64,000 bases of DNA from positions 276,001 to 340,000 of the forward strand of contig NZ_JAKCWP010000004.1 of NCBI RefSeq assembly GCF_028767125.1. The letters are read 5' to 3'. Source of the DNA: Chelativorans sp. YIM 93263 (lineage in GTDB: Bacteria; Pseudomonadota; Alphaproteobacteria; Rhizobiales; Rhizobiaceae). Both the position numbers and the translations under genes were made by a program. Under the pieces are notes generated by a model. The model was not told the origin of the DNA, did no database searches, and saw nothing but the letters and a program-made list of their open reading frames with translations. Below, one piece after another: positions 1-64,000 of the stretch; within the stretch, counting starts at the first letter, position 1; each line of letters begins with the position of its first letter.

Positions 1-371
1 CCTGATTGATTTCGCGCAATTCGAACGAAGTTACACAAGGTAGAATCTATAATCCTCTACCAATGCGCGAATGAATGTATAAATTCGCATTTGAGGTTGC
101 ATATGGTGAATTCACCGCGGAAATTTAGATTACTACAGTCAGAATAAAATACATTACTAGAAGCATAAAAACACTTCTTATTAAAGTTTGCTAATCGAGG
201 TTAGCGCCAATCCGCACCAATTGCTTATAGTTAAAAGTGCGTATGAGCCAGTTCCCGTTGGTGGGAGGTTTAGGCCAACGGTGATCGCGGTCACAACGCC
301 ATCTGTTTTGCTGTGCCTATAGGAATTCCCGCGTTTGGGTTTGGTTTTCCGAGTAACAGGGGGACGTTGAG
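1..371. promoter_or_regulatory. AT-rich non-coding region upstream of the LuxR-type regulator
   Basis: No convincing gene is seen here. The stretch is visibly richer in A and T than the rest of the window. Near its right end are a 7-bp stem, CCGTTGG (255-261) and CCAACGG (275-281), and directly after it the near-palindrome GTGATCGCGGTCAC (281-294, 12 of 14 positions symmetric). A dyad of this size before a LuxR-family gene could be an autoregulatory operator, which is inference only. The region probably carries the promoter of the polysaccharide regulator and may be the edge of the accessory cluster. Confidence 0.45.
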
Positions 372-1154
372 ATGCACTCAACTACAAAATCGAATGGTGA
401 AAGTGAAACGGTTGTGTTCCAACCGAATGCACTCACAACCGGATCTCGCACAAGTGGAGTCCGTGTCGGTTACGAACACGCCGCTGCGGAGAAAACTCTC
501 CTTCTCCTGGATGCGCGAGCGCTGGACCGCGAATGTTTCGCACACAGTCTGCGCGCGCATGGAATGGACATGGAGGTTCTGCCTTGCCAATCCATCGAGG
601 ATTGGCGTTCGCAGCAAGACCTTTACCCACCGCTTGGCGCCGTGGTCTTGAACATCGGCGGGCGCAAGATAAGCGATGCCGGACTGACCTCTGAGCTTAC
701 CGATTTGACCTCGGAGTTTACGCAAATCCCGGTGGTGGTTCTGGCAGAAAACGATGAATTGAACCAGATCCTTATCGCTCTGGAATACGGCATTCGCGGC
801 TATATACCCACCTCGGTGGGGATAGATGTCTGCGTCGAAGCCATCAATCTCGCAATGGCTGGCGGAACATTCGTTCCCGCAAGCAGCGTGATGGCCATGC
901 GACGCTACATCGGTTCGGCATCGGAAGCCACGCGGCCAATGGCGGGCATGTTCACCCAGCGGCAAGAAGAAGTCGTGCGTGCGCTTCGCCGCGGCAAGGC
1001 GAACAAGATCATCGCATATGAGCTCAATCTTCGTGAAAGCACCGTCAAGGTGCATATTCGCAATATCATGAAGAAGCTCAAAGCGACAAACCGAACCGAG
1101 GTCGCTTACAAGATCAATCAGATGTTTCCGAGCGACACCCCGGTGCACGAATAG
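372..1154 (+). CDS. LuxR-family response regulator with degenerate receiver
   Basis: 260 aa. Residues about 41-155 fold like a CheY receiver and residues about 190-250 form a LuxR/NarL helix-turn-helix (TQRQEEVVRALRRGKAN, then ESTVKVHIRNIMKKL). The receiver looks inactive for phosphorylation. The position of the phospho-acceptor Asp at the end of strand 3 is Asn94 (VVLNIGG), the usual acidic pair is reduced to Asp47, and the conserved Lys is Thr146 (YIPTS). It lies 29 nt before the Wzc-type gene on the same strand, so it probably controls the polysaccharide genes. The ATG is preceded by GGGGGACG. The ligand or partner that replaces phosphorylation is unknown. The LuxR assignment is firm; the target is inferred from position. 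Confidence 0.85.
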   Translation: MHSTTKSNGESETVVFQPNALTTGSRTSGVRVGYEHAAAEKTLLLLDARALDRECFAHSLRAHGMDMEVLPCQSIEDWRSQQDLYPPLGAVVLNIGGRKISDAGLTSELTDLTSEFTQIPVVVLAENDELNQILIALEYGIRGYIPTSVGIDVCVEAINLAMAGGTFVPASSVMAMRRYIGSASEATRPMAGMFTQRQEEVVRALRRGKANKIIAYELNLRESTVKVHIRNIMKKLKATNRTEVAYKINQMFPSDTPVHE

Positions 1155-1183
1155 AAGTTCCATTCTTTCGCTCTAGGGGGGTC

Positions 1184-3370
1184 ATGATGATCGTCTCGGA
1201 CATTCGTTCAAGCGAAACGGGCGCCGTTCTGCCCGGGTTGCTCGCGGTGCTCAGGAGGCGCCGGTACATCCTCCTCCTGTCGACTGCAGCCGGCTTTGCC
1301 ATCGGGCTGATTGGCTATGCAAACGCGCCGCAGAGCTATGTTTCCGAAGCCGTCCTGGCGCCGGACGTTAGGCGTGTGGAAGCCGTGCCGACGGAAATGG
1401 TCGTTTCGCCTCTGTCCCAGGACAGCCCCGTCCTGCGGACCGAACTCGACATGATCCAGTCGCGCTCAATGGCCGAAAAAGTCATTGCTCGACTGGAAAA
1501 CGAAGGCGTGGAAATCCAGGAAGAGGTTCCCACGCCGGGACTGGTCGCCACTCTCATGTCGGCGTTTGTCGGCCCGTTTCAGGCCGTAGCCGAGCCGGGC
1601 ATTCAAGAACTTATACGCGGCGATGAAAGGGGGAAAGCCGATCGCTTGCTCTCGGATCTGCGGGTCAGCAACGACGGCCGATCCTTCACGATATACGTGA
1701 CGTTCCGCGCGTCGGATCCCGACTATGCCGCGAAAGTCGCGAACGCCTATGCGGAGAGCTACCTCGATCACCAGATCGACGTGAAGCGTTCGGCCATGCG
1801 CCGCGCCAGCGACTGGCTTGGTGAGACGCTTGAGGGCCTTCGCGCGGAGCTCGCTTCGTCTGAAGAGGCCGTGGAGGCCTTTCGCCGCGAAGCCGGCCTC
1901 GTTGAAACCGAGGAGGGAAGCTTGCAGGCGCAGCGTGTCTCGGCTTTGAGCGCTGAGATGGTCTCCGCGCGCGCTGCAATCTCCGAAGCCCAAGCGCGTC
2001 TTGAAATCGTACGTTCCCTTGCGGAACGATCGGAGCTGCCGGCTTCTGCTGAAATCCTCGGGTCGGCGGCGGTTCAGGCTCTGCGCGCGGATCAGGCTCG
2101 CCTGGAACGCAGAATTGGCGAGTTGCGCGATAGTGGTGCGGTGAAGAACCTCCAGCTAAGCGCATTGGACGCGGAACTCTCTTCTGTAAAGCAGCAGATC
2201 GCCGAAGAAATTCAGCGGGTGGTTGAGAGCCTTTCCAGCGAAATCTCCATTGCTCACCGCAAGGAGGAGGCGCTTCAGGCCGAGCTTGCGCAGGCCAAGG
2301 AGGAACTGGCCAAGGCCAATACGGCCGACATTACCCTGGCGCAGCTCGCGCGTGAAGCGAGCGCTAACAGGACGATCTACGAGAGTTATCTGGTACGCTA
2401 TAAGCAGATGATCGAACAGGATGGTTTTGTCGCCCCCGAGGCACAGATCATCTCTTATGCTCAGCCTCCGACGGTCCGTGCCGGACCCCGGCTTTCCACC
2501 TGGATGCTCTTCGGCTTGGGACTCGGCGGCGGGTTGGGCGTTGCGGGCGCAGCCCTCCGTGAGGCGACCGACCGCAGGCCGCGATTGCCGGAGCTACTTC
2601 AGTCGGGCACCGGTGTACCTGTTATCAGCCTCCTGCAACACCTCTCCAGGAAAGAGCACAGGAGGATAGCCGATGGTGCGCGCGATGCTTCTACGACGTT
2701 CGGACGCACTGTCTATACGCTGAGGTCGGCTCTACGTTTGCCCTCGTCAGGAAGTTCTCCCGTAACGCTCGCGGTTACGTCCGCTTTTCCTGGTGATGGG
2801 AAAACGACACTCGCATTGGGCATTGGGCGGTCGGCAGCCGCGGTCGGAATGAAGACAGTGGTGGTCGACGCAAACCTTCGCGATCCGATGGTCGAGAAAG
2901 CTTCAGGGCTCGAAGCGACCAGCTATATCGACGAGTATATCGGGCGGCATCAATCGTTGCATAAGCTGCTGCAGAAAGATCCGGCGTCCGATCTGCGGAT
3001 TCTGCCCGCACGCGCCGGAAATACTCCGCCGGAGACGCTCTTTGCCCGCGGAACATTCCACGCACTCGTTGCGGAGCTCAAGCGTCACTATGACCTCGTC
3101 GTGATCGATACCCCCGCGCTCCAGCAGGCAGCCGATGCCGTCGGTATCGCCTCCGGCGCCGATCGCGTTCTCCATGTCGTGCATTTCCGCACGAGGCAGC
3201 TGCAACAGGTGATTGCGTCGGTGCAGAGCCTCTCAAATGCCGGTCGGACGCCGGACGGTATCGTTCTCAATCAGGTCGATACAAACCACTATGCGGATTT
3301 TACGGAACAGCCTTCCCACGGTGCGCGCACTTCGCAAACCACATCCGCGGCGGTTTATCCGCGTTCATAA
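1184..3370 (+). CDS. Wzc/ExoP-type polysaccharide co-polymerase and tyrosine autokinase
   Basis: 728 aa inner-membrane protein that sets chain length and couples synthesis to export. An N-terminal Wzz domain has membrane segments near residues 27-47 and 440-460, flanking a long periplasmic coiled coil (about 200-400). The cytoplasmic C-terminal half is a BY-kinase with Walker A (SAFPGDGKTT, Lys540), Walker A' (VVVDANLRDP) and Walker B (LVVIDTPAL). The C-terminal tail has only two or three tyrosines instead of the usual cluster, so autophosphorylation may be weak or different. AGGGGG lies 4 nt before ATG 1184. It is followed 19 nt later by the outer-membrane export gene, so the two are probably one operon. 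Confidence 0.9.
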   Translation: MMIVSDIRSSETGAVLPGLLAVLRRRRYILLLSTAAGFAIGLIGYANAPQSYVSEAVLAPDVRRVEAVPTEMVVSPLSQDSPVLRTELDMIQSRSMAEKVIARLENEGVEIQEEVPTPGLVATLMSAFVGPFQAVAEPGIQELIRGDERGKADRLLSDLRVSNDGRSFTIYVTFRASDPDYAAKVANAYAESYLDHQIDVKRSAMRRASDWLGETLEGLRAELASSEEAVEAFRREAGLVETEEGSLQAQRVSALSAEMVSARAAISEAQARLEIVRSLAERSELPASAEILGSAAVQALRADQARLERRIGELRDSGAVKNLQLSALDAELSSVKQQIAEEIQRVVESLSSEISIAHRKEEALQAELAQAKEELAKANTADITLAQLAREASANRTIYESYLVRYKQMIEQDGFVAPEAQIISYAQPPTVRAGPRLSTWMLFGLGLGGGLGVAGAALREATDRRPRLPELLQSGTGVPVISLLQHLSRKEHRRIADGARDASTTFGRTVYTLRSALRLPSSGSSPVTLAVTSAFPGDGKTTLALGIGRSAAAVGMKTVVVDANLRDPMVEKASGLEATSYIDEYIGRHQSLHKLLQKDPASDLRILPARAGNTPPETLFARGTFHALVAELKRHYDLVVIDTPALQQAADAVGIASGADRVLHVVHFRTRQLQQVIASVQSLSNAGRTPDGIVLNQVDTNHYADFTEQPSHGARTSQTTSAAVYPRS

Positions 3371-3389
3371 GCATCCGAAGGGGATAAAC

Positions 3390-4682
3390 ATGAAACTGCT
3401 CGTCCGTTCACGGCTCTTCAGGAATGCCGCTTCTCTCACCATGGTGGCTGCGCTCGGCGGAATGTTGGTTGTCAGTCCCGCCGCGGCCCAATCTGACGAA
3501 GCCTATCGCGTCAGTTCCGGCGACGTCCTGTCTATCGTCGTCTACGGGGAGGCGGCGCTTTCGGGCGATTACCCGGTTGCCCCGGACGGGACGATTGCCT
3601 ACCCGCTCCTGGGCAACGTCTCCGTAAAGGGGCTTAATCCCATCGAAGTAGGCCGGAAAATCGATAGCGCATTGTCGGAATATGTTCCCGGCGCGACAGT
3701 GACGACGTCCGTTGCGGAGTATGCGCCGATTTTCCTTATCGGCGACGTCGAGAATCCCGGCGAATATCAATACCGTCCGGGCATGATCGCCATCGAGTTG
3801 GTTGCTTTGGGCGGCGGCGTAAGGCGTGGATCGTCGGCCACCGACAATGCGCAGTTGCAACTGATTTCGGCAAGGCAGGAATACGCTGACCTGGCGCTTC
3901 AGATATTTGCGCTCGAGGCGCGCCGCGCCCGCCTTCAGGCTGAGTTCGAAGGCAGGGATTATACCTACACTCCACCCACCGACAGCGAACCCGCGGTGCG
4001 GGAGGCAAGGCAGCGCCTGATCGAGGGTGAAAAGACACTCTTCGAGATCCGTCAGGCGACCCTGGCATCGGAAGACGAAGCTCTGGCTGCACAGGAACAG
4101 AGCTACCAGGACGAGATCGAGCAACTGACCGAGAGCATCGAACTGCACAGCAACGAGATTGAACTTCTCGGCCAGGACGTCGCCTCGAATCGGGATCTCG
4201 CCGAGCGCGGCCTGACAGCCAAATCCAATCTCCGCGAGGTGGAGCGCCGCCTCTCGTCCGCGCGGCGGGATGCCCTTGAACTGCACTCCTATCTGGCACG
4301 TGCCCGGCAGAACCAGCTCGCTTTCCGCCAACGCCGGCAGGCGCTTGTCGAGACGCGTCGGAACGAGGCAGCCGCTGAAATCCAGGAAATAGACCTTAAT
4401 CTCGCGCGCATGCGCAGCAGTCAGCGCTCAGTCCTCGACACCGTGGCCGAAACGGCATTGATTACGAACGGTCCGGAGAAACCGATCGTTTCCTATGAGC
4501 TCCTCCGCCGGGCGGAAGGTGACTATCAGGAACTTGATGCCAGCGAGCGGGATTCGATCCTGCCGGGTGATGTGCTGCGCGTCGAACTGACCAATCCGAT
4601 GCCGTCAGGCGAAGCCGAGACGACGGGATCGCTTCAGGACACGGCCGAAGAGGCGGTCTCCGCTGCCATTCGCCAACGGTAA
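3390..4682 (+). CDS. ExoF-like polysaccharide export outer-membrane protein (OPX family)
   Basis: 430 aa. The first 31 residues are a signal peptide ending in AAAQS. Residues about 37-115 are a Poly_export domain (YRVSSGDVLSIVVYGE, DGTIAYPLLG) and an SLBB-like segment follows (IFLIGDVENPGEYQY). The C-terminal half is a long alpha-helical coiled coil, the layout of rhizobial ExoF rather than short Wza. It would form the periplasmic and outer-membrane channel with the preceding Wzc-type protein. ATG 3390 is chosen because GAAGGGG lies 6-12 nt upstream and a signal peptide starts there. An in-frame TTG at 3213 lies inside the previous gene. The last 49 nt overlap the convergent fcl gene. Confidence 0.85.
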   Translation: MKLLVRSRLFRNAASLTMVAALGGMLVVSPAAAQSDEAYRVSSGDVLSIVVYGEAALSGDYPVAPDGTIAYPLLGNVSVKGLNPIEVGRKIDSALSEYVPGATVTTSVAEYAPIFLIGDVENPGEYQYRPGMIAIELVALGGGVRRGSSATDNAQLQLISARQEYADLALQIFALEARRARLQAEFEGRDYTYTPPTDSEPAVREARQRLIEGEKTLFEIRQATLASEDEALAAQEQSYQDEIEQLTESIELHSNEIELLGQDVASNRDLAERGLTAKSNLREVERRLSSARRDALELHSYLARARQNQLAFRQRRQALVETRRNEAAAEIQEIDLNLARMRSSQRSVLDTVAETALITNGPEKPIVSYELLRRAEGDYQELDASERDSILPGDVLRVELTNPMPSGEAETTGSLQDTAEEAVSAAIRQR

Positions 4683-5608
4683 AGGTCGCGAACACCGTCC
4701 TCCAGAGTGATTTTCGCGCGCCAGCCGAGCGCGCCCAGTCGGGATGTATCGAGCAGCTTGCGCGGTGTTCCATCGGGCTTGGAGGAATCGAAAACGAAAT
4801 CACCATCATACCCGACAATGCTTGCGATGAGACGGGCCAGCCCGGCAATCGAGATTTCCCTTCCGGTGCCGATATTGATCGGCTCGGGACTGCGGTAGTG
4901 CTTCATGACGAAGGCACAGGCATCCGCCAGATCGTCCACATGCAGGAACTCGCGCAGTGGCCGGCCGGTGCCCCAGAGCGTAACCGTCTTCCGCCTGGCC
5001 GCTTTGGCCTCGTGTATCTTGCGCAGTAGAGCCGGCAGGACGTGGGCAGTCTCGGGATCGAAATTGTCGTTCGGGCCATAAAGGTTGGTCGGCATGGCCG
5101 TGATGAAGCGATCGCCGAACTGGCGTGAGTAGGCTTCCGCCAACTTCGAGCCGGCGATCTTGGCGAGGGCATACGCCTCGTTTGTCGACTCCAATGGGCC
5201 GGTTAAGAGGGCTTCTTCCGGGATCGGTTGAACCGCTTCCCTGGGGTAGATACAACTGGATCCGAGCCAGAGCAGCTTCTCCACTCCGATCTCGTGCGCT
5301 GTTTTCGTCACGTTCAGCGCGATCATAAGGTTATCGTAGAGGAACATAGCCGGATTGCGTGCATTGGCGGCAATCCCGCCGACGCGGGCAGCGGCGTTGA
5401 AAATGACCTGCGGCCGATGGCGCTCCATCCAGGCCACGGTCGCGGCCTGGTTTGTAAGGTCCAGTTCACCGTGTGTGGCTGTCAGTATTTCGCATTGCTC
5501 CGATGCGAGCCGCCGGACGATGGCCGAGCCGACCATTCCCCTGTGCCCGGTGACCCAGACGCGCTTGCCTGCAAGTGAGAATGTCTCGTTAAGTGCCATA
5601 GAAGTCAT
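4634..5608 (-). CDS. fcl: GDP-L-fucose synthase
   Basis: 324 aa SDR-family 3,5-epimerase/4-reductase that converts GDP-4-keto-6-deoxymannose to GDP-L-fucose using NADPH. The N-terminal nucleotide motif GHRGMVGS, the SSCIYP serine and the Y-x3-K motif (YALAKIAG) are present, as is the family segment [12 protein letters not shown]. The start at 5608 has GAGAGG about 9 nt upstream; Met at 5599 is an alternative. The gene overlaps the end of gmd by 20 nt, so the two form a translationally coupled gmd-fcl pair. Its 3' end overlaps the convergent export gene. Fucose, or a related 6-deoxyhexose, is therefore a likely component of the polymer. Confidence 0.95.
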
Positions 5609-6662
5609 TGCGGCCCGCCTCTCGCATGATTGTGCTCAGATCGGCTTCCACCATCTCCGCCACAAGCGCGTCGAATGGAATGCTGTGAGACCAGCCCAGC
5701 CGCTGCTTGGCTTTAGATGCATCGCCAAGGAGAAAGTCGACCTCGTTCGGCCGGAAATAGCGAGGATCGATCTCGATCAGAGGTTCGCCGGAGCGCGTAT
5801 CGAGCCCCTTCTCATCGACACCTTCTCCCGTCCACTCGATCGTCCGGTCGACCACAGCAAAAGCCCGCTCCACGAACTCGCGAACCGTATGGGTCTCGCC
5901 CGTAGCAAGCACATAATCGTCGGGCTCGTCCTGTTGCAGGATGCGCCACATGCCTTCGACATAATCCCGCGCATGGCCCCAGTCTCTCCGAGCATCGAGA
6001 TTACCGAGCATCAGCTTCGATTGAAGCCCGCGCTCGATGGCCGCGACTCCGCGTGTGATCTTGCGCGTGACGAAGGTTTCGCCGCGAACAGGACTCTCGT
6101 GATTGAAGAGAATGCCGTTGGAGGCATGGAAGCCGTATGCCTCGCGGTAATTCACGGTGATCCAATAGGCGTAGAGCTTGGCCGTGGCATAAGGGCTGCG
6201 CGGGACGAAGGGCGTGCTTTCGTTCTGCGCGGTCATGCCGACACCGCCAAACAATTCGGAGGTGGAGGCCTGATAGAACCGGGTTCGCTCCCCCAACTCC
6301 AGAATACGCATAGCCTCCAGCAAACGCAGCGTGCCGAGCGCATCGGCATTGGCGGTATATTCCGGCGTGTCGAAACTCACCTGAACGTGGCTCTGCGCCC
6401 CGAGATTATAGATTTCGTCGGGCCTGACCTGCTGGATGACGCGGCACAGATTGGTCGCGTCCGTGAGATCGCCATAGTGCAGGTGAAATCGAACCTCTTC
6501 CTCATGCGGATCACGATAGAGATGATCGATCCGCCCGGTATTGAACGAGGAAGAACGCCTTTTCAGGCCGTGAACGACGTAGCCCTTGGAAACAAGGACA
6601 TCGCTTAAATATGCGCCATCCTGGCCCGTAACGCCGATTATAAGAGCTGTTTTTTCCTTCAA
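5589..6662 (-). CDS. gmd: GDP-mannose 4,6-dehydratase
   Basis: 357 aa. Converts GDP-D-mannose to GDP-4-keto-6-deoxy-D-mannose, the precursor for the adjacent fcl. The N-terminus has TGQDGAYL, then [17 protein letters not shown], which is diagnostic for GMD. The catalytic Y-x3-K is in [12 protein letters not shown]. No ATG fits the expected N-terminus. I place the start at the TTG of 6662-6660, giving [10 protein letters not shown], because GAGGTG lies 6-7 nt upstream and other GMDs begin at this point. A further TTG at 6713 would add 17 residues without family support. GDP-mannose supply genes (manA, manB, manC) are not in the window. Confidence 0.95.
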
Positions 6663-6996
6663 GACAACACCTCGGAACACTTTATCCGCCGCCTCTATGC
6701 GCCCGGAAAACAAATATTATTCGGTGTCATTGTCGCGTGAGGTTTCTCGGCCGAGAAGTTCTCAAAGCGGACAGTCACCCATAGGTTGAGCGCTTCCACC
6801 GAAGGCGTCATCCGGCGGATGTAACGTGCAAATGGCCGAGTACCGCTCGTTCGAAGGGAGAATAGGCGGTGTGTAGCTTCTCCCCGCTACCACCTTTGCC
6901 CCCCTTGAGCAGACCGGCGGGCACTGCAAGACTTCTTTGAACCAATTGGCCGTTCCCATGCAGTTCCGGGGGGGCCGGGAACCGGGGCATGTGCCG
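6663..6996. promoter_or_regulatory. Divergent intergenic region, gmd-fcl versus glycosyltransferase operon
   Basis: About 330 nt between genes that point away from each other, so it must hold two promoters. The gmd side contains an A/T-rich stretch (about 6708-6730) suited to a -10 region. No protein-coding frame with a ribosome site and a recognisable product is seen, and no strong hairpin. The last 12 nt carry the GGGG ribosome site for the glycosyltransferase at 6997. Confidence 0.4.
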
Positions 6997-8259
6997 ATGA
7001 AGATCGTGCTTGCAAACCGATATTTCCATCCCGATCAATCTGCCACCAGCCGTATGGTATCGAGCCTTGCCTTCGCATTGGCCGAACGTGGGTTCTCCGT
7101 GACGGCCCTGGCATGTCGGCATTTTCACGACACGTCCGATATCGTGCTGCCTGCTCGCGAGGCGATCAACGGCGTTTCAGTTCACCGTCTGTGGACCTCA
7201 GGTTTCGGTCGCCGCGGGATGATGAACCGGGCGGGCGACTATGCCACGTTTCATCTCTCGGCGATGGCTTGGTTTCTCCTGCATGCGCGGGCGCGCGACC
7301 TGTGCGTGGTGTGCACCGATCCGCCGCTGCTGGGCGTAAGCGCGGCAGCGCCGCTGGCAATCCGCGGCGCGAGGCTCGTCAACTGGATCATGGATCTTTT
7401 TCCCGAGACGGCGGTCGAGCTTGGAGTTCTGTCGAGGGGCGGCGGACTTGACCGGTTCGCCACCTCGTTGCGGGATGCCGCGCTGAAAAGGTCGGACCTT
7501 ACGATCTGTCCGATACACTCGATGGCAAATTATCTGGAACAGCGCGGGACGATTCCGCGTAAGCTCGCAACCGTGCATCACTGGTCGGACGAGAAAGAAA
7601 TTCGGCCGATTCATCCCGAAGACAACCCACTGCGCGAAGAGTGGAAACTCAAGGAGAAATTCATCGTCGGCTATTCGGGTAATTTCGGCAGGGCGCATGA
7701 GTTTGCAACGCTGCTCGACACAGCGGAAAAGCTGCGCGGTTATGATGACATACGTTTTCTCTTGATTGGAGACGGGCAGCAGCGCGCTTTTACCGAACTG
7801 GAAGTGCAGCGGCGCGGTCTGACGAATGTCCTTTTCAAGCAATACCAGCCGGCTGAGCGCCTGGCACAGAGCCTGAGCGTGGCGGACGTCCACATCGTCT
7901 CCCTTCTGCCTGCTCTGGAATACTGTATCGTCCCGAGCAAATTTTATGGCGTCCTGGCGGCCGGCCGGCCGACGATATTCGTCGGTGACCAGCAAGGCGA
8001 GGTTGCTTCGGTTTCGCGCCGCGCGCACTGCGGCGAAGCCGTCGCACCGGGCGACAGCACCGCCATGGCAGCAATCATCATGCGTCTTCGGGGCTCGTCC
8101 GTGCGCCGCAGCCGAATGGGCGAGAACGCAAGGCAGCTTCTGGAAAGTGAATATATGCTGCGCCACGGCGTCGATCGTTGGCAGGCGGCGGTTTCGCATT
8201 TGCTCCCAAAGGTGGCTCTCGCCTCTCTCTCGCCACTGCCGGGCAAAGCGGCGCTTTGA
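6997..8259 (+). CDS. Glycosyltransferase family 4 (GT-B fold)
   Basis: 420 aa. The N-terminal acceptor half begins KIVLANRYFHPDQSATSRM and contains IMDLFPETAVELG, typical of WbuB/WcaI-like GT4 enzymes. The C-terminal donor half contains FIVGYSGNFGRAHE, LIGDGQQR and CIVPSKFYGVLAAGRP, in which a Lys-Phe pair replaces the more common E-x7-E motif, as in the WbuB group. Start ATG 6997 has GGGG about 9 nt upstream; a longer in-frame start at 6937 is less supported. The stop overlaps the next start (TGATG), so this is the first gene of a coupled three-glycosyltransferase operon. Donor sugar and acceptor cannot be read from sequence. Confidence 0.85.
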   Translation: MKIVLANRYFHPDQSATSRMVSSLAFALAERGFSVTALACRHFHDTSDIVLPAREAINGVSVHRLWTSGFGRRGMMNRAGDYATFHLSAMAWFLLHARARDLCVVCTDPPLLGVSAAAPLAIRGARLVNWIMDLFPETAVELGVLSRGGGLDRFATSLRDAALKRSDLTICPIHSMANYLEQRGTIPRKLATVHHWSDEKEIRPIHPEDNPLREEWKLKEKFIVGYSGNFGRAHEFATLLDTAEKLRGYDDIRFLLIGDGQQRAFTELEVQRRGLTNVLFKQYQPAERLAQSLSVADVHIVSLLPALEYCIVPSKFYGVLAAGRPTIFVGDQQGEVASVSRRAHCGEAVAPGDSTAMAAIIMRLRGSSVRRSRMGENARQLLESEYMLRHGVDRWQAAVSHLLPKVALASLSPLPGKAAL

Positions 8260-9512
8260 TGGACACGGTCGTCGTCAGCCAGCTTGGTGCCAGGATGCAT
8301 TATGCCGTCCCGCGCATACTCCACGAGGCCGGCAGGCTCGAGCAGCTTTATACGGACATTTGCGCAGCTAAGGGATGGCCGCGTGTCATCGCTGCCGTGC
8401 CGGATCGTCTGCTGCCTGCGTCTCTCCGGCGGCTCACCGGCCGCATCCCGAACGGTGTGTCGGAAGAAAAGATCATGTGTTTCCCCGCCGTCGGGCTGTC
8501 CGCGAATCTGCGCAGAACAATCAAGCCGACACAGGCGCAGGATACGAAGGTGGCCTTGGCGGCAGGACGGTCTTTTTCCAAACACGTGGTGCGGCGCGGG
8601 TTTGGAAAAGCCGAAGGCTTCTATGGCATCAGCGGTGAATGCCTGGAGCAGTTGCAGGCCGCCCGTCGGCAGGGGCTGTGGACGGCAGTAGAGCAGATCA
8701 TTGCGCCACGCGCGGTCGTCGACCGCCTGATCGGGGCGGAAGTGGTGCGCCATCCCGAGTGGCAGGCGGCCGATGAGGCGGACCCGTTTGCCGGGGCGTT
8801 CGCCGTGCGGGAAAAGGCTGAATGGGAGGCTGCGGACATGGTGATCTGCCCCTCCGAGTTCGTACGGCAGGGCGTCACGGAAGTCGGCGGTCCCGTGGAG
8901 CGTTGCTTCGTGGTGCCCTATGGGATCGACGCCCGCTTCCAGCAGCCTTCCCGCTCGAGGCGCCGTTCCGGGCCGTTGCGCGTTCTGACGGTCGGGGCGG
9001 TGGGATTGCGCAAGGGCTCTCCTTATGTGCTACAGGCGGCGCGTCGTTTCGGAAAAAATGCCCAATTCCGGATGGTCGGGCCGGCCACACTGCCGGACGC
9101 AGTTAGGCAAAAGCTGCATCAGTCGCTGGAGTTGGTCGGACCGACTCCGCGCTCGGAAATGATGCACCACTACGAATGGGCGGATGTCTTCTTGCTGCCC
9201 TCCATCTGCGAAGGATCGGCGACCGTCACCTATGAAGCGCTTTCGGCCGGGCTGCCCGTCATCACCACGCCGAATGCGGGAAGCGTCGTGCGTGATGACG
9301 TTGATGGCTTCATCTGTCCGGCAGGCGACGTGGATGCCATCTGCGGGCGGCTGGAGCAATTGGCGCGTGACCGGGATCGGCTGGAGCAGATGGCCAGCGA
9401 AGCTCGAGTTGGCGCAACCGACCATGATATGGCAGCCTACGGTCGGCGGCTCATGGCTGCTCTTGACCGGCTCTCAACCGCTACAGCCGGTACCGCCGCA
9501 GCGGTCGGATGA
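8259..9512 (+). CDS. Glycosyltransferase family 4 (second of three)
   Basis: 417 aa GT-B protein with a characteristic C-terminal donor-binding half: LPSICEGSATVTYEALSAGLPVI holds the E-x7-E motif, followed by DDVDGFICPAGD. The N-terminal half (MDTVVVSQLGARMHYAVPRI) is less conserved, as expected for acceptor recognition. The start codon overlaps the stop of the previous gene and its own stop overlaps the next start, so translation of the three is coupled. It presumably adds one residue of the repeat unit at the cytoplasmic face of the inner membrane. Specificity is unknown. Confidence 0.85.
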   Translation: MDTVVVSQLGARMHYAVPRILHEAGRLEQLYTDICAAKGWPRVIAAVPDRLLPASLRRLTGRIPNGVSEEKIMCFPAVGLSANLRRTIKPTQAQDTKVALAAGRSFSKHVVRRGFGKAEGFYGISGECLEQLQAARRQGLWTAVEQIIAPRAVVDRLIGAEVVRHPEWQAADEADPFAGAFAVREKAEWEAADMVICPSEFVRQGVTEVGGPVERCFVVPYGIDARFQQPSRSRRRSGPLRVLTVGAVGLRKGSPYVLQAARRFGKNAQFRMVGPATLPDAVRQKLHQSLELVGPTPRSEMMHHYEWADVFLLPSICEGSATVTYEALSAGLPVITTPNAGSVVRDDVDGFICPAGDVDAICGRLEQLARDRDRLEQMASEARVGATDHDMAAYGRRLMAALDRLSTATAGTAAAVG

Positions 9513-10702
9513 TGAGCTCAGATTCCACCATCCGTTCGCTCAAGAGCGGCGAGGCAACCTCACTTCGGGTCGGAATGCTCGTGGGTACCGTGTCCACGGC
9601 AGGCGGTGGCGTCAGCGAGGCTGTACGCTCACTCTCGCTGGCGATACGCCGCATTCCGGGTGTATCCGTCGAGATATTCAGCCTTGAGGACAGTCGTTCC
9701 GACGGCGGGGATTTCGACGATCTTCCCGTCCATCGTGTTCCGATAAGAGGCCCCGCCGCGTTTGGATACGCGCCGGAGCTCGTGCCTGTCCTGCTTTCGC
9801 GCGACCTGGATATTCTGCATGTTCACGGCCTCTGGATGTATCTCTCCGTCGCAGCGCGGAGATGGGCGCGCGCGACGGGAAAAACCTACGTCGTAAGCCC
9901 ACACGGAATGCTCGACCCCTGGGCGCTCGAAAACAGCGCGTCCAAGAAGCGGTTCGCGCGCCTGCTTTATGAAGATGCCCATCTCCGAGGCGCGGCCTGC
10001 CTCCATGCCCTAAGCGCTGCGGAGGAAGAGGCCATCGTCGCAGCCGGGATCAGCACACCCGTGACCATATTGCCCAATGGGGTGGACCTGCCGTCCGTTC
10101 CGGTCGGTAAGCCTCCATGGCGCACGTCCATGCCGCCCGGCAGCAGGGTTCTTCTTTTCCTCGGCCGTGTAACCCCGAAAAAGCGGGTTCTCGAACTGAT
10201 CCAGGCCTTTGATACGGCGGGTGCGGCAGATCGAAACTGGCATCTGGTGATCGTCGGACCTGTCGAGGCAGCTTATCAAAAGCAGCTCGACGCTGCCCTC
10301 GAGGCGGCTGTTTGCAGCGAGCGCATTCATCTCGTCGGCCCGGCTTACGGTGACGAGCGCGGGCGTGTATATGCGGCGGCGGAGGCCTTTATCCTGCCAT
10401 CCCTGAGCGAAGGTCTGCCCATGGCGGCCCTTGAAGCATTCGCCTTCGGTTTGCCGGCGCTCCTGTCGCCGCAATGCAATCTGCCGGAGAGTTTTTCAGC
10501 CGGTGCCGCAATGGAGACCGGAACTGATCAGGAAACGATCGCTGAGAGCTTGCTGCACTTTTTCTCGATGAGAATTGACCATCGGCTCCTGATGAGCCAG
10601 AGGGCCCGCCGGCTCGTGGCGGAAAAATTCGATTGGAACAGGATCGGTTTCGAGATGGTCGCGCTATACAGACGGCTCGTCCGTCAACCGGATGAGCTGT
10701 AG
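9509..10702 (+). CDS. Glycosyltransferase family 4 (third of three)
   Basis: 397 aa GT-B enzyme. Recognisable segments are the glycine-rich N-terminal loop (GTVSTAGGGVSEAV), HVHGLWMYLS, the phrase SPHGMLDPWAL that is frequent in GT4 enzymes of exopolysaccharide clusters, LFLGRVTPKK and PSLSEGLPMAALEAFAFG (E-x7-E). The ATG overlaps the previous stop by 4 nt. The 3' end overlaps the convergent acetyltransferase gene by 19 nt. Sugar specificity cannot be predicted. Confidence 0.87.
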   Translation: MMSSDSTIRSLKSGEATSLRVGMLVGTVSTAGGGVSEAVRSLSLAIRRIPGVSVEIFSLEDSRSDGGDFDDLPVHRVPIRGPAAFGYAPELVPVLLSRDLDILHVHGLWMYLSVAARRWARATGKTYVVSPHGMLDPWALENSASKKRFARLLYEDAHLRGAACLHALSAAEEEAIVAAGISTPVTILPNGVDLPSVPVGKPPWRTSMPPGSRVLLFLGRVTPKKRVLELIQAFDTAGAADRNWHLVIVGPVEAAYQKQLDAALEAAVCSERIHLVGPAYGDERGRVYAAAEAFILPSLSEGLPMAALEAFAFGLPALLSPQCNLPESFSAGAAMETGTDQETIAESLLHFFSMRIDHRLLMSQRARRLVAEKFDWNRIGFEMVALYRRLVRQPDEL

Positions 10703-11274
10703 GCGCGGCGGCGTAACGCGCGGGCGGGATTCCCGGCGTAAACCGTCCACACGTCGAGATCGCGGAAGGTAACACCGCGGGCGCCCAGAACGGCGCCACG
10801 ACCGACCGTTACACCCGGCCCGACAAAGGCTTCTGCAGCGACCCAGGCGTCCCGGCTGATCCGGATCGGCCGCACGGTCAATGGAAACTCCGGATCATCG
10901 ATGTCGTGCCCCGCCGAGCAAAGATGCGCCCGCTGAGAAACGATAGCGAAGTCCTCGATCGTCACAGGAGCCACATTATAGCAGATCGCGCCGGGACCGA
11001 GGGATGCATGGGCTCCCATGCGAAGATTGCCCGGCCACCAGATGCGTGCGCTGCCTCGCACGATCGCGGTCGGATGGATATCGGCCCCGAACAGGACCAG
11101 AAGTCTGCGCCGGAACGGGTGGAAAGGCGCGGGCGTCCACGCTGCCAGAGCGGCCCATGTCACGGTCCACAGAAGGCGCAGCGCGCGGTCCTTCCAGGCG
11201 AACGTCGGGCCGCCCAATCGCGGCACAGGCGCTGAGGCGACCCGTGAAGCCGGTTTTGCGTAGCGTGACAGCAT
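10684..11274 (-). CDS. WcaF-like hexapeptide-repeat acetyltransferase
   Basis: 196 aa. The C-terminal two thirds form a left-handed beta-helix of hexapeptide repeats (APVTIEDFAIVSQ; AEAFVGPGVTVGRGAVLGAR), with the catalytic-type His in CSAGHDIDDPEF. The N-terminus (RALRLLWTVTWAALAAWTP, FHPFRRRLLVLFGA) matches the colanic-acid acetyltransferase WcaF group. It probably O-acetylates a sugar of the repeat unit with acetyl-CoA. TAGGAG lies about 9 nt before ATG 11274. It is in a minus-strand group with the GT2 and WecA-type genes, downstream of both. Confidence 0.85.
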   Translation of the reverse strand: MLSRYAKPASRVASAPVPRLGGPTFAWKDRALRLLWTVTWAALAAWTPAPFHPFRRRLLVLFGADIHPTAIVRGSARIWWPGNLRMGAHASLGPGAICYNVAPVTIEDFAIVSQRAHLCSAGHDIDDPEFPLTVRPIRISRDAWVAAEAFVGPGVTVGRGAVLGARGVTFRDLDVWTVYAGNPARALRRRAYSSSG

Positions 11275-11322
11275 CGCGGGTCTCCTACTGCCTGAAAACG
11301 CGGCGAGACGGGCGATACACGC

Positions 11323-12153
11323 TCATACCTGAAGCCCGCGGTCGCGTCTTTGCAGCTCGGCAGTCTTCACGATGATCATGAACTCGTAACCGGAAATGAG
11401 CCGGCAGTAGACATATCCCGGCCAGCCATCAAGGAAGCCGCCGCGAAGGACATACATGTAGAGGAAGCGCAAGGTTGGCCTGAAAGGCAGCTTGTAGGAC
11501 AGGCTTTTCAGGCCGCGCCGCCGGGCGTCAGCTCGGGGACTGAAGAGATCCGCCCAGTCAACCTTTTGCTTCGCCCGGTTTGCTGCCAAATCCGCCTCAA
11601 CGCTGGAGTACCGATTGTGCTTCTCGTACCAGGCCGCGATGCCCTTGTTGAAGCTGTAGTGAATGAAGTGGTTCTTCAACTGCCCCGTTGGGCCGTCCGC
11701 GACGCAGACGGAGTGTACCTGCCGCTCGAACCGCACACGGTCGGGGCGGACCATGCGCGTGATCCAGGTCGGGTAGAGGCTGCTGTGGCGAATCCATTTA
11801 CCCAGAAACATGTTCTTGTAGCGGGCCTTGAACATCGCCTCCGGACATTCCGGGTCTGCCGCAATGGCGAGCATTTCATCCCGCAGTTCCGGGGGTGTGA
11901 CCTCATCGGCATCCGGCGTGTAGACCCAGGGGTGCTTGAACTTGATCTTGGTCAGCCCGAACATGCGCTGCCGGTCCTCGGTGTCGTATTTGCGCTTGAT
12001 CACGCGCACGCCGGCCGCCTTGGCGATTTCCACCGTGCGGTCGGTGCTGAAGGAATCGAGCACGACGATATCGTCGCTCCACGCCAGCGATTCCAGGCAG
12101 GCGGGAAGGTTGGCCTCTTCGTTCCATGTCATGATGAGGACTGAAACACCCAT
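11323..12153 (-). CDS. Glycosyltransferase family 2 (WaaE/KdtX-like)
   Basis: 276 aa GT-A enzyme. The N-terminal nucleotide-binding region is VSVLIMTWNEEANLPACLES, followed by VVLDSFSTDRTVEIA, and the metal-binding D-x-D is in TPDADEVTP. The second half (FIHYSFNKGIAAWYEKHNRY) resembles the WaaE/KdtX group that adds beta-glucose in lipopolysaccharide core or initiates exopolysaccharide side chains. Start ATG 12153 with TAGGAC upstream. It lies 64 nt after the WecA-type gene and 48 nt before the acetyltransferase, probably in one transcript. The donor is not determined. Confidence 0.88.
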   Translation of the reverse strand: MGVSVLIMTWNEEANLPACLESLAWSDDIVVLDSFSTDRTVEIAKAAGVRVIKRKYDTEDRQRMFGLTKIKFKHPWVYTPDADEVTPPELRDEMLAIAADPECPEAMFKARYKNMFLGKWIRHSSLYPTWITRMVRPDRVRFERQVHSVCVADGPTGQLKNHFIHYSFNKGIAAWYEKHNRYSSVEADLAANRAKQKVDWADLFSPRADARRRGLKSLSYKLPFRPTLRFLYMYVLRGGFLDGWPGYVYCRLISGYEFMIIVKTAELQRRDRGLQV

Positions 12154-12217
12154 CTTCGCTACGTCCTAGGATGAACAATATCGCCCGCCGACCGGAGCGG
12201 AAATCCGTCCCGCCTTT

Positions 12218-13318
12218 TCATGGCCAGTTCGACCGGGGCGGGACCGGTTGAACAGCAGCGGCGGCATCGGCCATCCAGCGCACCCGGCGAGGACGGCTGC
12301 TCAGCACGAGAACCGTTGCCGAGTGCGTCAGCATGGGGACGAGAAGGCCCGCCGCCATCGCAATGTCGGACATATGGAGGACGACACCGAGATAGCCGAT
12401 GGCGCCGCACAGCGCGCTTGCCGCCGCGATCAATGCGGTCGTTCTGGCCGGTGAAACGCCTGAATCGATCAGGAGATGGTGGAGGTGCCAGCGATCTGGC
12501 GAAAGCGGGTTTCGCCGGTTTGCCACACGCCGCGCGATCAGGCTCAAAGTGTCCATGATGGGAACGATGACGATCCAGAGGAGAATCGGGAAAGCCGGAG
12601 AGTTCAAGCCGCTGGACAGGCCGATAATGAAGAAGGCCAGTGCTGCACCGAGCATCAGGCTTCCGCCATCGCCGAGAAACACGCTTGCCTTCGGCTGCCA
12701 GGGGTGGCGCAGGTTGAAAACCAGAAAGCCAAGCACAGCCGCCAGGAGGATCAGCGAATGCATGGCAATCCGCGCGTCCCCGATATGTACGGCAACAAGC
12801 GCGAGCCAGAACAACGCGCCAGCGACGCTGACGCCCGCCAGGCCGTCGACGCCGTCCATCATATTGGTGGCGTTGATCGTCCCAACCAGGAAGAAGATGC
12901 AAAGCGCGGCGCTTGCGGTGGCGGAAAGCGCGAAGGGCATCAGACCGCCGAACTGCCCCAGATTCAGCGGGGCGGGCAGAGCGGAGATCAGGAGAGCGGC
13001 AGCAAGGGCCTGTATTGCCAGCCGTGGCGCAGGCGGCAGCCGCCAGCGGTCATCTATAACTCCCAGCAGAACCAACATGCCGAGGCCCATTTGCCACGGC
13101 CACGGGAACTGTAGATAGCGTTCCAGTCCGATGCTGCTGGCCATGAACGCCGCGAACACCGCCACGCCGCCGCAAAGTGGCACCGTTCCCTCATGCATTT
13201 TCCGCGCGTCTGGAATGTCGACCAGATTGAAGGCCGGCGCAAAACGCCTGATGCCGGCGACCAGTACGAGGGACAGGAGAAAGGCGTTGAGCGTGTGTGC
13301 GTATATGCCAGACAACAT
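12218..13318 (-). CDS. WecA/MraY-family undecaprenyl-phosphate sugar-1-phosphate transferase
   Basis: 366 aa polytopic membrane protein with roughly ten or eleven transmembrane helices. It starts repeat-unit assembly by moving a HexNAc-1-phosphate from its UDP carrier to undecaprenyl phosphate. Diagnostic motifs are DARKMHEG, TNMMDGVDGLAG, FLGDGGS and DRWHLHHLLIDSG (the HLHH loop that binds the acetamido group). Start ATG 13318 has a very strong ribosome site (AGAGGTGGGAG); a longer frame back to 13483 is not needed. This is the probable priming transferase, since no WbaP/ExoY-type enzyme occurs in the window. Confidence 0.92.
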   Translation of the reverse strand: MLSGIYAHTLNAFLLSLVLVAGIRRFAPAFNLVDIPDARKMHEGTVPLCGGVAVFAAFMASSIGLERYLQFPWPWQMGLGMLVLLGVIDDRWRLPPAPRLAIQALAAALLISALPAPLNLGQFGGLMPFALSATASAALCIFFLVGTINATNMMDGVDGLAGVSVAGALFWLALVAVHIGDARIAMHSLILLAAVLGFLVFNLRHPWQPKASVFLGDGGSLMLGAALAFFIIGLSSGLNSPAFPILLWIVIVPIMDTLSLIARRVANRRNPLSPDRWHLHHLLIDSGVSPARTTALIAAASALCGAIGYLGVVLHMSDIAMAAGLLVPMLTHSATVLVLSSRPRRVRWMADAAAAVQPVPPRSNWP

Positions 13319-13779
13319 GTACTCCCACCTCTGTCCACGGGTCTGCTTGAAACGCGAAACCTGGACCAGTTTAGGAGGACACGCCGACCCAGTAGACTTG
13401 GAGAAAGAGCGAAGCGCCTTCCCCATGCGGATGAAGGGACTACTTCCAAGTTTGCGGATCCGGGTGCTTACGGCTGATGGCAACCTTCACACGGAGGGCA
13501 AAATCGCACCCGTTCCGGCTGAAAGCGACCGTTCGAAGTGCGTAGTCCGGTCACTTTATGCTGCGGATCCTTCATTAATGGCGGATTTGAGGTTTTGCCG
13601 GACTCATGGGAGCATAGAGGCAGAGGAGGCATCTGTGGCGGGTCTAGGCTGCGGCCGGTGGGTAGGCCCCGATCACGTTTTTCAGCAAAGTTTCAGGCAA
13701 CATTCTGGATGCACTCACGACGAGCGCATCGGCATCGGGCGAACGGGCGGAAGCACCGCATTGGCGGTGGAGGCCACAA
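13319..13779. promoter_or_regulatory. Intergenic region between the WecA-type gene and a small gene
   Basis: About 460 nt between divergently oriented genes. Open frames cross it, but none has a good ribosome site, a recognisable product or the codon bias of the neighbours. It should contain the promoter for the WecA-type operon and one for the small gene at 13780. No strong palindrome or terminator is seen. Confidence 0.35.
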
Positions 13780-14025
13780 ATGGAAGCGAAACTACTGCAT
13801 GCGCAGTCCCGGGCCATAGCTCTTGCGGCTCTCTACGTCCTCGAGTCTCTCCTATTGGAACTCGAAGCCAGGGGAATCCTGAAAGAACATGATATGCAGG
13901 GACTGCTGAATGACGCTGCCAAGACACTCAAGGCGGTAAGCATGGAGATCGACGCAGGCGACCGCTCGGTTGCCGGCGAAATCATCGAAACGATCCGCAT
14001 GCAACATGAAAGAGTAAGCGGCTGA
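13780..14025 (+). CDS. Small hypothetical protein, mostly helical
   Basis: 81 aa of unknown function. The sequence is amphipathic and rich in Ala, Leu and Glu (ALYVLESLLLELEARGILK), predicted all-helical, with no signal peptide or cysteine. A strong ribosome site, GGTGGAGG, lies 7 nt before the ATG, which is the main reason to accept it as a gene. The segment before the stop (IIETIRMQHE) also looks structured. It sits alone between the WecA-type gene and the flippase gene. It could be a small regulatory or adaptor protein of the cluster; I do not recognise the family. Confidence 0.55.
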   Translation: MEAKLLHAQSRAIALAALYVLESLLLELEARGILKEHDMQGLLNDAAKTLKAVSMEIDAGDRSVAGEIIETIRMQHERVSG

Positions 14026-14239
14026 CGCATTCAGCCCGCACGGCATAGCTTACCCATTCGGTGGGTGCGGCTAAATCCAATGGCGGCATTTCGGGCGCAG
14101 GGGATCAGCCTATGCTGGTTGTCATGCGTTCACTTGCCTTCACACGAAGACCTTGCCTGACGGAGCGCGGGCCATCCGGTTCGCGCTCTCGGACTCTGTT
14201 ATGCATCCCACGGACCGCGAGAAGAGGGCGGGTAGGGAA

Positions 14240-15739
14240 ATGAGCCGCGTTCGCCGTGCCTTCTTGATGGCTTCACTGGAGCAGTATCTGACACTGGCCA
14301 TCAACTTCCTGATGGTGGCAGTGCTTTCGCGCATGCTTTCTCCCGCCGCGATCGGTGTCGCAGTGCTTGGCATGGGCATCAGCGTCATCATCTTTTCCTT
14401 GCGGGAATTCGTGACCCCGGAATTCCTGATCCAGCGTACACGGGTGGAAAGAGAGGATGTGAGGACGGCGCTGACGATCCTCCTCGGAGTCCACATCGTT
14501 TTGGCTACGCTCCTGTTCGTCCTCTCACCGGTCGTCGCCCGCTACTACGGCGAACTTGGGCTGAGACACTTCCTGCCCGTGATGATCGCCGCCGCCTCAG
14601 TCGAAATGACGAGCTTCCCGGCGGTCGCGCTTCTGCGGCGGGATATGAATTTCGGAGCGATCGCCAGAATCCGCGCAATCAGCCTGACCGTCATGGCGCT
14701 GACGACAATCGGGCTGGCGGCGTTCGGTTTCAGCTTCATGAGCTATGCGTGGGGAACACTGGCGGCGAGTAGCACGACGGCATGTCTCGCCTTGATTGCC
14801 CGCCGCGACGCCTACGACATGCGCCCGTCGCTTGCATCCTGGCGCATGGTCTATGAATTCGGCCGTTTCCGTGGGGCCGCAAGTTTCGTCGATCGCGCCC
14901 ATGACATGCTGCCGCAGGTGGTGCTCGGCCGGTTCATGCCGGCCGCCGCGGTAGGAATTTATAATCGGACGAACGCCGTCTGCGCCATTCCCGACCGGGT
15001 TTTCCTGGGCGCGATCTTCGCGATGGCCTTCCCCGCGCTTGCGGCGGAAGTGCGCGAAGGGCGGCTGGTTCAAGGGCATTATCTGCGGGCCATCGGATAT
15101 ATCACCGCGCTCTACTGGCCTGCCCTGATCCTGCTGGCGATCCTCGCGCATCCGGTGGTGAATTTTATCCTGGGGCATTCATGGGCGGAGGCCGTTCCGC
15201 TGGTCCGCATCATGGCGTTGGCGAGCCTGTTCTTCTTTCCGGTGATACTGACACACCCCATTCTCATGGCGCTCGGGCTTAATCGGGAGGCCTTCTATTC
15301 GACGGCAGTGTCACGCGCGCTGTCCGTCGTCATCTTGTGCGCAGCCAGCCCAATGGGATTGACGGCGATGGCGGCAAGCCAGTTTCTGGCAATACCGCTT
15401 CAGATGTTCGTCTCGTTCAAGTACGTAAAGAAGCACGTGGATTTTCGCTGGAGCGAACTTTTCCATGTGCTCTGGATGAGCGCTGTACCGACCGCGGGTG
15501 CGACGGCCGCGGCACTTGCCGTAGTCGGTCTGTCGGGCTTCCGGTTCGATCTCAGCTTTGCGGAAGCGTGTCTGGCGGGCGTCGCTGCCGGTATGGGATG
15601 GCTCGCCGGGGCAGTGCTGGTCAGGCACCCCGTTTTGGACGAGATCCGCCGTGTCTTGCCTGTTCCCGCCCGCTGGAGGCTGTCCCGCGAAGTCTCGGCA
15701 GGTGGAACTGTGCAGCTTTCCAATACGGATGCCGGTTGA
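14240..15739 (+). CDS. Wzx-type lipid-linked oligosaccharide flippase
   Basis: 499 aa with about 12-14 hydrophobic helices, of the MOP/polysaccharide-synthesis superfamily (the Polysacc_synt_3 or WzxC type). It should move the undecaprenyl-linked repeat unit across the inner membrane. The N-terminus SLEQYLTLAINFLMVAVLSR followed by LSPAAIGVAVLG is typical, and the internal GRFMPAAAVGIYNRTNAV is a family hallmark. ATG 14240 has GGTAGGG just upstream; in-frame ATG 14201 and a start at 14153 are weaker alternatives. It is followed 14 nt later by a GT2 gene. No Wzy-type polymerase accompanies it. Confidence 0.88.
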   Translation: MSRVRRAFLMASLEQYLTLAINFLMVAVLSRMLSPAAIGVAVLGMGISVIIFSLREFVTPEFLIQRTRVEREDVRTALTILLGVHIVLATLLFVLSPVVARYYGELGLRHFLPVMIAAASVEMTSFPAVALLRRDMNFGAIARIRAISLTVMALTTIGLAAFGFSFMSYAWGTLAASSTTACLALIARRDAYDMRPSLASWRMVYEFGRFRGAASFVDRAHDMLPQVVLGRFMPAAAVGIYNRTNAVCAIPDRVFLGAIFAMAFPALAAEVREGRLVQGHYLRAIGYITALYWPALILLAILAHPVVNFILGHSWAEAVPLVRIMALASLFFFPVILTHPILMALGLNREAFYSTAVSRALSVVILCAASPMGLTAMAASQFLAIPLQMFVSFKYVKKHVDFRWSELFHVLWMSAVPTAGATAAALAVVGLSGFRFDLSFAEACLAGVAAGMGWLAGAVLVRHPVLDEIRRVLPVPARWRLSREVSAGGTVQLSNTDAG

Positions 15740-15753
15740 AACGGGGGAGGCCA

Positions 15754-16746
15754 ATGCCGGGCGTGGATGTTCTCGTTCCCAGCTATAATTATGGTCGTTA
15801 CCTTCGCGACTGCGTGAAAAGCGTACTGGCTCAGGATGGTCCGGAACTGCGTCTCCTCATTGTCGATAACGCTTCCACTGATGACAGTCAGGAGGTTGCC
15901 CGCGCACTTGCCGCCGGTGACAGCCGTGTCGAGCTCTGCTTTCGCGAGCGCAATCTCGGCCCGCATGCTTCTTTCAACTCCGGCGTAGATTGGGCGCGCG
16001 CAGACTATTTTCTTATCCTCTGCGCCGACGATCTATTGGCGCCGGGAGCATTGAAGAAAGCCGTCGAGATCATGGAGCGGCACAATGAGGTGAATCTGGT
16101 CTACGGCCGCACCGAGTTCGTACCTCCGGATTTCTCCTCTCCGACTGGATTTTCCGGCCAGTCGAACGACTACGAGATCCTGTCCGGTCCGGCATTTCTC
16201 AAGCAGTTTTGCGGGACGGGGCGCAGTCCCGTGGGAGGGCCGACGACACTGGTGAGGACACGAGCGCAGAAGAAAGCAGGCCATTATACCCCGGCGCTTG
16301 CGCACACCGACGATGTTGAAATGTGGATGCGCTTCGGTCTTTTGGGGGCGGTTGCCAGAACGGAGAGCGTGCAGGTGCTGGCCCGCATACACGAAAGCAA
16401 CCAGTCCGCGGTGGTCTCAAGCGTTCACCACTGGAACGTGGAGATGGAGCGAACCTTCGAAGTCTTTTTCAACGGTGCCGGAGCATCTCTGCATGACCGG
16501 TATCGGCTGCACCGCTGCGCACTGCACAGCCTTGCGAGCCGCGCCTACTGGTGCGCCGTTTCCCACTTTGTGCGGAGGGAGCCTGGTGTGGCGGACCTCT
16601 TTCGATTTGTCCTTCGCGTTCGGCCGTCGCTCGCGGTTCTTCCACCTCTCCGCGGGCTGGCGACCCGCGACGATGCGCTCGCACGCATACGGGCAACGTT
16701 GAAAAGTGCGCTCAGGCTTTCACCCCGCCGGGCGGCTTCCTCATAA
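15754..16746 (+). CDS. Glycosyltransferase family 2
   Basis: 330 aa GT-A enzyme. It starts with VDVLVPSYNYGRYLRDC and LLIVDNASTDDSQEVA and has the acidic metal-binding motif in ILCADDLLAPGALKKA. Later segments (SPVGGPTTLVRT, HTDDVEMWMRFG with the ED/DE acidic pair) fit the family's acceptor region. The ribosome site GGGGGAGG stands 4-11 nt before ATG 15754, so longer in-frame extensions into the flippase gene are rejected. It is coupled to the Wzx gene (14 nt gap) and ends 15 nt from the convergent pyruvyl transferase. Confidence 0.9.
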   Translation: MPGVDVLVPSYNYGRYLRDCVKSVLAQDGPELRLLIVDNASTDDSQEVARALAAGDSRVELCFRERNLGPHASFNSGVDWARADYFLILCADDLLAPGALKKAVEIMERHNEVNLVYGRTEFVPPDFSSPTGFSGQSNDYEILSGPAFLKQFCGTGRSPVGGPTTLVRTRAQKKAGHYTPALAHTDDVEMWMRFGLLGAVARTESVQVLARIHESNQSAVVSSVHHWNVEMERTFEVFFNGAGASLHDRYRLHRCALHSLASRAYWCAVSHFVRREPGVADLFRFVLRVRPSLAVLPPLRGLATRDDALARIRATLKSALRLSPRRAASS

Positions 16747-16761
16747 TCGGTGTGAGCAAAG

Positions 16762-18012
16762 CTATATCGACAGCGCTGACAAATCTTTTGGCTTTCCCTC
16801 ACCTGCAGTATTCTCTGTGGCGGCGTCGAGCATCGCGTCCATCAGAAGGGAATCCTGCTCCGCCAGCGCTGAAGTGTAACGCGTCACCCCGTTTGCGATT
16901 TGTTCCTTGATTTCGCTGCGATTGGCAAGCGCCCGGATGAACTGGCGCTTGAGGATCTCGAGATCGAAATGTTCGACGTGCTGTGAGAAGCCATGGAGCC
17001 CGATATCCGAAAGGAGCGCTTCATTCTTGCTGGCGTAGCTGAGGGATACGACCGGCTTGTGGAGTTTCAGTGCTCCGACAACGTTGTGAAAACGCGATCC
17101 CACGACGATATCCATCATGCTGATCTGCCGCATCAGCTCGCCCAGTGACTGGGTGGGTTCGAAAACGACAAGAGACCTCACACGGTCCGGAATGGCGATC
17201 GAAAGCCGACGATAAACCTCCTTAACTGCCGATTCATCGCCTTTATCCCCTGTCAGCAGGCGGATTTCATAGTCTTGCTCCAGAAGCCATCGGGCGAAGG
17301 CAGTCAGCTTTCCAAGATAGTTGCAGTGGACGGCGTGCCCCTGACTGCCACGTACCCACCCCGAGTAGTTCATGACGCCCAGCCCCACCGCGATTTTTCG
17401 CGGCCCGGGCTGATAAGTGGCCGCCGGGTTCGGCAGCTTGAAGGCGAGATCGGGGAAAACCGGATCGTTCTCGACGTCACATCCGATACGCTGCATGAAT
17501 TGCTTCGAGAGGGTGTCGCGATAGGACCGGTAATGACACATTCGTGCGGACTGCTTCATGAACCAGCGGCTAACCGGATGAGTGATGGGCCCGGCTCCGA
17601 TGCTAACGAAAGCGAGCTTGGCACCGGACAGTCTCGCAGCCAGAGACCACCGGAAAATCATGAATGGCCATCCGAATGGTCTCTCCTGATAGTCGTCCAG
17701 GAAGCCGGTTCCCGGCACGATCAGCGCGTCGACTCCGCGCATCTGCCGGAAAGAGTGCGCGAGCGTGAGAGCGCGACGGAGAGAACCGGCGCTCAGGCGG
17801 TCTAGCCGCCTTGTAAACGCGCCCTTGAGCCCCGGGTGGCCGGTGCCTGCGGCTTCTATAGCGTAATCCGAGGCTACCTTTTGCGGATTGGGGCAAAAGC
17901 AGATGAGCTCGGCCTGGGGACAGGCTTTGCGCAGGTAAAGGATCATGGCCTCGAGGCTGGCGTCATTTCCGGAGTTGCCGCCACCGAATTGGCCGAAAAG
18001 TCCTACTTTCAT
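16762..18012 (-). CDS. Polysaccharide pyruvyl transferase family protein
   Basis: 416 aa of the PF04230 family, related to CsaB, ExoV and WcaK. It would transfer pyruvate from phosphoenolpyruvate to a sugar hydroxyl, making an acidic ketal that gives the polymer negative charge. Visible signatures are KVGLFGQFGGGNSGNDASLE at the N-terminus, the acidic/basic central part, and VVGSRFHNVVGALKLHKPVV near the C-terminus with the conserved Arg-Phe-His. ATG 18012 has GAGAGG 8 nt upstream; the longer frame from 18063 lacks support. Sits alone on the minus strand. Confidence 0.85.
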   Translation of the reverse strand: MKVGLFGQFGGGNSGNDASLEAMILYLRKACPQAELICFCPNPQKVASDYAIEAAGTGHPGLKGAFTRRLDRLSAGSLRRALTLAHSFRQMRGVDALIVPGTGFLDDYQERPFGWPFMIFRWSLAARLSGAKLAFVSIGAGPITHPVSRWFMKQSARMCHYRSYRDTLSKQFMQRIGCDVENDPVFPDLAFKLPNPAATYQPGPRKIAVGLGVMNYSGWVRGSQGHAVHCNYLGKLTAFARWLLEQDYEIRLLTGDKGDESAVKEVYRRLSIAIPDRVRSLVVFEPTQSLGELMRQISMMDIVVGSRFHNVVGALKLHKPVVSLSYASKNEALLSDIGLHGFSQHVEHFDLEILKRQFIRALANRSEIKEQIANGVTRYTSALAEQDSLLMDAMLDAATENTAGEGKPKDLSALSI

Positions 18013-18285
18013 GAAAACGGCCTCTCTGGCCAGAGAGCCCCACCACCCGATTAGAGGAATCATCTTTTCCGTATTCGGCGGACTTGGGGAACATGGCCAT
18101 TAGTCGTGCCGGGTGAATTGGTCGTCGCCTTTTGTCGAACCGAAACGAACAAGGAGATCAACCATCGTTCAAACGGCGTACGGGAATACCAATCATGCCG
18201 GGTTTTCCGCCCCCACCCCGCTCGGTTTAGCATTACTCCTCGGAAGGCTGTCCGCCCGCATCGAAACCGCCTGGATGGATCGATT

Positions 18286-19479
18286 GTGAAGTTCGCCTAT
18301 TTCGTGCGCCCGCATCTCGGTGGCACATACACGCTTTTCCAACAGCTGCGTGCCGGGCTCATGACGCGCGGCGTCGATTTGCAGTGGGTCGGCCTCGGGT
18401 ATGATAAAGCGGATGGGGGCTTGCGCGGGAGCAGCCATTCCGCTTCCGGCTTCTTCGTCACGCCTGCCCGGTCCGACGCCGAGCAGGCCGCCGCATTGAT
18501 CGAGGCGCTGGAAGAGAACAATTTCGACGGCGTGTTCATCAATGTTCTTGCCGATCAGCTTCAGATGAATATCGCGCGCTATCTGCCGCCTTCGATGCTG
18601 CGGGTAATGGTCGTTCACAACATCACGCCGGGGACGTATGCTGCGGCACATTCTATCCGCGACAATGTCCATGCGACGGTCGGCGTTTCGGATCGCTGCC
18701 GCAACGACCTCATCCGCAACTACAAATTTGCGCCGGCATGGACCGTGACGATCCCGAACGCGATCGACGTGGCAGCCTACGCCGGCTTCGCGCGAACGCC
18801 CCGGTCCGCCTCTCTGCGCGTCCTGTTTCTCGGGCGAGTAGAGGATGTGTCCAAGGGTGTTTTCTGGCTGCCGAAGATCATCGACCAACTTCCGCCGTCG
18901 GTTTCTCTCACGGTGGCCGGGGACGGACCGGATTTGAACAAGCTGAAGAAGCGGCTCGCCCGCCATTCCGGGCGTGTGACGCTTCTCGGCGGAGTACCGC
19001 CGGAGAAAATCCCGAGCATCCTGTCGAAACACGATGTGCTAATCATGCCATCACGGTTCGAGGGATTTGGTTTTACGATCGTCGAGGCGATGGCGGCGGG
19101 CTGCGTTCCTGTTGTCTCGCGTATTCATGGCGTGACCGATATGATCGTGAAGCACGAGGTTTCGGGCCTGCTCTTCCCGGTGGGCGACTGGCGCCAGGCG
19201 GCGCACGAGATAAAGAAGCTGGAAAGCAGGCCGCTGCTGCTGGCCGAAATCTCCCGCAACGCGCAGCAAGCAGCGGCACAAGGCTTCGGACTGGAGACCA
19301 TGTCGGGAGCCTATTTTGCGCTGATCGAGAAGCTCCGTCGGAACAGTCCCCCGACGGCACCGCCGCTCCCGATCGAAGCGTGGTCACTCCCCGGCGGGCT
19401 TCAGCCGGGGCTGAGGACTGCAATCCCAAAACCCATGAAAAATTGGCTGCGCGTCGTGCGCGAACGGCTGAGCTCGTAG
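18286..19479 (+). CDS. Glycosyltransferase family 4
   Basis: 397 aa. GT-B fold with N-terminal FAYFVRPHLGGTYTLFQQL, central VTIPNAID and VLFLGRVEDVSKG, and donor-site PSRFEGFGFTIVEAMAAGCVP (E-x7-E). No ATG precedes the conserved N-terminus; GTG 18286 gives MKFAYF, a typical GT4 start. The upstream open frame back to 18106 has a different composition and is probably non-coding. The gene is followed 11 nt later by the aminotransferase gene and so heads a run of co-directional genes to 24.7 kb. Confidence 0.85.
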   Translation: MKFAYFVRPHLGGTYTLFQQLRAGLMTRGVDLQWVGLGYDKADGGLRGSSHSASGFFVTPARSDAEQAAALIEALEENNFDGVFINVLADQLQMNIARYLPPSMLRVMVVHNITPGTYAAAHSIRDNVHATVGVSDRCRNDLIRNYKFAPAWTVTIPNAIDVAAYAGFARTPRSASLRVLFLGRVEDVSKGVFWLPKIIDQLPPSVSLTVAGDGPDLNKLKKRLARHSGRVTLLGGVPPEKIPSILSKHDVLIMPSRFEGFGFTIVEAMAAGCVPVVSRIHGVTDMIVKHEVSGLLFPVGDWRQAAHEIKKLESRPLLLAEISRNAQQAAAQGFGLETMSGAYFALIEKLRRNSPPTAPPLPIEAWSLPGGLQPGLRTAIPKPMKNWLRVVRERLSS

Positions 19480-19490
19480 AGGAAACGGGA

Positions 19491-20855
19491 ATGCGTGGGC
19501 AAATCGAAACATTCGTTGAATCGGACCGCCTGCGCCAACGCGCGCATGCGCTCATTCCCGGTGGTTGTCACACCTATGCGAAGGGTGACGATCAGTATCC
19601 CGTCCTCTCACCGGGCATTATCGCTCGGGGCCTTGGCTCGCATGTCTGGGATATCGACGGCAACGAGTACATCGAGTACGGCATGGGAAACCGCGCTGTC
19701 GGGCTGGGACATGCTTATCCGGAAGTACTGAAGGCCGCGCGCGCGGCTTTGGCGCTCGGTTGCAACTTCACACGGCCCCACAGGATCGAGCTGGAATGTG
19801 CGGAGCGTTTCCTCGATCTCGTCTCTGGCGCGGAAATGGTCAAGTTCTGCAAGGACGGCTCCGACGCGACCTCCGCCGCCGTGCGGCTTGCCCGCGCCTA
19901 TACCGGGCGCGACATGATCGCCTGCTGCGCGGATCACCCATTCTTCTCGACCGACGACTGGTTCATCGGCACGACGCCGGTGAATTCGGGCGTTCCGGCG
20001 CAGACCAGGGAACTGACTGTCACGTTCCGCTACGGCGTACTCCAGAGCGCGCGTGAACTTTTCGACACTCATCCTGGTAGGATCGCCGCGTTCATCCTAG
20101 AGCCGTCGCGTGGCGATGATCCCCCGGCCGGCTATTTGCAGGCACTCCAGCGACTTTGCCATGAAAACGGTGCGCTCCTCATCCTCGATGAGATGATCAC
20201 CGGGTTTCGCTGGCACAAGGCGGGCGCGCAGGCGGTCTACGGCGTGGTTCCCGACCTCTCCTGCTTTGGCAAGGCGCTTGGCAACGGTTTTGCACTGTCC
20301 GCGCTCGCCGGAAAGCGCGAGATCATGCGGCTCGGTGGCCTGGATCAAAGCGACCGCCCAAGGGTGTTCCTGCTGTCCACCACGCATGGCGCGGAAACAC
20401 ATGCACTCGCCGCCGGCATTGCGACTATGGAAGTTTACGCGCGTGAACCTGTCATTGAGCACCTATACCGGCAGGGCCGAAAGCTGCGCGAGGGGATTAC
20501 GGATTCGGCGCAGCGCCATCGTGTTCGGGATTTCTTCAGGGTCGTTGGAAGGGATTGCTGCCTAGCCTACGCGACATCGGATCGGGACGGCCAACCTTCC
20601 CAGGCTTTTCGAACGCTCTTCCTTCAGGAAATCATCAGGCGTGGAATTCTTGCCCCGTCCCTGGTCGTGAGCTACACACATGGCGATGCCGAAATCGAGC
20701 AGACGATAGAGGCGGTGGACGCAGCACTTGCCGTATATGCTCGTGCTCTCGAAACCGGTGTCGAAAACTATCTGGTAGGCCGGCCTTCAGAGATCGTCTA
20801 TCGTCGCTTTAACCGGCCCGTCGCGCCCCCTCCAGTGCGGACAGCGGCAGAATGA
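19491..20855 (+). CDS. Class III PLP aminotransferase, glutamate-1-semialdehyde mutase-like
   Basis: 454 aa, fold type I. It has the glutamate-1-semialdehyde aminomutase arrangement: IPGGCHTYAKG at the N-terminus, FCKDGSDATSAAVRLARAYT, LLILDEMITGFRW (PLP-binding Asp) and FGKALGNGFALSAL containing the Schiff-base lysine. Placement inside a polysaccharide cluster makes a haem role unlikely. It is more probably a sugar or linker aminotransferase/aminomutase, as seen for similar proteins in other surface-polysaccharide loci. ATG 19491 with GAGG upstream; a much longer frame from 18738 overlaps the glycosyltransferase and is rejected. The stop overlaps the next start (ATGA). Confidence 0.82.
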   Translation: MRGQIETFVESDRLRQRAHALIPGGCHTYAKGDDQYPVLSPGIIARGLGSHVWDIDGNEYIEYGMGNRAVGLGHAYPEVLKAARAALALGCNFTRPHRIELECAERFLDLVSGAEMVKFCKDGSDATSAAVRLARAYTGRDMIACCADHPFFSTDDWFIGTTPVNSGVPAQTRELTVTFRYGVLQSARELFDTHPGRIAAFILEPSRGDDPPAGYLQALQRLCHENGALLILDEMITGFRWHKAGAQAVYGVVPDLSCFGKALGNGFALSALAGKREIMRLGGLDQSDRPRVFLLSTTHGAETHALAAGIATMEVYAREPVIEHLYRQGRKLREGITDSAQRHRVRDFFRVVGRDCCLAYATSDRDGQPSQAFRTLFLQEIIRRGILAPSLVVSYTHGDAEIEQTIEAVDAALAVYARALETGVENYLVGRPSEIVYRRFNRPVAPPPVRTAAE

Positions 20856-22171
20856 GACGGCAGCTTGGTGCGGCCTGCGTGCTCGTGATGATGCTGGCCC
20901 CGTTTGCGGCGGCTGGTGAATTCGAGGAGCCGGCATTCCCGCTGGTGATCTCCGACAACAAGCGCTTGCTGGAAGATGCCGAGGGCAGGCCGTTTCTCAT
21001 CCACGGCGATACGGCATGGTCGCTCATCGCTGAACTCACGCGCGAGGAGACGCTTCGATACCTGTCGGACCGTAAAAAGCGCGGGTTCAATGCGCTGGTC
21101 GTTTCCCTCATAGAGCGGAAATATGCCACCAACGCCCCCGCCAACGCGTATGGCCAGCCGCCTTTTGTGCTACCAGGACGGTTCTCCCGCCCGAACGATG
21201 CCTATTTCGACCATGCTGAATGGGTGGTGCGCCAAGCCGGCGAGATGGGGTTCTTGGTGCTCTTGGCGCCGGCTTATCTCGGTTTCAATGGCGGTGAGGA
21301 GGGCTGGTATCGAGAAATGGAGGCGGCGGGCACCGATGAACTGGCCGCCTATGGCCGCTATGTCGGCGAACGCTTTGGCCGATTCAAAAACATCCTCTGG
21401 CTGTACGGGGGGGATTACGATGCTGCCGATCGGGATCTGGTACGCGCAGTCGTGGAAGGGATCGCCTCCACCGGTGCCAAGGGGTTGAACACCGTTCATT
21501 CAGCGCCCGATACGATCACCATCGATTATTGGCCGGCGGAAACGTGGCTAGATCTCGACACGGTCTATACCTATGCCGACGTGCACAAGCAGGTACTCGA
21601 GCGTTATCGGCGCGGCGACGGGAAGCCGATCCTCATGCTTGAGAGCACCTATGAGGGCGAACACGGAGCCGATGCGCTGTCGATGAGGGGCATCGCCTAC
21701 GGCGCGATGCTTGCCGGGGCGGCAGGCCATATCTTTGGCAACAACCCAATCTGGCATTTCAGCGGGCCGGGCATCTATCCCGTCGATGTCACGTGGCAGG
21801 AGGCACTTTCGAGCGCGGGCGCGCAGAGCATGACGCAAATGAGGACCCTCTTTGAGGGCCTCTTCTGGTGGGCGCTGGAGCCGGTAACAGACCGATCCAT
21901 ATTTCAGACCATCGGGGCGGAAGAGGGCGTCTATGCCGCGGCGAATGAAGACGGATCTCTGGCCGTTGCCTATCTGCCCGATGGGGCGGCCAGCCTCCTG
22001 GTAAGCGGAAACCTTAAGCGGGACCGGGATGCACAGTGGTTTGATCCCGCAACAGGCACATTTTTCGCGGCGACTGAAAGCGGTTCCGAAAGCCTCTATG
22101 AGCCGCCGTCACCACGAAACGGGGCAGGGGATCCCGATTGGGTGCTAATCCTCAGAGCTCCGCGCGAATAG
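20852..22171 (+). CDS. Secreted DUF4038 (apiosidase-like) glycoside hydrolase
   Basis: 439 aa. A signal peptide (RRQLGAACVLVMMLAPFAAAG) is followed by a TIM-barrel-type DUF4038 domain (residues about 30-340; FLIHGDTAWSLIAELTREE, ILWLYGGDYDAADRD, PILMLESTYEGEHG) and a C-terminal beta domain of the putative collagen-binding type (YAAANEDGSLAVAYLPDG). Candidate catalytic acids are in GGDYD and LESTYEGE. The family includes apiosidase-like enzymes. Being exported and encoded inside the cluster, it may trim or release the polymer, as ExoK-type glycanases do in other systems. Start overlaps the preceding stop. Substrate is not known. Confidence 0.78.
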   Translation: MRRQLGAACVLVMMLAPFAAAGEFEEPAFPLVISDNKRLLEDAEGRPFLIHGDTAWSLIAELTREETLRYLSDRKKRGFNALVVSLIERKYATNAPANAYGQPPFVLPGRFSRPNDAYFDHAEWVVRQAGEMGFLVLLAPAYLGFNGGEEGWYREMEAAGTDELAAYGRYVGERFGRFKNILWLYGGDYDAADRDLVRAVVEGIASTGAKGLNTVHSAPDTITIDYWPAETWLDLDTVYTYADVHKQVLERYRRGDGKPILMLESTYEGEHGADALSMRGIAYGAMLAGAAGHIFGNNPIWHFSGPGIYPVDVTWQEALSSAGAQSMTQMRTLFEGLFWWALEPVTDRSIFQTIGAEEGVYAAANEDGSLAVAYLPDGAASLLVSGNLKRDRDAQWFDPATGTFFAATESGSESLYEPPSPRNGAGDPDWVLILRAPRE

Positions 22172-22284
22172 CCGAAAGGCGTAGGCAACGCCTCCACTCG
22201 GCGGATCGCTTAGCCCATCGGCGTCCTCGCGGAAAACACTTGCCGTTGCTAGCCTGAATTCATCTCACGCGGGGAGCGAATATC

Positions 22285-23340
22285 ATGAAAGTCATGGTAA
22301 CCGGGCACCGGGGCTATATCGGTTCCGTTATGGTGCCAATGCTGCTCAAAGCCGGTCACGATGTGACAGGCTTCGACAGTGATCTCTATTCGCGCTGCAG
22401 CTATGAGCCCGGCGGGCCACTGGCCGGTATTCCGTCTGTTACAAAGGATATTCGCGATGTCCGAGTGGCGGATCTGAAAGGCTTCGACGCGGTCATTCAT
22501 CTGGCAGCCCTGTCCAACGATCCGCTCGGCAATCTCAACGAGGAAATCACCTACGAGATCAATCATCGCGGCAGCGTTCAGCTCGCCTGGACCGCCAAAC
22601 AGGCGGGCGTAGGCCGTTTCCTCTTTGCGTCCTCATGCAGCAATTACGGGATTTCGGGGGAAACGATCATTGATGAAGGCGGCGCGTTGCAGCCTGTTAC
22701 CGCCTATGGATGGTCCAAGGTCCTGTCGGAGCGTGATATTGCGGAGCTCGCGGATGATGATTTCTGCCCGGTCTACTTCCGGCCGGCCACCGCCTACGGC
22801 CTTTCCCCGCGGATACGCTTCGACATCGTTCTCAACAATCTGGTTGCCTGGGCGGTGACCGAAGGACTCATTTACTTGAAATCCGACGGTACCCCCTGGC
22901 GCCCCATCGCCCATGTGGAGGATATCTCGCGCGCATTCCTGGCCGGGCTGGAAGCTCCCACGGAAAAGGTCTGGAACGAAGCCTTCAACTTAGGCTCGAC
23001 CGAGCACAACTATCGAATTCGCGAGATCGCCGAGATCGTGGCTTCCGTCGTGCCGGACTGCAGGCTGGAGTTCGCTGACGATGCCGGACCGGACACGCGC
23101 TCCTATCGTGTGAGCTTCGAAAAACTCGCGCGTGTCCTGCCCGAGGCCAAACCGAAATGGGACGCAAGAGCCGGCGCCGAGCAGCTGTACAAGGCGTACA
23201 AGAGCTCCAACCTGAAGATGGAGGAGTTCGAGGGAGCGCGCTATCAGCGCATCGCCCATATCCGGCAACTGATCGCCGAGGGCATCCTCACGGACGAGAT
23301 GCGCCATTCCAGGAAACGTCACCTTCCACTTGCCGGGTGA
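22285..23340 (+). CDS. NAD-dependent epimerase/dehydratase (extended SDR)
   Basis: 351 aa nucleotide-sugar enzyme. It has the Rossmann motif TGHRGYIGS at residues 6-14, [21 protein letters not shown] supplying the active-site serine, and Y-x3-K in AYGWSK. The close relatives by motif pattern are uncharacterised epimerases/dehydratases that occur next to RfbF, C-methyltransferase and 3,5-epimerase genes. It is the only SDR in this sub-cluster that could act on a CDP-sugar. ATG 22285 is preceded by GGGGAGCG. It overlaps no neighbour, but the next start is 14 nt downstream. Confidence 0.85.
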
Positions 23341-23353
23341 AGAGCGCAAAGCT

Positions 23354-24676
23354 ATGGCTCGGAAATCAGCTCGCGGCGCTTCGGTGGCCGGCGTGGACGA
23401 TCAGGCCATTGGCGCTGAAATCTATGATCTTGCGTGCGAGATATACCCGATATGCCGCAGCATCACCGGGCAGGGCGTTCGCGACACGCTGGATATTCTC
23501 TCCCGCTTCATTGCGCTTGACCGGCAACAGGTGCCGACTGGCGAGAAGGCCTTCGACTGGACGGTTCCCAAGGAATGGACGATCCGCGACGCTTTCATTG
23601 AAGATGTGCATGGAAATCGCGTTCTGGATTTCTCCTGGTCCAATCTGCATGTCGTCAGCTACAGCGCTCCGGTTCACCGGTTCATTTCACTCGGCGAATT
23701 GAAAGAGCACGTCTTCACTCTGCCCAACCAGCCTGATCTGATCCCCTACAGAACCTCCTACTATGCGGAGCGCTGGGGTTTCTGCATGGAGCACAACCGT
23801 TTGCAGGCTCTGCCGGAGGGGCAGTACGAGGTCTATATCGACTCTGAGCTGAAAGACGGTTATCTCGACTACGGCGAGTGCCTGCATAAAGGGGCAAGCG
23901 AGCGCGAGTTCCTGCTTTCCGCGCACATTTGCCATCCCTCCCTTGCCAACGACAATTGCTCCGGTATCGCGCTGCTGACGCTACTTGCGCGCAGTCTGGC
24001 CGGGCGGAAAACGCGCTACAGCTACCGCTTTCTCTTCGCGCCCGGCACAATCGGGTCCCTCGCATGGCTCGCGCGCAACGAGGATCGCGTGCCGCTTGTC
24101 GATTTCGGGCTCGTCGTTTCTTGCGTGGGAGATGGCGGAGGGCCGACCTATAAGCGCAGCCGCCGGGGAGACGCCTTCATCGACCGGGCGATGGCCCATG
24201 TGCTCTCGCGCAGGGCCCCGCAGGCTGTCATCAAGGGTTTCTCGCCTTATGGCTATGACGAGCGCCAGTTCTGCTCGCCGGGATTCAATATGCCGGTGGG
24301 CCTATTTCAGAACAGCGCTTTCGGAGAGTTTCCAGAATATCACACCTCCGCCGATAACCTGGAGTTCATCCGGCCGGAGGATCTGGCACGCTCCTACCAG
24401 ATTATCAGCGACGTCATCGACATCGTCGAAGAGGACTGGACGCCGGTAAACCTGTCACCCAAAGGTGAGCCGCAGCTTGGTCGCCGCGGTCTCTATACCG
24501 CGATCGGCGGCGACAAGGGCGGCGGCCAGGCGGCGATGGCGATGCTTTGGGTGCTCAATCTGGCGGACGGCAACCATTCGCTACTCGATATGGCGGAACG
24601 CTCCGGCCTCGCGTTCAGCGACATAGCCGCCGCCGCCAGACTGCTCAGGGAGCACGGCCTCCTTGCCCCTGCCTAG
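23354..24676 (+). CDS. DUF4910/DUF2172 aminopeptidase-like protein
   Basis: 440 aa. N-terminal DUF2172 region (SITGQGVRDTLDILSRF, FDWTVPKEWTI) joins an M28-like metallopeptidase domain. Putative zinc ligands are seen in SAHICHPSLANDNCSG (His and Asp) and FPEYHTSADNLEF (His), and the C-terminus is a winged-helix-like tail (LLDMAERSGLAFSDIAAAARLL). Proteins of this type occur in polysaccharide and nucleotide-sugar clusters and have no settled reaction that I know of; an amidase or deacylase acting on a sugar intermediate is plausible. ATG 23354 with GAAGAG upstream is chosen over a TTG at 23330. Confidence 0.8.
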   Translation: MARKSARGASVAGVDDQAIGAEIYDLACEIYPICRSITGQGVRDTLDILSRFIALDRQQVPTGEKAFDWTVPKEWTIRDAFIEDVHGNRVLDFSWSNLHVVSYSAPVHRFISLGELKEHVFTLPNQPDLIPYRTSYYAERWGFCMEHNRLQALPEGQYEVYIDSELKDGYLDYGECLHKGASEREFLLSAHICHPSLANDNCSGIALLTLLARSLAGRKTRYSYRFLFAPGTIGSLAWLARNEDRVPLVDFGLVVSCVGDGGGPTYKRSRRGDAFIDRAMAHVLSRRAPQAVIKGFSPYGYDERQFCSPGFNMPVGLFQNSAFGEFPEYHTSADNLEFIRPEDLARSYQIISDVIDIVEEDWTPVNLSPKGEPQLGRRGLYTAIGGDKGGGQAAMAMLWVLNLADGNHSLLDMAERSGLAFSDIAAAARLLREHGLLAPA

Positions 24677-24683
24677 CCGAAAC

Positions 24684-25223
24684 TCAGACGGCTTGCGCCG
24701 AGAGATACGGCCAGGACAGATCCTTCTCTGACACGATGCTCGGCGGGCTGGGCCATTCGATGCCGATCGCCGGGTCGTCGTAGCGCAACCCCCGCGCTGC
24801 GCTCGGCGTGTGAAATTCGGAAATGAGATAGCTCACCGTCACCTCGTCGGAAAGCGTCAGGAATCCGTGGGCGAAACCCTTCGGAACGTAGAGCAGCTGC
24901 CGGTTTTCCGCTGACAGCTCGAACGAGGCCCACTTTCGGAAGGTCCGCGAGTACTGGCGAAGATCGACGATGACGTCGCAGATCGCGCCACGCATGCAGG
25001 AGACCAGCTTCACCTCGGCGTACGGCTCTCCCTGATAGTGCATCCCCCGCAGCGTTCCAGCTTGCCGCGAATAGGAAATGCTGTGCTGAACGAATATTGG
25101 CTCCAGGCCTTTTTCCCCGAACGCGCGGACGCAGAACGTACGGGCAAAGAATCCGCGCTCGTCCGTAAGTGGATCCGGCTCGATCACCCATGCCCCTTCG
25201 AGCGCCGTTTTCTGGAAACGCAT
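24684..25223 (-). CDS. dTDP-4-dehydrorhamnose 3,5-epimerase family protein (RmlC-like)
   Basis: 179 aa cupin. It keeps the RmlC active-site pattern: GTLRGMHYQ with the catalytic His, DVIVDLRQYSRTF with the partner Asp, and YVPKGFAHGFLTLSDEV. The start at 25223 is set by GGAGGAG 7 nt upstream; the frame extends to 25433 without support. It would isomerise C3 and/or C5 of a 4-keto sugar. rmlA, rmlB and rmlD are absent from the window, and the divergent neighbours are a C-methyltransferase and a CDP-glucose synthase, so the real substrate may be a CDP-4-keto sugar. That is inference. Confidence 0.85.
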   Translation of the reverse strand: MRFQKTALEGAWVIEPDPLTDERGFFARTFCVRAFGEKGLEPIFVQHSISYSRQAGTLRGMHYQGEPYAEVKLVSCMRGAICDVIVDLRQYSRTFRKWASFELSAENRQLLYVPKGFAHGFLTLSDEVTVSYLISEFHTPSAARGLRYDDPAIGIEWPSPPSIVSEKDLSWPYLSAQAV

Positions 25224-25511
25224 GCGCTGCTCCTCCGTTTCCCCACCGCCAGCCTCGCCTGTGCTCACCCGCGACAGAAGATCGACATCAGACGTAAGCG
25301 GCAGGATCAAACGACGTACTGCTTTGTTCCGACGGCTGATCTGAGGATGAGGGCAGGTCGGCCCCGCTCGAACGGATTGCCGTCTCGCCAGCCCTGGCGC
25401 ACCTCCGTATCGTCCCCCTGCAGAACGACACAACGGCCTTGGGGATGTTCAGCAGTACCGCGCGGGTTTTCGCTGCGCGAGTTAGGGATTCCCCTCGCAT
25501 AGGAGAACGCG

Positions 25512-26807
25512 ATGAATGCCGGGTCCATGGAACTCGTCCGTAACGCACAATGCCCCCGGATCATGGGCCAATGCCGACTCTGCGGCGCCGGCCTGAAACA
25601 CAGCTTCGTCGATCTCGGCATGTCGCCGCCTTGCGAGGATTTCCGCACGGCAGAGCAACTGGACGAGGTGGAGCACTATTATCCGCTGCACGTCTTCGTC
25701 TGCGACCAATGTTTTCTCGTGCAACTGAAGGAGTATGTCAGCCGCGAGGCCATATTCTCTGAGTACGCCTACTTCTCCTCCTACTCGACGAGCTGGGTCG
25801 CTCACGCGAGGAATTATTGCGAGGCGATCGTGACGCGCCTCGGCCTGGGCGCCGCAAGCCTCGCGGTCGAACTGGCGAGCAACGACGGCTATCTGCTGCA
25901 GCACTTTGCACCACTCGGCGTTCCCGTGCTCGGCATCGAGCCTGCCGCAAATGTCGCGCAGGCTGCCCTCGACAAAGGCGTTCCGACCCGCGTCGCCTTT
26001 TTCGGCGCCGAGATGGCTCGCAGCCTCGTTTCGGAAGGCATTCATGCCGATCTCATCATCGGCAACAATGTTCTGGCGCAGGTGCCCGATCTCAACGATT
26101 TCGTCGCTGGCATGAAGATACTGCTCAAGCCGGAAGGGATCGTGACGCTGGAATTCCCGCACCTCGAACGCCTGATCGAGGAGAACCAGTTCGACACGAT
26201 CTATCACGAGCACTTCTCATATTTTTCCTTGTTGACGATCACTGAAATGGCACGCCGGCACGACTTGCACGTCGTCGATGTGGAAGAACTCACGACCCAT
26301 GGCGGATCTCTCAGGGTCTATCTGGCGCATATCGAAAGCGCCCATCCAGTCTCCATCGGCGTCTCGAACCTCCTTGCCCGTGAGAAGGCGCGAGCATTCG
26401 ACACCTTGGCCGGATACGAGGGATTCTCCGAAAAGACGATGCGCGTGAAACGGGATCTGCTGTCGTTTCTGATCGCCGCGAAAAACGAGGGAAAGCGTAT
26501 CTGCGGATACGGCGCGCCCGGCAAGGGAAATACACTGCTCAATTATTGCGGAATCGGGACCGATTTCCTCGAATTCACGGTCGACCGAAACCCGTACAAG
26601 CACGGTCGCTACACACCCGGCATGCACATCCCCATTCTGCCCGTCGAGGCGCTGGATGAAGCGCGGCCCGACTACATCCTGATCCTGCCCTGGAATCTCA
26701 AGGACGAAATCGTACGGCAGATGAAACACGCCGGCCAATGGGGCGCGAAATTCGTTGTACCGATCCCTCACGTCACGATTGTCGATCCGCTGGAGTATCA
26801 GACATGA
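25512..26807 (+). CDS. SAM-dependent C-methyltransferase (TylC3/NovU-like)
   Basis: 431 aa with the three-part structure of sugar C-methyltransferases. The N-terminal zinc site is C-x2-C (CRLCG, residues about 21-24) and C-x2-C (CDQCF). The SAM domain has VELASNDGYLLQHF and the catalytic His/Glu motif YHEHFSYFSL. The C-terminal domain (GYGAPGKGNTLLNYCGIG) binds the nucleotide sugar. These enzymes methylate C3 (rarely C5) of a 4-keto-deoxysugar, so the cluster probably makes a branched sugar. GGAG lies 9 nt upstream of ATG 25512. Its stop overlaps the rfbF start, indicating coupling. Confidence 0.9.
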   Translation: MNAGSMELVRNAQCPRIMGQCRLCGAGLKHSFVDLGMSPPCEDFRTAEQLDEVEHYYPLHVFVCDQCFLVQLKEYVSREAIFSEYAYFSSYSTSWVAHARNYCEAIVTRLGLGAASLAVELASNDGYLLQHFAPLGVPVLGIEPAANVAQAALDKGVPTRVAFFGAEMARSLVSEGIHADLIIGNNVLAQVPDLNDFVAGMKILLKPEGIVTLEFPHLERLIEENQFDTIYHEHFSYFSLLTITEMARRHDLHVVDVEELTTHGGSLRVYLAHIESAHPVSIGVSNLLAREKARAFDTLAGYEGFSEKTMRVKRDLLSFLIAAKNEGKRICGYGAPGKGNTLLNYCGIGTDFLEFTVDRNPYKHGRYTPGMHIPILPVEALDEARPDYILILPWNLKDEIVRQMKHAGQWGAKFVVPIPHVTIVDPLEYQT

Positions 26808-27616
26808 AAGTCGTCCTGTTCTGCGGAGGGCTGGGAACTCGAATCCGGGATTACTCGGAAAGCTTACCTAAGCCGATGATTCCGCTCGGCCACCGGCCCA
26901 TCCTTCACCACGTCATGCAGTACTACTCGGATTACGGGCATGACGATTTCGTCCTGTGCCTCGGTTACAAGGCGAATGTCATCAAGGATTTCTTCCTGAA
27001 TTTCCGGCCCCAGAGCTTTCAGGATTGTGTGATCTCCGATGGCGGGCGCAATATCGAAGTTCTTGGCGAAATGAACAGGGACTGGCGTGTCACGCTCATC
27101 GACACGGGAATCTGGCGCAATATCGGAGAGAGGCTCTGGGCCGTGCGCGGGCACGTGAGTGACCAGGAGATATTCCTCGCCAATTACAGCGACGGGCTGA
27201 CCGATGTCGACCTCGATGAGATGACGGCACGTTTCGAGGCAAGCGGCAAGATCGGCTGTTTTCTGGCTGTGCGCCCGCCGCTTACCTATCATCTGGCGGA
27301 TATTGCGGATGACGGGCATGTGCGCGAATTCCGCTCGTCCGACCGATCCGACATCTGGATCAATGGCGGGTACTTTCTCTTCCGGCGCGAGATATTCGAC
27401 TACATTCAGGAAGGCGAGGAGCTGGTCATCGAACCCTTCGAGCGGTTGATCAGGGAAGACAAGCTGATGGCCTATAAGCACGAAGGATTCTGGCGCTCGA
27501 TGGACACGCTGCGGGACTGGCAGGCGCTTCAGGACATGGTCGAGAAGGGTGAGATGCCCTGGAGCAGCCGCCAAAGGCCGCCGAGGGAAACCAAGGTGAT
27601 GATGGCGTTGCCATGA
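26804..27616 (+). CDS. rfbF: Glucose-1-phosphate cytidylyltransferase
   Basis: 270 aa, slightly longer than typical RfbF. It makes CDP-glucose from CTP and glucose-1-phosphate. The nucleotidyltransferase signature is LFCGGLGTRIRDYSESLPKP; FVLCLGYKANVIKDFFLNF and RVTLIDTG fit the cytidylyltransferase branch, and the D-x-D-like NYSDGLTDVD binds metal. ATG 26804 overlaps the stop of the methyltransferase (ATGA). CDP-glucose normally feeds a 4,6-dehydratase; no classical one is encoded here, leaving the SDR at 22285 as the only local candidate. The C-terminal 15 residues are unlike the family and may be a tail. Confidence 0.9.
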   Translation: MKVVLFCGGLGTRIRDYSESLPKPMIPLGHRPILHHVMQYYSDYGHDDFVLCLGYKANVIKDFFLNFRPQSFQDCVISDGGRNIEVLGEMNRDWRVTLIDTGIWRNIGERLWAVRGHVSDQEIFLANYSDGLTDVDLDEMTARFEASGKIGCFLAVRPPLTYHLADIADDGHVREFRSSDRSDIWINGGYFLFRREIFDYIQEGEELVIEPFERLIREDKLMAYKHEGFWRSMDTLRDWQALQDMVEKGEMPWSSRQRPPRETKVMMALP

Positions 27617-28323
27617 ACGGCTTTTCGCTTCTGCAGGAAAAGAATGAGCTGAACGTCCTTTGCATCGGGGCGCATTCCGATGACATAGAGATCGGACTCG
27701 GTGGTACGATTCTCAGCCTTGCCGACGGCCGACGGCTCAATGTGCATTGGTGCGTGTGCAGCGCGCGCGGTCTGCGCTCCGACGAAGCTCATGCGTCGGC
27801 GACCGGCTTTCTGGCGGGCGCTAACGACTGCCGGATCGAACTCGGCAGTTTCGACGATAGTTATTTTCCGGCCCAAAGCCGGGCGATCAAGGACTGGCTC
27901 GCGGTAATAAAGACACGCTCGGCGCCGGATCTCGTCTTTACCCATGCCGCAGACGATGCGCACCAGGATCACCGTCAGGTGAACGAGATCACCTGGAACC
28001 TCTTTCGTGACCATCTGGTCCTGGAATACGAAATTCCCAAATGGGATGGCGATATCGCCCCTCGCAATCTTTACGTGCCGCTGACGAAATCGATTCTCGA
28101 TCGAAAAACAGAGCTGCTGATGGCGCATTTCGGCAGCCAGCGATCCAAGGACTGGTTCGATACGGAAACGTTCAAGGCGCTGGCCCGCCTGCGGGGCATG
28201 GAGTGTCGCGCGCCGGAGCACTTTGCCGAGGCGTTCACCTTGAAGAAAGGCAGTCTCTTGCTTCGCCCCGCTGCCCAGGAGCACGGACCAGAGGTGCAGC
28301 GCTACGCGGAATTGGCGAGCTGA
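27613..28323 (+). CDS. PIG-L family deacetylase
   Basis: 236 aa LmbE-like zinc hydrolase. The metal-binding motif AHSDD (residues 20-24; usually AHPDD) and the second motif DAHQDH are both present, so it is probably active. PIG-L enzymes remove N-acetyl groups from GlcNAc-type substrates. In this cluster it could deacetylate an amino sugar or a sugar nucleotide. The start overlaps the rfbF stop (ATGA), making a coupled methyltransferase-rfbF-deacetylase operon. Its 3' end overlaps the convergent AraC-type regulator by 22 nt. It is the last gene I assign to the polysaccharide cluster. Confidence 0.88.
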   Translation: MNGFSLLQEKNELNVLCIGAHSDDIEIGLGGTILSLADGRRLNVHWCVCSARGLRSDEAHASATGFLAGANDCRIELGSFDDSYFPAQSRAIKDWLAVIKTRSAPDLVFTHAADDAHQDHRQVNEITWNLFRDHLVLEYEIPKWDGDIAPRNLYVPLTKSILDRKTELLMAHFGSQRSKDWFDTETFKALARLRGMECRAPEHFAEAFTLKKGSLLLRPAAQEHGPEVQRYAELAS

Positions 28324-29363
28324 TTTGCAGCCGCATGTTCGGCAACGCCGATCAAGCGATAGCGCTGGCGGTAACGCGCGGGCGTCACGCCCGTCATGCG
28401 CTTGAACAAACGGCGGAAGAAAGCCGGATCGTCGTATCCGACCAGGTGGGCGATCATGTCGGTCGGCTCGCCGGTGGTCTCGAGCATCTGCTTGGCTTCT
28501 TCGATGCGCAGGGCCTGCACATAGTCGATCGGTGAATAGCCGGTAGCCGCCTTGAAACGACGCTTGAAGGTACGCTCCGGCAGGCCGGAAAGCGCAGCCA
28601 TGCGCGCAACCGGATTGGCTTCCGTATAGTGCTCGGCCAGCCATTCCTGGCAGCGGCACACCGCTGAATCAGCGTGGGCGGCAACCTTGCCCATCGCCGT
28701 AAAGGGCATTTGTCCATCGCTCCGGTCGCCCAGCAGGAAAATCTTTGCGACGCGCACCGCTTCGGCCGGGCCGCAATAGCGGGCGATGAGATAAAGTGCG
28801 AGATCCGTCCAGGCACCCGCGCCGCCACCAGTGACAATGCGATGCTCCGGCCCGGCCGGGCACAGGATGCGCTCGGGGCGGAGTTTCACACGCGAATAGT
28901 GCCTGGCGAAAAGCTGCACCGCACCCCAATGCGTTGTCGCTTCCACATTGTCGAGAAGACCGGCCTCGGCCAGGAAAACGGTGCCGGTGCAGACGGAGCA
29001 GATAACCGCTCCGCTTTCGAATTGCTTGCGCACCCAGTTGGCTTCATCGCTCCATCGGCCGGTGGGATCGTCCCCGGGGGTCAGTGCGAGTTCGGTGACG
29101 ATGATGATGTCCGGCTGGCCGGCTTCTTCGATGCTCGTGTGCGGAACAATCGGAATGCCGATGGGAGAGGCAAAAGTGGCCCCTTCCTTTGCAACGATGA
29201 GGCTGTCGAGCCGATCTACGTCGACCGCCTCGCCGGTCATCTCTCTCCAGGCCACGCCCACGGCGGAAAAGATCTCGTGCAATCCGTAGATCGTCGAGGG
29301 CGCCGACTCCGGCAGGGCGACGAGCCGGATGCGTATGGCTGTTCCATCAGATTGTAGGTTCAT
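28302..29363 (-). CDS. GlxA-type AraC-family transcriptional regulator
   Basis: 353 aa. The N-terminal 200 residues form a DJ-1/PfpI-like sensing domain with the nucleophile-elbow cysteine in CSVCTGTVFLAEAG. The C-terminal 100 residues are an AraC double helix-turn-helix (ARMAALSGLPERTFKRRFK, then HLVGYDDPAFFRRLFKRMTG). The gene is divergent from the SAM methyltransferase at 29471 with a 107-nt spacer, so it is the natural regulator of that gene. The effector is unknown. The ribosome site is weak. It is not obviously linked to the polysaccharide cluster it abuts. Confidence 0.9.
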   Translation of the reverse strand: MNLQSDGTAIRIRLVALPESAPSTIYGLHEIFSAVGVAWREMTGEAVDVDRLDSLIVAKEGATFASPIGIPIVPHTSIEEAGQPDIIIVTELALTPGDDPTGRWSDEANWVRKQFESGAVICSVCTGTVFLAEAGLLDNVEATTHWGAVQLFARHYSRVKLRPERILCPAGPEHRIVTGGGAGAWTDLALYLIARYCGPAEAVRVAKIFLLGDRSDGQMPFTAMGKVAAHADSAVCRCQEWLAEHYTEANPVARMAALSGLPERTFKRRFKAATGYSPIDYVQALRIEEAKQMLETTGEPTDMIAHLVGYDDPAFFRRLFKRMTGVTPARYRQRYRLIGVAEHAAANQLANSA

Positions 29364-29470
29364 ACCGAGGAGTTTGGCACAAAAGCCTCGTTTCTGTCCA
29401 TTTCGACACTTCTGCCGAGGCGCATTCGCGCCTACTGCCGCACTGCATCACATGAAGTGAGGAGAAGACA

Positions 29471-30553
29471 ATGTCCTTGGCAGCAGAAACACAGACGTTC
29501 GATATGTCGGCAGCGGAAGCTTTTACCGGACAGGTTGGCGCTACGCTGAATTCGGGTGCCGTCGCCGCCATGATGTCCATCGGCCACCGTCTGGGTCTGT
29601 TCAACGTCCTGGCCGAAATGCCACCGTCGACGAGCGGTGCCATCGCCGAGCGCGCTGAATTAGCCGAGCGCTATGTCCGTGAATGGCTGGCCGTCATGGT
29701 GACGGGTGGAGTGGTAAAATATGATCCGGCGAAGAAGGCCTATCACTTGCCTGCTGAACATGCCGCCTGCCTGACCCACGGAGCGCCGCTTGGCAATTTA
29801 GCGGTCTATGCCCAGGCGGTCGCGCAGTTGGGGCAGATGCAAGAGATGCTGATCACCTGCTTCGAGACTGGAGAAGGTCTCCGTTATGACGACTATCCCT
29901 GCTTTCACCAGTTCATGGAGGAAGACAGCGGCCAAACCGTCGTGGCGCAGCTCGTCGACGCGATCCTTCCCCTGGCTGAAGGGATCGAGGAGCGGCTTGA
30001 AGCGGGTATCGAGGTGCTTGACGCGGGCTGTGGACGCGGCCGCGCACTGATCGAGATGGCTCGGCATTTTCCGGCAAGTCGCTTTACCGGCTACGATCTG
30101 TGCGGGGACGCGATTGAATATGCCAACGAGACGGCCCGCAAGGCAGCCCTCACCAATATTCGGTTCAAGCAGCGGGATCTGACGGGCTACGACGAAAAAA
30201 ACCGCTTCGACTTCATCACTAGCTTCGACGCGGTTCACGACCAGAAGGACCCGCAGGCCCTCATCCGCGGGCTGAAAGGCGCGCTCAAGCCCGGCGGTGT
30301 TTACCTGATGCAGGATATCGGCGGGTCGGCCAGGCTCGAGAACAATTTCGATTTCCCGATGGCCTCACTTCTCTACGCAGTCTCCTGCGCCCACTGCACA
30401 CCGGTATCGTTGGGCCAGGGCGGCCTCGGTCTCGGCACCATGTGGGGCTGGGAAATGGCCAAGTCGATGCTCGAGGAGGCAGGTTTCCCCTCGGTCGAAA
30501 AGCACGTCCTGCCCCACGACCCGATGAACGTCTGGTTCGTCGCCCGGAACTGA
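29471..30553 (+). CDS. Class I SAM-dependent methyltransferase with winged-helix N-terminus
   Basis: 360 aa. Residues about 20-110 form a dimerising winged helix like O-methyltransferases (MSIGHRLGLFNVLAEMPP, AERYVREWLAVMVTGG). Residues about 165-300 form the SAM-binding Rossmann domain (VLDAGCGRGRALIEMARHFP, FDFITSFDAVHDQKDP). The layout resembles mycobacterial Rv2258c-type methyltransferases; the acceptor is unknown. GAGGAG lies 6-11 nt before the ATG. It is transcribed away from the GlxA-type regulator and is closed by a shared hairpin with mtnA on the other side, so it is a single-gene unit. Confidence 0.85.
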   Translation: MSLAAETQTFDMSAAEAFTGQVGATLNSGAVAAMMSIGHRLGLFNVLAEMPPSTSGAIAERAELAERYVREWLAVMVTGGVVKYDPAKKAYHLPAEHAACLTHGAPLGNLAVYAQAVAQLGQMQEMLITCFETGEGLRYDDYPCFHQFMEEDSGQTVVAQLVDAILPLAEGIEERLEAGIEVLDAGCGRGRALIEMARHFPASRFTGYDLCGDAIEYANETARKAALTNIRFKQRDLTGYDEKNRFDFITSFDAVHDQKDPQALIRGLKGALKPGGVYLMQDIGGSARLENNFDFPMASLLYAVSCAHCTPVSLGQGGLGLGTMWGWEMAKSMLEEAGFPSVEKHVLPHDPMNVWFVARN

Positions 30554-30565
30554 TTTCAAAGCAAA

Positions 30566-30591
30566 CAGCCGGCGCACTTTTGCGCCGGCTG
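30566..30591. terminator. Bidirectional hairpin terminator between methyltransferase and mtnA
   Basis: A perfect 11-bp stem, CAGCCGGCGCA and TGCGCCGGCTG, with a CTTT loop lies between two convergent stops. On the minus strand the stem is followed by TTTGCTTTGAAA, so it works best as a terminator for mtnK-mtnA; on the plus strand no U-tract follows. Confidence 0.8.
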
Positions 30592-30608
30592 TGGGGCCGC
30601 GGCAGCTC

Positions 30609-31715
30609 TTACGCCGCCACCTTGGCTTTTTCCGGGAACAGCTTCGCGAGGCCTTCCGCGGAGGCTTCCGCCACGCCGCGCTCGGTGATCAGGCCGGCGA
30701 CGAGCCGGGCGGGAGTGACGTCGAAGGCAGGATTGGCTGCAGGTGTTTCATCCGGCGAGATCCGCACTTGAGTTACCGAGCCATCTTCCGTGCAGCCCCA
30801 GATCAGGGAAACCTCATCCGGCGAGCGCTCCTCGATCGGTATTTCCTTCACACCGTCGCGCACTGTCCAATCGATGGTGGGCGAGGGCAGGGCGACGTAG
30901 AAGGGTACATTATTGTCCTTTGCCGCGAGCGCCTTCAGATATGTGCCGATCTTGTTGCACACATCGCCATTGGCGGTTGTGCGGTCGGTGCCGACGATGA
31001 CCATGTCGACCATGCCATGCTGCATCAGGTGACCGCCGGCATTGTCGACGACGAGCGTATGCGGCACGCCATGCCCGGCCATCTCCCATGCGGTCAGGTG
31101 CGCACCTTGGTTGCGCGGACGCGTCTCGTCCACATAGACGTGGACGGGGATGTTTTCCTCCGTCGCAAGATAGATCGGTGAGGTGGCCGTGCCGTAATCG
31201 ACGGTAGCCAGCCAGCCGGCATTGCAGTGGGTGAGGATGTTGACCGGTTCGCCCGGCTTCTTCTTCCTGGCGATCTCCGTGATGATCTCCAGCCCGTGCC
31301 GACCGATGGCGCGGTTCAGCTCGACGTCCTCATCGGCGATCTCCGCCGCTCGTGCGTAGGCCGCCGCCGCGCGCTCGCTCTCAGGCAGCGGACGCAGCGT
31401 GTCCCGCATGGCGTCGAGCGCCCAACGCAGGTTGATGGCGGTCGGCCGTGTGGCGTGCAACTCGTCCCAGACCGCATCCAGCGCGGCATCGGAAGCATCT
31501 TCGCGCATGCGGATCGCCACGCCATAGGCCGCCGTCACGCCGATGAGCGGCGCTCCGCGCACCCACATGTCGCGGATGGCTGTCGCTATGCCTTCCACCG
31601 TGCGCACATTCTCCACGGGGAAGGAATGCGGCAGCCAGCGCTGATCGATGAGGTCCACGGACCAGCCGTCTTCGTTCACCCAGATGGTGCGGTAGTGTTT
31701 TCCTGAGACCTTCAT
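30609..31715 (-). CDS. mtnA: S-methyl-5-thioribose-1-phosphate isomerase
   Basis: 368 aa, eIF2B-alpha/MtnA family. Isomerises 5-methylthioribose-1-phosphate to 5-methylthioribulose-1-phosphate; family members also accept 5-deoxyribose-1-phosphate. Catalytic residues are visible as the Cys in [15 protein letters not shown] and the Asp in [30 protein letters not shown] is the family N-terminal signature. Start ATG 31715 has AAGGAGG 6 nt upstream; the frame continues to 31850 without need. The ATG overlaps the mtnK stop by 4 nt, so mtnK-mtnA is a coupled operon. The remaining methionine-salvage genes mtnB, mtnC, mtnD are not in the window. Confidence 0.96.
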
Positions 31716-32998
31716 TCTTCCGCCTCCTTGCGGACGCTGACAAATCCGTTGTCGAGCGCTTGTGCCAGATGATTGATTTCTCGCAGCGACTGGAGGGCAT
31801 GCCTGTTGACGGCCAGGTGCCGCCCGAACTTTAGCGCCGCCGCCTCGCACGAAGCACGCAGTTCCGTGTCCTCGATGGTCTCGAAATCCGCGTTGTGGGC
31901 GAGACCCAGGATGCGCCGGTGGATCTCCACGCCGGCAAACCCCAGCATCTCCGTCCAGATGTCCCGCAGGATGTGGTTCAGAGCCTGCTCGGCACCCAGG
32001 TAGTCGCCCTGATCTTCATATAGGCTGCGGTGATAGAGCATTCCCGAGCGCTCCGTGTGCCAGAGCCGGGCGAACTCGGCCCGGAAGACAGCCCACGTTT
32101 CCTCGATCACCTCCAATAGATAGGCACGCATTGCGTCGCGTGAACCCCCTGCCTCGTAGCCGCGCTGAGAGAAGAAGGCCATCCAGTAATTCGCCAGCAG
32201 CATGCCGACATCGAAGGAGATCGGTCCATAGAAGGCGAATTCCGGATCGATGACCCGCGTGTCCTCCTTCGTCACCATCACCGATCCCGTGTGCAGATCG
32301 CCGTGTACCAGCGTTTCGGCTTTCGACGCGAAGAGATGTTTCATCCGTTGCGCCTCGACCTTCAGGTCGCGGTCGGCCCGCAATTCTGCCACCAGCGCGT
32401 CGAGTTCCGGCGTATGCCGGTTCATCGGCGCCTCGAAATACGGATCGGTGAAGACGAGGTTCTCCGTTATGTCGCAGAGTTCGGTATTATCGGCGAACAG
32501 CGCGAGGTCCGCCTTGCGCTCGCGGGCTTCCATATGAAGATCGGAGCCACGGAAGAGCGTGCGCGCCATGAAGAGGCCGAGATCCTCGGCAACTTGCCGA
32601 AGTTCCTGCCCCTTTATCAGCGCCTGGCGCAGGATGATGTGTGGAGACAGATATTCCATCACGATCAGCGCCTGAGCCTCGTCGAAATATAGAACCGCAG
32701 GCACTCTGCCGGGCGCACGTTTCTCCTGGCGGGTGAGAGCGTGATATTCGAAGAAGGAGCGCTTGAGCGGCAGAGGCCAGCTGTCGCCCACCAGCCGCAC
32801 ATAGGGAAGCGCTTGCTTCACGACCACAGTGCCCCTGGCGCCCTCCACGATGAAGACGAGGTTGAGATTGCCGTCGCCGACTTCGCGCACCTTCCAGTTT
32901 TCCTGCGCGCCGCCCACGTGTTCCGCCACCGCCGAAATCGGCGCGAGCCGCTCCGCCAGAGTCTCGACCGTCAGCGCCTGGAACGCGGTTTCCTTCAT
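31712..32998 (-). CDS. mtnK: S-methyl-5-thioribose kinase
   Basis: 428 aa kinase of the aminoglycoside-phosphotransferase fold. Phosphorylates 5-methylthioribose at C1. Visible signatures are [13 protein letters not shown] near residues 40-52, [13 protein letters not shown] (MtnK-specific substrate loop), [12 protein letters not shown] (catalytic loop) and [15 protein letters not shown] (metal-binding D-x-E). ATG 32998 has GGAGGAG upstream. A kinase at this step means the cell salvages free methylthioribose (or deoxyribose), not methylthioadenosine by phosphorolysis. It is divergent from a sugar ABC importer across 226 nt that include a palindromic operator, so uptake and phosphorylation are probably co-regulated. 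Confidence 0.96.
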
Positions 32999-33037
32999 TC
33001 TTCTCCTCCCCGTCTGCTGCGGCTAGTCGCGACCATT

Positions 33038-33069
33038 TGCGATATGCATCTTCTGCGATATGCATCTTC
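33038..33069. repeat. Perfect 16-bp tandem duplication in the mtnK leader region
   Basis: TGCGATATGCATCTTC occurs twice head to tail at 33038-33053 and 33054-33069. Each unit contains the palindrome ATATGCAT. It lies 40 nt upstream of the mtnK start, within the probable untranslated leader or promoter. It could be a recent slippage duplication or a double protein-binding site. Confidence 0.85.
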
Positions 33070-33079
33070 CCCCAAGCAC

Positions 33080-33108
33080 GTCAGCCTCGGGCTTGACCCG
33101 ATGAGCCA
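33080..33108. repeat. Degenerate copy of a dispersed intergenic palindrome
   Basis: This copy shares the core CTCGGGCTTGACCCGA with the element at 62352-62374. The 5-bp stem TCGGG/CCCGA encloses CTTGA; outer arms are mutated here. Such short palindromes are scattered between genes in Hyphomicrobiales genomes (established knowledge). It sits between mtnK and the ABC importer. Confidence 0.65.
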
Positions 33109-33163
33109 CGGCGAAAGGACACGAACGAGCGCCTATGTCCATCCCACGCTACCAACGCTCTGT

Positions 33164-33188
33164 CATTTGTCAACGATATTGACAAATG
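33164..33188. promoter_or_regulatory. Palindromic operator with divergent -35 boxes (mtnK / ABC importer)
   Basis: A perfect 10-bp inverted repeat, CATTTGTCAA then 5 nt then TTGACAAATG. On each strand the arm supplies a -35-like TTGACA. On the plus strand TTGACA is followed after 17 nt by TAGCGT; on the minus strand after 16 nt, also by TAGCGT, a modest -10 match. The arm word TTTGTCAA recurs in front of the SorC-type regulator gene at 39430-39437. I infer that the regulator binds here and controls both divergent operons. No binding data are available. Confidence 0.6.
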
Positions 33189-33224
33189 ATTGGCCGGTGC
33201 ATAGCGTCATGCTGGGAGGATAGC

Positions 33225-34736
33225 ATGGCACAGTCCGTCGTCTTTAATATCGCGGGTCTCGGGAAGTCCTTCGGCCCCAACACGGTGTTGCGCGATATAA
33301 CGCTCGCGCTACGCGCGGGCGAGGTGACCGTGCTTATGGGCGCGAACGGCGCCGGCAAATCCACTCTCGTGAAGATCATGAGCGGCGTACACCAGGCGGA
33401 CCGCGGTGCAATGCAGCTTGAGGGCACGTCTTTTCTGCCCGGCACACCGGCTGAGGCCATGCGCGCTGGCGTTGTAACGGTGCATCAGAATATCGACGAC
33501 GGGGTCGTCAGCGCGCTGAATGTCGCCACCAACCTCGTTCTTGACCGGCTGAACAATACGAAACGCGGCATTCTTTTCAATCCGCACCGCATTCGCAGCG
33601 AGGCGCGTGAAATCGCGGAGCAGATGGACCTTTCGCTCGACCTCTCGGCCAATGTAAACGAACTGCCGCTTGCGGACCGGCAAATGGTCGCGATCGCCCG
33701 CGCAATGGCGCACGAGCCGAAAGTGATGATCCTTGACGAGCCGACCTCCTCGCTTTCAAGCAAGGAGGCCGACCGCCTTTTCGCCTTTATAGACCGGCTG
33801 CGCGAGCGCGGTGTCGCAATCCTCTACATCTCCCATCGCATGTCGGATATCCGCCGCCTGGCTGACCGCATCGTCAGTCTGCGTGACGGGCGCATTACCG
33901 GCCTCTTCGAGGACGAGCCGCTCGACTACGAGGGTGCAGTGAACGCGATGCTGGGCCAGGAGTTAAGCGCCGGCCATGCTGCTGCGTGCGCGGCAAGTGA
34001 GCCGATATTTACCGCAAGCGGCGTTCAGCTCGCACCCGGTGCCAGCCCCTTCTCTTTGGCCCTTGGCATGAGTGAGGTGGTGGCGATCACGGGCCTTGTG
34101 GGCGTCGGAAAAACGCAATTGGCGGAGATGCTTTACGGCCTCCGCCATCCGCTTGCAGGTTCCATGCAGCTCGATGGGAAACCCTATGCACCGAGAACAC
34201 CTGCCGACGCCATCCGTCGCGGCGTCTTTCTGGTGGCGAAGGACCGCGCCCGCACCGGCATCGTGCCGGATTTCAATATTTACAAGAACATGAGCCTGCC
34301 GTTCCTGCCGCGCTTTTCGTTTTTCAGCATTACGCAGCGGCGCGCCGAGCGTGCTGCGGCACGAGCGCAAATCGAGAATATGGGCATCGTCTGCCGCAGC
34401 GAGCGCGACGATCTCTTCACACTTTCCGGCGGCAACCAGCAGAAGGTGACGGTCGCGCGATGGTTGTCTCAGCCTTCGCGCATGCTCATTCTCGACGAAC
34501 CGTTCCAGGGTGTGGATATTGCCGCCCGACACGACATTGCGGCCAAGCTCCGCGAGAGCGCGAAAGAGCGTGCCACGCTCCTGTTCCTGACCGAGCTTGA
34601 TGAGGCCCTTGAGACGGCGGACCGGATTTTGGTCATGTCGGAGCACACGATTGTCGGTGAGCATCGTACGTCCGAAGTCGACATGGCGCGCCTGCTCGCC
34701 GAAGTGGCAGGCGCGAACATGCAAGGGGCGGCGTGA
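33225..34736 (+). CDS. Ribose-type sugar ABC transporter, double ATPase subunit
   Basis: 503 aa with two ABC domains in tandem, as in RbsA/MglA. The first has Walker A GANGAGKST and Walker B VMILDEPTSSL; its signature LPLADRQMVAIARAM is degenerate. The second has a degenerate Walker A (GLVGVGKTQ), a good signature LSGGNQQKVTVARWL and Walker B MLILDEPFQGVD. This split of canonical and degenerate sites is normal for the family. ATG 33225 has GGGAGGA 5 nt upstream; an in-frame start at 33186 overlaps the operator. First gene of a three-gene importer operon divergent from mtnK, so its substrate is probably methylthioribose or 5-deoxyribose. Confidence 0.93.
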   Translation: MAQSVVFNIAGLGKSFGPNTVLRDITLALRAGEVTVLMGANGAGKSTLVKIMSGVHQADRGAMQLEGTSFLPGTPAEAMRAGVVTVHQNIDDGVVSALNVATNLVLDRLNNTKRGILFNPHRIRSEAREIAEQMDLSLDLSANVNELPLADRQMVAIARAMAHEPKVMILDEPTSSLSSKEADRLFAFIDRLRERGVAILYISHRMSDIRRLADRIVSLRDGRITGLFEDEPLDYEGAVNAMLGQELSAGHAAACAASEPIFTASGVQLAPGASPFSLALGMSEVVAITGLVGVGKTQLAEMLYGLRHPLAGSMQLDGKPYAPRTPADAIRRGVFLVAKDRARTGIVPDFNIYKNMSLPFLPRFSFFSITQRRAERAAARAQIENMGIVCRSERDDLFTLSGGNQQKVTVARWLSQPSRMLILDEPFQGVDIAARHDIAAKLRESAKERATLLFLTELDEALETADRILVMSEHTIVGEHRTSEVDMARLLAEVAGANMQGAA

Positions 34737-34754
34737 GTCTGGAGAATAGAACGA

Positions 34755-35813
34755 ATGAGAACTGAACTCGCCGAGAAACCGGTTGCCGAGGCGCAACAGC
34801 CGGAGTCGATGCAGCCGAGCCTGACGTTGCGTGAAATCGCGATCCGTTACGGCTTCCTGGCCCTGCTTTTCGGACTCATCATTTTCTTTTCTCTGGCGAC
34901 GGGCGGTTTTGCCTCCCCACAGGCGGCCGTCTTCATCCTGCAATCCGTCTCGATCACCGGTATTCTGGCGCTCGGCGTCACGGCAACGCTTGTGGTCGGC
35001 GGCTTCGATCTTTCCATCGGCTCCGTCGCGACCAGCGCCATGATGGCCGCGGCCTATATGATGGTTATCCTGGAGCAGAATGCGCTTGTCGCGGTTCTCG
35101 TCTGTCTGGCCATCGGCGCCTTCGTTGGTCTGCTTAATGGCCTCATCATCTGCTACATGCGCGTGCCCGACCTGCTCGCCACGCTCGGCATGATGTTCCT
35201 TCTGATCGGCCTTCAACGCATTCCCACCGAGGGCCGCTCTATCGCCTCGGGCATGACGCTCCCGGACGGAAGCGCGGCTGAAGGTACCTTCAGCCCGGCA
35301 TTCCTGGCGCTCGGGCGTCACCGGTTTGATTTCTTTATCGAGAATCTTGTGCCGGCGTCCGTGGTGGTACTGCTCGTCCTAGCGGTCCTCATCTGGTTCT
35401 TTCTGGAATACACCCGCTTCGGTCGCATGATGTATGCCGTGGGCTCCAATGCCCGCGCGGCGGAATTCGCCGGAGCGCCCGTGAACGCCTATAAAATCTG
35501 GGCTTACGTGATTTCCGGCGTGTTCGCTTCCATCGGCGGGATTCTGCTGGCCGCCCGGCTCGGACGCGGTGATATAGCATCCGGTACGAACCTCCTGCTC
35601 GACTCTGTCGCCGCCGCCTTGATCGGTTTCGCGGTGCTGGGCGCAGCCAAGCCCAACGCCTTCGGCACCGCCATCGGCGCGCTCTTCGTCGGCGTACTTC
35701 TGCAGGGGCTGACGATGATGAATGTGCCTTACTATACGCAGGACTTCGTGAAGGGGGCTGTGCTGGTCATCGCACTCGTCTTCACTTTCGCGCTGCTGGG
35801 CAGGCGGAACTGA
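34755..35813 (+). CDS. Ribose-type sugar ABC transporter permease
   Basis: 352 aa inner-membrane permease of the RbsC/BPD_transp_2 family with about nine or ten hydrophobic helices. Family segments include GVTATLVVGGFDLSIGSVAT, the cytoplasmic loop with GSNARAAEFAG (coupling to the ATPase) and the C-terminal GAVLVIALVFTFALLGRR. The N-terminal 30 residues are a hydrophilic extension. ATG 34755 with GGAG 11 nt upstream and an 18-nt gap after the ATPase stop. One permease gene with a double ATPase implies a homodimeric channel. Confidence 0.92.
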   Translation: MRTELAEKPVAEAQQPESMQPSLTLREIAIRYGFLALLFGLIIFFSLATGGFASPQAAVFILQSVSITGILALGVTATLVVGGFDLSIGSVATSAMMAAAYMMVILEQNALVAVLVCLAIGAFVGLLNGLIICYMRVPDLLATLGMMFLLIGLQRIPTEGRSIASGMTLPDGSAAEGTFSPAFLALGRHRFDFFIENLVPASVVVLLVLAVLIWFFLEYTRFGRMMYAVGSNARAAEFAGAPVNAYKIWAYVISGVFASIGGILLAARLGRGDIASGTNLLLDSVAAALIGFAVLGAAKPNAFGTAIGALFVGVLLQGLTMMNVPYYTQDFVKGAVLVIALVFTFALLGRRN

Positions 35814-35850
35814 TAGGTTTTCAAACGGAGAACAACAAGTGGAGGAAACG

Positions 35851-36906
35851 ATGAAGCTGACACGCAGACATCTTGGCAGGCTCACGGCCGGCCTTCTGGG
35901 CGCAACCCTTCTATGGCCGGCCGCAGCGTCCGCGCAGGACATGCCCGCCCCCTTCGACAACCCGGGGGATGTGGAAATCGCGCTGGTACGCTATCTCTCT
36001 ACCGGTGATTTCTTCCAGGCCTATCTTTCAGGTGTCGAAGCCCAGGCAGAAGCACTTGGCGTGAACCTGCGTGTGCTCGATAGCCGGCAGGACGCAGCTT
36101 TGCAGGCCGACATGGTGGACCAGGCCATTGCGCTCGGCGTCGACGGTATCGTCATTCAGCACGGGCTGACGGAGTCGATGAAGGAAGCGGCGCAACGCGC
36201 GGTGGACGCCGGCATCAAGGTTGTCGCCTTCGATGTCAATGTCGAGAACGAGGCCATTCCGCAGATCGAGCAGTCCGACCGAGATCTTGCGCGGCTGGCG
36301 CTCGAGCAGGCGATCGAGGACAATGGCGAAAGCTGGAAGGCAGCCTACGTCTACGTGCCGGGCATTGCCCCGCTCGACCGCCGCAACGAGACCTGGATGG
36401 AGTTCAAGGAGAAATATCCTGGCATCGAGCAGGTCGCGGAGTTTGGTACGCTCGACAACCCGATCGCGAACTCGGTAGCAAACCAGGCGCGTTCGGTGCT
36501 CTCGGCCAACCCCGACACCCAGGTCGTGTTCGCGCCGTATGACGAGTTCGCCAAGGGTGTGAAAATCGCCGTGGACGAGGCCGGTCTTTCCGACGGCATC
36601 AAGATTTACTCCGCCGACATTTCCACCGCCGATATTTCGGCCATGCGCGAGCCGAACAGCGCCTGGGTGGCAACGGCGGCCACGAATCCGGCCGTTGTGG
36701 GCGAGGTCTCGGTGCGTGCGCTTGCCATGCTCCTGGCGGATGAGGATCCGGGCGAGAATGTCGTCGTACCGCCGACGCTGATCACTCAACAGCTTCTCAA
36801 TGATGAGGACGTTAAGAACATGCAGGAGTTGTCGCAGAAGATGCCGCAGTTCGCTCATGCGGATGTAGCGGTTCCCGACTGGATGCCCCTGCCCGAGCGC
36901 GATTGA
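35851..36906 (+). CDS. Periplasmic sugar-binding protein of the importer
   Basis: 351 aa of the Peripla_BP_4/RbsB type. The signal peptide is MKLTRRHLGRLTAGLLGATL with cleavage after AAASA. The mature protein has paired Rossmann-like lobes, seen in IALVRYLSTGDFFQAYLSGV, ALGVDGIVIQHG and QVVFAPYDEFAKG. ATG 35851 has GGAGG 8-12 nt upstream; a GTG at 35839 is an unlikely alternative because the ribosome site would fall inside the gene. It is followed by a strong terminator at 36931. The ligand is inferred from context to be methylthioribose or a similar 5-deoxypentose; ribose itself cannot be excluded. Confidence 0.92.
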   Translation: MKLTRRHLGRLTAGLLGATLLWPAAASAQDMPAPFDNPGDVEIALVRYLSTGDFFQAYLSGVEAQAEALGVNLRVLDSRQDAALQADMVDQAIALGVDGIVIQHGLTESMKEAAQRAVDAGIKVVAFDVNVENEAIPQIEQSDRDLARLALEQAIEDNGESWKAAYVYVPGIAPLDRRNETWMEFKEKYPGIEQVAEFGTLDNPIANSVANQARSVLSANPDTQVVFAPYDEFAKGVKIAVDEAGLSDGIKIYSADISTADISAMREPNSAWVATAATNPAVVGEVSVRALAMLLADEDPGENVVVPPTLITQQLLNDEDVKNMQELSQKMPQFAHADVAVPDWMPLPERD

Positions 36907-36930
36907 TAAGAAGACATTTGGTTTGTAGAA

Positions 36931-36965
36931 GGGCGGCTTGCGGGCCGCCCTTTCTCTTTTGTTTT
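36931..36965 (+). terminator. Rho-independent terminator of the importer operon
   Basis: The stem GGGCGGC (36931-36937) pairs with GCCGCCC (36944-36950) around a TTGCGG loop, followed by TTTCTCTTTTGTTTT. It lies 25 nt after the stop of the binding-protein gene. Confidence 0.88.
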
Positions 36966-37007
36966 GGCCGCGAAGCCGCTGACAGCAGAGAACAAACCAC
37001 AGCGCCA

Positions 37008-37045
37008 GAGCGAAAAAGAAAAACCCCGGCCCAACAAAGCCGGGG
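37008..37045 (-). terminator. Rho-independent terminator of the BCCT transporter gene
   Basis: CCCCGGC (37024-37030) pairs with GCCGGGG (37039-37045) around an 8-nt loop. Read on the minus strand the stem is followed by TTTTTCTTTTTCGC, a good U-tract. It serves the BCCT gene that ends at 37101. Confidence 0.82.
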
Positions 37046-37100
37046 TCTCGCATTGTCTACGGCCCGCGAGCATCGCGAGGCCGCTATAACGATTGTGTCT

Positions 37101-38681
37101 TTAGCGCTCCTCGGCGGCAAGACCCTTCCAGGTGGCATAGAGCATGACCACCAGCAGGATGGCGAACGGGAAGCCCGTTGCGATGGCACCTGCCTGGAGA
37201 GCGGTCAATCCTCCGCCCAGCAAGAGCACAACGGCCACCAATCCCTCGAAGATGCACCAGAACACACGCTGGGCGACCGGGGCGTCGATCTTGCCGCCGG
37301 CGGTGATCGTGTCGATCACCAGCGAGCCCGAGTCGGAAGAGGTCACGAAGAACACGATAACCAGAATGATGCCGATCAGTGACGAAATCGCAGCCAGCGG
37401 AAGATCGGCCAGCATGGCGAAGAGCGACAGCTCCGGCACATAGTCGATCACCGTATCCTGCACGCCCATGTAGCCCTGGTTGAGGAACTGGTCCATGGCC
37501 GTGCCGCCGAATGCCGTCATCCAGAGAATGGACACCATCGTCGGGACGAGGAGCACGCAGGTGATGAACTCCCGCACCGTGCGGCCCTTTGAAACCCGGG
37601 CGATGAACATGCCGACGAACGGCGACCAGGAAATCCACCACGCCCAGTAGAACGTGGTCCAGCCGTGCATGAAGGCTTCGTCTTCACGACCGATCCAGTT
37701 CGAGAACGATGCGAAATCCTTCACGTAGTACCAGCTGTTTTCGAAGAAGCCGGTAATGATGGCAACAGTCGGTCCGACCAGGATCACGAACCCGAGAAGC
37801 AGGATCGCGAGCACCATGTTGATCTCCGAAAGGCGCTTAACGCCCGCGTCGAGGCCCGCGAGAACCGATACGAGAGCCACTGCCGTAATGAGCAGGATGA
37901 GGATGACAGTGGAGAGATCAGTGTTGGGAATTCCGTACAACTCGTTCAGGCCGGCCATGGCCTGAGAGGCGCCGAGGCCGAGAGAGGTCGCCAGGCCGAA
38001 CAGCGTGGCGAAAACTGCCATGATGTCGATCACGTGACCGATCCAGCCACGTATGCTTTCGCCGAAGATGGGATAGAAGACGGAGCGCACGGAAAGCGGG
38101 AGCCCCTTGTTATAAGCCGCGAAGGCCAGCGACAGCGCGAGCACGCCGTAAATGGCCCAGGGATGAAGACCCCAGTGGTAGATGGTGCCCGCCATGGCGA
38201 GTTCGCGTGCGCGGGGAACGGCCGATTGGACCACTTCACCGTCCACGACCGGCGCCTGTGCGCCGAGCGGCGGATTGTTGAAGTGGTACATCGGCTCCAG
38301 AACGCCGAAGAACATGAGCCCAATGCCCATACCGGCAGCGAAGAGCATGGCAAACCAGCCGGCGTAGGAATACTCGGGAACCGCCTCTTTGCCCCCCAGA
38401 CGGACCTTGCCGAGCGGCGTAACGGCCACGACAAGGCAGAACAGAACGAACAGATTTGCCGAGAGCATGAAGACCCAGTCGAATGTCGTCTGCAACCAGG
38501 TGCTGAGCCCCTGAAGCGCGTTGCTGGCATAATCCTGGAAAATCAGCGCGAAAATGACAAACGCGACAATGACGACGGCTGATATGAAGAAAACGGGATT
38601 ATGGACATCCAATCCTATAACGCGGACATTGTCCTGTCCTGCTTCGAGGCCGTGTTCCTCCTCGACGTTCTGTTCTGACAT
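37101..38681 (-). CDS. BCCT-family (betaine/choline/carnitine) transporter
   Basis: 526 aa secondary transporter with twelve expected membrane helices. The family signatures GMGIGLMFFGVLEPMYHF, HWGLHPWAIYGVLAL and FYWAWWISWSPFVGMFIARVSKGRT are all present. It probably imports a trimethylammonium or related compatible solute, coupled to Na+ or H+. The exact substrate is not predictable from these motifs. ATG 38681 has GGAG about 12 nt upstream. It lies between the importer and the SorC-type regulator but on the other strand with its own terminator, so it is not evidently part of the salvage system. Confidence 0.93.
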   Translation of the reverse strand: MSEQNVEEEHGLEAGQDNVRVIGLDVHNPVFFISAVVIVAFVIFALIFQDYASNALQGLSTWLQTTFDWVFMLSANLFVLFCLVVAVTPLGKVRLGGKEAVPEYSYAGWFAMLFAAGMGIGLMFFGVLEPMYHFNNPPLGAQAPVVDGEVVQSAVPRARELAMAGTIYHWGLHPWAIYGVLALSLAFAAYNKGLPLSVRSVFYPIFGESIRGWIGHVIDIMAVFATLFGLATSLGLGASQAMAGLNELYGIPNTDLSTVILILLITAVALVSVLAGLDAGVKRLSEINMVLAILLLGFVILVGPTVAIITGFFENSWYYVKDFASFSNWIGREDEAFMHGWTTFYWAWWISWSPFVGMFIARVSKGRTVREFITCVLLVPTMVSILWMTAFGGTAMDQFLNQGYMGVQDTVIDYVPELSLFAMLADLPLAAISSLIGIILVIVFFVTSSDSGSLVIDTITAGGKIDAPVAQRVFWCIFEGLVAVVLLLGGGLTALQAGAIATGFPFAILLVVMLYATWKGLAAEER

Positions 38682-39020
38682 CTTTTTTCACTCCATTTTT
38701 CGTCCGGCGATCCGCCTCGACGGTACGCCGAAACTCTCCCCCAAGAGAGAGGATGCTGCCGAAGATCAAACTTGGCAAGTCGCCTGATTACGACGCGGAC
38801 TATGCGAATTAAGCCAACGTTTCAATAAATAAGGCGGAAATTGTACCTATTCCGGGCGCAAAGGTGGCGAAAAGACCACCTTTCCAGAACATTTTCTGCG
38901 ATTGTACCGCCTACGCTTGACGAACGCCGCGGGGCGGAGGAGCATCGCCCCGTCAAATACATCCGGAACGAATTGCCGCGAGGTGAATTGTCCTGTGGCA
39001 ATGGCATGTTGGAGAGACCT
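38682..39020. promoter_or_regulatory. Divergent region between BCCT gene and lipoprotein gene
   Basis: 339 nt without a supported gene. It contains two inverted repeats. AAAGGTGG (38860-38867) and CCACCTTT (38876-38883) form an 8-bp stem with an 8-nt loop, and downstream CGGGGCG pairs with CGCCCCG around 9 nt. Neither is followed by a T-run, so they are not terminators and could be operators. A T/A-rich stretch at about 38815-38845 may hold the BCCT promoter. Confidence 0.45.
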
Positions 39021-39290
39021 ATGAAAAAACTCATTCTCTTGGTCCCATTCCTTTTGTTTGCGATCGCCGCATGTACGCCCACTCAGCAGGGCGCGGCCAT
39101 CGGCGGCGCGGGTGGTGCGGCCGTAGGTGCGGCAGTGGCTGGCAATGAACTCGAAGGCGCGCTTCTTGGTGGTGCGGTCGGCAGTGTGGCCGGTGCGCTT
39201 ATCGGCCGTGCGTCGGAGGGCAGCAGTCAGTGTGTCTATCGCGACGAATATGGACGCCGCTATACGGCAGCTTGTCCCCGGGGCTACTGA
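39021..39290 (+). CDS. Small glycine-zipper lipoprotein
   Basis: 89 aa. The first 18 residues are a lipoprotein signal with lipobox IAAC (LLFAIAACTP). Residues about 26-65 are Gly/Ala-rich with repeated small-residue spacing (GAAIGGAGGAAVGAAVAG; GALLGGAVGSVAGALIG), a glycine-zipper segment expected to insert in the outer membrane. A short hydrophilic tail contains two cysteines. GGAGAG lies 6-11 nt before ATG 39021. A strong terminator follows at once, so it is a single-gene unit. Related small lipoproteins are common in rhizobia; the function is envelope-related but not defined. Confidence 0.85.
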   Translation: MKKLILLVPFLLFAIAACTPTQQGAAIGGAGGAAVGAAVAGNELEGALLGGAVGSVAGALIGRASEGSSQCVYRDEYGRRYTAACPRGY

Positions 39291-39313
39291 GCAGGAATAC
39301 ACCTCAACTTCCC

Positions 39314-39350
39314 AAAAAGGGCTGGAGCCGAAGGTTCTGGCCCTTTTTTT
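39314..39350 (+). terminator. Strong Rho-independent terminator after the lipoprotein gene
   Basis: AAAAAGGGC at 39314-39322 pairs with GCCCTTTTT, and the interior GGAGCC/GGTTCT adds a further stem with G-U pairs around a GAA loop. The T-run follows directly. Confidence 0.88.
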
Positions 39351-39421
39351 GGGAGGAAAATCCCCACTAGCATCACAGCGCGAACTGGCATTCATCGCGC
39401 AGCCCGGTCTGCCCGCCCCTA

Positions 39422-39451
39422 CATTGACTTTTGTCAATGAGCATGAATAAT
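39422..39451 (+). promoter_or_regulatory. Promoter and palindromic operator of the SorC-type regulator gene
   Basis: A perfect inverted repeat, CATTGAC - TTTT - GTCAATG (39422-39439), overlaps a -35 box TTGACT (39424-39429). After a 16-nt spacer comes AATAAT (39446-39451), five of six matches to the -10 consensus. Transcription would start near 39458, just before the GGAGGAG ribosome site. The word TTTGTCAA is shared with the palindrome before mtnK and the importer. The layout suggests negative autoregulation. Confidence 0.6.
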
Positions 39452-39473
39452 GTCGAGCCGGAGGAGATGGCTA

Positions 39474-40448
39474 ATGCTTCGTCCGGCAGACCAGATTGTT
39501 CATAAGGCCGCCTGGCTCTATTACACGCACGGCCTCCGCCAGGATGAGGTGGCGCGCCGGCTGAATATTTCGCGCGCGTCGGTTGCGCTCTATTTGCGGC
39601 GGGCGCGCGAAACCGGCATCGTCAATATTTCCGCATCCACCCAGTTGTTCCGCAGTGACCGGCTGGCGCGCCAACTTGAAGATCGTTTCGGCTTCGAGGC
39701 GGTTTGGGTTTTAGGCGAAGAAGGGCTGACGGACGACCCCACAGCGGAAATTCCCACGCTGGCGGCAAGCGTTTTTCTTGAGATGGTGCAGAATGGAGAT
39801 CGCGTGGGTGTAGCCTGGGGGCGGACGGTCTATGCAATCGCCGATGCCATGAGCTATGCTGACCGCCAGGGCGTCACGGTCGTAGAGATGTGCGGCAATC
39901 TTGGGTCTCCCTATTCCTATAGGCCAGATCAGTGCACTATGGAGATTGCCCGCCGGCTTAATGCCAGCGGATTGAACTTCTATGCGCCGCTTGTCCTCAG
40001 TACGGAGGACCTTGCCCGCCAGTTGCGCGAGGAGCCGGTCATCCGCGAACAACTCGACGGCATCGCGGGCTGCGATCTTGCCCTTTTCACTGTCGGCACA
40101 TTGGATGAAGACAGCCACGTCATCAAATGCGGCGCGTTGGGGCTGGATGAACTGGCGGAAATAAAGAAGCTCGGCGCCAAGGGCGTCATCGCCGGACAAA
40201 TCATTGGCTCTGACGGTGCGCTGCTGGATTGCAGCTACAATCGCCGTATGATCTCCGCCGATTTCGAGTCCATTCGCGCTATTCCCCGGCGTCTGATGGT
40301 GGTGCAGGAAGACGAAAAGTTGGAGCCCCTGCTTGCGGCCATCGAAGGCCGCTTTCTCACACATCTTGTGCTGACCGCACGCATGGCGGAAAGCCTTCTC
40401 GAACATGCGGGAGCGGGCGAAGCCGAGCCTGCTCCCGCCTCCGCTTGA
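39474..40448 (+). CDS. SorC/DeoR-like sugar-binding transcriptional regulator
   Basis: 324 aa. The N-terminal helix-turn-helix (HGLRQDEVARRLNISRASVA) precedes a SorC-type effector domain related to sugar-phosphate isomerases (VGVAWGRTVYAIADAM, CGNLGSP, GAKGVIAGQIIGSDG). Effectors of this family are typically phosphorylated sugars. ATG 39474 is chosen because GGAGGAG lies 8-14 nt upstream, and because the other in-frame ATG at 39450 falls inside the predicted -10 box. It is 48 nt upstream of the aldolase-dehydrogenase gene in the same direction, so it probably regulates its own operon and the mtnK/importer region. Confidence 0.9.
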   Translation: MLRPADQIVHKAAWLYYTHGLRQDEVARRLNISRASVALYLRRARETGIVNISASTQLFRSDRLARQLEDRFGFEAVWVLGEEGLTDDPTAEIPTLAASVFLEMVQNGDRVGVAWGRTVYAIADAMSYADRQGVTVVEMCGNLGSPYSYRPDQCTMEIARRLNASGLNFYAPLVLSTEDLARQLREEPVIREQLDGIAGCDLALFTVGTLDEDSHVIKCGALGLDELAEIKKLGAKGVIAGQIIGSDGALLDCSYNRRMISADFESIRAIPRRLMVVQEDEKLEPLLAAIEGRFLTHLVLTARMAESLLEHAGAGEAEPAPASA

Positions 40449-40496
40449 ACGGTCGCTCCGGCGGCCATCTGAGTTTTCGAACACGACAGGAATACA

Positions 40497-42551
40497 ATGC
40501 ATAACCTCTGGAACGACAAGGAAGCCGAAAAGCTCGTCAGTGAATACGCCGAAAAGGGTGTCGACCGGGATCTGGCCCTGCGGGTCTACACCACTCGGTT
40601 GCTCGGTGGTGAACCACGGCTGGTGTTGCATGGCGGCGGCAACACTTCGCTGAAGACCAAAGCGAAGGACATTCTCGGCCAGGAGTGGGACGTGCTTTGC
40701 GTAAAGGGGAGCGGCTGGGACATGGGCGTCATCGAGCCGCCCGGACTGCCGGCGGTGAAGATGGAGGCGCTGCTCGCCGCGCGCCAACTGGACAGCCTCT
40801 CCGACGAGGCGATGGTGGCGATGCAACGCGCAAACCTGCTTGACCCCTACGCGCCGAACCCCTCGATCGAGACGCTGCTGCACGCTTTCCTGCCGCACAA
40901 ATTCGTCGACCATACCCACTCGACGGCCATCCTGGCCCTGGTCGACCAGGCAGACAGCGAGCCGCTGTGCCGCGAGGTGTTCGGCAAGCGCGTGGGCTTC
41001 GTGCCTTACATCAAGCCGGGCTTCGAGCTCGCGAAGGCTGCGGCCGATATCTACGACGCCGATCCGTCGGTTGAAGGGCTTATCCTCGACAAGCACGGCA
41101 TCTTCACATTCGCCGCTACTGCCAAGGAAGCCTACGACCTCATGATAGAGTTCGTGACCATGGCCGGGGACCATGTGGCGAAGAACGGCAAGAAGCCGTT
41201 CACGTCGGTCGCGTTGCCGCAAGCGCTCGCCAGGCCTGAGGAAATCGCGCCCTATCTGCGCGGCGCGGCGGCCATTCCGCAGGGCGAGGGCAGCTTCGGA
41301 CGTATGGTGACCGACTTCCGCACCTCGCCGAAAATCCTCGACTATGTAAATGCCGATACAGCTGAGGAACTGGCCACGCGCGGCGTTTCCACGCCTGACC
41401 TGTCGATCCGGATCAAGACCGGCCCGATGGTTCTGCCCGCGCCCGAGGCCGGCAAGCTCGAGGAATATGGCGAGACGATCCGCGAGAAAGTGGCCGATTT
41501 CTCCGCCCGCTATTGCGACTATTTCGAGACCAACAACGCGCGTGACGAGGTCGAGCGCACCATGCTCGATCCCATGCCGCGGCTCGTGCTTGTGCGTGGC
41601 CTTGGGCTCTTCGGCCTCGGCCGCAGCGCGAAAGAGGCGAAGGTTGCTGCCGATGTGGGCGAGATGCTGGTCGAAGCGGTCACGGGCGCCGAGGCCATTG
41701 GCTCCTTCCATCCGTTGCCGCTCTCGGATCTTTTCGAGCTTGAATATTGGTCGCTCGAGCAGGCCAAACTCGCCGCCAACAAGCCGAAGCCGCTCTCTGG
41801 TCAGGTGACGCTGGTGACCGGCGGCGCGGGCGCAATCGGCGCGGCGACGGCAAAGCTCTTCGCCTCGCAGGGCTCCCATATCGTCGTGGTGGACCTCGAC
41901 GAGGAGAAGGCCAAGGCGGTGGCCGGGGAAGCCGGAAACGCCTCCATTGGCGTCGGCGCGGACGTGACGGATCCGGCCGCCGTGCGCGCCGCCTTCGACC
42001 GCGCGGTGGAGACATTCGGCGGCGTGGACATCATCGTTTCCAACGCCGGTGCGGCCTGGCAGGGCAAGATCGGCGAGTTGGACGACGCCGCTCTGCGCAA
42101 GAGCTTCGAGCTGAATTTCTTCGCGCACCAGACCGTCGCGCAGAACGCTGTACGCCTTTTCGAGAAGCAGAAGACGGGCGGCGTCCTTCTCTTCAACACC
42201 TCCAAGCAGGCGGTCAATCCGGGTGCGAACTTCGGCGCCTACGGACTTCCGAAGGCGGCGACGCTGTTCCTGTCGCGCCAATATGCGCTCGACTACGGCG
42301 CGCTGGGCGTGCGCTCCAACGCCGTCAACGCCGACCGCATCCGCTCCGGCCTTCTGACCGACGATATGATCGCCAGCCGGGCCCAGGCGCGCGGCGTCTC
42401 GGAAAAAGACTACATGGGCGGGAATCTGCTCGGCCATGAGGTCCGTGCCGAGGATGTGGCGCAGGCTTTCCTGAACCATGCCCTGGCAGAGCGCACCACG
42501 GCGGATGTGACCACGGTCGATGGCGGAAACATCGCCGCCGTGCTTCGATAA
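40497..42551 (+). CDS. Bifunctional class II aldolase / short-chain dehydrogenase
   Basis: 684 aa two-domain enzyme. Residues about 1-420 are a class II aldolase/adducin domain: GGGNTSLK binds the phosphate, His139 and His141 (VDHTHST) and His200 (LDKHGIFT) are the expected metal ligands. Residues about 433-684 are an SDR with TGGAGAIG, Ser569, Tyr582 and Lys586. The same architecture in rhizobial RhaD cleaves rhamnulose-1-phosphate and oxidises lactaldehyde. Here the linked mtnK and mtnA suggest cleavage of 5-methylthioribulose-1-phosphate (or 5-deoxyribulose-1-phosphate) to dihydroxyacetone phosphate and an aldehyde, which the SDR would reduce or oxidise. Architecture is certain; substrate is inferred. 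Confidence 0.9.
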   Translation: MHNLWNDKEAEKLVSEYAEKGVDRDLALRVYTTRLLGGEPRLVLHGGGNTSLKTKAKDILGQEWDVLCVKGSGWDMGVIEPPGLPAVKMEALLAARQLDSLSDEAMVAMQRANLLDPYAPNPSIETLLHAFLPHKFVDHTHSTAILALVDQADSEPLCREVFGKRVGFVPYIKPGFELAKAAADIYDADPSVEGLILDKHGIFTFAATAKEAYDLMIEFVTMAGDHVAKNGKKPFTSVALPQALARPEEIAPYLRGAAAIPQGEGSFGRMVTDFRTSPKILDYVNADTAEELATRGVSTPDLSIRIKTGPMVLPAPEAGKLEEYGETIREKVADFSARYCDYFETNNARDEVERTMLDPMPRLVLVRGLGLFGLGRSAKEAKVAADVGEMLVEAVTGAEAIGSFHPLPLSDLFELEYWSLEQAKLAANKPKPLSGQVTLVTGGAGAIGAATAKLFASQGSHIVVVDLDEEKAKAVAGEAGNASIGVGADVTDPAAVRAAFDRAVETFGGVDIIVSNAGAAWQGKIGELDDAALRKSFELNFFAHQTVAQNAVRLFEKQKTGGVLLFNTSKQAVNPGANFGAYGLPKAATLFLSRQYALDYGALGVRSNAVNADRIRSGLLTDDMIASRAQARGVSEKDYMGGNLLGHEVRAEDVAQAFLNHALAERTTADVTTVDGGNIAAVLR

Positions 42552-42650
42552 CTTGTGAGCCGGCCGATCCGCCTTCGGACGTGTTGGCCGGTTACAAGCT
42601 CAGGGACAAGCAAACGGCGGCAAGGATCGGCCGCTTCAACTCATCGCGTC

Positions 42651-43652
42651 CTATCCCCTGCCACTCCTGTCGGATACTGTCCTCAGGGTCGCGGCTTCCG
42701 GCGTGGTTTCCTCGATATATTGCTTGTAGCTTGTGCAGCGCACATCGGCTTTTGAACATACGGTCTCGGCAAAACGCTCCAGCGTGCGCCAATATGCGCC
42801 GTCATTCATGAGCGTGAAATGAAAGCCAATCTGGAGAGGCGTGCGACCGTTCGCGTATTCCTCCTCGAACGCGTTCATGAAAGCGTCAAAAGCCCGTTCA
42901 CTGAAATAGTCCGCCTTCTCCGGCCGCTCCTCACCATCCGAATGGCGCACATAAAGATTGTAGTCCATGGCGATAACCGGGCGGGCATCCGGTCCTTCCG
43001 GGATCAGCGGAAGCGCGAATCTGGTGACGGCGTCGCCGGCGGGCAGTAGCGGCCCGGAGGAAACGGTGCTGGCGTCGTAGAGAAGTCCCTTGAGTGCCAG
43101 CGCCTCGAACAAACCTGGCCCCGTGGCGAGATAGGGCGCGCGAAAACCGACGATTTCAGTGTCGGCGAAAGCACGCCAGCCTGCGGGCTCACCCTCGAAA
43201 CCGTTGATCCTCCAGGCGTCGCGCAGGACCGTCGAGAACTGATCGAATTCATAAGTCCATTCGTTCGCGGTCCAGTCGCCACCGTCGAAATGGCCGCAAG
43301 CATGACTTGCGATCTCGTGTCCTTCCTCCCGGGCCTGCCATATCTGTTGAAGGCGACCGATAACCTCCTCACGTGAAAGGCCGAACCCGACATTGCTTTT
43401 TCCGGCGGCTGTGCGCGGTCCCTGATAGAGCTCCCGCGTTTCCGGCGTGAGCAGATAGACGCAGGATAGAAAATACGTAAAGCGCGCGCCGGTCTTTCGC
43501 GCCAATGCCCGGCTGCGCTCCCATTGCTTAATGAATGAAGCGCCGTCGAATGAAATGATAACGTACTGCGGCATTTGCGAGGATTCATGGGCCAGGGCAG
43601 GGGAGGAGAGCGTCAGAAGCGCCGCCGCGCACAGGCGTGAAGAGAATGTCAT
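42651..43652 (-). CDS. Secreted polysaccharide deacetylase-like protein
   Basis: 333 aa. A signal peptide (SSRLCAAALLTLSSPALA) precedes a NodB-type barrel. The metal-binding H-x3-H is kept in SHACGHF and the FRAPY motif is intact, but the first motif is SFDGAS where NodB enzymes have TFDDG, so one Asp is replaced by Gly. This could lower or change activity, or mark a different subgroup. The periplasmic location suggests a role in cell-wall or surface-polymer modification. The ribosome site before 43652 is weak. It is convergent with the aldolase gene, without a clear terminator between. Confidence 0.8.
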   Translation of the reverse strand: MTFSSRLCAAALLTLSSPALAHESSQMPQYVIISFDGASFIKQWERSRALARKTGARFTYFLSCVYLLTPETRELYQGPRTAAGKSNVGFGLSREEVIGRLQQIWQAREEGHEIASHACGHFDGGDWTANEWTYEFDQFSTVLRDAWRINGFEGEPAGWRAFADTEIVGFRAPYLATGPGLFEALALKGLLYDASTVSSGPLLPAGDAVTRFALPLIPEGPDARPVIAMDYNLYVRHSDGEERPEKADYFSERAFDAFMNAFEEEYANGRTPLQIGFHFTLMNDGAYWRTLERFAETVCSKADVRCTSYKQYIEETTPEAATLRTVSDRSGRG

Positions 43653-43742
43653 CCATGCCGTCCAGAGTTATTACTGCTGTTGGCCGGCTATGGGTGAAAT
43701 GTGGCATGGTGTGGGTGGAGCGATCGGTTGTAAACAGCTTTC

Positions 43743-44087
43743 TTAGCGCTGCTTGCCTCCGGCGCAGTGAATACAGCGCTCGGCCATAGGATCGATCTCC
43801 AGTCTGCGGTCGGCGATTTCCTCGTCGCAGTCCACGCAATAACCATAGTCGCCCTCCTTGAGGCGGCGTTCGGCCATCTCGATGCGTGTGAGGTCACGCT
43901 GTCGCGCCCGTTCCGAAGCCTCTGCCATAGCCTGCTGCTGCATCGCGTCCATCCGCGAAAGCCGCCCCACAGACTGCTGATCGAGCGCCACCGGCTTGCG
44001 CGCATCGGTGGACATGCGCGAAAACTCTTCCAGTTCGGCGCGTTTTTCGGCCAGGCGCGTTTTGGCTGCTTCCAGATCGGTTGCCAT
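43743..44087 (-). CDS. DksA/TraR-type C4 zinc-finger protein
   Basis: 114 aa. An N-terminal coiled coil (LEAAKTRLAEKRAELEEF onward) is followed by the four-cysteine zinc finger CVDC-x17-CIHC. Full-length DksA is longer, about 150 aa, and has an acidic DxxDxA tip on the coiled coil; this protein is of the shorter TraR/YbiI-like kind, so an RNA-polymerase secondary-channel role is possible but not assured. ATG 44087 marks the conserved start; longer frames to 44288 run into the divergent gene. It is divergent from the TPR gene at 44257. Confidence 0.85.
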   Translation of the reverse strand: MATDLEAAKTRLAEKRAELEEFSRMSTDARKPVALDQQSVGRLSRMDAMQQQAMAEASERARQRDLTRIEMAERRLKEGDYGYCVDCDEEIADRRLEIDPMAERCIHCAGGKQR

Positions 44088-44256
44088 GCAGGGATAATAG
44101 AAACCGGTTCGCCGCTGTACAAACAGATTCGCGGATTGTGGCCCGCAGGAGCGCATAATGAAATCACGCGCGCTACCTCTTCCATGTGTGTGAATTTCCG
44201 TTAAAAGGCGGACGGGATGCAATCCGGACGATGCGCCGGCTGAAAACAGGTTTTTG

Positions 44257-44925
44257 ATGTCCGACGACAGTTTCATTCGCGAAGTCAACGAGGAGGTCCG
44301 CCAGGATCGCTATAAGACGTTGTGGCGCCAGTACGGGGCTTTTATCGTCGGTGCGGTCGCGCTGATCATTCTCGCCGCAGCCGCCTATGTTGCCTATGAC
44401 TACTGGTCGACTTCGCGCGCCAATCGCTCCGGAGACGAGTTCGCGCGTGCTCTGGAGCTTGCCGAGGAAGGTAACAACACGGAAGCGCTGGCCGTTCTGG
44501 AGGAGCTGGAAGACTCCGGCTACGGCTCTTATCCGGTGCTGGCGCGCATGCGGGCGGCCAGCATCCAGGCCGAAAGCGGAAACATCGATGAAGCCGTCGC
44601 CAACCTTGATGCGGTGATGGAGGACAGTTCTGCACCGGGCGTTATTCGTGAGATTGCCCGCCTGCGCGCCGGCCTTCTGCTTGTTGACCACGGCAGCTAT
44701 GCCGATGTCGCCGCGCGGGTTGAAGCCCTGACATCCGTCGGCAATCCTATGCGCCACACGGCCCGTGAGGCCCTTGCCCTCGCTGCGTGGAAGGAAGGGG
44801 AACGGGACAATGCGCTCACTCTCTTCGGCGAGATTGCGGATGATCCGGAAGCCCCGGCCGATGCGCGCCAGCGCGCGGAGATGATGTCCGAGCTGATTTC
44901 GGGTTCTGGCAGCGAGTCCGGGTAG
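44257..44925 (+). CDS. YfgM-like TPR protein (inner-membrane anchored)
   Basis: 222 aa. A cytoplasmic N-terminus ([20 protein letters not shown]) leads to one membrane helix (residues about 28-48; [18 protein letters not shown]) and a periplasmic TPR_21-type domain with helical pairs to residue 210. YfgM-type proteins work as SecYEG/periplasmic-chaperone accessory factors. ATG 44257 fits the conserved start; a TTG three nucleotides earlier is unnecessary. The gene sits 4 nt before der, the usual order in alphaproteobacteria and similar to the yfgM-bamB-der order in enterobacteria. Confidence 0.87.
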
Positions 44926-44929
44926 AGCC

Positions 44930-46357
44930 ATGGCTTTCAAGGTCGCCATTGTCGGCCGACCCAACGTCGGCAAGTCGACCCTCTTCAATCGGCTGGTCGG
45001 TCGGCGGATTGCGCTCGTCGATAATACACCCGGCGTCACGCGCGACCGGCGTGTTCATCCGGCGCGATTGCACGATTTGCGTTTCGACGTGATCGATACG
45101 GCTGGCCTGGCCGAGGCTGCCGCCCCTACGCTGGAGGGGCGCATGCGCGCCCAGACCGAGCAGGCGGTGGAAGAGGCCGACCTCGTCATATTCATGATTG
45201 ATGCCCGCTCCGGCCTGATGCCGGACGATCATACCTTCGCCGAAGTTGTCCGGCGTAAGGGAAAACCGGTGGTCGTTGTGGCCAACAAGACTGATGTTCG
45301 CGGCACTGACGCAGGTGTGGTGGAAGGCTGGCAACTCGGCCTTGGCGAGCCTGTGGGGCTGTCGGCCGAGCACGGGCAGGGTATGGTCGAGCTGCGCGAC
45401 GCCATCGCTGCCAGCATCGATGAATCCGTGGAGACCAGTCCCGAAGCCGTAGGCGCGGACGCCGGTGACGAAGCGCTGGTCGGCGAAGATATCGACCCGG
45501 ATTCGGAGGAGCCGGAAATCGATCCGGAAAAGCCGATCCGAATTGCGGTGGTCGGCCGGCCCAACGTTGGAAAATCCACGCTGATCAACGCTCTGATCGG
45601 CGAGGAAAGAATGCTGACGGGCCCGGAGGCCGGGATCACGCGCGATTCCATTTCCATTGACTGGAAGTGGCGCGACCGCAAGATCAAGCTTTTCGACACG
45701 GCCGGAATGCGGCGCAAGGCGCGGGTTCAGGAGAAGCTGGAAAAGCTTTCCGTAGCCGAGGCCCTGCGGGCGATCCGTTTCGCCGAAATCGTGATCGTCG
45801 TTTTCGATGCCACGATGCCATTCGAGAAGCAGGATCTTCAGATTGCGGATCTGGTGCTGCGTGAAGGCCGTGCGCCGGTCATGGCTTTCAATAAGTGGGA
45901 TCTGATCGAGGATCGTCGCGAGACACTTGAGGATCTGCATGAGAAGACCGAGCGGCTTCTGCCTCAGGCGCGCGGGATGGGAGCTGTCCCTGTATCGGCT
46001 GAAACCGGCCGCGGCCTTGACAAGCTGATAGGCGCAGCCGTCGAGACCCACGCAGTTTGGAATCGGCGCGTGCCCACCGGCCCGCTGAACCGCTGGCTGG
46101 AGCGGGCGACCGCCCATCATCCTCCACCCGCCGTTGCTGGGCGGCGGCTCAAGATTCGCTACATGACGCAGATCAAGACCCGCCCGCCCGGATTTGTGGT
46201 CTCCTGCTCGCGACCGGAAGCCATGCCGCAATCCTATATCCGATATCTGACGAATGGCTTGCGGGAGACTTTCAATATCTTCGGCGTGCCCATCCGAATC
46301 GCACTGCGCACCTCCGAAAATCCCTACGCCAAGCGCGCCCGCAGCAAGCGAAACTAA
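44930..46357 (+). CDS. der: Ribosome-biogenesis GTPase Der (EngA)
   Basis: 475 aa with two tandem Era-like GTPase domains and a C-terminal KH-like domain, needed for 50S subunit assembly. Both P-loops read GRPNVGKST (residues about 8-16 and 204-212). G3 motifs are DTAG in both, and G4 motifs are NKTD and NKWD. The linker between domains (about 165-195) is acidic. The KH-like end contains [20 protein letters not shown]. It starts 4 nt after the TPR gene and is translationally linked to it. Confidence 0.97.
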
Positions 46358-46480
46358 ACGCGAATTCCTCCTCGACAAACTGTGGCCGTTTCCGCGTGTC
46401 AGGACGCTGGCGCGTTAACGGACGATCAAGGTTAATCAATTAATGTCCCGATAAGTCCAATTTGCGTAATAGGCGTGGAA

Positions 46481-47656
46481 ATGAGGGTTCGGGTGCGTGC
46501 TTCAGGTGTAAGGCGTTGGCGTAAGCCCTCGGATCAAAAGCGTTCATTGTTTCCATCCGCCGTGGTCGGGTTGGGAATTTGGCTCGGCTTCCCATCGGCT
46601 GTCGCCTATCAGGACATGACAAGCCTGATTGCCGGACAAGACGCGAGCGTCCGGTGGAAGGCTGTCGTGGAAGCCTCTGCAGCCGGGTCCGTGCATCAGG
46701 CGGAAATGCCGTTCCAGGCCGCTGATGCGCCGAGCGTGCTTTCCGGCGCCGGCGTTTCGACCGTCGGAGTAGGCGAGGTGGCTTTCCGGACAAAAAGTCG
46801 CTCGCCCGAAACGCCAGACGAGAAACGCGTCAACCGCACCGGCAAGCAGGGGCGTCTGGTCAAGATGCTGCCCATGGCACCGCCCAGGCTTTTCAATGCG
46901 GGCTCGATCTTTCAGGAGTCAAAAGCGCTCTTCTCCACTTCCCCCATGGGCGAGAAGGCGATGGCTTTCGCCGATCCGGAGATCAAGGGCAAGGAAGTGC
47001 AGATCGCCTCTCACTTCCACGAAAAGAAGAAGCCCGCCTCGCAGGTGCCAACCGCCATTGCGGACCTCGTGACCAACGACGAACCTGATATTCTCGCTAT
47101 CGCCTACGCCCCGTCCGGCCCGGATTATGCCAAGGCCTCACCGTTCGCCAGCATCTTGCGGGACGAGAACGAGGGTCGTTTCATCCCGCCCGTCGAACCC
47201 ACGGATCATGCCTGGGCGCGCCGGTCGCTTCCCGCCGAATCGTTTTCCGAGCGTGAGCAGCAGTGCCTCGCAGCCGGCATCTACTTCGAGGCCCGCGGCG
47301 AGCCGGTGAAGGGGCAGGCGGCCGTCGGCCAGGTGATTCTCAACCGCGTTCGCAATCCCGCCTATCCGAATACGATTTGCGGTGTCGTCTACCAGAACAA
47401 GAATTGGCGCAATCGCTGCCAGTTCTCCTTCGCCTGCGATGGAATTCAAGACCGCGTGCGCAGCCCTGGGCATTTCAAGACTGCCGAGGAAGTGGCGATG
47501 GCCGTGACGGCAGGCAAGATCTGGCTTCCGGAAGTGGGATCCTCCACACACTATCACGCTACCTATGTCCGACCGCGCTGGGCCTCCACAATGGAGCGCG
47601 TCGACAAGATCGGACAACACATCTTCTACCGCACTTACGGCGGCGGATGGCGGTGA
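46481..47656 (+). CDS. SleB-type cell-wall hydrolase
   Basis: 391 aa. A short basic N-terminus and a hydrophobic stretch (VVGLGIWLGFPSAVAY, residues about 26-42) suggest a signal anchor, then about 210 residues of low-conservation linker. The C-terminal hydrolase_2 domain (residues about 255-391) has the catalytic Glu in AAGIYFEARGEPVKGQAAVG, with VILNRVRNPAYP and CQFSFACDG typical of SleB lytic enzymes. In non-spore-forming alphaproteobacteria these act in peptidoglycan remodelling. ATG 46481 is preferred over a GTG at 46475 because AGGCGTGG lies directly upstream. Confidence 0.85.
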   Translation: MRVRVRASGVRRWRKPSDQKRSLFPSAVVGLGIWLGFPSAVAYQDMTSLIAGQDASVRWKAVVEASAAGSVHQAEMPFQAADAPSVLSGAGVSTVGVGEVAFRTKSRSPETPDEKRVNRTGKQGRLVKMLPMAPPRLFNAGSIFQESKALFSTSPMGEKAMAFADPEIKGKEVQIASHFHEKKKPASQVPTAIADLVTNDEPDILAIAYAPSGPDYAKASPFASILRDENEGRFIPPVEPTDHAWARRSLPAESFSEREQQCLAAGIYFEARGEPVKGQAAVGQVILNRVRNPAYPNTICGVVYQNKNWRNRCQFSFACDGIQDRVRSPGHFKTAEEVAMAVTAGKIWLPEVGSSTHYHATYVRPRWASTMERVDKIGQHIFYRTYGGGWR

Positions 47657-47665
47657 AAAAATAGC

Positions 47666-47701
47666 TAGCCCCGGCGAAAAGGAGCCATTTTCGCCCGGCT
47701 A
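47666..47701. terminator. Hairpin after the SleB-type gene (possible terminator)
   Basis: GGCGAAAA (47673-47680) pairs perfectly with TTTTCGCC (47688-47695) around a 7-nt loop, and TAGCC/GGCTA extends the stem after a one-base bulge. No T-run follows on the plus strand, so termination would depend on T residues in the stem. Confidence 0.5.
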
Positions 47702-47877
47702 TTGGGTGATGGCGGGCGAAGGCGCATTGTCGCACCCTCCTAAGTATCTGTTTTCATGGGTAAACTTGCCTGTGATAAGCCCGCAAGGCGCGGCTTGACG
47801 GGCGCAGGGCTGCTCACTATGTTGCGCGCGACCTTGAGGCGGAGTTTCGCCAACCGGAAACCGGTGTGGAGGCTGCC

Positions 47878-48234
47878 ATGGCCAAACAGCATAAGCCGGG
47901 TGATCTGGACGGGCGGCGGCGCGGACTTGAGGAAGCCCTCGCGGCCAGAAGGCCGAAGAAGCCGGAGGACGACGGGCACGCGAACACGCGCGGTGTGAGC
48001 GGCTATGGGAATGCGCTGAGACTATCCAGCGAGTTCATCGCCGGCATCGTGGTCGGAGCGGGTTTGGGCTGGTTCATCGATCGGATGGCCGGCACGTCGC
48101 CTTGGGGGTTGATTGTCTTTCTGCTCCTTGGTTTTGGGGCAGGTGTTCTGAACGTCCTGCGTTCTGCAGGACAGGTAGCCGAGTTCGGGGCGGGCGCGCG
48201 CGAAGGCAGCGATGCCGACCCGGAAGAAAAATAG
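47878..48234 (+). CDS. atpI: AtpZ/AtpI family F0 assembly protein
   Basis: 118 aa. A charged N-terminus (residues 1-40) is followed by two membrane helices (LSSEFIAGIVVGAGLGWFID and WGLIVFLLLGFGAGVLNVL). Such proteins help assembly of the c-ring or Mg2+ supply for the ATP synthase. ATG 47878 has GGAGG 6-10 nt upstream; a GTG at 47866 would place that site inside the gene. It opens the F0 operon and is 33 nt from atpB. Confidence 0.92.
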   Translation: MAKQHKPGDLDGRRRGLEEALAARRPKKPEDDGHANTRGVSGYGNALRLSSEFIAGIVVGAGLGWFIDRMAGTSPWGLIVFLLLGFGAGVLNVLRSAGQVAEFGAGAREGSDADPEEK

Positions 48235-48267
48235 GGCGGTTTTGCCGCGTGATGAGAGGGGAGCCCA

Positions 48268-49017
48268 GTGGCCACAGACCCGATTCACCAGTTTGAGATT
48301 TCGCGGATCATTCCGATCGAAATCGGCGGTCTGGATTTTTCCTTCACCAACTCCTCGGCTTTCATGGTCGCAACGGTGGCTGCCGCGGGGGCATTTCTTT
48401 ACCTGACGACGTCCAGTCGGGGTCTCATCCCCAGCCGCCTGCAATCGATTTCCGAGATGACGTATGAGTTCATCGCCTCGATGCTACGTGACGCCGCGGG
48501 CAGCCAGGGGATGCGGTTCTTCCCGCTCGTCTTCTCGCTCTTCATGTTCGTGCTGATGGCCAACCTGCTCGGCATGTTCCCTTACTTTTTCACGGTCACC
48601 AGCCACATCGTGGTTACCTTCGCACTCGCAATTCTCGTGATCGGCACGGTGCTCGTTTACGGTTTCTGGAAGCACGGCTTCGGATTCCTGAAGCTATTCG
48701 TGCCTGAAGGAGTACCCGCAGTTCTGATCCCGCTGGTGGTGGCGATCGAGATCGTTTCCTTCCTTTCAAGGCCGGTCAGCCTTTCCGTCCGCCTGTTCGC
48801 GAACATGCTGGCCGGGCACATCACCCTGAAAGTGTTTGCCGGTTTTGTCACCTCCCTCGGCGCTCTCGGTGTGGCCGGCGCTACCGGGGCGATACTGCCG
48901 CTGGCGATGACTGTGGCACTGACCGGTCTCGAGTTTCTGGTGGCCTTTCTGCAGGCCTACGTCTTTGCGGTGCTGACCTGCATGTACCTCAACGATGCCT
49001 TGCATCCCGGTCACTAG
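48268..49017 (+). CDS. atpB: ATP synthase F0 subunit a
   Basis: 249 aa with five or six membrane helices. It forms the proton half-channels facing the c-ring. The essential arginine is in [12 protein letters not shown], and the last helix ([21 protein letters not shown]) is well conserved. The start is GTG 48268, supported by GAGGGGAG 7-14 nt upstream and no nearby ATG in frame. Second gene of the F0 operon. Confidence 0.97.
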
Positions 49018-49090
49018 GAAGTTTCATCGGCGGAGTTCCCGCCAAAACCAGGCAACGACTTAAAGCGACGATCCACAAGGAGTTTGGAAG

Positions 49091-49315
49091 ATGGAAGCAG
49101 AAGCAGCAAGGGCTATCGGTGCGGGCATTGCCTGTCTCGGCATGGGCGGCGCCGGTATCGGTCTCGGCCACATTTTCGGCAATTACCTGGCAGGCGCGTT
49201 GCGCAACCCGTCCGCCGCTGACGGCCAGTTCGGTCGCCTGATTTTCGGCTTCGCCGTGACCGAAGCGCTCGGCATCTTCTCGCTGCTGATCGCTCTGCTT
49301 CTCCTGTTCACCTAA
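49091..49315 (+). CDS. atpE: ATP synthase F0 subunit c
   Basis: 74 aa hairpin of two membrane helices forming the rotor ring. The polar loop contains ARGINE-ASN-PRO (LRNPSA) and the proton-carrying carboxylate is Glu in [10 protein letters not shown] on helix 2. AAGGAG lies 9 nt before the ATG. It is followed by a G+C-rich hairpin at 49335-49360 that may set higher expression of this subunit. Confidence 0.97.
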
Positions 49316-49334
49316 GCGCGAAGAAACGTGCCCG

Positions 49335-49360
49335 AACCGGCCGCCATGGCGCGGCCGGTT
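49335..49360 (+). other. Hairpin in the atpE-atpF' spacer
   Basis: AACCGGCCGC (49335-49344) and GCGGCCGGTT (49351-49360) form a perfect 10-bp stem with a 6-nt loop. No U-tract follows, so it is more likely an mRNA-stability or partial attenuation element than a full terminator; this fits the known need for many more c than b subunits. Confidence 0.65.
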
Positions 49361-49380
49361 TCACGATCAAGGGGAAGGCC

Positions 49381-49965
49381 ATGTTTGTGGCACCGGCATA
49401 TGCACAGACAGCCGATCAGGAGGCTGTCGGGGACGAAGTCAACACCGAGATCGGTGTAGCCGAGAACGGCGGTGAGGGGGCGTTTCCGCCATTTGAAACG
49501 GAAACCTATCCTTCGCAGTTGCTCTGGCTCGCGATCACCTTCGGGTTGTTCTACATCTTCCTGAAGCAGGTTGTTCTTCCGCGCATCGGCAACATTCTGG
49601 AAGTGCGTCGCGACCGTATCGCCCAGGATCTGGACGAGGCGGCGCGCATGAAGGAAGAGGCCGACGCGGCTCTGGCAGCCTACGAGCAGGATCTTGCCGA
49701 TGCCCGCAAGAAGGCGGGCGCCATCGCGCAGGAAGCACGCGACAATGCCAAGGCCGAAGCCGAGGCGGAGCGCAAGAAGGTCGAAGAGGCGCTCGAGTCC
49801 AAGCTCGAAGAGGCCGACAGCCGGATTGCGAAGATCAAGGAAGCGGCCATTGGTGAGGTCGGCACGATCGCCGAGGAAACGGCGGAGACAATTGTGCAGA
49901 AGCTGATCGGTGGCCGTCTGGAGAAAGAGGCTCTGCAGGCGGCGGTGAAAGCCGCGCAGCAGTAG
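49381..49965 (+). CDS. atpF': ATP synthase F0 subunit b'
   Basis: 194 aa. An N-terminal extension with acidic residues precedes one membrane helix (LLWLAITFGLFYIFLKQVVLP at residues about 43-62), then a long charged coiled coil (residues 65-185) that forms the peripheral stalk with subunit b. The separate b and b' genes are characteristic of photosynthetic bacteria and alphaproteobacteria. It is 9 nt from atpF. It may be listed under the symbol atpG in some annotations. Confidence 0.95.
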   Translation: MFVAPAYAQTADQEAVGDEVNTEIGVAENGGEGAFPPFETETYPSQLLWLAITFGLFYIFLKQVVLPRIGNILEVRRDRIAQDLDEAARMKEEADAALAAYEQDLADARKKAGAIAQEARDNAKAEAEAERKKVEEALESKLEEADSRIAKIKEAAIGEVGTIAEETAETIVQKLIGGRLEKEALQAAVKAAQQ

Positions 49966-49974
49966 GAGAAGGCC

Positions 49975-50454
49975 ATGGACGCGACATTCTGGGCGCTTGT
50001 AGCGCTGATCATCTTTCTCGCTATCCTCGCCTATCTCAAGGTGCCGGCGAAGATAAATGATTCGCTCGATAGCCGCGCCGATCGCATTCGCAAGGAGTTG
50101 GACGAGGCGCGGGAGCTGCGCGAGGAAGCGCAACAGGTCCTGGCCGAGTATCAGCGCAAGCGCGGAGAGGCCGAGGAAGAGGCCAAGGAAATCGTTGCCG
50201 CCGCCCGGCGCGAGGCGAAGGCGATCGTTGCCGACGCCAAGCAGAAGACTGAAGAATACGTCACCCGCCGCACGGCACTGGCCGAGCAGAAAATTACCCA
50301 GGCCGAGCGGGACGCCGTACATGAAGTCCGCTCCCGCGCGGTCGATGTCGCCGTCGCTGCCGCCGGCAATATTCTGGGCGACAAGGTGGATACGAAAAAA
50401 AGAGGCGAGCTTTTCGAATCCTCGCTCCAGGAACTGAAGACTCACATGAATTGA
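49975..50454 (+). CDS. atpF: ATP synthase F0 subunit b
   Basis: 159 aa. A short membrane helix at the N-terminus (TFWALVALIIFLAILAYL) is followed by a charged coiled coil that dimerises with b' and reaches F1. GGAGAAGG lies 4-11 nt before ATG 49975. Last gene of the F0 operon. The F1 genes (atpH, A, G, D, C) are not in the window, in line with the split operons of this class. Confidence 0.95.
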   Translation: MDATFWALVALIIFLAILAYLKVPAKINDSLDSRADRIRKELDEARELREEAQQVLAEYQRKRGEAEEEAKEIVAAARREAKAIVADAKQKTEEYVTRRTALAEQKITQAERDAVHEVRSRAVDVAVAAAGNILGDKVDTKKRGELFESSLQELKTHMN

Positions 50455-50476
50455 TGAGGGTTTGCTTCAGTAACCT

Positions 50477-51268
50477 TTATGCCGCCGGATTTCCGGCGGC
50501 ATTTTTGTTTCGGCTGGAAGTGCGTAAAATCTCGCCCGGCTCTTCGTAAGGAACATCGAGGAGGCTGCACAAGTCCTGCAGGTATTCCTCGAATACCGGT
50601 TCGACATCGGTAAGCGCGAAGCTGATCTGGTTTAACGCTTCCATGCAGAGCAGACCGTAAAGCCGCATCCAGCAGTGCAGGAAGATATACGCGGCTTCAG
50701 GAGGCAGGCGGCCTCCAATGCTGTCTTCCGAAAAGACCTGAATTTGCCGGGCGAGCGACGGATCCTTGTCATCAAGGCTGGGAATCGGAAAACGCCGTGT
50801 CTCCCATATTTCCGCCACCTGCTCCAGGAAGACCTGGCTGAACGCCCGGCCGGATTGTCTGTCATAGGCGGCACAATCACGGCAGGTCACATCCGGCGCA
50901 GGACTGGCGAACAGCCAGCAGAACTCGGGCCGATGCGATACCGCCCAGCCGCGAAGCGCGCGGGTGATCGTCAAAAGGCGCCGTGCCGGCGTGTCGGCAG
51001 CCGGCGTGGCGCCTGCCTGCCGCAGCCATTCGATCAACTCGCCGAAAAGCTCTTTGCGAAGGTCTTTGACAAGATCGGCCTGGCTGGCGTGATAGCGATA
51101 AAGTGCCGGACCGCTCACCCCCAGCTTCCGCGCAACCGCATTGACAGTCACTGCCGTGCTCCCCTTGGAGACAAGCAGCTCCCGCGCAGCCTTGCGTATA
51201 TCGGCCAGTGTCGCCTCGCGGATTTGCTCCCGCCGGCTGAGTCTCCCTTCAGGTCTCTCCGCGTTCAT
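50477..51268 (-). CDS. TetR/AcrR-family transcriptional regulator
   Basis: 263 aa. The N-terminal helix-turn-helix covers residues about 15-62 (ADIRKAARELLVSKGSTAVT, ARKLGVSGPALYRYHAS). The C-terminal ligand domain resembles the WHG/TetR_C_13 group (ALRGWAVSHRPEFCWLFASP). ATG 51268 is chosen because the conserved start lies here and GGAG is 10 nt upstream; an open frame continues to 51736 over the divergent gene. Targets are unknown; the nearest divergent gene is nnrU. Its 3' end contains the terminator of the F0 operon. Confidence 0.88.
   Translation of the reverse strand: MNAERPEGRLSRREQIREATLADIRKAARELLVSKGSTAVTVNAVARKLGVSGPALYRYHASQADLVKDLRKELFGELIEWLRQAGATPAADTPARRLLTITRALRGWAVSHRPEFCWLFASPAPDVTCRDCAAYDRQSGRAFSQVFLEQVAEIWETRRFPIPSLDDKDPSLARQIQVFSEDSIGGRLPPEAAYIFLHCWMRLYGLLCMEALNQISFALTDVEPVFEEYLQDLCSLLDVPYEEPGEILRTSSRNKNAAGNPAA
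50479..50510 (+). terminator. Rho-independent terminator of the F0 operon
   Basis: ATGCCGCCGG (50479-50488) and CCGGCGGCAT (50493-50502) form a perfect 10-bp stem with an ATTT loop, followed by TTTTGTTT. It lies inside the last codons of the convergent TetR gene, which ends at 50477. Confidence 0.92.
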
Positions 51269-51388
51269 GGAATTGACGCTCCATGTGTTATATGCTCTAA
51301 CAAGAGTTACACCATCTAACGTTGCGATGCAAACAATTGCGTGCCGGTAGCGGTGAGCATTCGGCGCTGAGGGGAAGGGGAAGGACGT

Positions 51389-51958
51389 ATGCTGGTCCTG
51401 CTGATCGGTCTGCTTTTGTTTCTGGGAACGCATTCGCTCCTGATTGCGGCGCCACAACTGCGCGCAAAGATCATCGCGCAGCGCGGTAGGGGCGCGTGGC
51501 TCTGGCCCTATACGGCGGCATCCGCGCTGGGGCTCATATTGATCGTTTGGGGATATGGTCTGGCCCGCCAGGATCCAACGATCCTCTATAGTCCGCCTCT
51601 GGAGACACGGCACTTGGCTCTGCTGATCATGCTCCCGGTTTTCCCGCTCCTCTTCGCGGCTTATCTTCCGGGGCGGATCAAGGCGGCGCTGAAGCATCCT
51701 ATGCTGATCGCCACGGTTCTGTGGGGGATCGCCCACCTCACCGCCAACGGAACTCTGCCGGATTTGCTTCTCTTCGGCGGGTTTGCCGTTTGGGCCTCTG
51801 TCGACTGGTATTCAAGCGCACAGCGACCCGCAAAGGCGAAGGCGAAGCCCGTCTCCGGCCTGCGCAACGACACTATCGCGGTGATTGGCGGACTTCTCGT
51901 CTATGCGATCTTCATCGGCGGGTTTCACCGGATTCTGACTGGCGTATCGCCGATTTGA
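51389..51958 (+). CDS. nnrU: NnrU family membrane protein
   Basis: 189 aa with about five membrane helices. It begins [18 protein letters not shown] and has [41 protein letters not shown], the conserved His-bearing NnrU pattern. NnrU was named for a role next to nitric-oxide reductase genes, but most homologues, like this one, are not near denitrification genes, so the function here is uncertain. GGGGAAGG lies 7-14 nt before the ATG. Its end overlaps the convergent rnhB by 34 nt. Confidence 0.88.
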
Positions 51959-52629
51959 GGGCCGGAAAGCCCAACTTCCTCTGGCTTGAATGGCGAGAAG
52001 CTCATGCGGTGAAGACGCGTAACCGGCCCGTGCGCTTTGATCGCTGAGCGATGACGTGCCGTGGCATAGCCCACATGGCTGTCGAAGCCGTAATGCGGCA
52101 GCAGCGTGCCGGTCCGTACCATCATCCGGTCACGTGCCACCTTCGCCACGATCGAGGCGGCTGCGATGGACTGTGAACGCTGGTCGCCTTTGACCACCGC
52201 CCGGCAGGGGCAGGGCAGGCCCGGCGGGATATCGCGCCCGTCGGCAAGCGCGAAGGCAGCCGGCGTACACAGGCCGGAGACCGCCCGGCGCATGGCTTCG
52301 AGACTTGCCTTGCGGATATCCGTTTCATCAATGCTGCCCGCACAGATCGAGGCGACGGACACCGAAAGAGCCGCCTCCAGAACGATCTCCACCAGCGCCT
52401 CCCGGCTTTCCGCCGAAAGCCGCTTGGAATCGTCAAGGCCCTCCGGGATGCGCTCAGGGTCGAGGATGACGGCAGCGGCCACCACCGGTCCGGCAAGGGG
52501 ACCGCGTCCCGCTTCGTCCAGCCCGGCAACCGGCAAGTGCCCCTCGCGCATAAGCCCTGCCTCCAGTGCAAAGTCCGGACGCACGGGCATATCGAAAAGA
52601 AGCGGAGAATCGGTCTGCGATGAAGCCAT
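51925..52629 (-). CDS. rnhB: Ribonuclease HII
   Basis: 234 aa. Cleaves the RNA strand of RNA-DNA hybrids and starts removal of misincorporated ribonucleotides. The catalytic carboxylates are seen in [16 protein letters not shown] (Asp, Glu), in ADGRDIP, and in the C-terminal domain; [22 protein letters not shown] matches the family end. ATG 52629 gives a short 36-residue leader before the conserved part; no strong ribosome site is visible. A TTG at 52665 is possible. It lies 136 nt downstream of the radical SAM gene on the same strand and might share its SOS promoter. Confidence 0.95.
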
Positions 52630-52706
52630 TGCGGCGATGCTTGCATCGCTTCCGATTCTCCGCAAGTCCTTCCGGTATCCTTATGTTGAAAAACCGGAAA
52701 GACGCC

Positions 52707-52729
52707 GTCGGCCGGGGGCAGCGGCCGAC
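52707..52729. other. Hairpin between the radical SAM gene and rnhB
   Basis: GTCGGCCG (52707-52714) and CGGCCGAC (52722-52729) form a perfect 8-bp stem with a 7-nt loop. No T-run flanks it. It may be a weak terminator or an mRNA-end structure for the radical SAM transcript. Confidence 0.5.
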
Positions 52730-52765
52730 AGTCACACCAGCCTTCGGGAGACAAGGCCGGGAAGC

Positions 52766-53920
52766 TTAAAAAAGGGCGAGTTGCTCTTCCGCCGCAGCGC
52801 TCTTTCTGAACAGATCCGTGCGCAGTTTGATCCGCATCCTGTTCAGCCCGAAGCGCTTTGCAGCGATCTCGAAGCGGCGCCCGATTTGCCACGCATAGGG
52901 CCCCGCGCCCTTCATCCGCTTGCCCCATTCCGAATCGTAATCCTTGCCGCCGCGCATGGAGCGGACAAGCGACATGACGTGGCGGTATCGGTCGGGATAA
53001 TGGCGCAGCAGCCAGTCCTTAAAGATCGGGCTGACCTCCAGCGGCAACCGGAGAACGATATACCCGGCCTCGCTGGCTCCGGCTGCGTGAGCCGACTCGA
53101 GGATTCGCTCGATCTCGCTGTCGTTCAGGCCTGGAATGATCGGCCCGAGCATGACGGAGACGGGAATTCCCGCGTCGCTGAGCGCGCGCAGCGCCTCCAG
53201 CCGGCGCGTCGGTGTCGCGGCACGCGGCTCCATGGTGCGCGCCAGGCGCCGATCCAGGGTGGTGACCGAAAGAGCCACCTTGGCCAATCCCTTTTCGGCC
53301 ATGCGCGAGAGAATATCGCTGTCACGCATCACCAGGGCCGACTTCGTGACGATTCCCACCGGATGATTATGCGCCTCCAGCACTTCCAGAATCTCGCGCA
53401 TGATACGCCACTTCTTTTCGACCGGCTGATAAGGATCGGTGTTCGTGCCAATGGCGATGGTGCGCGGTTCATAACCGGGCTTTGCGAGTTCCTTCTCCAG
53501 AAGGCTCGCCGCATCTGGCTTGGCGAACAGCTTCGATTCGAAATCGAGCCCCGCCGACATTCCCATATAGCTGTGCGACGGGCGCGCGAAGCAGTAAATG
53601 CACCCGTGTTCGCACCCCCGATAGGGATTGATCGAGCGGTCGAAGGAAATATCCGGTGAGCTGTTGCGCGTAATGATTTTGCGCGGCTTTTCGATCTGCA
53701 CATCCGTGCTGAAGGGCGGCAATTCTTCCAGCGTTTCCCAGCCGTCATCGAAAACGTGGCGGGTCAGCGCTTCGAAACGTCCGCTTGGGTTGATGCCGGC
53801 TCCGCGGCCCCTGCGCCGATCATTGTCGACGCGCAGTCCCGACTCGTCGATGACCGCATTGGCTGCCGCAGACCTGCCTTCGCTGAAGGCAACGATATCC
53901 GCTTGTGCAATCTGTTCCAT
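52766..53920 (-). CDS. PA0069-family radical SAM protein (SplB-like)
   Basis: 384 aa. The radical SAM C-x3-C-x2-C cluster motif reads RGCEHGCIYCFARPSH, and the barrel has IGTNTDPYQPVEKKW and VLGPIIPGLNDSEI-like segments. The group belongs to the SplB/spore photoproduct lyase-related COG1533, often called DNA-repair photolyase, although the reaction of this branch is not settled. Two in-frame ATGs exist. 53926 sits only one base from the GGAGG site, while 53920 is 7-8 nt from it, so 53920 is preferred. A perfect alphaproteobacterial LexA box lies 74 nt upstream, suggesting SOS induction. Confidence 0.88.
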   Translation of the reverse strand: MEQIAQADIVAFSEGRSAAANAVIDESGLRVDNDRRRGRGAGINPSGRFEALTRHVFDDGWETLEELPPFSTDVQIEKPRKIITRNSSPDISFDRSINPYRGCEHGCIYCFARPSHSYMGMSAGLDFESKLFAKPDAASLLEKELAKPGYEPRTIAIGTNTDPYQPVEKKWRIMREILEVLEAHNHPVGIVTKSALVMRDSDILSRMAEKGLAKVALSVTTLDRRLARTMEPRAATPTRRLEALRALSDAGIPVSVMLGPIIPGLNDSEIERILESAHAAGASEAGYIVLRLPLEVSPIFKDWLLRHYPDRYRHVMSLVRSMRGGKDYDSEWGKRMKGAGPYAWQIGRRFEIAAKRFGLNRMRIKLRTDLFRKSAAAEEQLALF

Positions 53921-53993
53921 CTTCATGCCTCCGCGCCGGCTTTGTCGTGCGCCCGACTGTCCAAAGATGAAACTATTCCTATATACGGAATGA

Positions 53994-54008
53994 GAACAAA
54001 TCAAGAAC
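53994..54008. promoter_or_regulatory. Putative LexA (SOS) box upstream of the radical SAM gene
   Basis: GAACAAATCAAGAAC on the plus strand, which reads GTTC-TTGATTT-GTTC on the coding strand of the downstream gene. This is an exact match to the direct-repeat GAAC-N7-GAAC LexA operator of alphaproteobacteria (established knowledge). A -10-like TATA-containing stretch follows at about 53981-53985 toward the gene. The site lies in a 160-nt A/T-rich spacer between moaB and the radical SAM gene. Confidence 0.65.
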
Positions 54009-54080
54009 TTTTTTGTTTTCGCCTGAGTGCAGCGTGTTACCGATGGCCCCTTCGCGCAAACCCGTTCACAACTATAAATG

Positions 54081-54635
54081 CTAGATCAAACTGTTGCCGG
54101 CGCCGCGCCGCAGATGCTCGTCGAGGCGGGGCATGATCTCCACGAAATTGCACGGCTTGTGCCGATAGTCGAACTGGTCCTTCAGCACGTGGTCCCAGGC
54201 GTCGCGGCAGGCGCCGGGGGAGCCGGGCAGGACGAAGACGAATGTCTGCTGGATCAAGCCCGCCGTTGCGCGCGACTGGATTGTCGACGTGCCGATCTTG
54301 TCGAAGGAGATGCGGTGAAACACCTCCGAGAACCCCTCCATGCGCTTGTCGAACAGCGGCTCGAGCGCATCGGGTGTAACGTCCCGGCCGGTAAAGCCGG
54401 TGCCGCCCGTGGTGATCACCGCATCGATACCGGGGTCGGCGCACCAGCCGCTCACCACATCGCGGATCTGCTCGATATCGTCCGGAGCAATCGCGCGGTC
54501 GGTCAGCGTATGGCCGGCTTCGTCTATGCGTGCCGCCAGCGTGGCGCCCGATTTGTCATCCGCCAGCGCCCGCGTGTCGGAGACGGTCAGGACCGCAAAG
54601 CGGACCGGGATGAACGGCCGGGACTCCTCACCCAA
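54081..54635 (-). CDS. moaB: Molybdenum cofactor biosynthesis protein B
   Basis: 184 aa MogA/MoaB-fold protein that adenylates molybdopterin or assists this step. The signatures VLTVSDTRALADDKSG and TTGGTGFTGRDVTPDAL are complete, and FVLPGSPGACRDAWDHVL is the ligand-binding end. The start is TTG 54635, with GGAG 8 nt upstream and no in-frame ATG near. It overlaps the ispE stop by 8 nt, so its translation depends on ispE. It ends 160 nt before the radical SAM gene. Confidence 0.93.
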   Translation of the reverse strand: MGEESRPFIPVRFAVLTVSDTRALADDKSGATLAARIDEAGHTLTDRAIAPDDIEQIRDVVSGWCADPGIDAVITTGGTGFTGRDVTPDALEPLFDKRMEGFSEVFHRISFDKIGTSTIQSRATAGLIQQTFVFVLPGSPGACRDAWDHVLKDQFDYRHKPCNFVEIMPRLDEHLRRGAGNSLI

Positions 54636-55515
54636 TGACAGTCTCCTGCGCAGCGGGCATGGTTGTAGTCGCCTTCACGAACCATCCGGGGTGTTCTTCG
54701 GCAATGGCCCGTGCGGCGCGTTCCGCCGCTTCGATCGACTCGAAAATGCCGAAACATGTCGCGCCCGAGCCGGACATGCGCGCGAAAAGCGCCTGCTGCG
54801 CCTTGAGGGCGCCGAGCGCACGCCCGATTTCCGGACGGAGCGCCAGGGCAGGCGCTTCCAGATCGTTACGTGTGCTTGCGAGCCAGTCGAGCACTTCGCC
54901 GCGGCTCTTCCCGTTGAGAGACGGCAGGGGCGGGTTGTGGCGGCTCATCAATGCCTTGAAGACGGCAGGTGTTGCGAGTGGAACACCGGGATTGACCAGA
55001 AGCAGCGGAAACTCGGGAAAATCCGCGACCATGTTGATTTCGTCGCCGATCCCGTGCGCCACAAGCGGTCGCGCCGTCATGCACATCGGCACATCGGCCC
55101 CGAGGCGAAATGCGATGCGGGCAATCGCATCGGCCTTGTTGCGGATGCTCCAGAATTGCCCCAGAAGAGCGAGCGTTGCCGCCGCGTCGCTCGAACCGCC
55201 ACCGATGCCGGAAGCGACCGGCAGATTCTTCTCGAGCGAAAGGCGCACCGGCGTATCGGCGGCCTCGCTGAAATGCTCCCGCATCAGGTCGCGGACACGC
55301 AAAACCAGGTTATCCTCTCCAGAAGGAACATCCTGGGCGAATGGCCCGGTGATCTCAAAGCTGTCCCGGTCGCCCCGCTGCGCTGTCAGCCGGTCGCCGT
55401 TGCACGCAAAGACGACGAGCGTCTCAAGCAGGTGATATCCATCAGCCCGACGCCCCGTGACATGCAGCGCCAGGTTGATCTTTGCCGGTGCAAAACTCTC
55501 CAGCGGAGGATTCAC
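54628..55515 (-). CDS. ispE: 4-diphosphocytidyl-2-C-methyl-D-erythritol kinase
   Basis: 295 aa GHMP kinase of the MEP isoprenoid pathway. It has FAPAKINLALHVTGRRADGYH at the N-terminus, the ATP-binding LPVASGIGGGSSDAAA (residues about 97-112) and MSGSGATCFGIF near the C-terminus. The start is GTG 55515; the ribosome site is weak. It lies in a minus-strand run with moaB downstream and a small membrane-protein gene 9 nt upstream. Together with ispB at 58 kb the region holds two isoprenoid genes on opposite strands. Confidence 0.95.
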   Translation of the reverse strand: MNPPLESFAPAKINLALHVTGRRADGYHLLETLVVFACNGDRLTAQRGDRDSFEITGPFAQDVPSGEDNLVLRVRDLMREHFSEAADTPVRLSLEKNLPVASGIGGGSSDAAATLALLGQFWSIRNKADAIARIAFRLGADVPMCMTARPLVAHGIGDEINMVADFPEFPLLLVNPGVPLATPAVFKALMSRHNPPLPSLNGKSRGEVLDWLASTRNDLEAPALALRPEIGRALGALKAQQALFARMSGSGATCFGIFESIEAAERAARAIAEEHPGWFVKATTTMPAAQETVIG

Positions 55516-55524
55516 GAGAAAGGC

Positions 55525-55710
55525 TTAATCTTTTGCCAGGCGATACTCGCCCGTCTCGGGGTCTTTAACCAGCGTTCCCTTGCTCCCGGTGGCGGCTTCT
55601 TTCCGAACCCGCTGGGCGCGCTGCACCACGCGTTCCGCCTCACGCACGAAAGCGCGATAGCCGATATAAGCGACAATGGCGATTGCAGCGAAAAAGATTA
55701 GCTGTGGCAT
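55525..55710 (-). CDS. Small single-pass membrane protein
   Basis: 61 aa. One N-terminal helix (LIFFAAIAIVAYIGYRAF) is followed by a basic amphipathic segment (VREAERVVQRAQRVRKE) and a short C-terminal tail (LVKDPETGEYRLAKD). Similar small proteins precede ispE in other Hyphomicrobiales, as far as I recall. The function is unknown; the tail resembles zinc-ribbon-free adaptors of the DUF2897 kind only loosely. AAGGAA lies about 12 nt upstream of ATG 55710. It ends 9 nt before ispE, so it is probably in one transcript with ispE-moaB. Confidence 0.7.
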   Translation of the reverse strand: MPQLIFFAAIAIVAYIGYRAFVREAERVVQRAQRVRKEAATGSKGTLVKDPETGEYRLAKD

Positions 55711-55936
55711 GGCCGGAGTTCCTTCCTGGCAATCACGAACCCATCATACGCATGAATTGTGGGCATCGAAAGGCCGAAGAGAGCATAGCATGAACACTCC
55801 CTAAAGGCCGGTTGAGATTCGCGGGTCGTACGCGGCGAAACTGGCGCTTCTCGAGACCCGGAGCGGAGTGTACTGAGTACTGAAAGCGCAAAAAAAGCGC
55901 CACTTGCAGCCGTTCGGGCGTGAATGTCGATGCGTC

Positions 55937-56797
55937 TCAGAGCCCGTATCGTTTCCACAGCGCTTGTTCCTCGAGAGCCTCGATCAATCCGGTGGCGGCT
56001 GCGGATGCAATCTCCGTGCTCCGTGTTTCCGAGCCGAAAAATCCTAACGGGCGGCCGAACAGACCGCGCGGCTGGCTGACCAGTTTCATCCGCGTCTTCG
56101 GTCCGAAACGGCTCTTCAGATACCCGCGCATGTCGCCGATATGGTCGACGAGGCCAAGATCGCGTCCACGCTCGCCTGTCCAGAAAAGACCGGTGAAGAG
56201 GTCATCATCGTCGGCGAGCTTGCTGCCGCGCCGCTCCTTCACGAGCCCGATAAATCCCTGGTGCACCTCCTCCTGCAACTTCTTGAGGCGATCGATGTCT
56301 TCCTGCTTTTCCGGCTGAAACGGGTCAAGAATGGCTTTGTTGCGTCCGGAGGTATAGAGCCGCCGTTCCACCCCGATCTTCTTGATCATGTCCTGGAAGC
56401 CGAAACCGGCTGAAACGACTCCGATAGAGCCCACGATCGAGGATGGGTCGGCAATGATTTCGTCACCCGCCACCGCGATCATGTATCCGCCCGAAGCCGC
56501 GACGTCCTCCACGAAAATGAGAACGCTTTTCTTCTTTTCCTGCGCAAGGTCGCGAATGCGCTTGTAGATCAGGCGCGCCTGCACGGGCGATCCGCCCGGT
56601 GAATTGACAGCGATGGCGACTGCCGGCGCGGAATAGGAAAAAGCTTTGTCCAGAAGTCCGGCCACTGCGGAGAGGGAAAGATTTTGCCGCATGGGACCGC
56701 CGCCTGTTGCAATCGTCCCCTGCAGCCGGACCACGGGAATGACGACCGCATCGGAGCGAAGGGGCGCTGGCAGAAAGCGCTTCAACGATTGGTTCAC
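55937..56797 (-). CDS. S49-family signal-peptide-peptidase-like protease
   Basis: 286 aa. Single S49 domain with the oxyanion loop NSPGGSP, the serine nucleophile in DVAASGGYMIA, and the downstream KIGVERRLYTSGRNKAIL segment. There is no clear N-terminal membrane helix, so it is shorter than SppA of E. coli and closer to SohB-like cytoplasmic forms. The start is GTG 56797, with GAGGAG 8 nt upstream. Placed upstream of the small gene and ispE but separated by 226 nt, in which no gene is seen. Physiological substrates are unknown. Confidence 0.87.
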   Translation of the reverse strand: MNQSLKRFLPAPLRSDAVVIPVVRLQGTIATGGGPMRQNLSLSAVAGLLDKAFSYSAPAVAIAVNSPGGSPVQARLIYKRIRDLAQEKKKSVLIFVEDVAASGGYMIAVAGDEIIADPSSIVGSIGVVSAGFGFQDMIKKIGVERRLYTSGRNKAILDPFQPEKQEDIDRLKKLQEEVHQGFIGLVKERRGSKLADDDDLFTGLFWTGERGRDLGLVDHIGDMRGYLKSRFGPKTRMKLVSQPRGLFGRPLGFFGSETRSTEIASAAATGLIEALEEQALWKRYGL

Positions 56798-56916
56798 GGC
56801 GGGTCTCCTCGGTGTCGGTTGCCTTGCATGTAGGCGTCGATCTGTCGGTTGTGAAGGATTTCGATTCGAAAGAAAAAATGCACTTAAAGGCGCTTTTGTT
56901 CGATTAAATCTTCAAA

Positions 56917-57702
56917 TCAGCGAAAAAGCGGCACCTGCCCATTTATCACCGCCTCCGCACGTTCGGTAAAATCGCGTCCGCTGCCATGCAGAATGAGCGG
57001 GTCGAGCAGCCTGAGTCCGGCACGAGAGCCCTGGCGCGCGCGTATGATGATCCGGATTGCTTCCGCCCGCTGGCGCGGATGGATCGGCAGGACTTCGGCG
57101 CCACCGAAACGGCTGCCGAGTGCAGCCAGAAGTTCGGGGAGTGAAACCGGCCGGGCGATTACCGCCACCTCGGCTCCGGGACGGGCGACTGCCGCTGCAG
57201 TGCGCAGCCATTTCTCGAACAGCCCTTCCGTCATCACATGTGCTTCGCGCTTTAGCGGGTCCGGTGTCGCCCGGTCCCGCACGGCGTTGAAGGGCGGATT
57301 CATGATGATGAAATCGAAGCTTCGGTCGGAGAGGCCCGCCCGCACACGCTCCTGTCCGGGAAGCGCGACGTCGGCCTTAAGCAGTTCGATCCGCGGAGCG
57401 AGGTGTTGGTTTTCCGGCAGGTCAAGGCTTGCCCGCGCGCAGCCGCTCATTTCCGCAGAGCGTTCGACCAGGGTCACGTGCGCCTCCGCGCAGCGGGTGG
57501 CTACGGCGAGGCCCGCCGCCCCCGCGCCGGCGCCGAAGTCGGCGGCCCTTCCACGAAATCCGGTGGGGACGGCACCGGCCAGAAGCATGGCGTCTATGCC
57601 TGAGCGGTGTCCCTTCGAGGCCGGCTGTACCAGGTGAAAACGGCCGCGGTGGAAAGCATCGACCGTTGCCGACGGCCCCACCGGGGGCGGTTCCTTCGCC
57701 AT
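56917..57702 (-). CDS. TrmN6-like N6-adenine methyltransferase
   Basis: 261 aa Rossmann methyltransferase with VDAFHRGRFHLVQPASKGHR near the N-terminus (the TrmN6 substrate region), ADFGAGAGAAGLAVATR as SAM motif I and IIMNPPFN as the N-methyltransferase N-P-P-F motif. Relatives of TrmN6 methylate A37 of tRNA-Val, but I cannot tell whether the substrate here is tRNA or another adenine or protein. ATG 57702 lies 5 nt after the DUF2007 stop, so the two are one operon. Confidence 0.85.
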   Translation of the reverse strand: MAKEPPPVGPSATVDAFHRGRFHLVQPASKGHRSGIDAMLLAGAVPTGFRGRAADFGAGAGAAGLAVATRCAEAHVTLVERSAEMSGCARASLDLPENQHLAPRIELLKADVALPGQERVRAGLSDRSFDFIIMNPPFNAVRDRATPDPLKREAHVMTEGLFEKWLRTAAAVARPGAEVAVIARPVSLPELLAALGSRFGGAEVLPIHPRQRAEAIRIIIRARQGSRAGLRLLDPLILHGSGRDFTERAEAVINGQVPLFR

Positions 57703-57707
57703 GGCAG

Positions 57708-57932
57708 CTATGAGCCACCGCTGGTTTCGCCGATGCCTGCATCGGCCAACAGGCGTCGTGCCGCCTGTTCATCCTCCGGCTTCACCAGGATGCGTCGTGG
57801 CAGAACGCCAAGCGAACCCTCCATGATGCTCATATTCTGGTCCGCGACGAAAAACTCGATCCCCGCATCGCGCAGCAGGCTTTCGGCGAAGGAGATTGTT
57901 ACGGCGTCGTTGGTGCGAATGAGTTCTTTCAT
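57708..57932 (-). CDS. DUF2007 domain protein
   Basis: 74 aa. The sequence ELIRTNDAVTISFAESLLRD and RRILVKPEDEQAARRLLADAG forms the ferredoxin-like beta-alpha fold of DUF2007, a putative signal-transducing or binding domain of unknown role. ATG 57932 matches the family start; longer frames would extend into the divergent ispB region. It is coupled to the methyltransferase gene in front of it and is divergent from ispB by 132 nt. Confidence 0.82.
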   Translation of the reverse strand: MKELIRTNDAVTISFAESLLRDAGIEFFVADQNMSIMEGSLGVLPRRILVKPEDEQAARRLLADAGIGETSGGS

Positions 57933-58064
57933 GCGATGACGTTGGCAGCTTGCCGCCCGCTTGTAAATGCATTCCCATTGCCCCACGTTGATTCCCGCGC
58001 TATTTCGCCGCTTGCAGGCAGCCGATCACGGCCATACAGTCGCCCGCAAGCCGGCTACGTATCA

Positions 58065-59096
58065 ATGGAGGAATTCCTGTCAGGCGTCGTTGTAAATCTG
58101 GAAGGCGGTAAGCGAGAGGCGCCTTTGATTGAAAAGCTGATCGACTTGACGCGGGATGACATGGATCGTGTCAACGAGCTTATCCTGTCAAAGGCGGGCT
58201 CCGATGTGGAGCTGATTCCGGAGCTGGCACGTCATCTCATTTCATCCGGTGGCAAGCGTCTGCGCCCGATGGTGACGCTCGCCGCGGCAAAGATGTTCGG
58301 CTATGCGGGCGAGGGGCACGTGAAGCTCGCTACCAGCGTCGAATTCATGCATACAGCCACGCTGCTGCATGACGACGTGGTGGATGAAAGCGCCATGCGC
58401 CGCGGCAAGAGAACGGCGCGCATGATCTGGGGAAACCAGGCAAGCGTTCTCGTCGGCGACTTCCTGCTCGGCCAGGCATTCCGCATGATGGTTGATGTTG
58501 GTTCGCTCGAGGCGCTTGATATACTCTCCGCTGCCGCATCGATTATCGCCGAAGGTGAGGTCATGCAGCTCGGCGTGGCCAAGAACCTCGAGACCACCGA
58601 GGATGAATACCTGGCCGTTATCAAGGCCAAGACGGCCGCGCTCTTTTCCGCCGCCGCCGAAGTCGGTCCCGTCATTGCCGACGCCTCGCGCAACGATAGG
58701 GCGGCGCTACGTTCTTTCGGCACCAATTTGGGCCTTGCCTTCCAACTCGTCGACGATGCGCTGGATTACGGCGGCAATGCCGGCGACCTGGGCAAGAATG
58801 TTGGCGATGATTTCCGCGAGGGGAAGGTCACACTGCCGGTCATTCTGAGCTATCGCCGTGGATCGGGGGAGGAGCGCGCCTTCTGGAAGCGTGCCATCGA
58901 GGAGAACGAGAACGGTGACGAGGCGCTTGAAGAGGCGGTGAATCTGATGAACCGCCACGGCGCGATCGGCGATACGATCGGGCGCGCCCGGCATTTTGGG
59001 GAAATCGCGCGAGACGCTCTGGCGCCTCTCGATAATACGCCTCAGAAATCGGCCCTGATGGACGTGATTGACTTCTGCATAAGCCGCATCACGTGA
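58065..59096 (+). CDS. ispB: Octaprenyl/decaprenyl diphosphate synthase
   Basis: 343 aa trans-prenyltransferase that makes the ubiquinone side chain. Both aspartate-rich motifs are present: LLHDDVVDES (first, DDxxD) and LVDDALDYGG (second). Conserved GGKRLRPMVTLA binds the allylic diphosphate. The residues before the first Asp motif (FMHTATL) favour long chains. ATG 58065 is chosen from the conserved start; an upstream open frame from 57936 lacks a ribosome site. In most relatives of this order the product would be the C50 decaprenyl chain. Confidence 0.93.
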   Translation: MEEFLSGVVVNLEGGKREAPLIEKLIDLTRDDMDRVNELILSKAGSDVELIPELARHLISSGGKRLRPMVTLAAAKMFGYAGEGHVKLATSVEFMHTATLLHDDVVDESAMRRGKRTARMIWGNQASVLVGDFLLGQAFRMMVDVGSLEALDILSAAASIIAEGEVMQLGVAKNLETTEDEYLAVIKAKTAALFSAAAEVGPVIADASRNDRAALRSFGTNLGLAFQLVDDALDYGGNAGDLGKNVGDDFREGKVTLPVILSYRRGSGEERAFWKRAIEENENGDEALEEAVNLMNRHGAIGDTIGRARHFGEIARDALAPLDNTPQKSALMDVIDFCISRIT

Positions 59097-59226
59097 TCGT
59101 GGGGCAAATTTCTCTTCTTGACCGTTGATGCGTCTCCGCAAAAAGGCCATTCTCCGCTACTAGTAAGTGATTTCCGGCGGGTTGGAACGTGCTCACGGCG
59201 GATGATGGCCGGACGGAAGGGATAAG

Positions 59227-61239
59227 ATGCGGCGAATAATGAGATGGAAAACGACCGCGGCGCTTGCCGCCTTGATGGCGGTTTCGGCGAATACGGGGTT
59301 TGCCTCAAATACCGGTGAGGCGACGGAGACTGTCGAAACCCACTCGCTTTCCGGCGCCTTTCTGGCTGCGCGGTCGGCCGAGTTGGACAATGACCTTGCG
59401 AGCGCATCCGCATACTACAAGCGCGCGCTGGCCTATGACGCGGACAATGCGGCGCTTCAGCAGAGCCTCCTGCTCTCGCTGATCGCGCAGGGCCGCCTGG
59501 AAGAGGCATTGCCCTATGCCGAGTCCCTGAAGAGCGAGCCGGAGGTGGAGCGCTTTTCACGGCTGGCGCTTGCGGTCAACGCCTTCAACGAGGAAGACTA
59601 TTCTAGGGCCGAAACCTGGCTCGACCTTGTTGTCGAGTCCGATCTCGACCGGCTGATCACCGGCGTTATGACCGCCTGGGCCCATTTGGGGCAAGATGAT
59701 CTGGACGGTGCGCTCGATCAGATTGGCAGTCTTGAGGGACCGAACTGGTACGACTTCTTCATCGATTATCAGCGCGCGCTGATTCTTGCCTATGCCGGCG
59801 AGCACGACAAGGCGCTGGACGCTTTCGAGGAAATCACCGGCGAATTCGCTCTGCGCAACATGACACCGGGCACAGCCGCCCGCATGTCGCACGCTTTTGC
59901 TGCTTATCTTTCGAGCCGGGGTCAGCAGGACGCGGCGATAGAGGTGCTGCGCAACGCGGAGGATTCCGGCGCCGGAACGGCCAATATTTCCGTGCTTCTC
60001 GAACAGCTCGAGGCAGGCGACACGCTGGAACAGGTCGTCGCGAGCCCGGCTGACGGCGCTGCCGAGATTCTGCTGAATGTGGCATCCGAACTGTCGAACG
60101 GCGGCGGCGATTCCTTTGTACGCCTTTATCTGCATTATGCGCTGGCGCTGCGGCCCGGCAACGACACGATCCTTGTCCAGCTTGCGCGCGTTGCCGAGCG
60201 CCAGAAGGCTTCCGAGCGCGCCATAAGCCTTTATACTGAAATCGACCAGGACGCGCCCTGGGGCCGTTTCGCCCAGTTCCAGATCGGCTTGAACCTGGCC
60301 GATCTTGAGCGCAATGAAGAGGCGGTGACGCATCTGACGAATGCGCTGGAAGCTGATCCCGACGATTTGCGCGCTTATCTAGCTCTCGGCGGCGTCTATG
60401 CCGCGCAGAAGGATTTCGCCTCCGCTGCGGAGCTTTACGATCAAGCCGTTGCCCAGATCGATGATCCTCAGCGCCGCCACTGGAACATCTTCTATCAGCG
60501 CGGCATCGCGTACGAACGACTGAAGGAGTGGCCGAAGGCGGAGCCGAACTTCAAGAAGGCGCTGGAGCTTTATCCCGAACACCCGCAGGTGCTGAACTAT
60601 CTCGGCTATTCCTGGGTGGACATGAACATGAACCTGAACGAGGCGATGGACCTCATCCGCAAGGCGGTCGAGTTGCGCCCGAGCGATGGCTATATCGTCG
60701 ATTCCCTGGGATGGGCGCACTATAAGCTCGGCAACTTCGAAGAAGCCGTCGAGCACCTGGAGCGCGCCGTCTCGTTGCGTCCCGAGGATCCGATCCTCAA
60801 CGACCACCTGGGCGATGCCTATTGGCGGATCGGCCGCCGTCTGGAAGCGCGTTTCCAATGGTCCCACGCACGGGATCTCGACCCCGATGCGGATCTTCTG
60901 GCCGAGGTTCAGGAAAAGCTGGAGAACGGGCTCCCGGAGGAGGAGGGCGACAAGTTCGCCAATGCCGCCAATACACCCCGCGAGATCATGAACGACGCCA
61001 CCGAGGTCCCGCTCGCGCAGCCCAAAGCGGATAGTGAAAAGCCGGACGAGTTGGAGGGATCCTCGCTCGAGGCGGAGCCGAGCATCTATGTGGTCAAGCC
61101 CGGTCAGTCCCTTTGGTCCATCGCGGCGGAGGAGCTTGGTGACGGGAACCGTTTTCGTGAGATCCTCGAGCTCAACCCCGTGCTCCAGGGAGACGCGGGC
61201 CGCATCCGCACCGGCCAGGAGCTGAAGCTGCCGGAATGA
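59227..61239 (+). CDS. TPR-repeat protein with C-terminal LysM domain
   Basis: 670 aa. A signal peptide (MRRIMRWKTTAALAALMAVS, cleavage near ASNTG) leads to a long array of tetratricopeptide repeats (residues about 40-570), including perfect-looking units near YPEHPQVLNYLGYSWVDMN and VDSLGWAHYKLGNFEEAVEH. The last 50 residues are a LysM domain (SIYVVKPGQSLWSIAAEELG, ILELNPVLQ) that would bind peptidoglycan. It is probably a periplasmic scaffold. ATG 59227 with GGAAGGGA upstream. Conserved in order with ispB and glyQ. The LysM fusion is not universal among its relatives, as I recall. Confidence 0.85.
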   Translation: MRRIMRWKTTAALAALMAVSANTGFASNTGEATETVETHSLSGAFLAARSAELDNDLASASAYYKRALAYDADNAALQQSLLLSLIAQGRLEEALPYAESLKSEPEVERFSRLALAVNAFNEEDYSRAETWLDLVVESDLDRLITGVMTAWAHLGQDDLDGALDQIGSLEGPNWYDFFIDYQRALILAYAGEHDKALDAFEEITGEFALRNMTPGTAARMSHAFAAYLSSRGQQDAAIEVLRNAEDSGAGTANISVLLEQLEAGDTLEQVVASPADGAAEILLNVASELSNGGGDSFVRLYLHYALALRPGNDTILVQLARVAERQKASERAISLYTEIDQDAPWGRFAQFQIGLNLADLERNEEAVTHLTNALEADPDDLRAYLALGGVYAAQKDFASAAELYDQAVAQIDDPQRRHWNIFYQRGIAYERLKEWPKAEPNFKKALELYPEHPQVLNYLGYSWVDMNMNLNEAMDLIRKAVELRPSDGYIVDSLGWAHYKLGNFEEAVEHLERAVSLRPEDPILNDHLGDAYWRIGRRLEARFQWSHARDLDPDADLLAEVQEKLENGLPEEEGDKFANAANTPREIMNDATEVPLAQPKADSEKPDELEGSSLEAEPSIYVVKPGQSLWSIAAEELGDGNRFREILELNPVLQGDAGRIRTGQELKLPE

Positions 61240-61322
61240 AAAGCGCCAAGCGTTCAGCTTGACGCCCGCCCGGCCGCGCAATAGGACAGGCGCGCTTCCA
61301 TAGAACGCCGCGGAGACGCCTG

Positions 61323-62276
61323 GTGAACGCCGATCCTTTGCCGCATATGCATCCAGCCCGTTCGTTTCAGGGGCTGATCCTCACCCTGCATAGCTACTGG
61401 GCGCAGCAGGGATGCGTCATCCTCCAGCCCTACGACATGGAGGTAGGCGCCGGCACCCTGCATCCGGCGACGACCCTGCGCGCCCTCGGCCCTCGGTCGT
61501 GGAACGCCGCCTACGTGCAACCGTCCCGCCGGCCAAAGGACGGCCGCTATGGGGAAAACCCCAACCGCCTTCAGCACTATTACCAGTATCAGGTTATCCT
61601 GAAGCCCAACCCAACCAACCTGCAGGAGCTTTATCTCGGCTCGTTGGAAGCTATCGGCCTCGACCCGCTCACCCACGATATCCGCTTCGTTGAGGACGAC
61701 TGGGAGAACCCTACCACCGGCTCCTGGGGGCTGGGCTGGGAGTGTTGGTGCGACGGCATGGAGGTTTCCCAGTTTACCTACTTCCAGCAGGTTTGCGGCA
61801 TCGAGTGCGCGCCCGTCTCCGGCGAGCTCACCTACGGGCTGGAGCGTCTGGCCATGTATGTGCAGGGCGTGGACAACGTCTACGAACTGAACTTCAACGG
61901 CCTGGAAGGCGCCGACAAGGTGACCTACGGCGAGGTCTTCCTGCAGGCCGAGCGAGAATATTCCCGTTTCAACTTCGAGCATGCCGACACCGCCATCCTC
62001 TTCCGCCATTTCGAGGACGCGGAGAAGGAATGCCGCGCTTTGCTGGAGGCCGGCGCACCCGGGCAAGAGGGCGGGCTGCACAAGATGGTCTTCCCCGCCT
62101 ACGACCAGTGCATCAAGGCGTCCCACGTCTTCAACATCATGGATGCGCGCGGCGTCATCTCCGTCACCGAGCGCCAGAGCTACATCCTGCGCGTGCGCGA
62201 TCTGGCCAAGGCCTGTGGTGAGGCATTCCTCCTGACGGAGGCGGGCGGAGCCTCCGTCGAAGCACAAGCGGCCTAG
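61323..62276 (+). CDS. glyQ: Glycyl-tRNA synthetase alpha subunit
   Basis: 317 aa catalytic subunit of the alpha2-beta2 bacterial enzyme. The typical segments [37 protein letters not shown] and [15 protein letters not shown]-like [20 protein letters not shown] are present. The start is GTG 61323, with GGAG 9-12 nt upstream; ATG 61347 is a shorter alternative. It is followed by a 279-nt spacer with a dispersed palindrome and a second hairpin before glyS, which is wider than usual for glyQ-glyS pairs. Confidence 0.96.
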
Positions 62277-62351
62277 AGCAAGATGGAATAGGGGCGTTCA
62301 CGCGCTTTTATAGGGCCCCGACCGGCTTAGCCGAAGCACCCCACTCTCGTC

Positions 62352-62374
62352 ATCCTCGGGCTTGACCCGAGGAT
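62352..62374. repeat. Dispersed intergenic palindrome in the glyQ-glyS spacer
   Basis: ATCCTCGGG (62352-62360) and CCCGAGGAT (62366-62374) form a perfect 9-bp stem with the loop CTTGA. It shares the core with the degenerate copy at 33080-33108. Short palindromes of this sequence are common between genes of Hyphomicrobiales. Confidence 0.85.
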
Positions 62375-62478
62375 CCATGCCTGAGCCTTTCTGCTAGGCA
62401 CGAGCGCCACTGAATAGCTGCCGGTTTCCTACAGCACTGCCTCTTCCGCCAGTGTGTGACCCGTGCTGTCGTTCAGGG

Positions 62479-62505
62479 CCGATATCACCGAAGTGGTGAC
62501 ATCGG
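62479..62505. other. Inverted repeat upstream of glyS
   Basis: CCGATATCACC (62479-62489) and GGTGACATCGG (62495-62505) form an 11-bp stem with one A-C mismatch and a 5-nt loop. It lies 51 nt before the glyS start. It may affect glyS translation or be an operator; no known motif was recognised. Confidence 0.55.
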
Positions 62506-62555
62506 CAGACGGACTTGCTATTGCCCCGCCATACGTAGCCCTTCAGAGACCTTCC

Positions 62556-64000
62556 ATGCCCGACCTTCTTCTTGAACTTCGCAGTGAAGAAATCCCCGCC
62601 CGCATGCAGCGCAAGGCCGCCGGCGAGTTGAAGAAGCGCGTCACGGACGGTCTGGTCGAGGCGGGACTGACCTATGAGGCCGCCACCGAATACTGGACAC
62701 CGCGCCGCCTGGCGCTGGACGTGCGCGGCGTCACCGCCCACTCGAAGGATGTACGCGAGGAGCGCAAGGGCCCGCGCACGGACGCGCCGGAAAAGGCTGT
62801 CCAAGGCTTCCTGCGCGGCGCGGGCCTTTCTTCAGTCGAGGAGGCGGAAGTCCGCTCCGATCCCAAGAAGGGTGATTTCTACGTCGCCGTGTTCGAAAAG
62901 AAGGGCAGGGCGGCTGAAGAGATCGTCGCCGAGATGATGCCCGCCATCATCCGCGACTTCCCCTGGCCGAAATCCATGCGCTGGGGCGCGGCTTCGCGCA
63001 ATCCCGGCTCGTTGCGCTGGGTGCGCCCGCTCCAGTCCATCCTCTGCACCTTCGGCCCGGAGACCGAGGAGCCGGTCGTCGTCGATATCGAGGTCGACGG
63101 AATCCGCTCCTCCAACATCACCCGCGGTCACCGCTTCCACGCGCCCGATCCCATCACCGTGCGCCGCTTTGACGATTATGTGGAGAGCCTCGAAGCGGCC
63201 AAGGTCGTGCTCGATCCCGAGCGGCGCAAGCGCATGATCCTTGACGATGCCAAGAATCTTGCCTTCGCCAACGGCCTCGATCTGGTCGAGGACGAGGGCC
63301 TGCTTGAGGAAGTCTCCGGCTTGGTCGAATGGCCCGTCGTGCTCATGGGCGAGTTCGAGGAAGAATACCTCGAAATCCCCTCCGAAGTCGTCCGCCTCAC
63401 CATCCGCGCCAACCAGAAATGCTTCGTCACCCGCCCCGCAATCCCTCATCCTGAGCCTGTCGAAGGACCGCAGCGCGAGGCCAAGCTGTCCAACCGCTTC
63501 ATCATCACGGCCAACATCGAGGCCAAGGACGGCGGCAAGGAGATCGCCTACGGCAACGGCAAGGTGGTGCGCGCCCGCCTTTCCGACGCGCATTATTTCT
63601 GGAAGACCGACCAGGCCGACCTGCCGGATCTCGGCGACCTGACCGAATCCGCCGAAAAATTCCGCCTCGATCTGAAGAAGCCGCTCGACCAGCGCATGGC
63701 GCGGCTCGACCATCTGAATGTCACCTTCCACGCCAAGCTAGGCACGCAAGGCGAGCGCGTTGAGCGCATCCGCCGCCTCGCACGCGAGCTTGCGCCGATC
63801 GTCGGCGCCGATCCCGATCTGGCCGACCGCGCCGCCGTGCTCGCCAAGGCCGATTTGCAGACCGAGGTTGTGGGCGAGTTCCCCGAACTCCAGGGCGCCA
63901 TGGGCCGCGAGTATGCGGAGCTTCAGGGCGAGGACCCGTCCGTCTCCCGAGCCATCGAGGAGCACTATAAGCCCCTCGGCCCCTCCGATGTTGTGCCGAC
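62556..64000 (+). CDS. glyS: Glycyl-tRNA synthetase beta subunit (5' part, runs off the window)
   Basis: 481 codons are visible and the frame is open at the right edge; full-length proteins are about 690-750 aa, so about a third is missing. [20 protein letters not shown] is the family N-terminus, and the HD-like and tRNA-binding parts follow ([36 protein letters not shown]). ATG 62556 is the only sensible start. Within the well-conserved region (codons about 296-304) a copy of a dispersed repeat adds the peptide HPEPVEGP, which I do not expect in other GlyS proteins at that point. The frame is intact. Confidence 0.94.
63443..63467. repeat. Repetitive palindromic element inserted in frame in glyS
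   Basis: The 25-nt stretch starts CCCTCATCCTGAGCC and ends TGTCGAAGGA. It matches a very common short repeat of alphaproteobacteria usually found between genes. Here it is read in frame as the peptide HPEPVEGP inside GlyS. No stop or frameshift is created. Confidence 0.75.

Follow-up and report, generated by a model that had tools for sequence, protein, structure and literature searches.

Gene layout, importer and regulator

The window, a stretch of 64,000 nucleotides from Chelativorans sp. YIM 93263, carries mtnK and mtnA divergent from a sugar-type ABC importer, followed by a SorC/DeoR-type regulator and an aldolase-dehydrogenase fusion (Table 1); open reading frame and profile checks place all of these genes where an earlier sequence-only reading of the same DNA had put them. 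The mtnA and mtnK frames overlap by ATGA and are therefore coupled, as that reading had claimed, and the importer that it called full does possess an ATPase, a permease and a binding protein, with one permease gene only. The best PDB relatives of MtnA (1t9k, 6a34 and 2yrf) are all named methylthioribose-1-phosphate isomerases, and MtnK has the PDB relatives 2pyw and 2olc, the latter a methylthioribose kinase. A BCCT gene, unmentioned by the earlier reading, separates the importer from the regulator; it is present in 7 of the 80 best named loci, every one from Chelativorans or Nitratireductor, and also lies near the regulator in genome G068 (locus L066).

Table 1. Features of the locus, with positions counted from the first letter of the window
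Feature	Position	Strand	Basis
mtnA, 5-methylthioribose-1-phosphate isomerase	30609..31715	-	368 aa; TIGR00512, 431.8 bits (cut-off 279)
mtnK, 5-methylthioribose kinase	31712..32998	-	428 aa; TIGR01767, 505.5 bits (cut-off 275)
Candidate operator, palindrome TGTCAA-CGATA-TTGACA, mtnK/importer intergenic	33168..33184	.	promoter conservation
Sugar-type ABC importer ATPase, two nucleotide-binding domains	33225..34736	+	PF00005 in two stretches
ABC importer permease	34755..35813	+	PF02653
Periplasmic binding protein, 5-methylthioribose-binding type	35851..36906	+	PF13407; best match 4RY8
BCCT transporter, probably a bystander to the module	37101..38681	-	few loci share it
Candidate operator TTGACTTTTGTCAA overlapping -35-like box TTGACT	39424..39437	.	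conservation upstream of regulator gene
-10-like box TAATGT of regulator gene	39448-39453		
SorC/DeoR-type regulator	39450..40448	+	PF04198; start probably 39474
Bifunctional class II aldolase/short-chain dehydrogenase fusion	40497..42551	+	684 aa; NF006192

The binding protein finds its best match, in sequence as in fold, in 4RY8 (phmmer E 3e-67; Foldseek E 7.9e-31), yet at 37–38% identity. The title of this structure, TLET_1677 of Thermotoga lettingae, names it as the binding protein of a 5-methylthioribose transporter, by which its ligand would be 5-methylthioribose. On the evidence of the binding protein, the importer most likely takes up a 5-methylthioribose-type sugar. The top NCBIfam matches of the ATPase are sugar importer ATPases, none of them over its cut-off among the 25 matches listed, and the importer parts score highest, again below cut-off, with ribose-type and arabinose-type families. 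These scores lend some weight to the possible, though doubtful, alternative that kinase, isomerase and fusion serve a narrower or different sugar, either 5-deoxyribose alone or D-ribose, as does the kinase DrdK of Bacillus thuringiensis, which according to PMC6079011 takes 5-deoxyribose besides methylthioribose. However, DrdK is described there as inactive on ribose, and the identity of the binding protein to ribose-binding proteins is about 21–24%, against 37–38% to 4RY8. The 5-deoxyribose version of this alternative overlaps the explanation preferred below.

The regulator matches PF04198 at 166.2 bits (cut-off 27), with an N-terminal helix-turn-helix recognised by Sigma70_r4_2 (27.2 against 25.7), and is 32% identical over 310 aa to YjhU, that is MtnR, of Escherichia coli, aligned at residues 14–317. 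Its closest solved relative is the deoxyribonucleoside regulator 8r7y, and its score with the DeoR model lies under the cut-off (154.6 against 420). The start at 39474 is probably the true one, because the ATG at 39450 falls in a conserved -10-like box. Between mtnK and the importer, all 84 unique promoters compared have the palindrome TGTCAA-N5-TTGACA, a count taken over loci with an ATPase more than 60% identical; among the 9 other loci, it is found in 4 (L054, L055, L065, L078) and absent from 5 (L067, L068, L069, L071, L072). It occurs once in the genome, with a control of 0. Upstream of the regulator gene, TTGACTTTTGTC is present in 89 of 93 unique sequences, although this conservation may partly reflect promoter boxes, and TTGAC-N4-GTCAA alone hardly exceeds its control (5 against 3). 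The importer-side and regulator-side promoters have half-sites in common, through which the regulator probably controls both transcription units. At 35 class-level fusions, a search reaching 400 bases upstream found no site.

The fusion and the salvage genes of the genome

The fusion passes NF006192 at full length (residues 1–684) with 1099.2 bits against a cut-off of 639; PF00596 covers residues 31–223, and short-chain dehydrogenase (SDR) domains cover 436–617 and 446–677. Residues 230–425 are without a Pfam match, yet conserved, and stand-alone homologues have this region too. The residues to which the sequence-only reading had drawn attention (H139, H141, H200, S569, Y582 and K586) are intact at those positions and, together with E125, invariant in 24 aligned fusion sequences, the window's own included; by motif position, the aldolase half would have metal-binding His residues and a catalytic Glu, and Asp466 suggests that the fused SDR is of the NAD type. 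Apart from the fusion, PF00596 matches one gene of the genome, which codes for a PRK07044-type protein, and a stand-alone Ald2/DrdA-type aldolase was not found among these two. A paralogous clade, about 50% identical to the fusion, occupies polyol-type loci without mtn genes; one such paralogue (L088) scores 1046 bits with NF006192, and the family is therefore not bound to a single substrate.

An identical domain architecture is found in the rhamnose enzyme RhaEW (rhamnulose-1-phosphate aldolase/lactaldehyde dehydrogenase), whose activity is documented in PMC3870299 for Chloroflexus and weakly for B. subtilis, along with a growth phenotype in the latter. That the fusion is itself RhaEW, with the mtn genes as mere neighbours, is nevertheless hardly credible: it scores 485.7 bits with TIGR02632, under the cut-off of 567.75, against 1192.6 for the rhamnose-operon protein of R. 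leguminosarum, it is 31–35% identical to rha-operon proteins, and it falls outside the RhaEW branch of the tree. The isomerase model TIGR02629 found no match in the genome, with a weak control that was matched in 3 genomes and over the cut-off in 0.

The names of mtnK and mtnA would also fit a module that mainly feeds normal methionine salvage, recycling methylthioadenosine (MTA) via MtnB, MtnC and MtnD, with the importer incidental. This is very improbable, since neither MtnD (ARD) nor MtnP was found in the genome, neither of the two class II aldolase-fold genes scores over the MtnB cut-off, and of the three genes that match PF01048, two encode purine nucleoside phosphorylases and one an AMP nucleosidase, leaving no MTA nucleosidase (MtnN) found. 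Both mtnB and mtnD, noted earlier as missing from the window, were not found in the rest of the genome either. Because MtnB, MtnD, MtnP and an MTA nucleosidase were not found, MtnK probably acts on imported sugar.

Conservation of the cluster across genomes

The survey of mtnK-mtnA and fusion co-occurrence that the sequence-only reading had suggested places both mtn genes in 73 of the 80 best named loci and the regulator in all 80. In 71 of these 80 relatives, the importer, mtnK and mtnA adjoin the regulator and the fusion, which argues that the cluster is a real unit, and its recurrence across genera argues for an association beyond chance. Within the family, mtnK lies no more than 15 kb from the fusion in 28 of the 35 genomes listed (fusion at least 59% identical) and is absent within that distance in 7; on the tree, this linkage switches at least five times, and at locus L108 mtnK and mtnA are missing though the stretch is uncut. 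In other families, mtnA or mtnP stands at 23 of 35 fetched fusion loci, often in mtnP-(apt)-mtnA operons, and no mtn gene lies within the stretch at the other 12 class-level loci. Among 13 fusion-free mtnK-mtnA stretches, 4 (L067, L068, L071, L074) have an adjoining single-domain class II aldolase; three such aldolases were scanned, with fuculose-phosphate aldolase as the top match, below cut-off. No replacement aldolase was found in the remaining 9, of which 4 (L065, L066, L197, L218) come from genomes with a fusion elsewhere. The clusters of relatives in Rhizobium, Shinella, Ensifer and Devosia add a split transketolase and a RuBisCO-like protein.

The presence of two transcription units with the BCCT gene in between could also mean that two unrelated neighbours lie side by side, one made up of the regulator and the fusion and serving another ketose, the other of the importer with mtnKA; the polyol-type paralogues and genome G068, where the fusion is unlinked, agree with this. 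It is nonetheless unlikely: the two promoters have common half-sites, G068 itself has a TTGACAATTGTCAA site ahead of a cupin gene and the fusion, and compact fusion-mtnK-mtnA runs exist without the importer (L044, L046, L047, L107), as do mtnP-mtnA-fusion runs outside the family. The contig of L046 equals that of L109 in length. A mtnK-mtnA-fusion run also occurs in Gemmatirosa, of another phylum.

Proposed pathway and known systems

With good confidence, the module can be read as a regulon devoted to scavenging 5-methylthioribose, and probably 5-deoxyribose, from outside the cell, running a dihydroxyacetone phosphate (DHAP) shunt with an aldolase-SDR fusion. The importer would bring in the sugar, MtnK would phosphorylate its C1 and MtnA would isomerise the product to the ribulose-1-phosphate, both steps being established reactions of the two families, whose models score above cut-off here; from context and residues, the aldolase half, standing in for the stand-alone Ald2/DrdA-type aldolase, would then yield DHAP and methylthioacetaldehyde or acetaldehyde. 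The fused SDR would oxidise or reduce this aldehyde, with oxidation somewhat favoured by the parallel with RhaW, and the SorC-type relative of MtnR would control both units via the common half-sites. The import and kinase-isomerase-aldolase shunt envisaged by the sequence-only reading for 5-deoxypentoses gains support from the 4RY8 match and from the salvage genes not found.

A tentative extension is an undescribed pathway with two outlets for the scavenged sugars. The first, in the window's organism, would convert the 5-deoxypentulose-1-phosphate to DHAP and (methylthio)acetate or the alcohol, the fusion keeping the reactive aldehyde unreleased; in the second, in Rhizobium, Shinella, Ensifer and Devosia, the RuBisCO-like protein would isomerise this 1-phosphate to 1-methylthio- or 1-deoxy-xylulose-5-phosphate for cleavage by the split transketolase, an addition not found described in literature searches. 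Should the scavenging role hold, many members of the Rhizobiaceae and of related alphaproteobacterial groups vie for a sugar containing sulfur, which may be waste of S-adenosylmethionine use let out by other cells, and numerous genes that bear just the name 'bifunctional aldolase/short-chain dehydrogenase' gain a function distinct from rhamnose catabolism. The module would then also offer a direct test of whether such a fusion shields cells from reactive aldehydes, and draw attention to the RuBisCO-like proteins and split transketolases.

The module is a variant of a known salvage pathway, not a new kind of system. Literature searches did not find the combination of importer, fusion and SorC-type control described, nor the split transketolase and RuBisCO-like protein of the relatives. 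For the parts, the earlier claim of novelty finds no support: the fusion architecture, transporter-bearing clusters and control by this regulator family are each known (PMC3870299, PMC6079011 and PMC12632272, respectively), as is the shunt. PMC5893883, PMC10986504 and PMC12632272 describe the DHAP shunt of Rhodospirillum rubrum, Rhodopseudomonas palustris and ExPEC E. coli, with MtnP or MtnN and MtnK, then MtnA and Ald2. The elements that mark this shunt, an MtnK-family kinase, MtnA and a linked class II aldolase, are found in the module, the linkage to mtnK and mtnA holding in 73 of 80 loci, and the two have in common the logic of kinase or phosphorylase, isomerase and class II aldolase, which in the module too would lead to DHAP and (methylthio)acetaldehyde. 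However, Ald2 is a separate aldolase, and in R. palustris and R. rubrum a separate putative dehydrogenase takes the aldehyde step, whereas the module joins aldolase and SDR in one chain with a linked importer. The E. coli shunt is repressed by MtnR/YjhU (PMC12632272), of the same family as the module's regulator, a family that also includes B. subtilis DeoR, LsrR and SorC regulators (PF04198 and solved relatives). RhaEW likewise places a class II aldolase before an SDR and yields DHAP and an aldehyde oxidised with NAD+ (PMC3870299), but its substrate is rhamnulose-1-phosphate and its setting rha operons. Finally, the DrdK-DrdI-DrdA cluster of B. thuringiensis disposes of 5-deoxyribose by the three-step chemistry predicted for the module, and sugar transporter genes appear in four drawn kinase-isomerase-aldolase clusters (PMC6079011); the terms 'bifunctional' and 'short-chain' are absent from the main text of that paper, and DrdA is a fuculose-aldolase-type enzyme, whereas the module uses the aldolase-SDR fusion.

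Gene content and conservation of the module

The sequence-only reading, which had described a coupled mtnK-mtnA pair, a divergent importer, a regulator and a 684-residue fusion of a class II aldolase with an SDR, was borne out: the open reading frames are in place, mtnA and mtnK overlap by ATGA in the window sequence, and curated cut-offs are passed. The regulator gene has probably been called too early, by about 24 bases, because its ORF-finder start falls within a conserved -10-like box (39450-39474 region). The catalytic residues assigned to the fusion (His139, His141 and His200; Ser569, Tyr582 and Lys586) are correct in the sequence and, together with E125 and Asp466, invariant in 24 of 24 aligned sequences (the window and 23 others). 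Asp466, in the SDR half, is presumably a sign of NAD(H) use. By motif position, E125 would be the acid/base glutamate equivalent to DrdA Glu76, as that residue is presented in the available text of PMC6079011.

Features of the module in the window
Feature	Position	Strand	Remark
mtnA	30609-31715	-	TIGR00512 curated cut-off passed
mtnK	31712-32998	-	TIGR01767 curated cut-off passed
ABC importer (ATPase, permease, binding protein)	33225-36906		divergent from mtnK-mtnA
BCCT transporter gene	37101-38681	opposite to importer	between importer and regulator
SorC/DeoR-type regulator gene	39450 (ORF-finder start)		upstream of fusion
Fusion, 684 aa	40497-42551	+	NF006192 curated cut-off passed

The module is a conserved unit, and co-occurrence of mtnK-mtnA with the fusion was found in both surveys of relatives. 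Among the matches listed, 35 of 151 genomes of the family have a fusion with 59% identity or more, and 28 of these 35 have mtnK on the contig of the fusion, no more than 15 kb away. In the other seven genomes (G, a surveyed genome), the module parts are split over different contigs (G086, G055), mtnA is near the fusion with no mtnK among the matches listed (G062, G049), mtnK lies about 35 and 25 kb away (G019 and G121, respectively), or mtnK and the fusion are on separate contigs (G068). The second sample, the best 80 of 591 confirmed loci (hereafter the named loci), leans to close relatives and partly shares its contigs with the family survey; it covers Chelativorans, Nitratireductor, Mesorhizobium, Aminobacter, Devosia, Rhizobium, Shinella, Ensifer and other genera. 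Within these best 80, the regulator is present in all 80, mtnK with mtnA in 73, and the whole importer with both genes in 71; six of the seven loci without mtnK/mtnA are below full stretch length at contig ends, whereas L108 (L, a locus fetched from a relative) is not. Compact fusion-mtnK-mtnA arrangements without the importer occur in the family loci L044, L046 and L047 and in the named locus L107.

Two candidate extensions of the module were rejected. A four-enzyme polypeptide, suggested in G080 and G131 by an open frame of about 1500 aa, resolves into separate ORFs, and the BCCT transporter is present in 7 of the best 80 of 591 loci. These seven are all Chelativorans or Nitratireductor, and a BCCT gene is also found near the regulator in G068.

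Identity and predicted reaction of the fusion

RhaEW, a rhamnulose-1-phosphate aldolase/lactaldehyde dehydrogenase, has the same domain architecture, but identity of the fusion with it was rejected, as the fusion scores 485.7 bits with TIGR02632, below the cut-off of 567.75, and the protein of an R. leguminosarum rhamnose operon scores 1192.6. A tree was built by a quick method (LG+G4, SH-aLRT only, RhaEW as the chosen outgroup) from 79 proteins, that is, 100 at the start, with 18 of the 80 named loci chosen, minus 21 near copies; long-branch warnings apply to L203, L205 and two RhaEW rows. In this tree, the window fusion falls in a 28-row clade (SH-aLRT 100) with 24 of its rows beside mtnK, and the mtnK-linked L072, L078, L091 and L202 stand outside it. 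A polyol-type clade of 7 rows nests within the group that holds the mtnP-linked rows, and an Lsr-type clade of 3 rows has its place in another part of the tree.

Outside the family, 289 genomes of the class hold 46 fusions among the matches listed; of the 35 loci fetched, 23 carry mtnA or mtnP (19 mtnA, 14 mtnP) and 12 neither. Of the mtnP genes at these loci, two pass PRK08931, and an apt gene passes its own model. In Gemmatirosa (Gemmatimonadota), mtnK, mtnA and the fusion form one run. Thirteen mtnK-mtnA stretches are free of the fusion. Four of them bear a single-domain class II aldolase beside the pair (L067, L068, L071 and L074, the last seen by tblastn only), while the other nine show no replacement aldolase nearby, four of these having a fusion elsewhere in the genome. 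The aldolases of L067, L068 and L071 (218-220 aa) best match the fuculose-phosphate aldolase subfamily, all scoring under its cut-off of 264 (254.7, 252.0 and 196.7, respectively). Because of this replacement by a stand-alone aldolase and the shared operons, the fusion most likely serves in aldol cleavage of the MtnA product. An internal duplication of the aldolase half was dropped as a reading, profile comparison giving it a probability of 1.9. The whole-fusion model has a mean pLDDT of 70, with low stretches at 28-48 and 71-122, and the 50 Foldseek matches listed for it are SDR-type; therefore, no claim is built on its structure.

Other members of the wider family were also observed. A fusion clade of about 50% identity (L058-L063, L077, L088, L090) has no mtn genes nearby where neighbours were read, these being SDR, glycerol-phosphate-dehydrogenase-like or FGGY-kinase-like genes and another ABC importer. 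In Alloyangia, Thalassospira, Sinorhizobium meliloti and Rhizobium sp. WL3, the last gene of the lsr (AI-2) operon encodes a stand-alone homologue of the aldolase half (about 415 aa, 43-49%; L093:8001-9242, L094:8001-9248, L177:8001-9251, L178:8001-9254), with no lsrF annotated in these stretches; it is possibly a DHAP-forming aldolase for phospho-AI-2.

As for the dehydrogenase step, the available text of PMC3870299 describes a RhaEW SDR that oxidises lactaldehyde with NAD+ and on whose activity the aldolase step seemed to depend, and that of PMC5893883 a separate putative alcohol dehydrogenase reducing methylthioacetaldehyde in R. palustris and R. rubrum. The fusion sequence cannot choose between the two directions; by analogy, we lean somewhat towards oxidation rather than reduction of the aldehyde.

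A split transketolase with a RuBisCO-like protein is attached in 11 of the best 80 of 591 loci; the pair is also carried on plasmids of Shinella, Mariluticola, Pararhizobium, Agrobacterium and strain NT-25, and in L055 and L072 it stands beside the importer. Placed after mtnA, it was seen at L084:20325-23382 and likewise in L085, L086, L087, L092, L149, L158, L159, L162, L164, L166-L169, L172 and L174. This RuBisCO-like protein scores below the MtnW cut-offs; none was found in the window's genome by a search that matched 6 of 9 genomes, relatives serving as controls. By analogy with the R. rubrum RuBisCO-like protein, an isomerase according to the available text of PMC5893883, that of the relatives could isomerise the MtnA product and so be a second outlet for it.

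Substrate supply

Among solved proteins, the binding protein is closest, both in sequence (E 3e-67) and in fold (Foldseek E 7.9e-31 at 37-38% identity; model mean pLDDT 87), to 4RY8, which bears the title 5-methylthioribose transporter solute-binding protein TLET_1677; ribose-binding proteins among the matches listed reach about 21-24% identity. Neither MtnD nor MtnP was found in the window's genome; in the family, 3 of 151 genomes have an MtnP above the cut-off. The two class II aldolase genes of this genome are the fusion and a PRK07044-type protein. Of its three PF01048 genes, two encode purine nucleoside phosphorylases and one an AMP nucleosidase (763.4 bits against a cut-off of 307). MtnK probably acts on imported sugar, because MtnD and MtnP were not found there and the class II aldolase and PF01048 genes are otherwise assigned; scavenging from outside, as first proposed, is thus probable, given the 4RY8-type binding protein. 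5-Deoxyribose may also be a substrate: DrdK of B. thuringiensis accepts 5-methylthioribose as well as 5-deoxyribose (available text of PMC6079011).

Elsewhere in the window's genome (L080:31-2271), a purine nucleoside phosphorylase gene comes after that of an amidohydrolase similar to one in G068. This amidohydrolase scores 311.6 against a cut-off of 522 for the 5'-deoxyadenosine deaminase model, and the two enzymes might handle MTA or 5'-deoxyadenosine.

Candidate operators and comparison with known systems

From 99 loci with ATPase and mtnK matches, the 90 with ATPase identity above 60% were combined with the window, giving 91 stretches of the mtnK//importer promoter, 84 of them unique. The palindrome TGTCAA-N5-TTGACA occurs in all 84 of these regions; its pairs 1 to 6, from the core outward, are complementary in 64, 82, 84, 84, 65 and 53, and pairs 1, 2 and 5 have changed on both sides. 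Among the nine more distant loci removed by the filter, it is present in four and absent in five. The 4.25-Mb genome of the window has a single match to the pattern, located at this promoter, and none to the reversed control. In 89 of 93 unique sequences (101 stretches minus the window duplicate L083 and exact duplicates), the region preceding the regulator gene contains TTGACTTTTGTC; part of the conservation of this box may reflect promoter rather than operator, because it overlaps a -35-like hexamer with a -10-like one 18 bases on. Since half-sites are common to both promoters, joint control can be argued, and the module looks like one regulon, with the window regulator predicted to bind these candidate sites.

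The 400 bases immediately preceding the fusion gene hold no site in any of 19 chosen family and plasmid loci or of 35 class-level loci; several of the 19 have sites at a greater distance, in front of the regulator, mtnA, mtnK or a cupin gene, and no site was seen in the remainder. In G068, where the fusion is unlinked to mtnK, a cupin gene (PF07883) stands ahead of the fusion, and a TTGACAATTGTCAA site lies about 50 bases in front of this cupin gene. In this stretch (L057:6684-8643) the cupin gene, between the regulator-type site and the fusion, is divergent from the amidohydrolase, whose scores with 5'-deoxyadenosine deaminase models stay under the cut-offs. The generic TTGAC-N4-GTCAA was rejected as a regulon predictor, as it gave 5 sites and the control 3.

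In available portions of the open-access literature, among the papers listed and including PMC6079011, PMC6302742, PMC3870299, PMC12632272, PMC5893883 and PMC10986504, no aldolase-SDR fusion was recognised in a DHAP shunt, nor were this regulon and the RuBisCO-like/transketolase attachment recognised as described. The novelty first suggested for the fused form with import and SorC control may hold for the combination but not for its ingredients, as the DHAP shunt, transporter-bearing clusters, the fused architecture and the regulator family are each already known singly. A new regulator type for the DHAP shunt was rejected by comparison with E. coli YjhU, with which the regulator in the window shares 32% identity over 310 aa. 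YjhU is MtnR, which, in the available text of PMC12632272, represses the E. coli DHAP shunt and is called a DeoR family member; hence the regulator type is not part of the novelty. This kinship is independent support for the DHAP-shunt pathway, the E. coli shunt, like the window module, having a regulator with PF04198.
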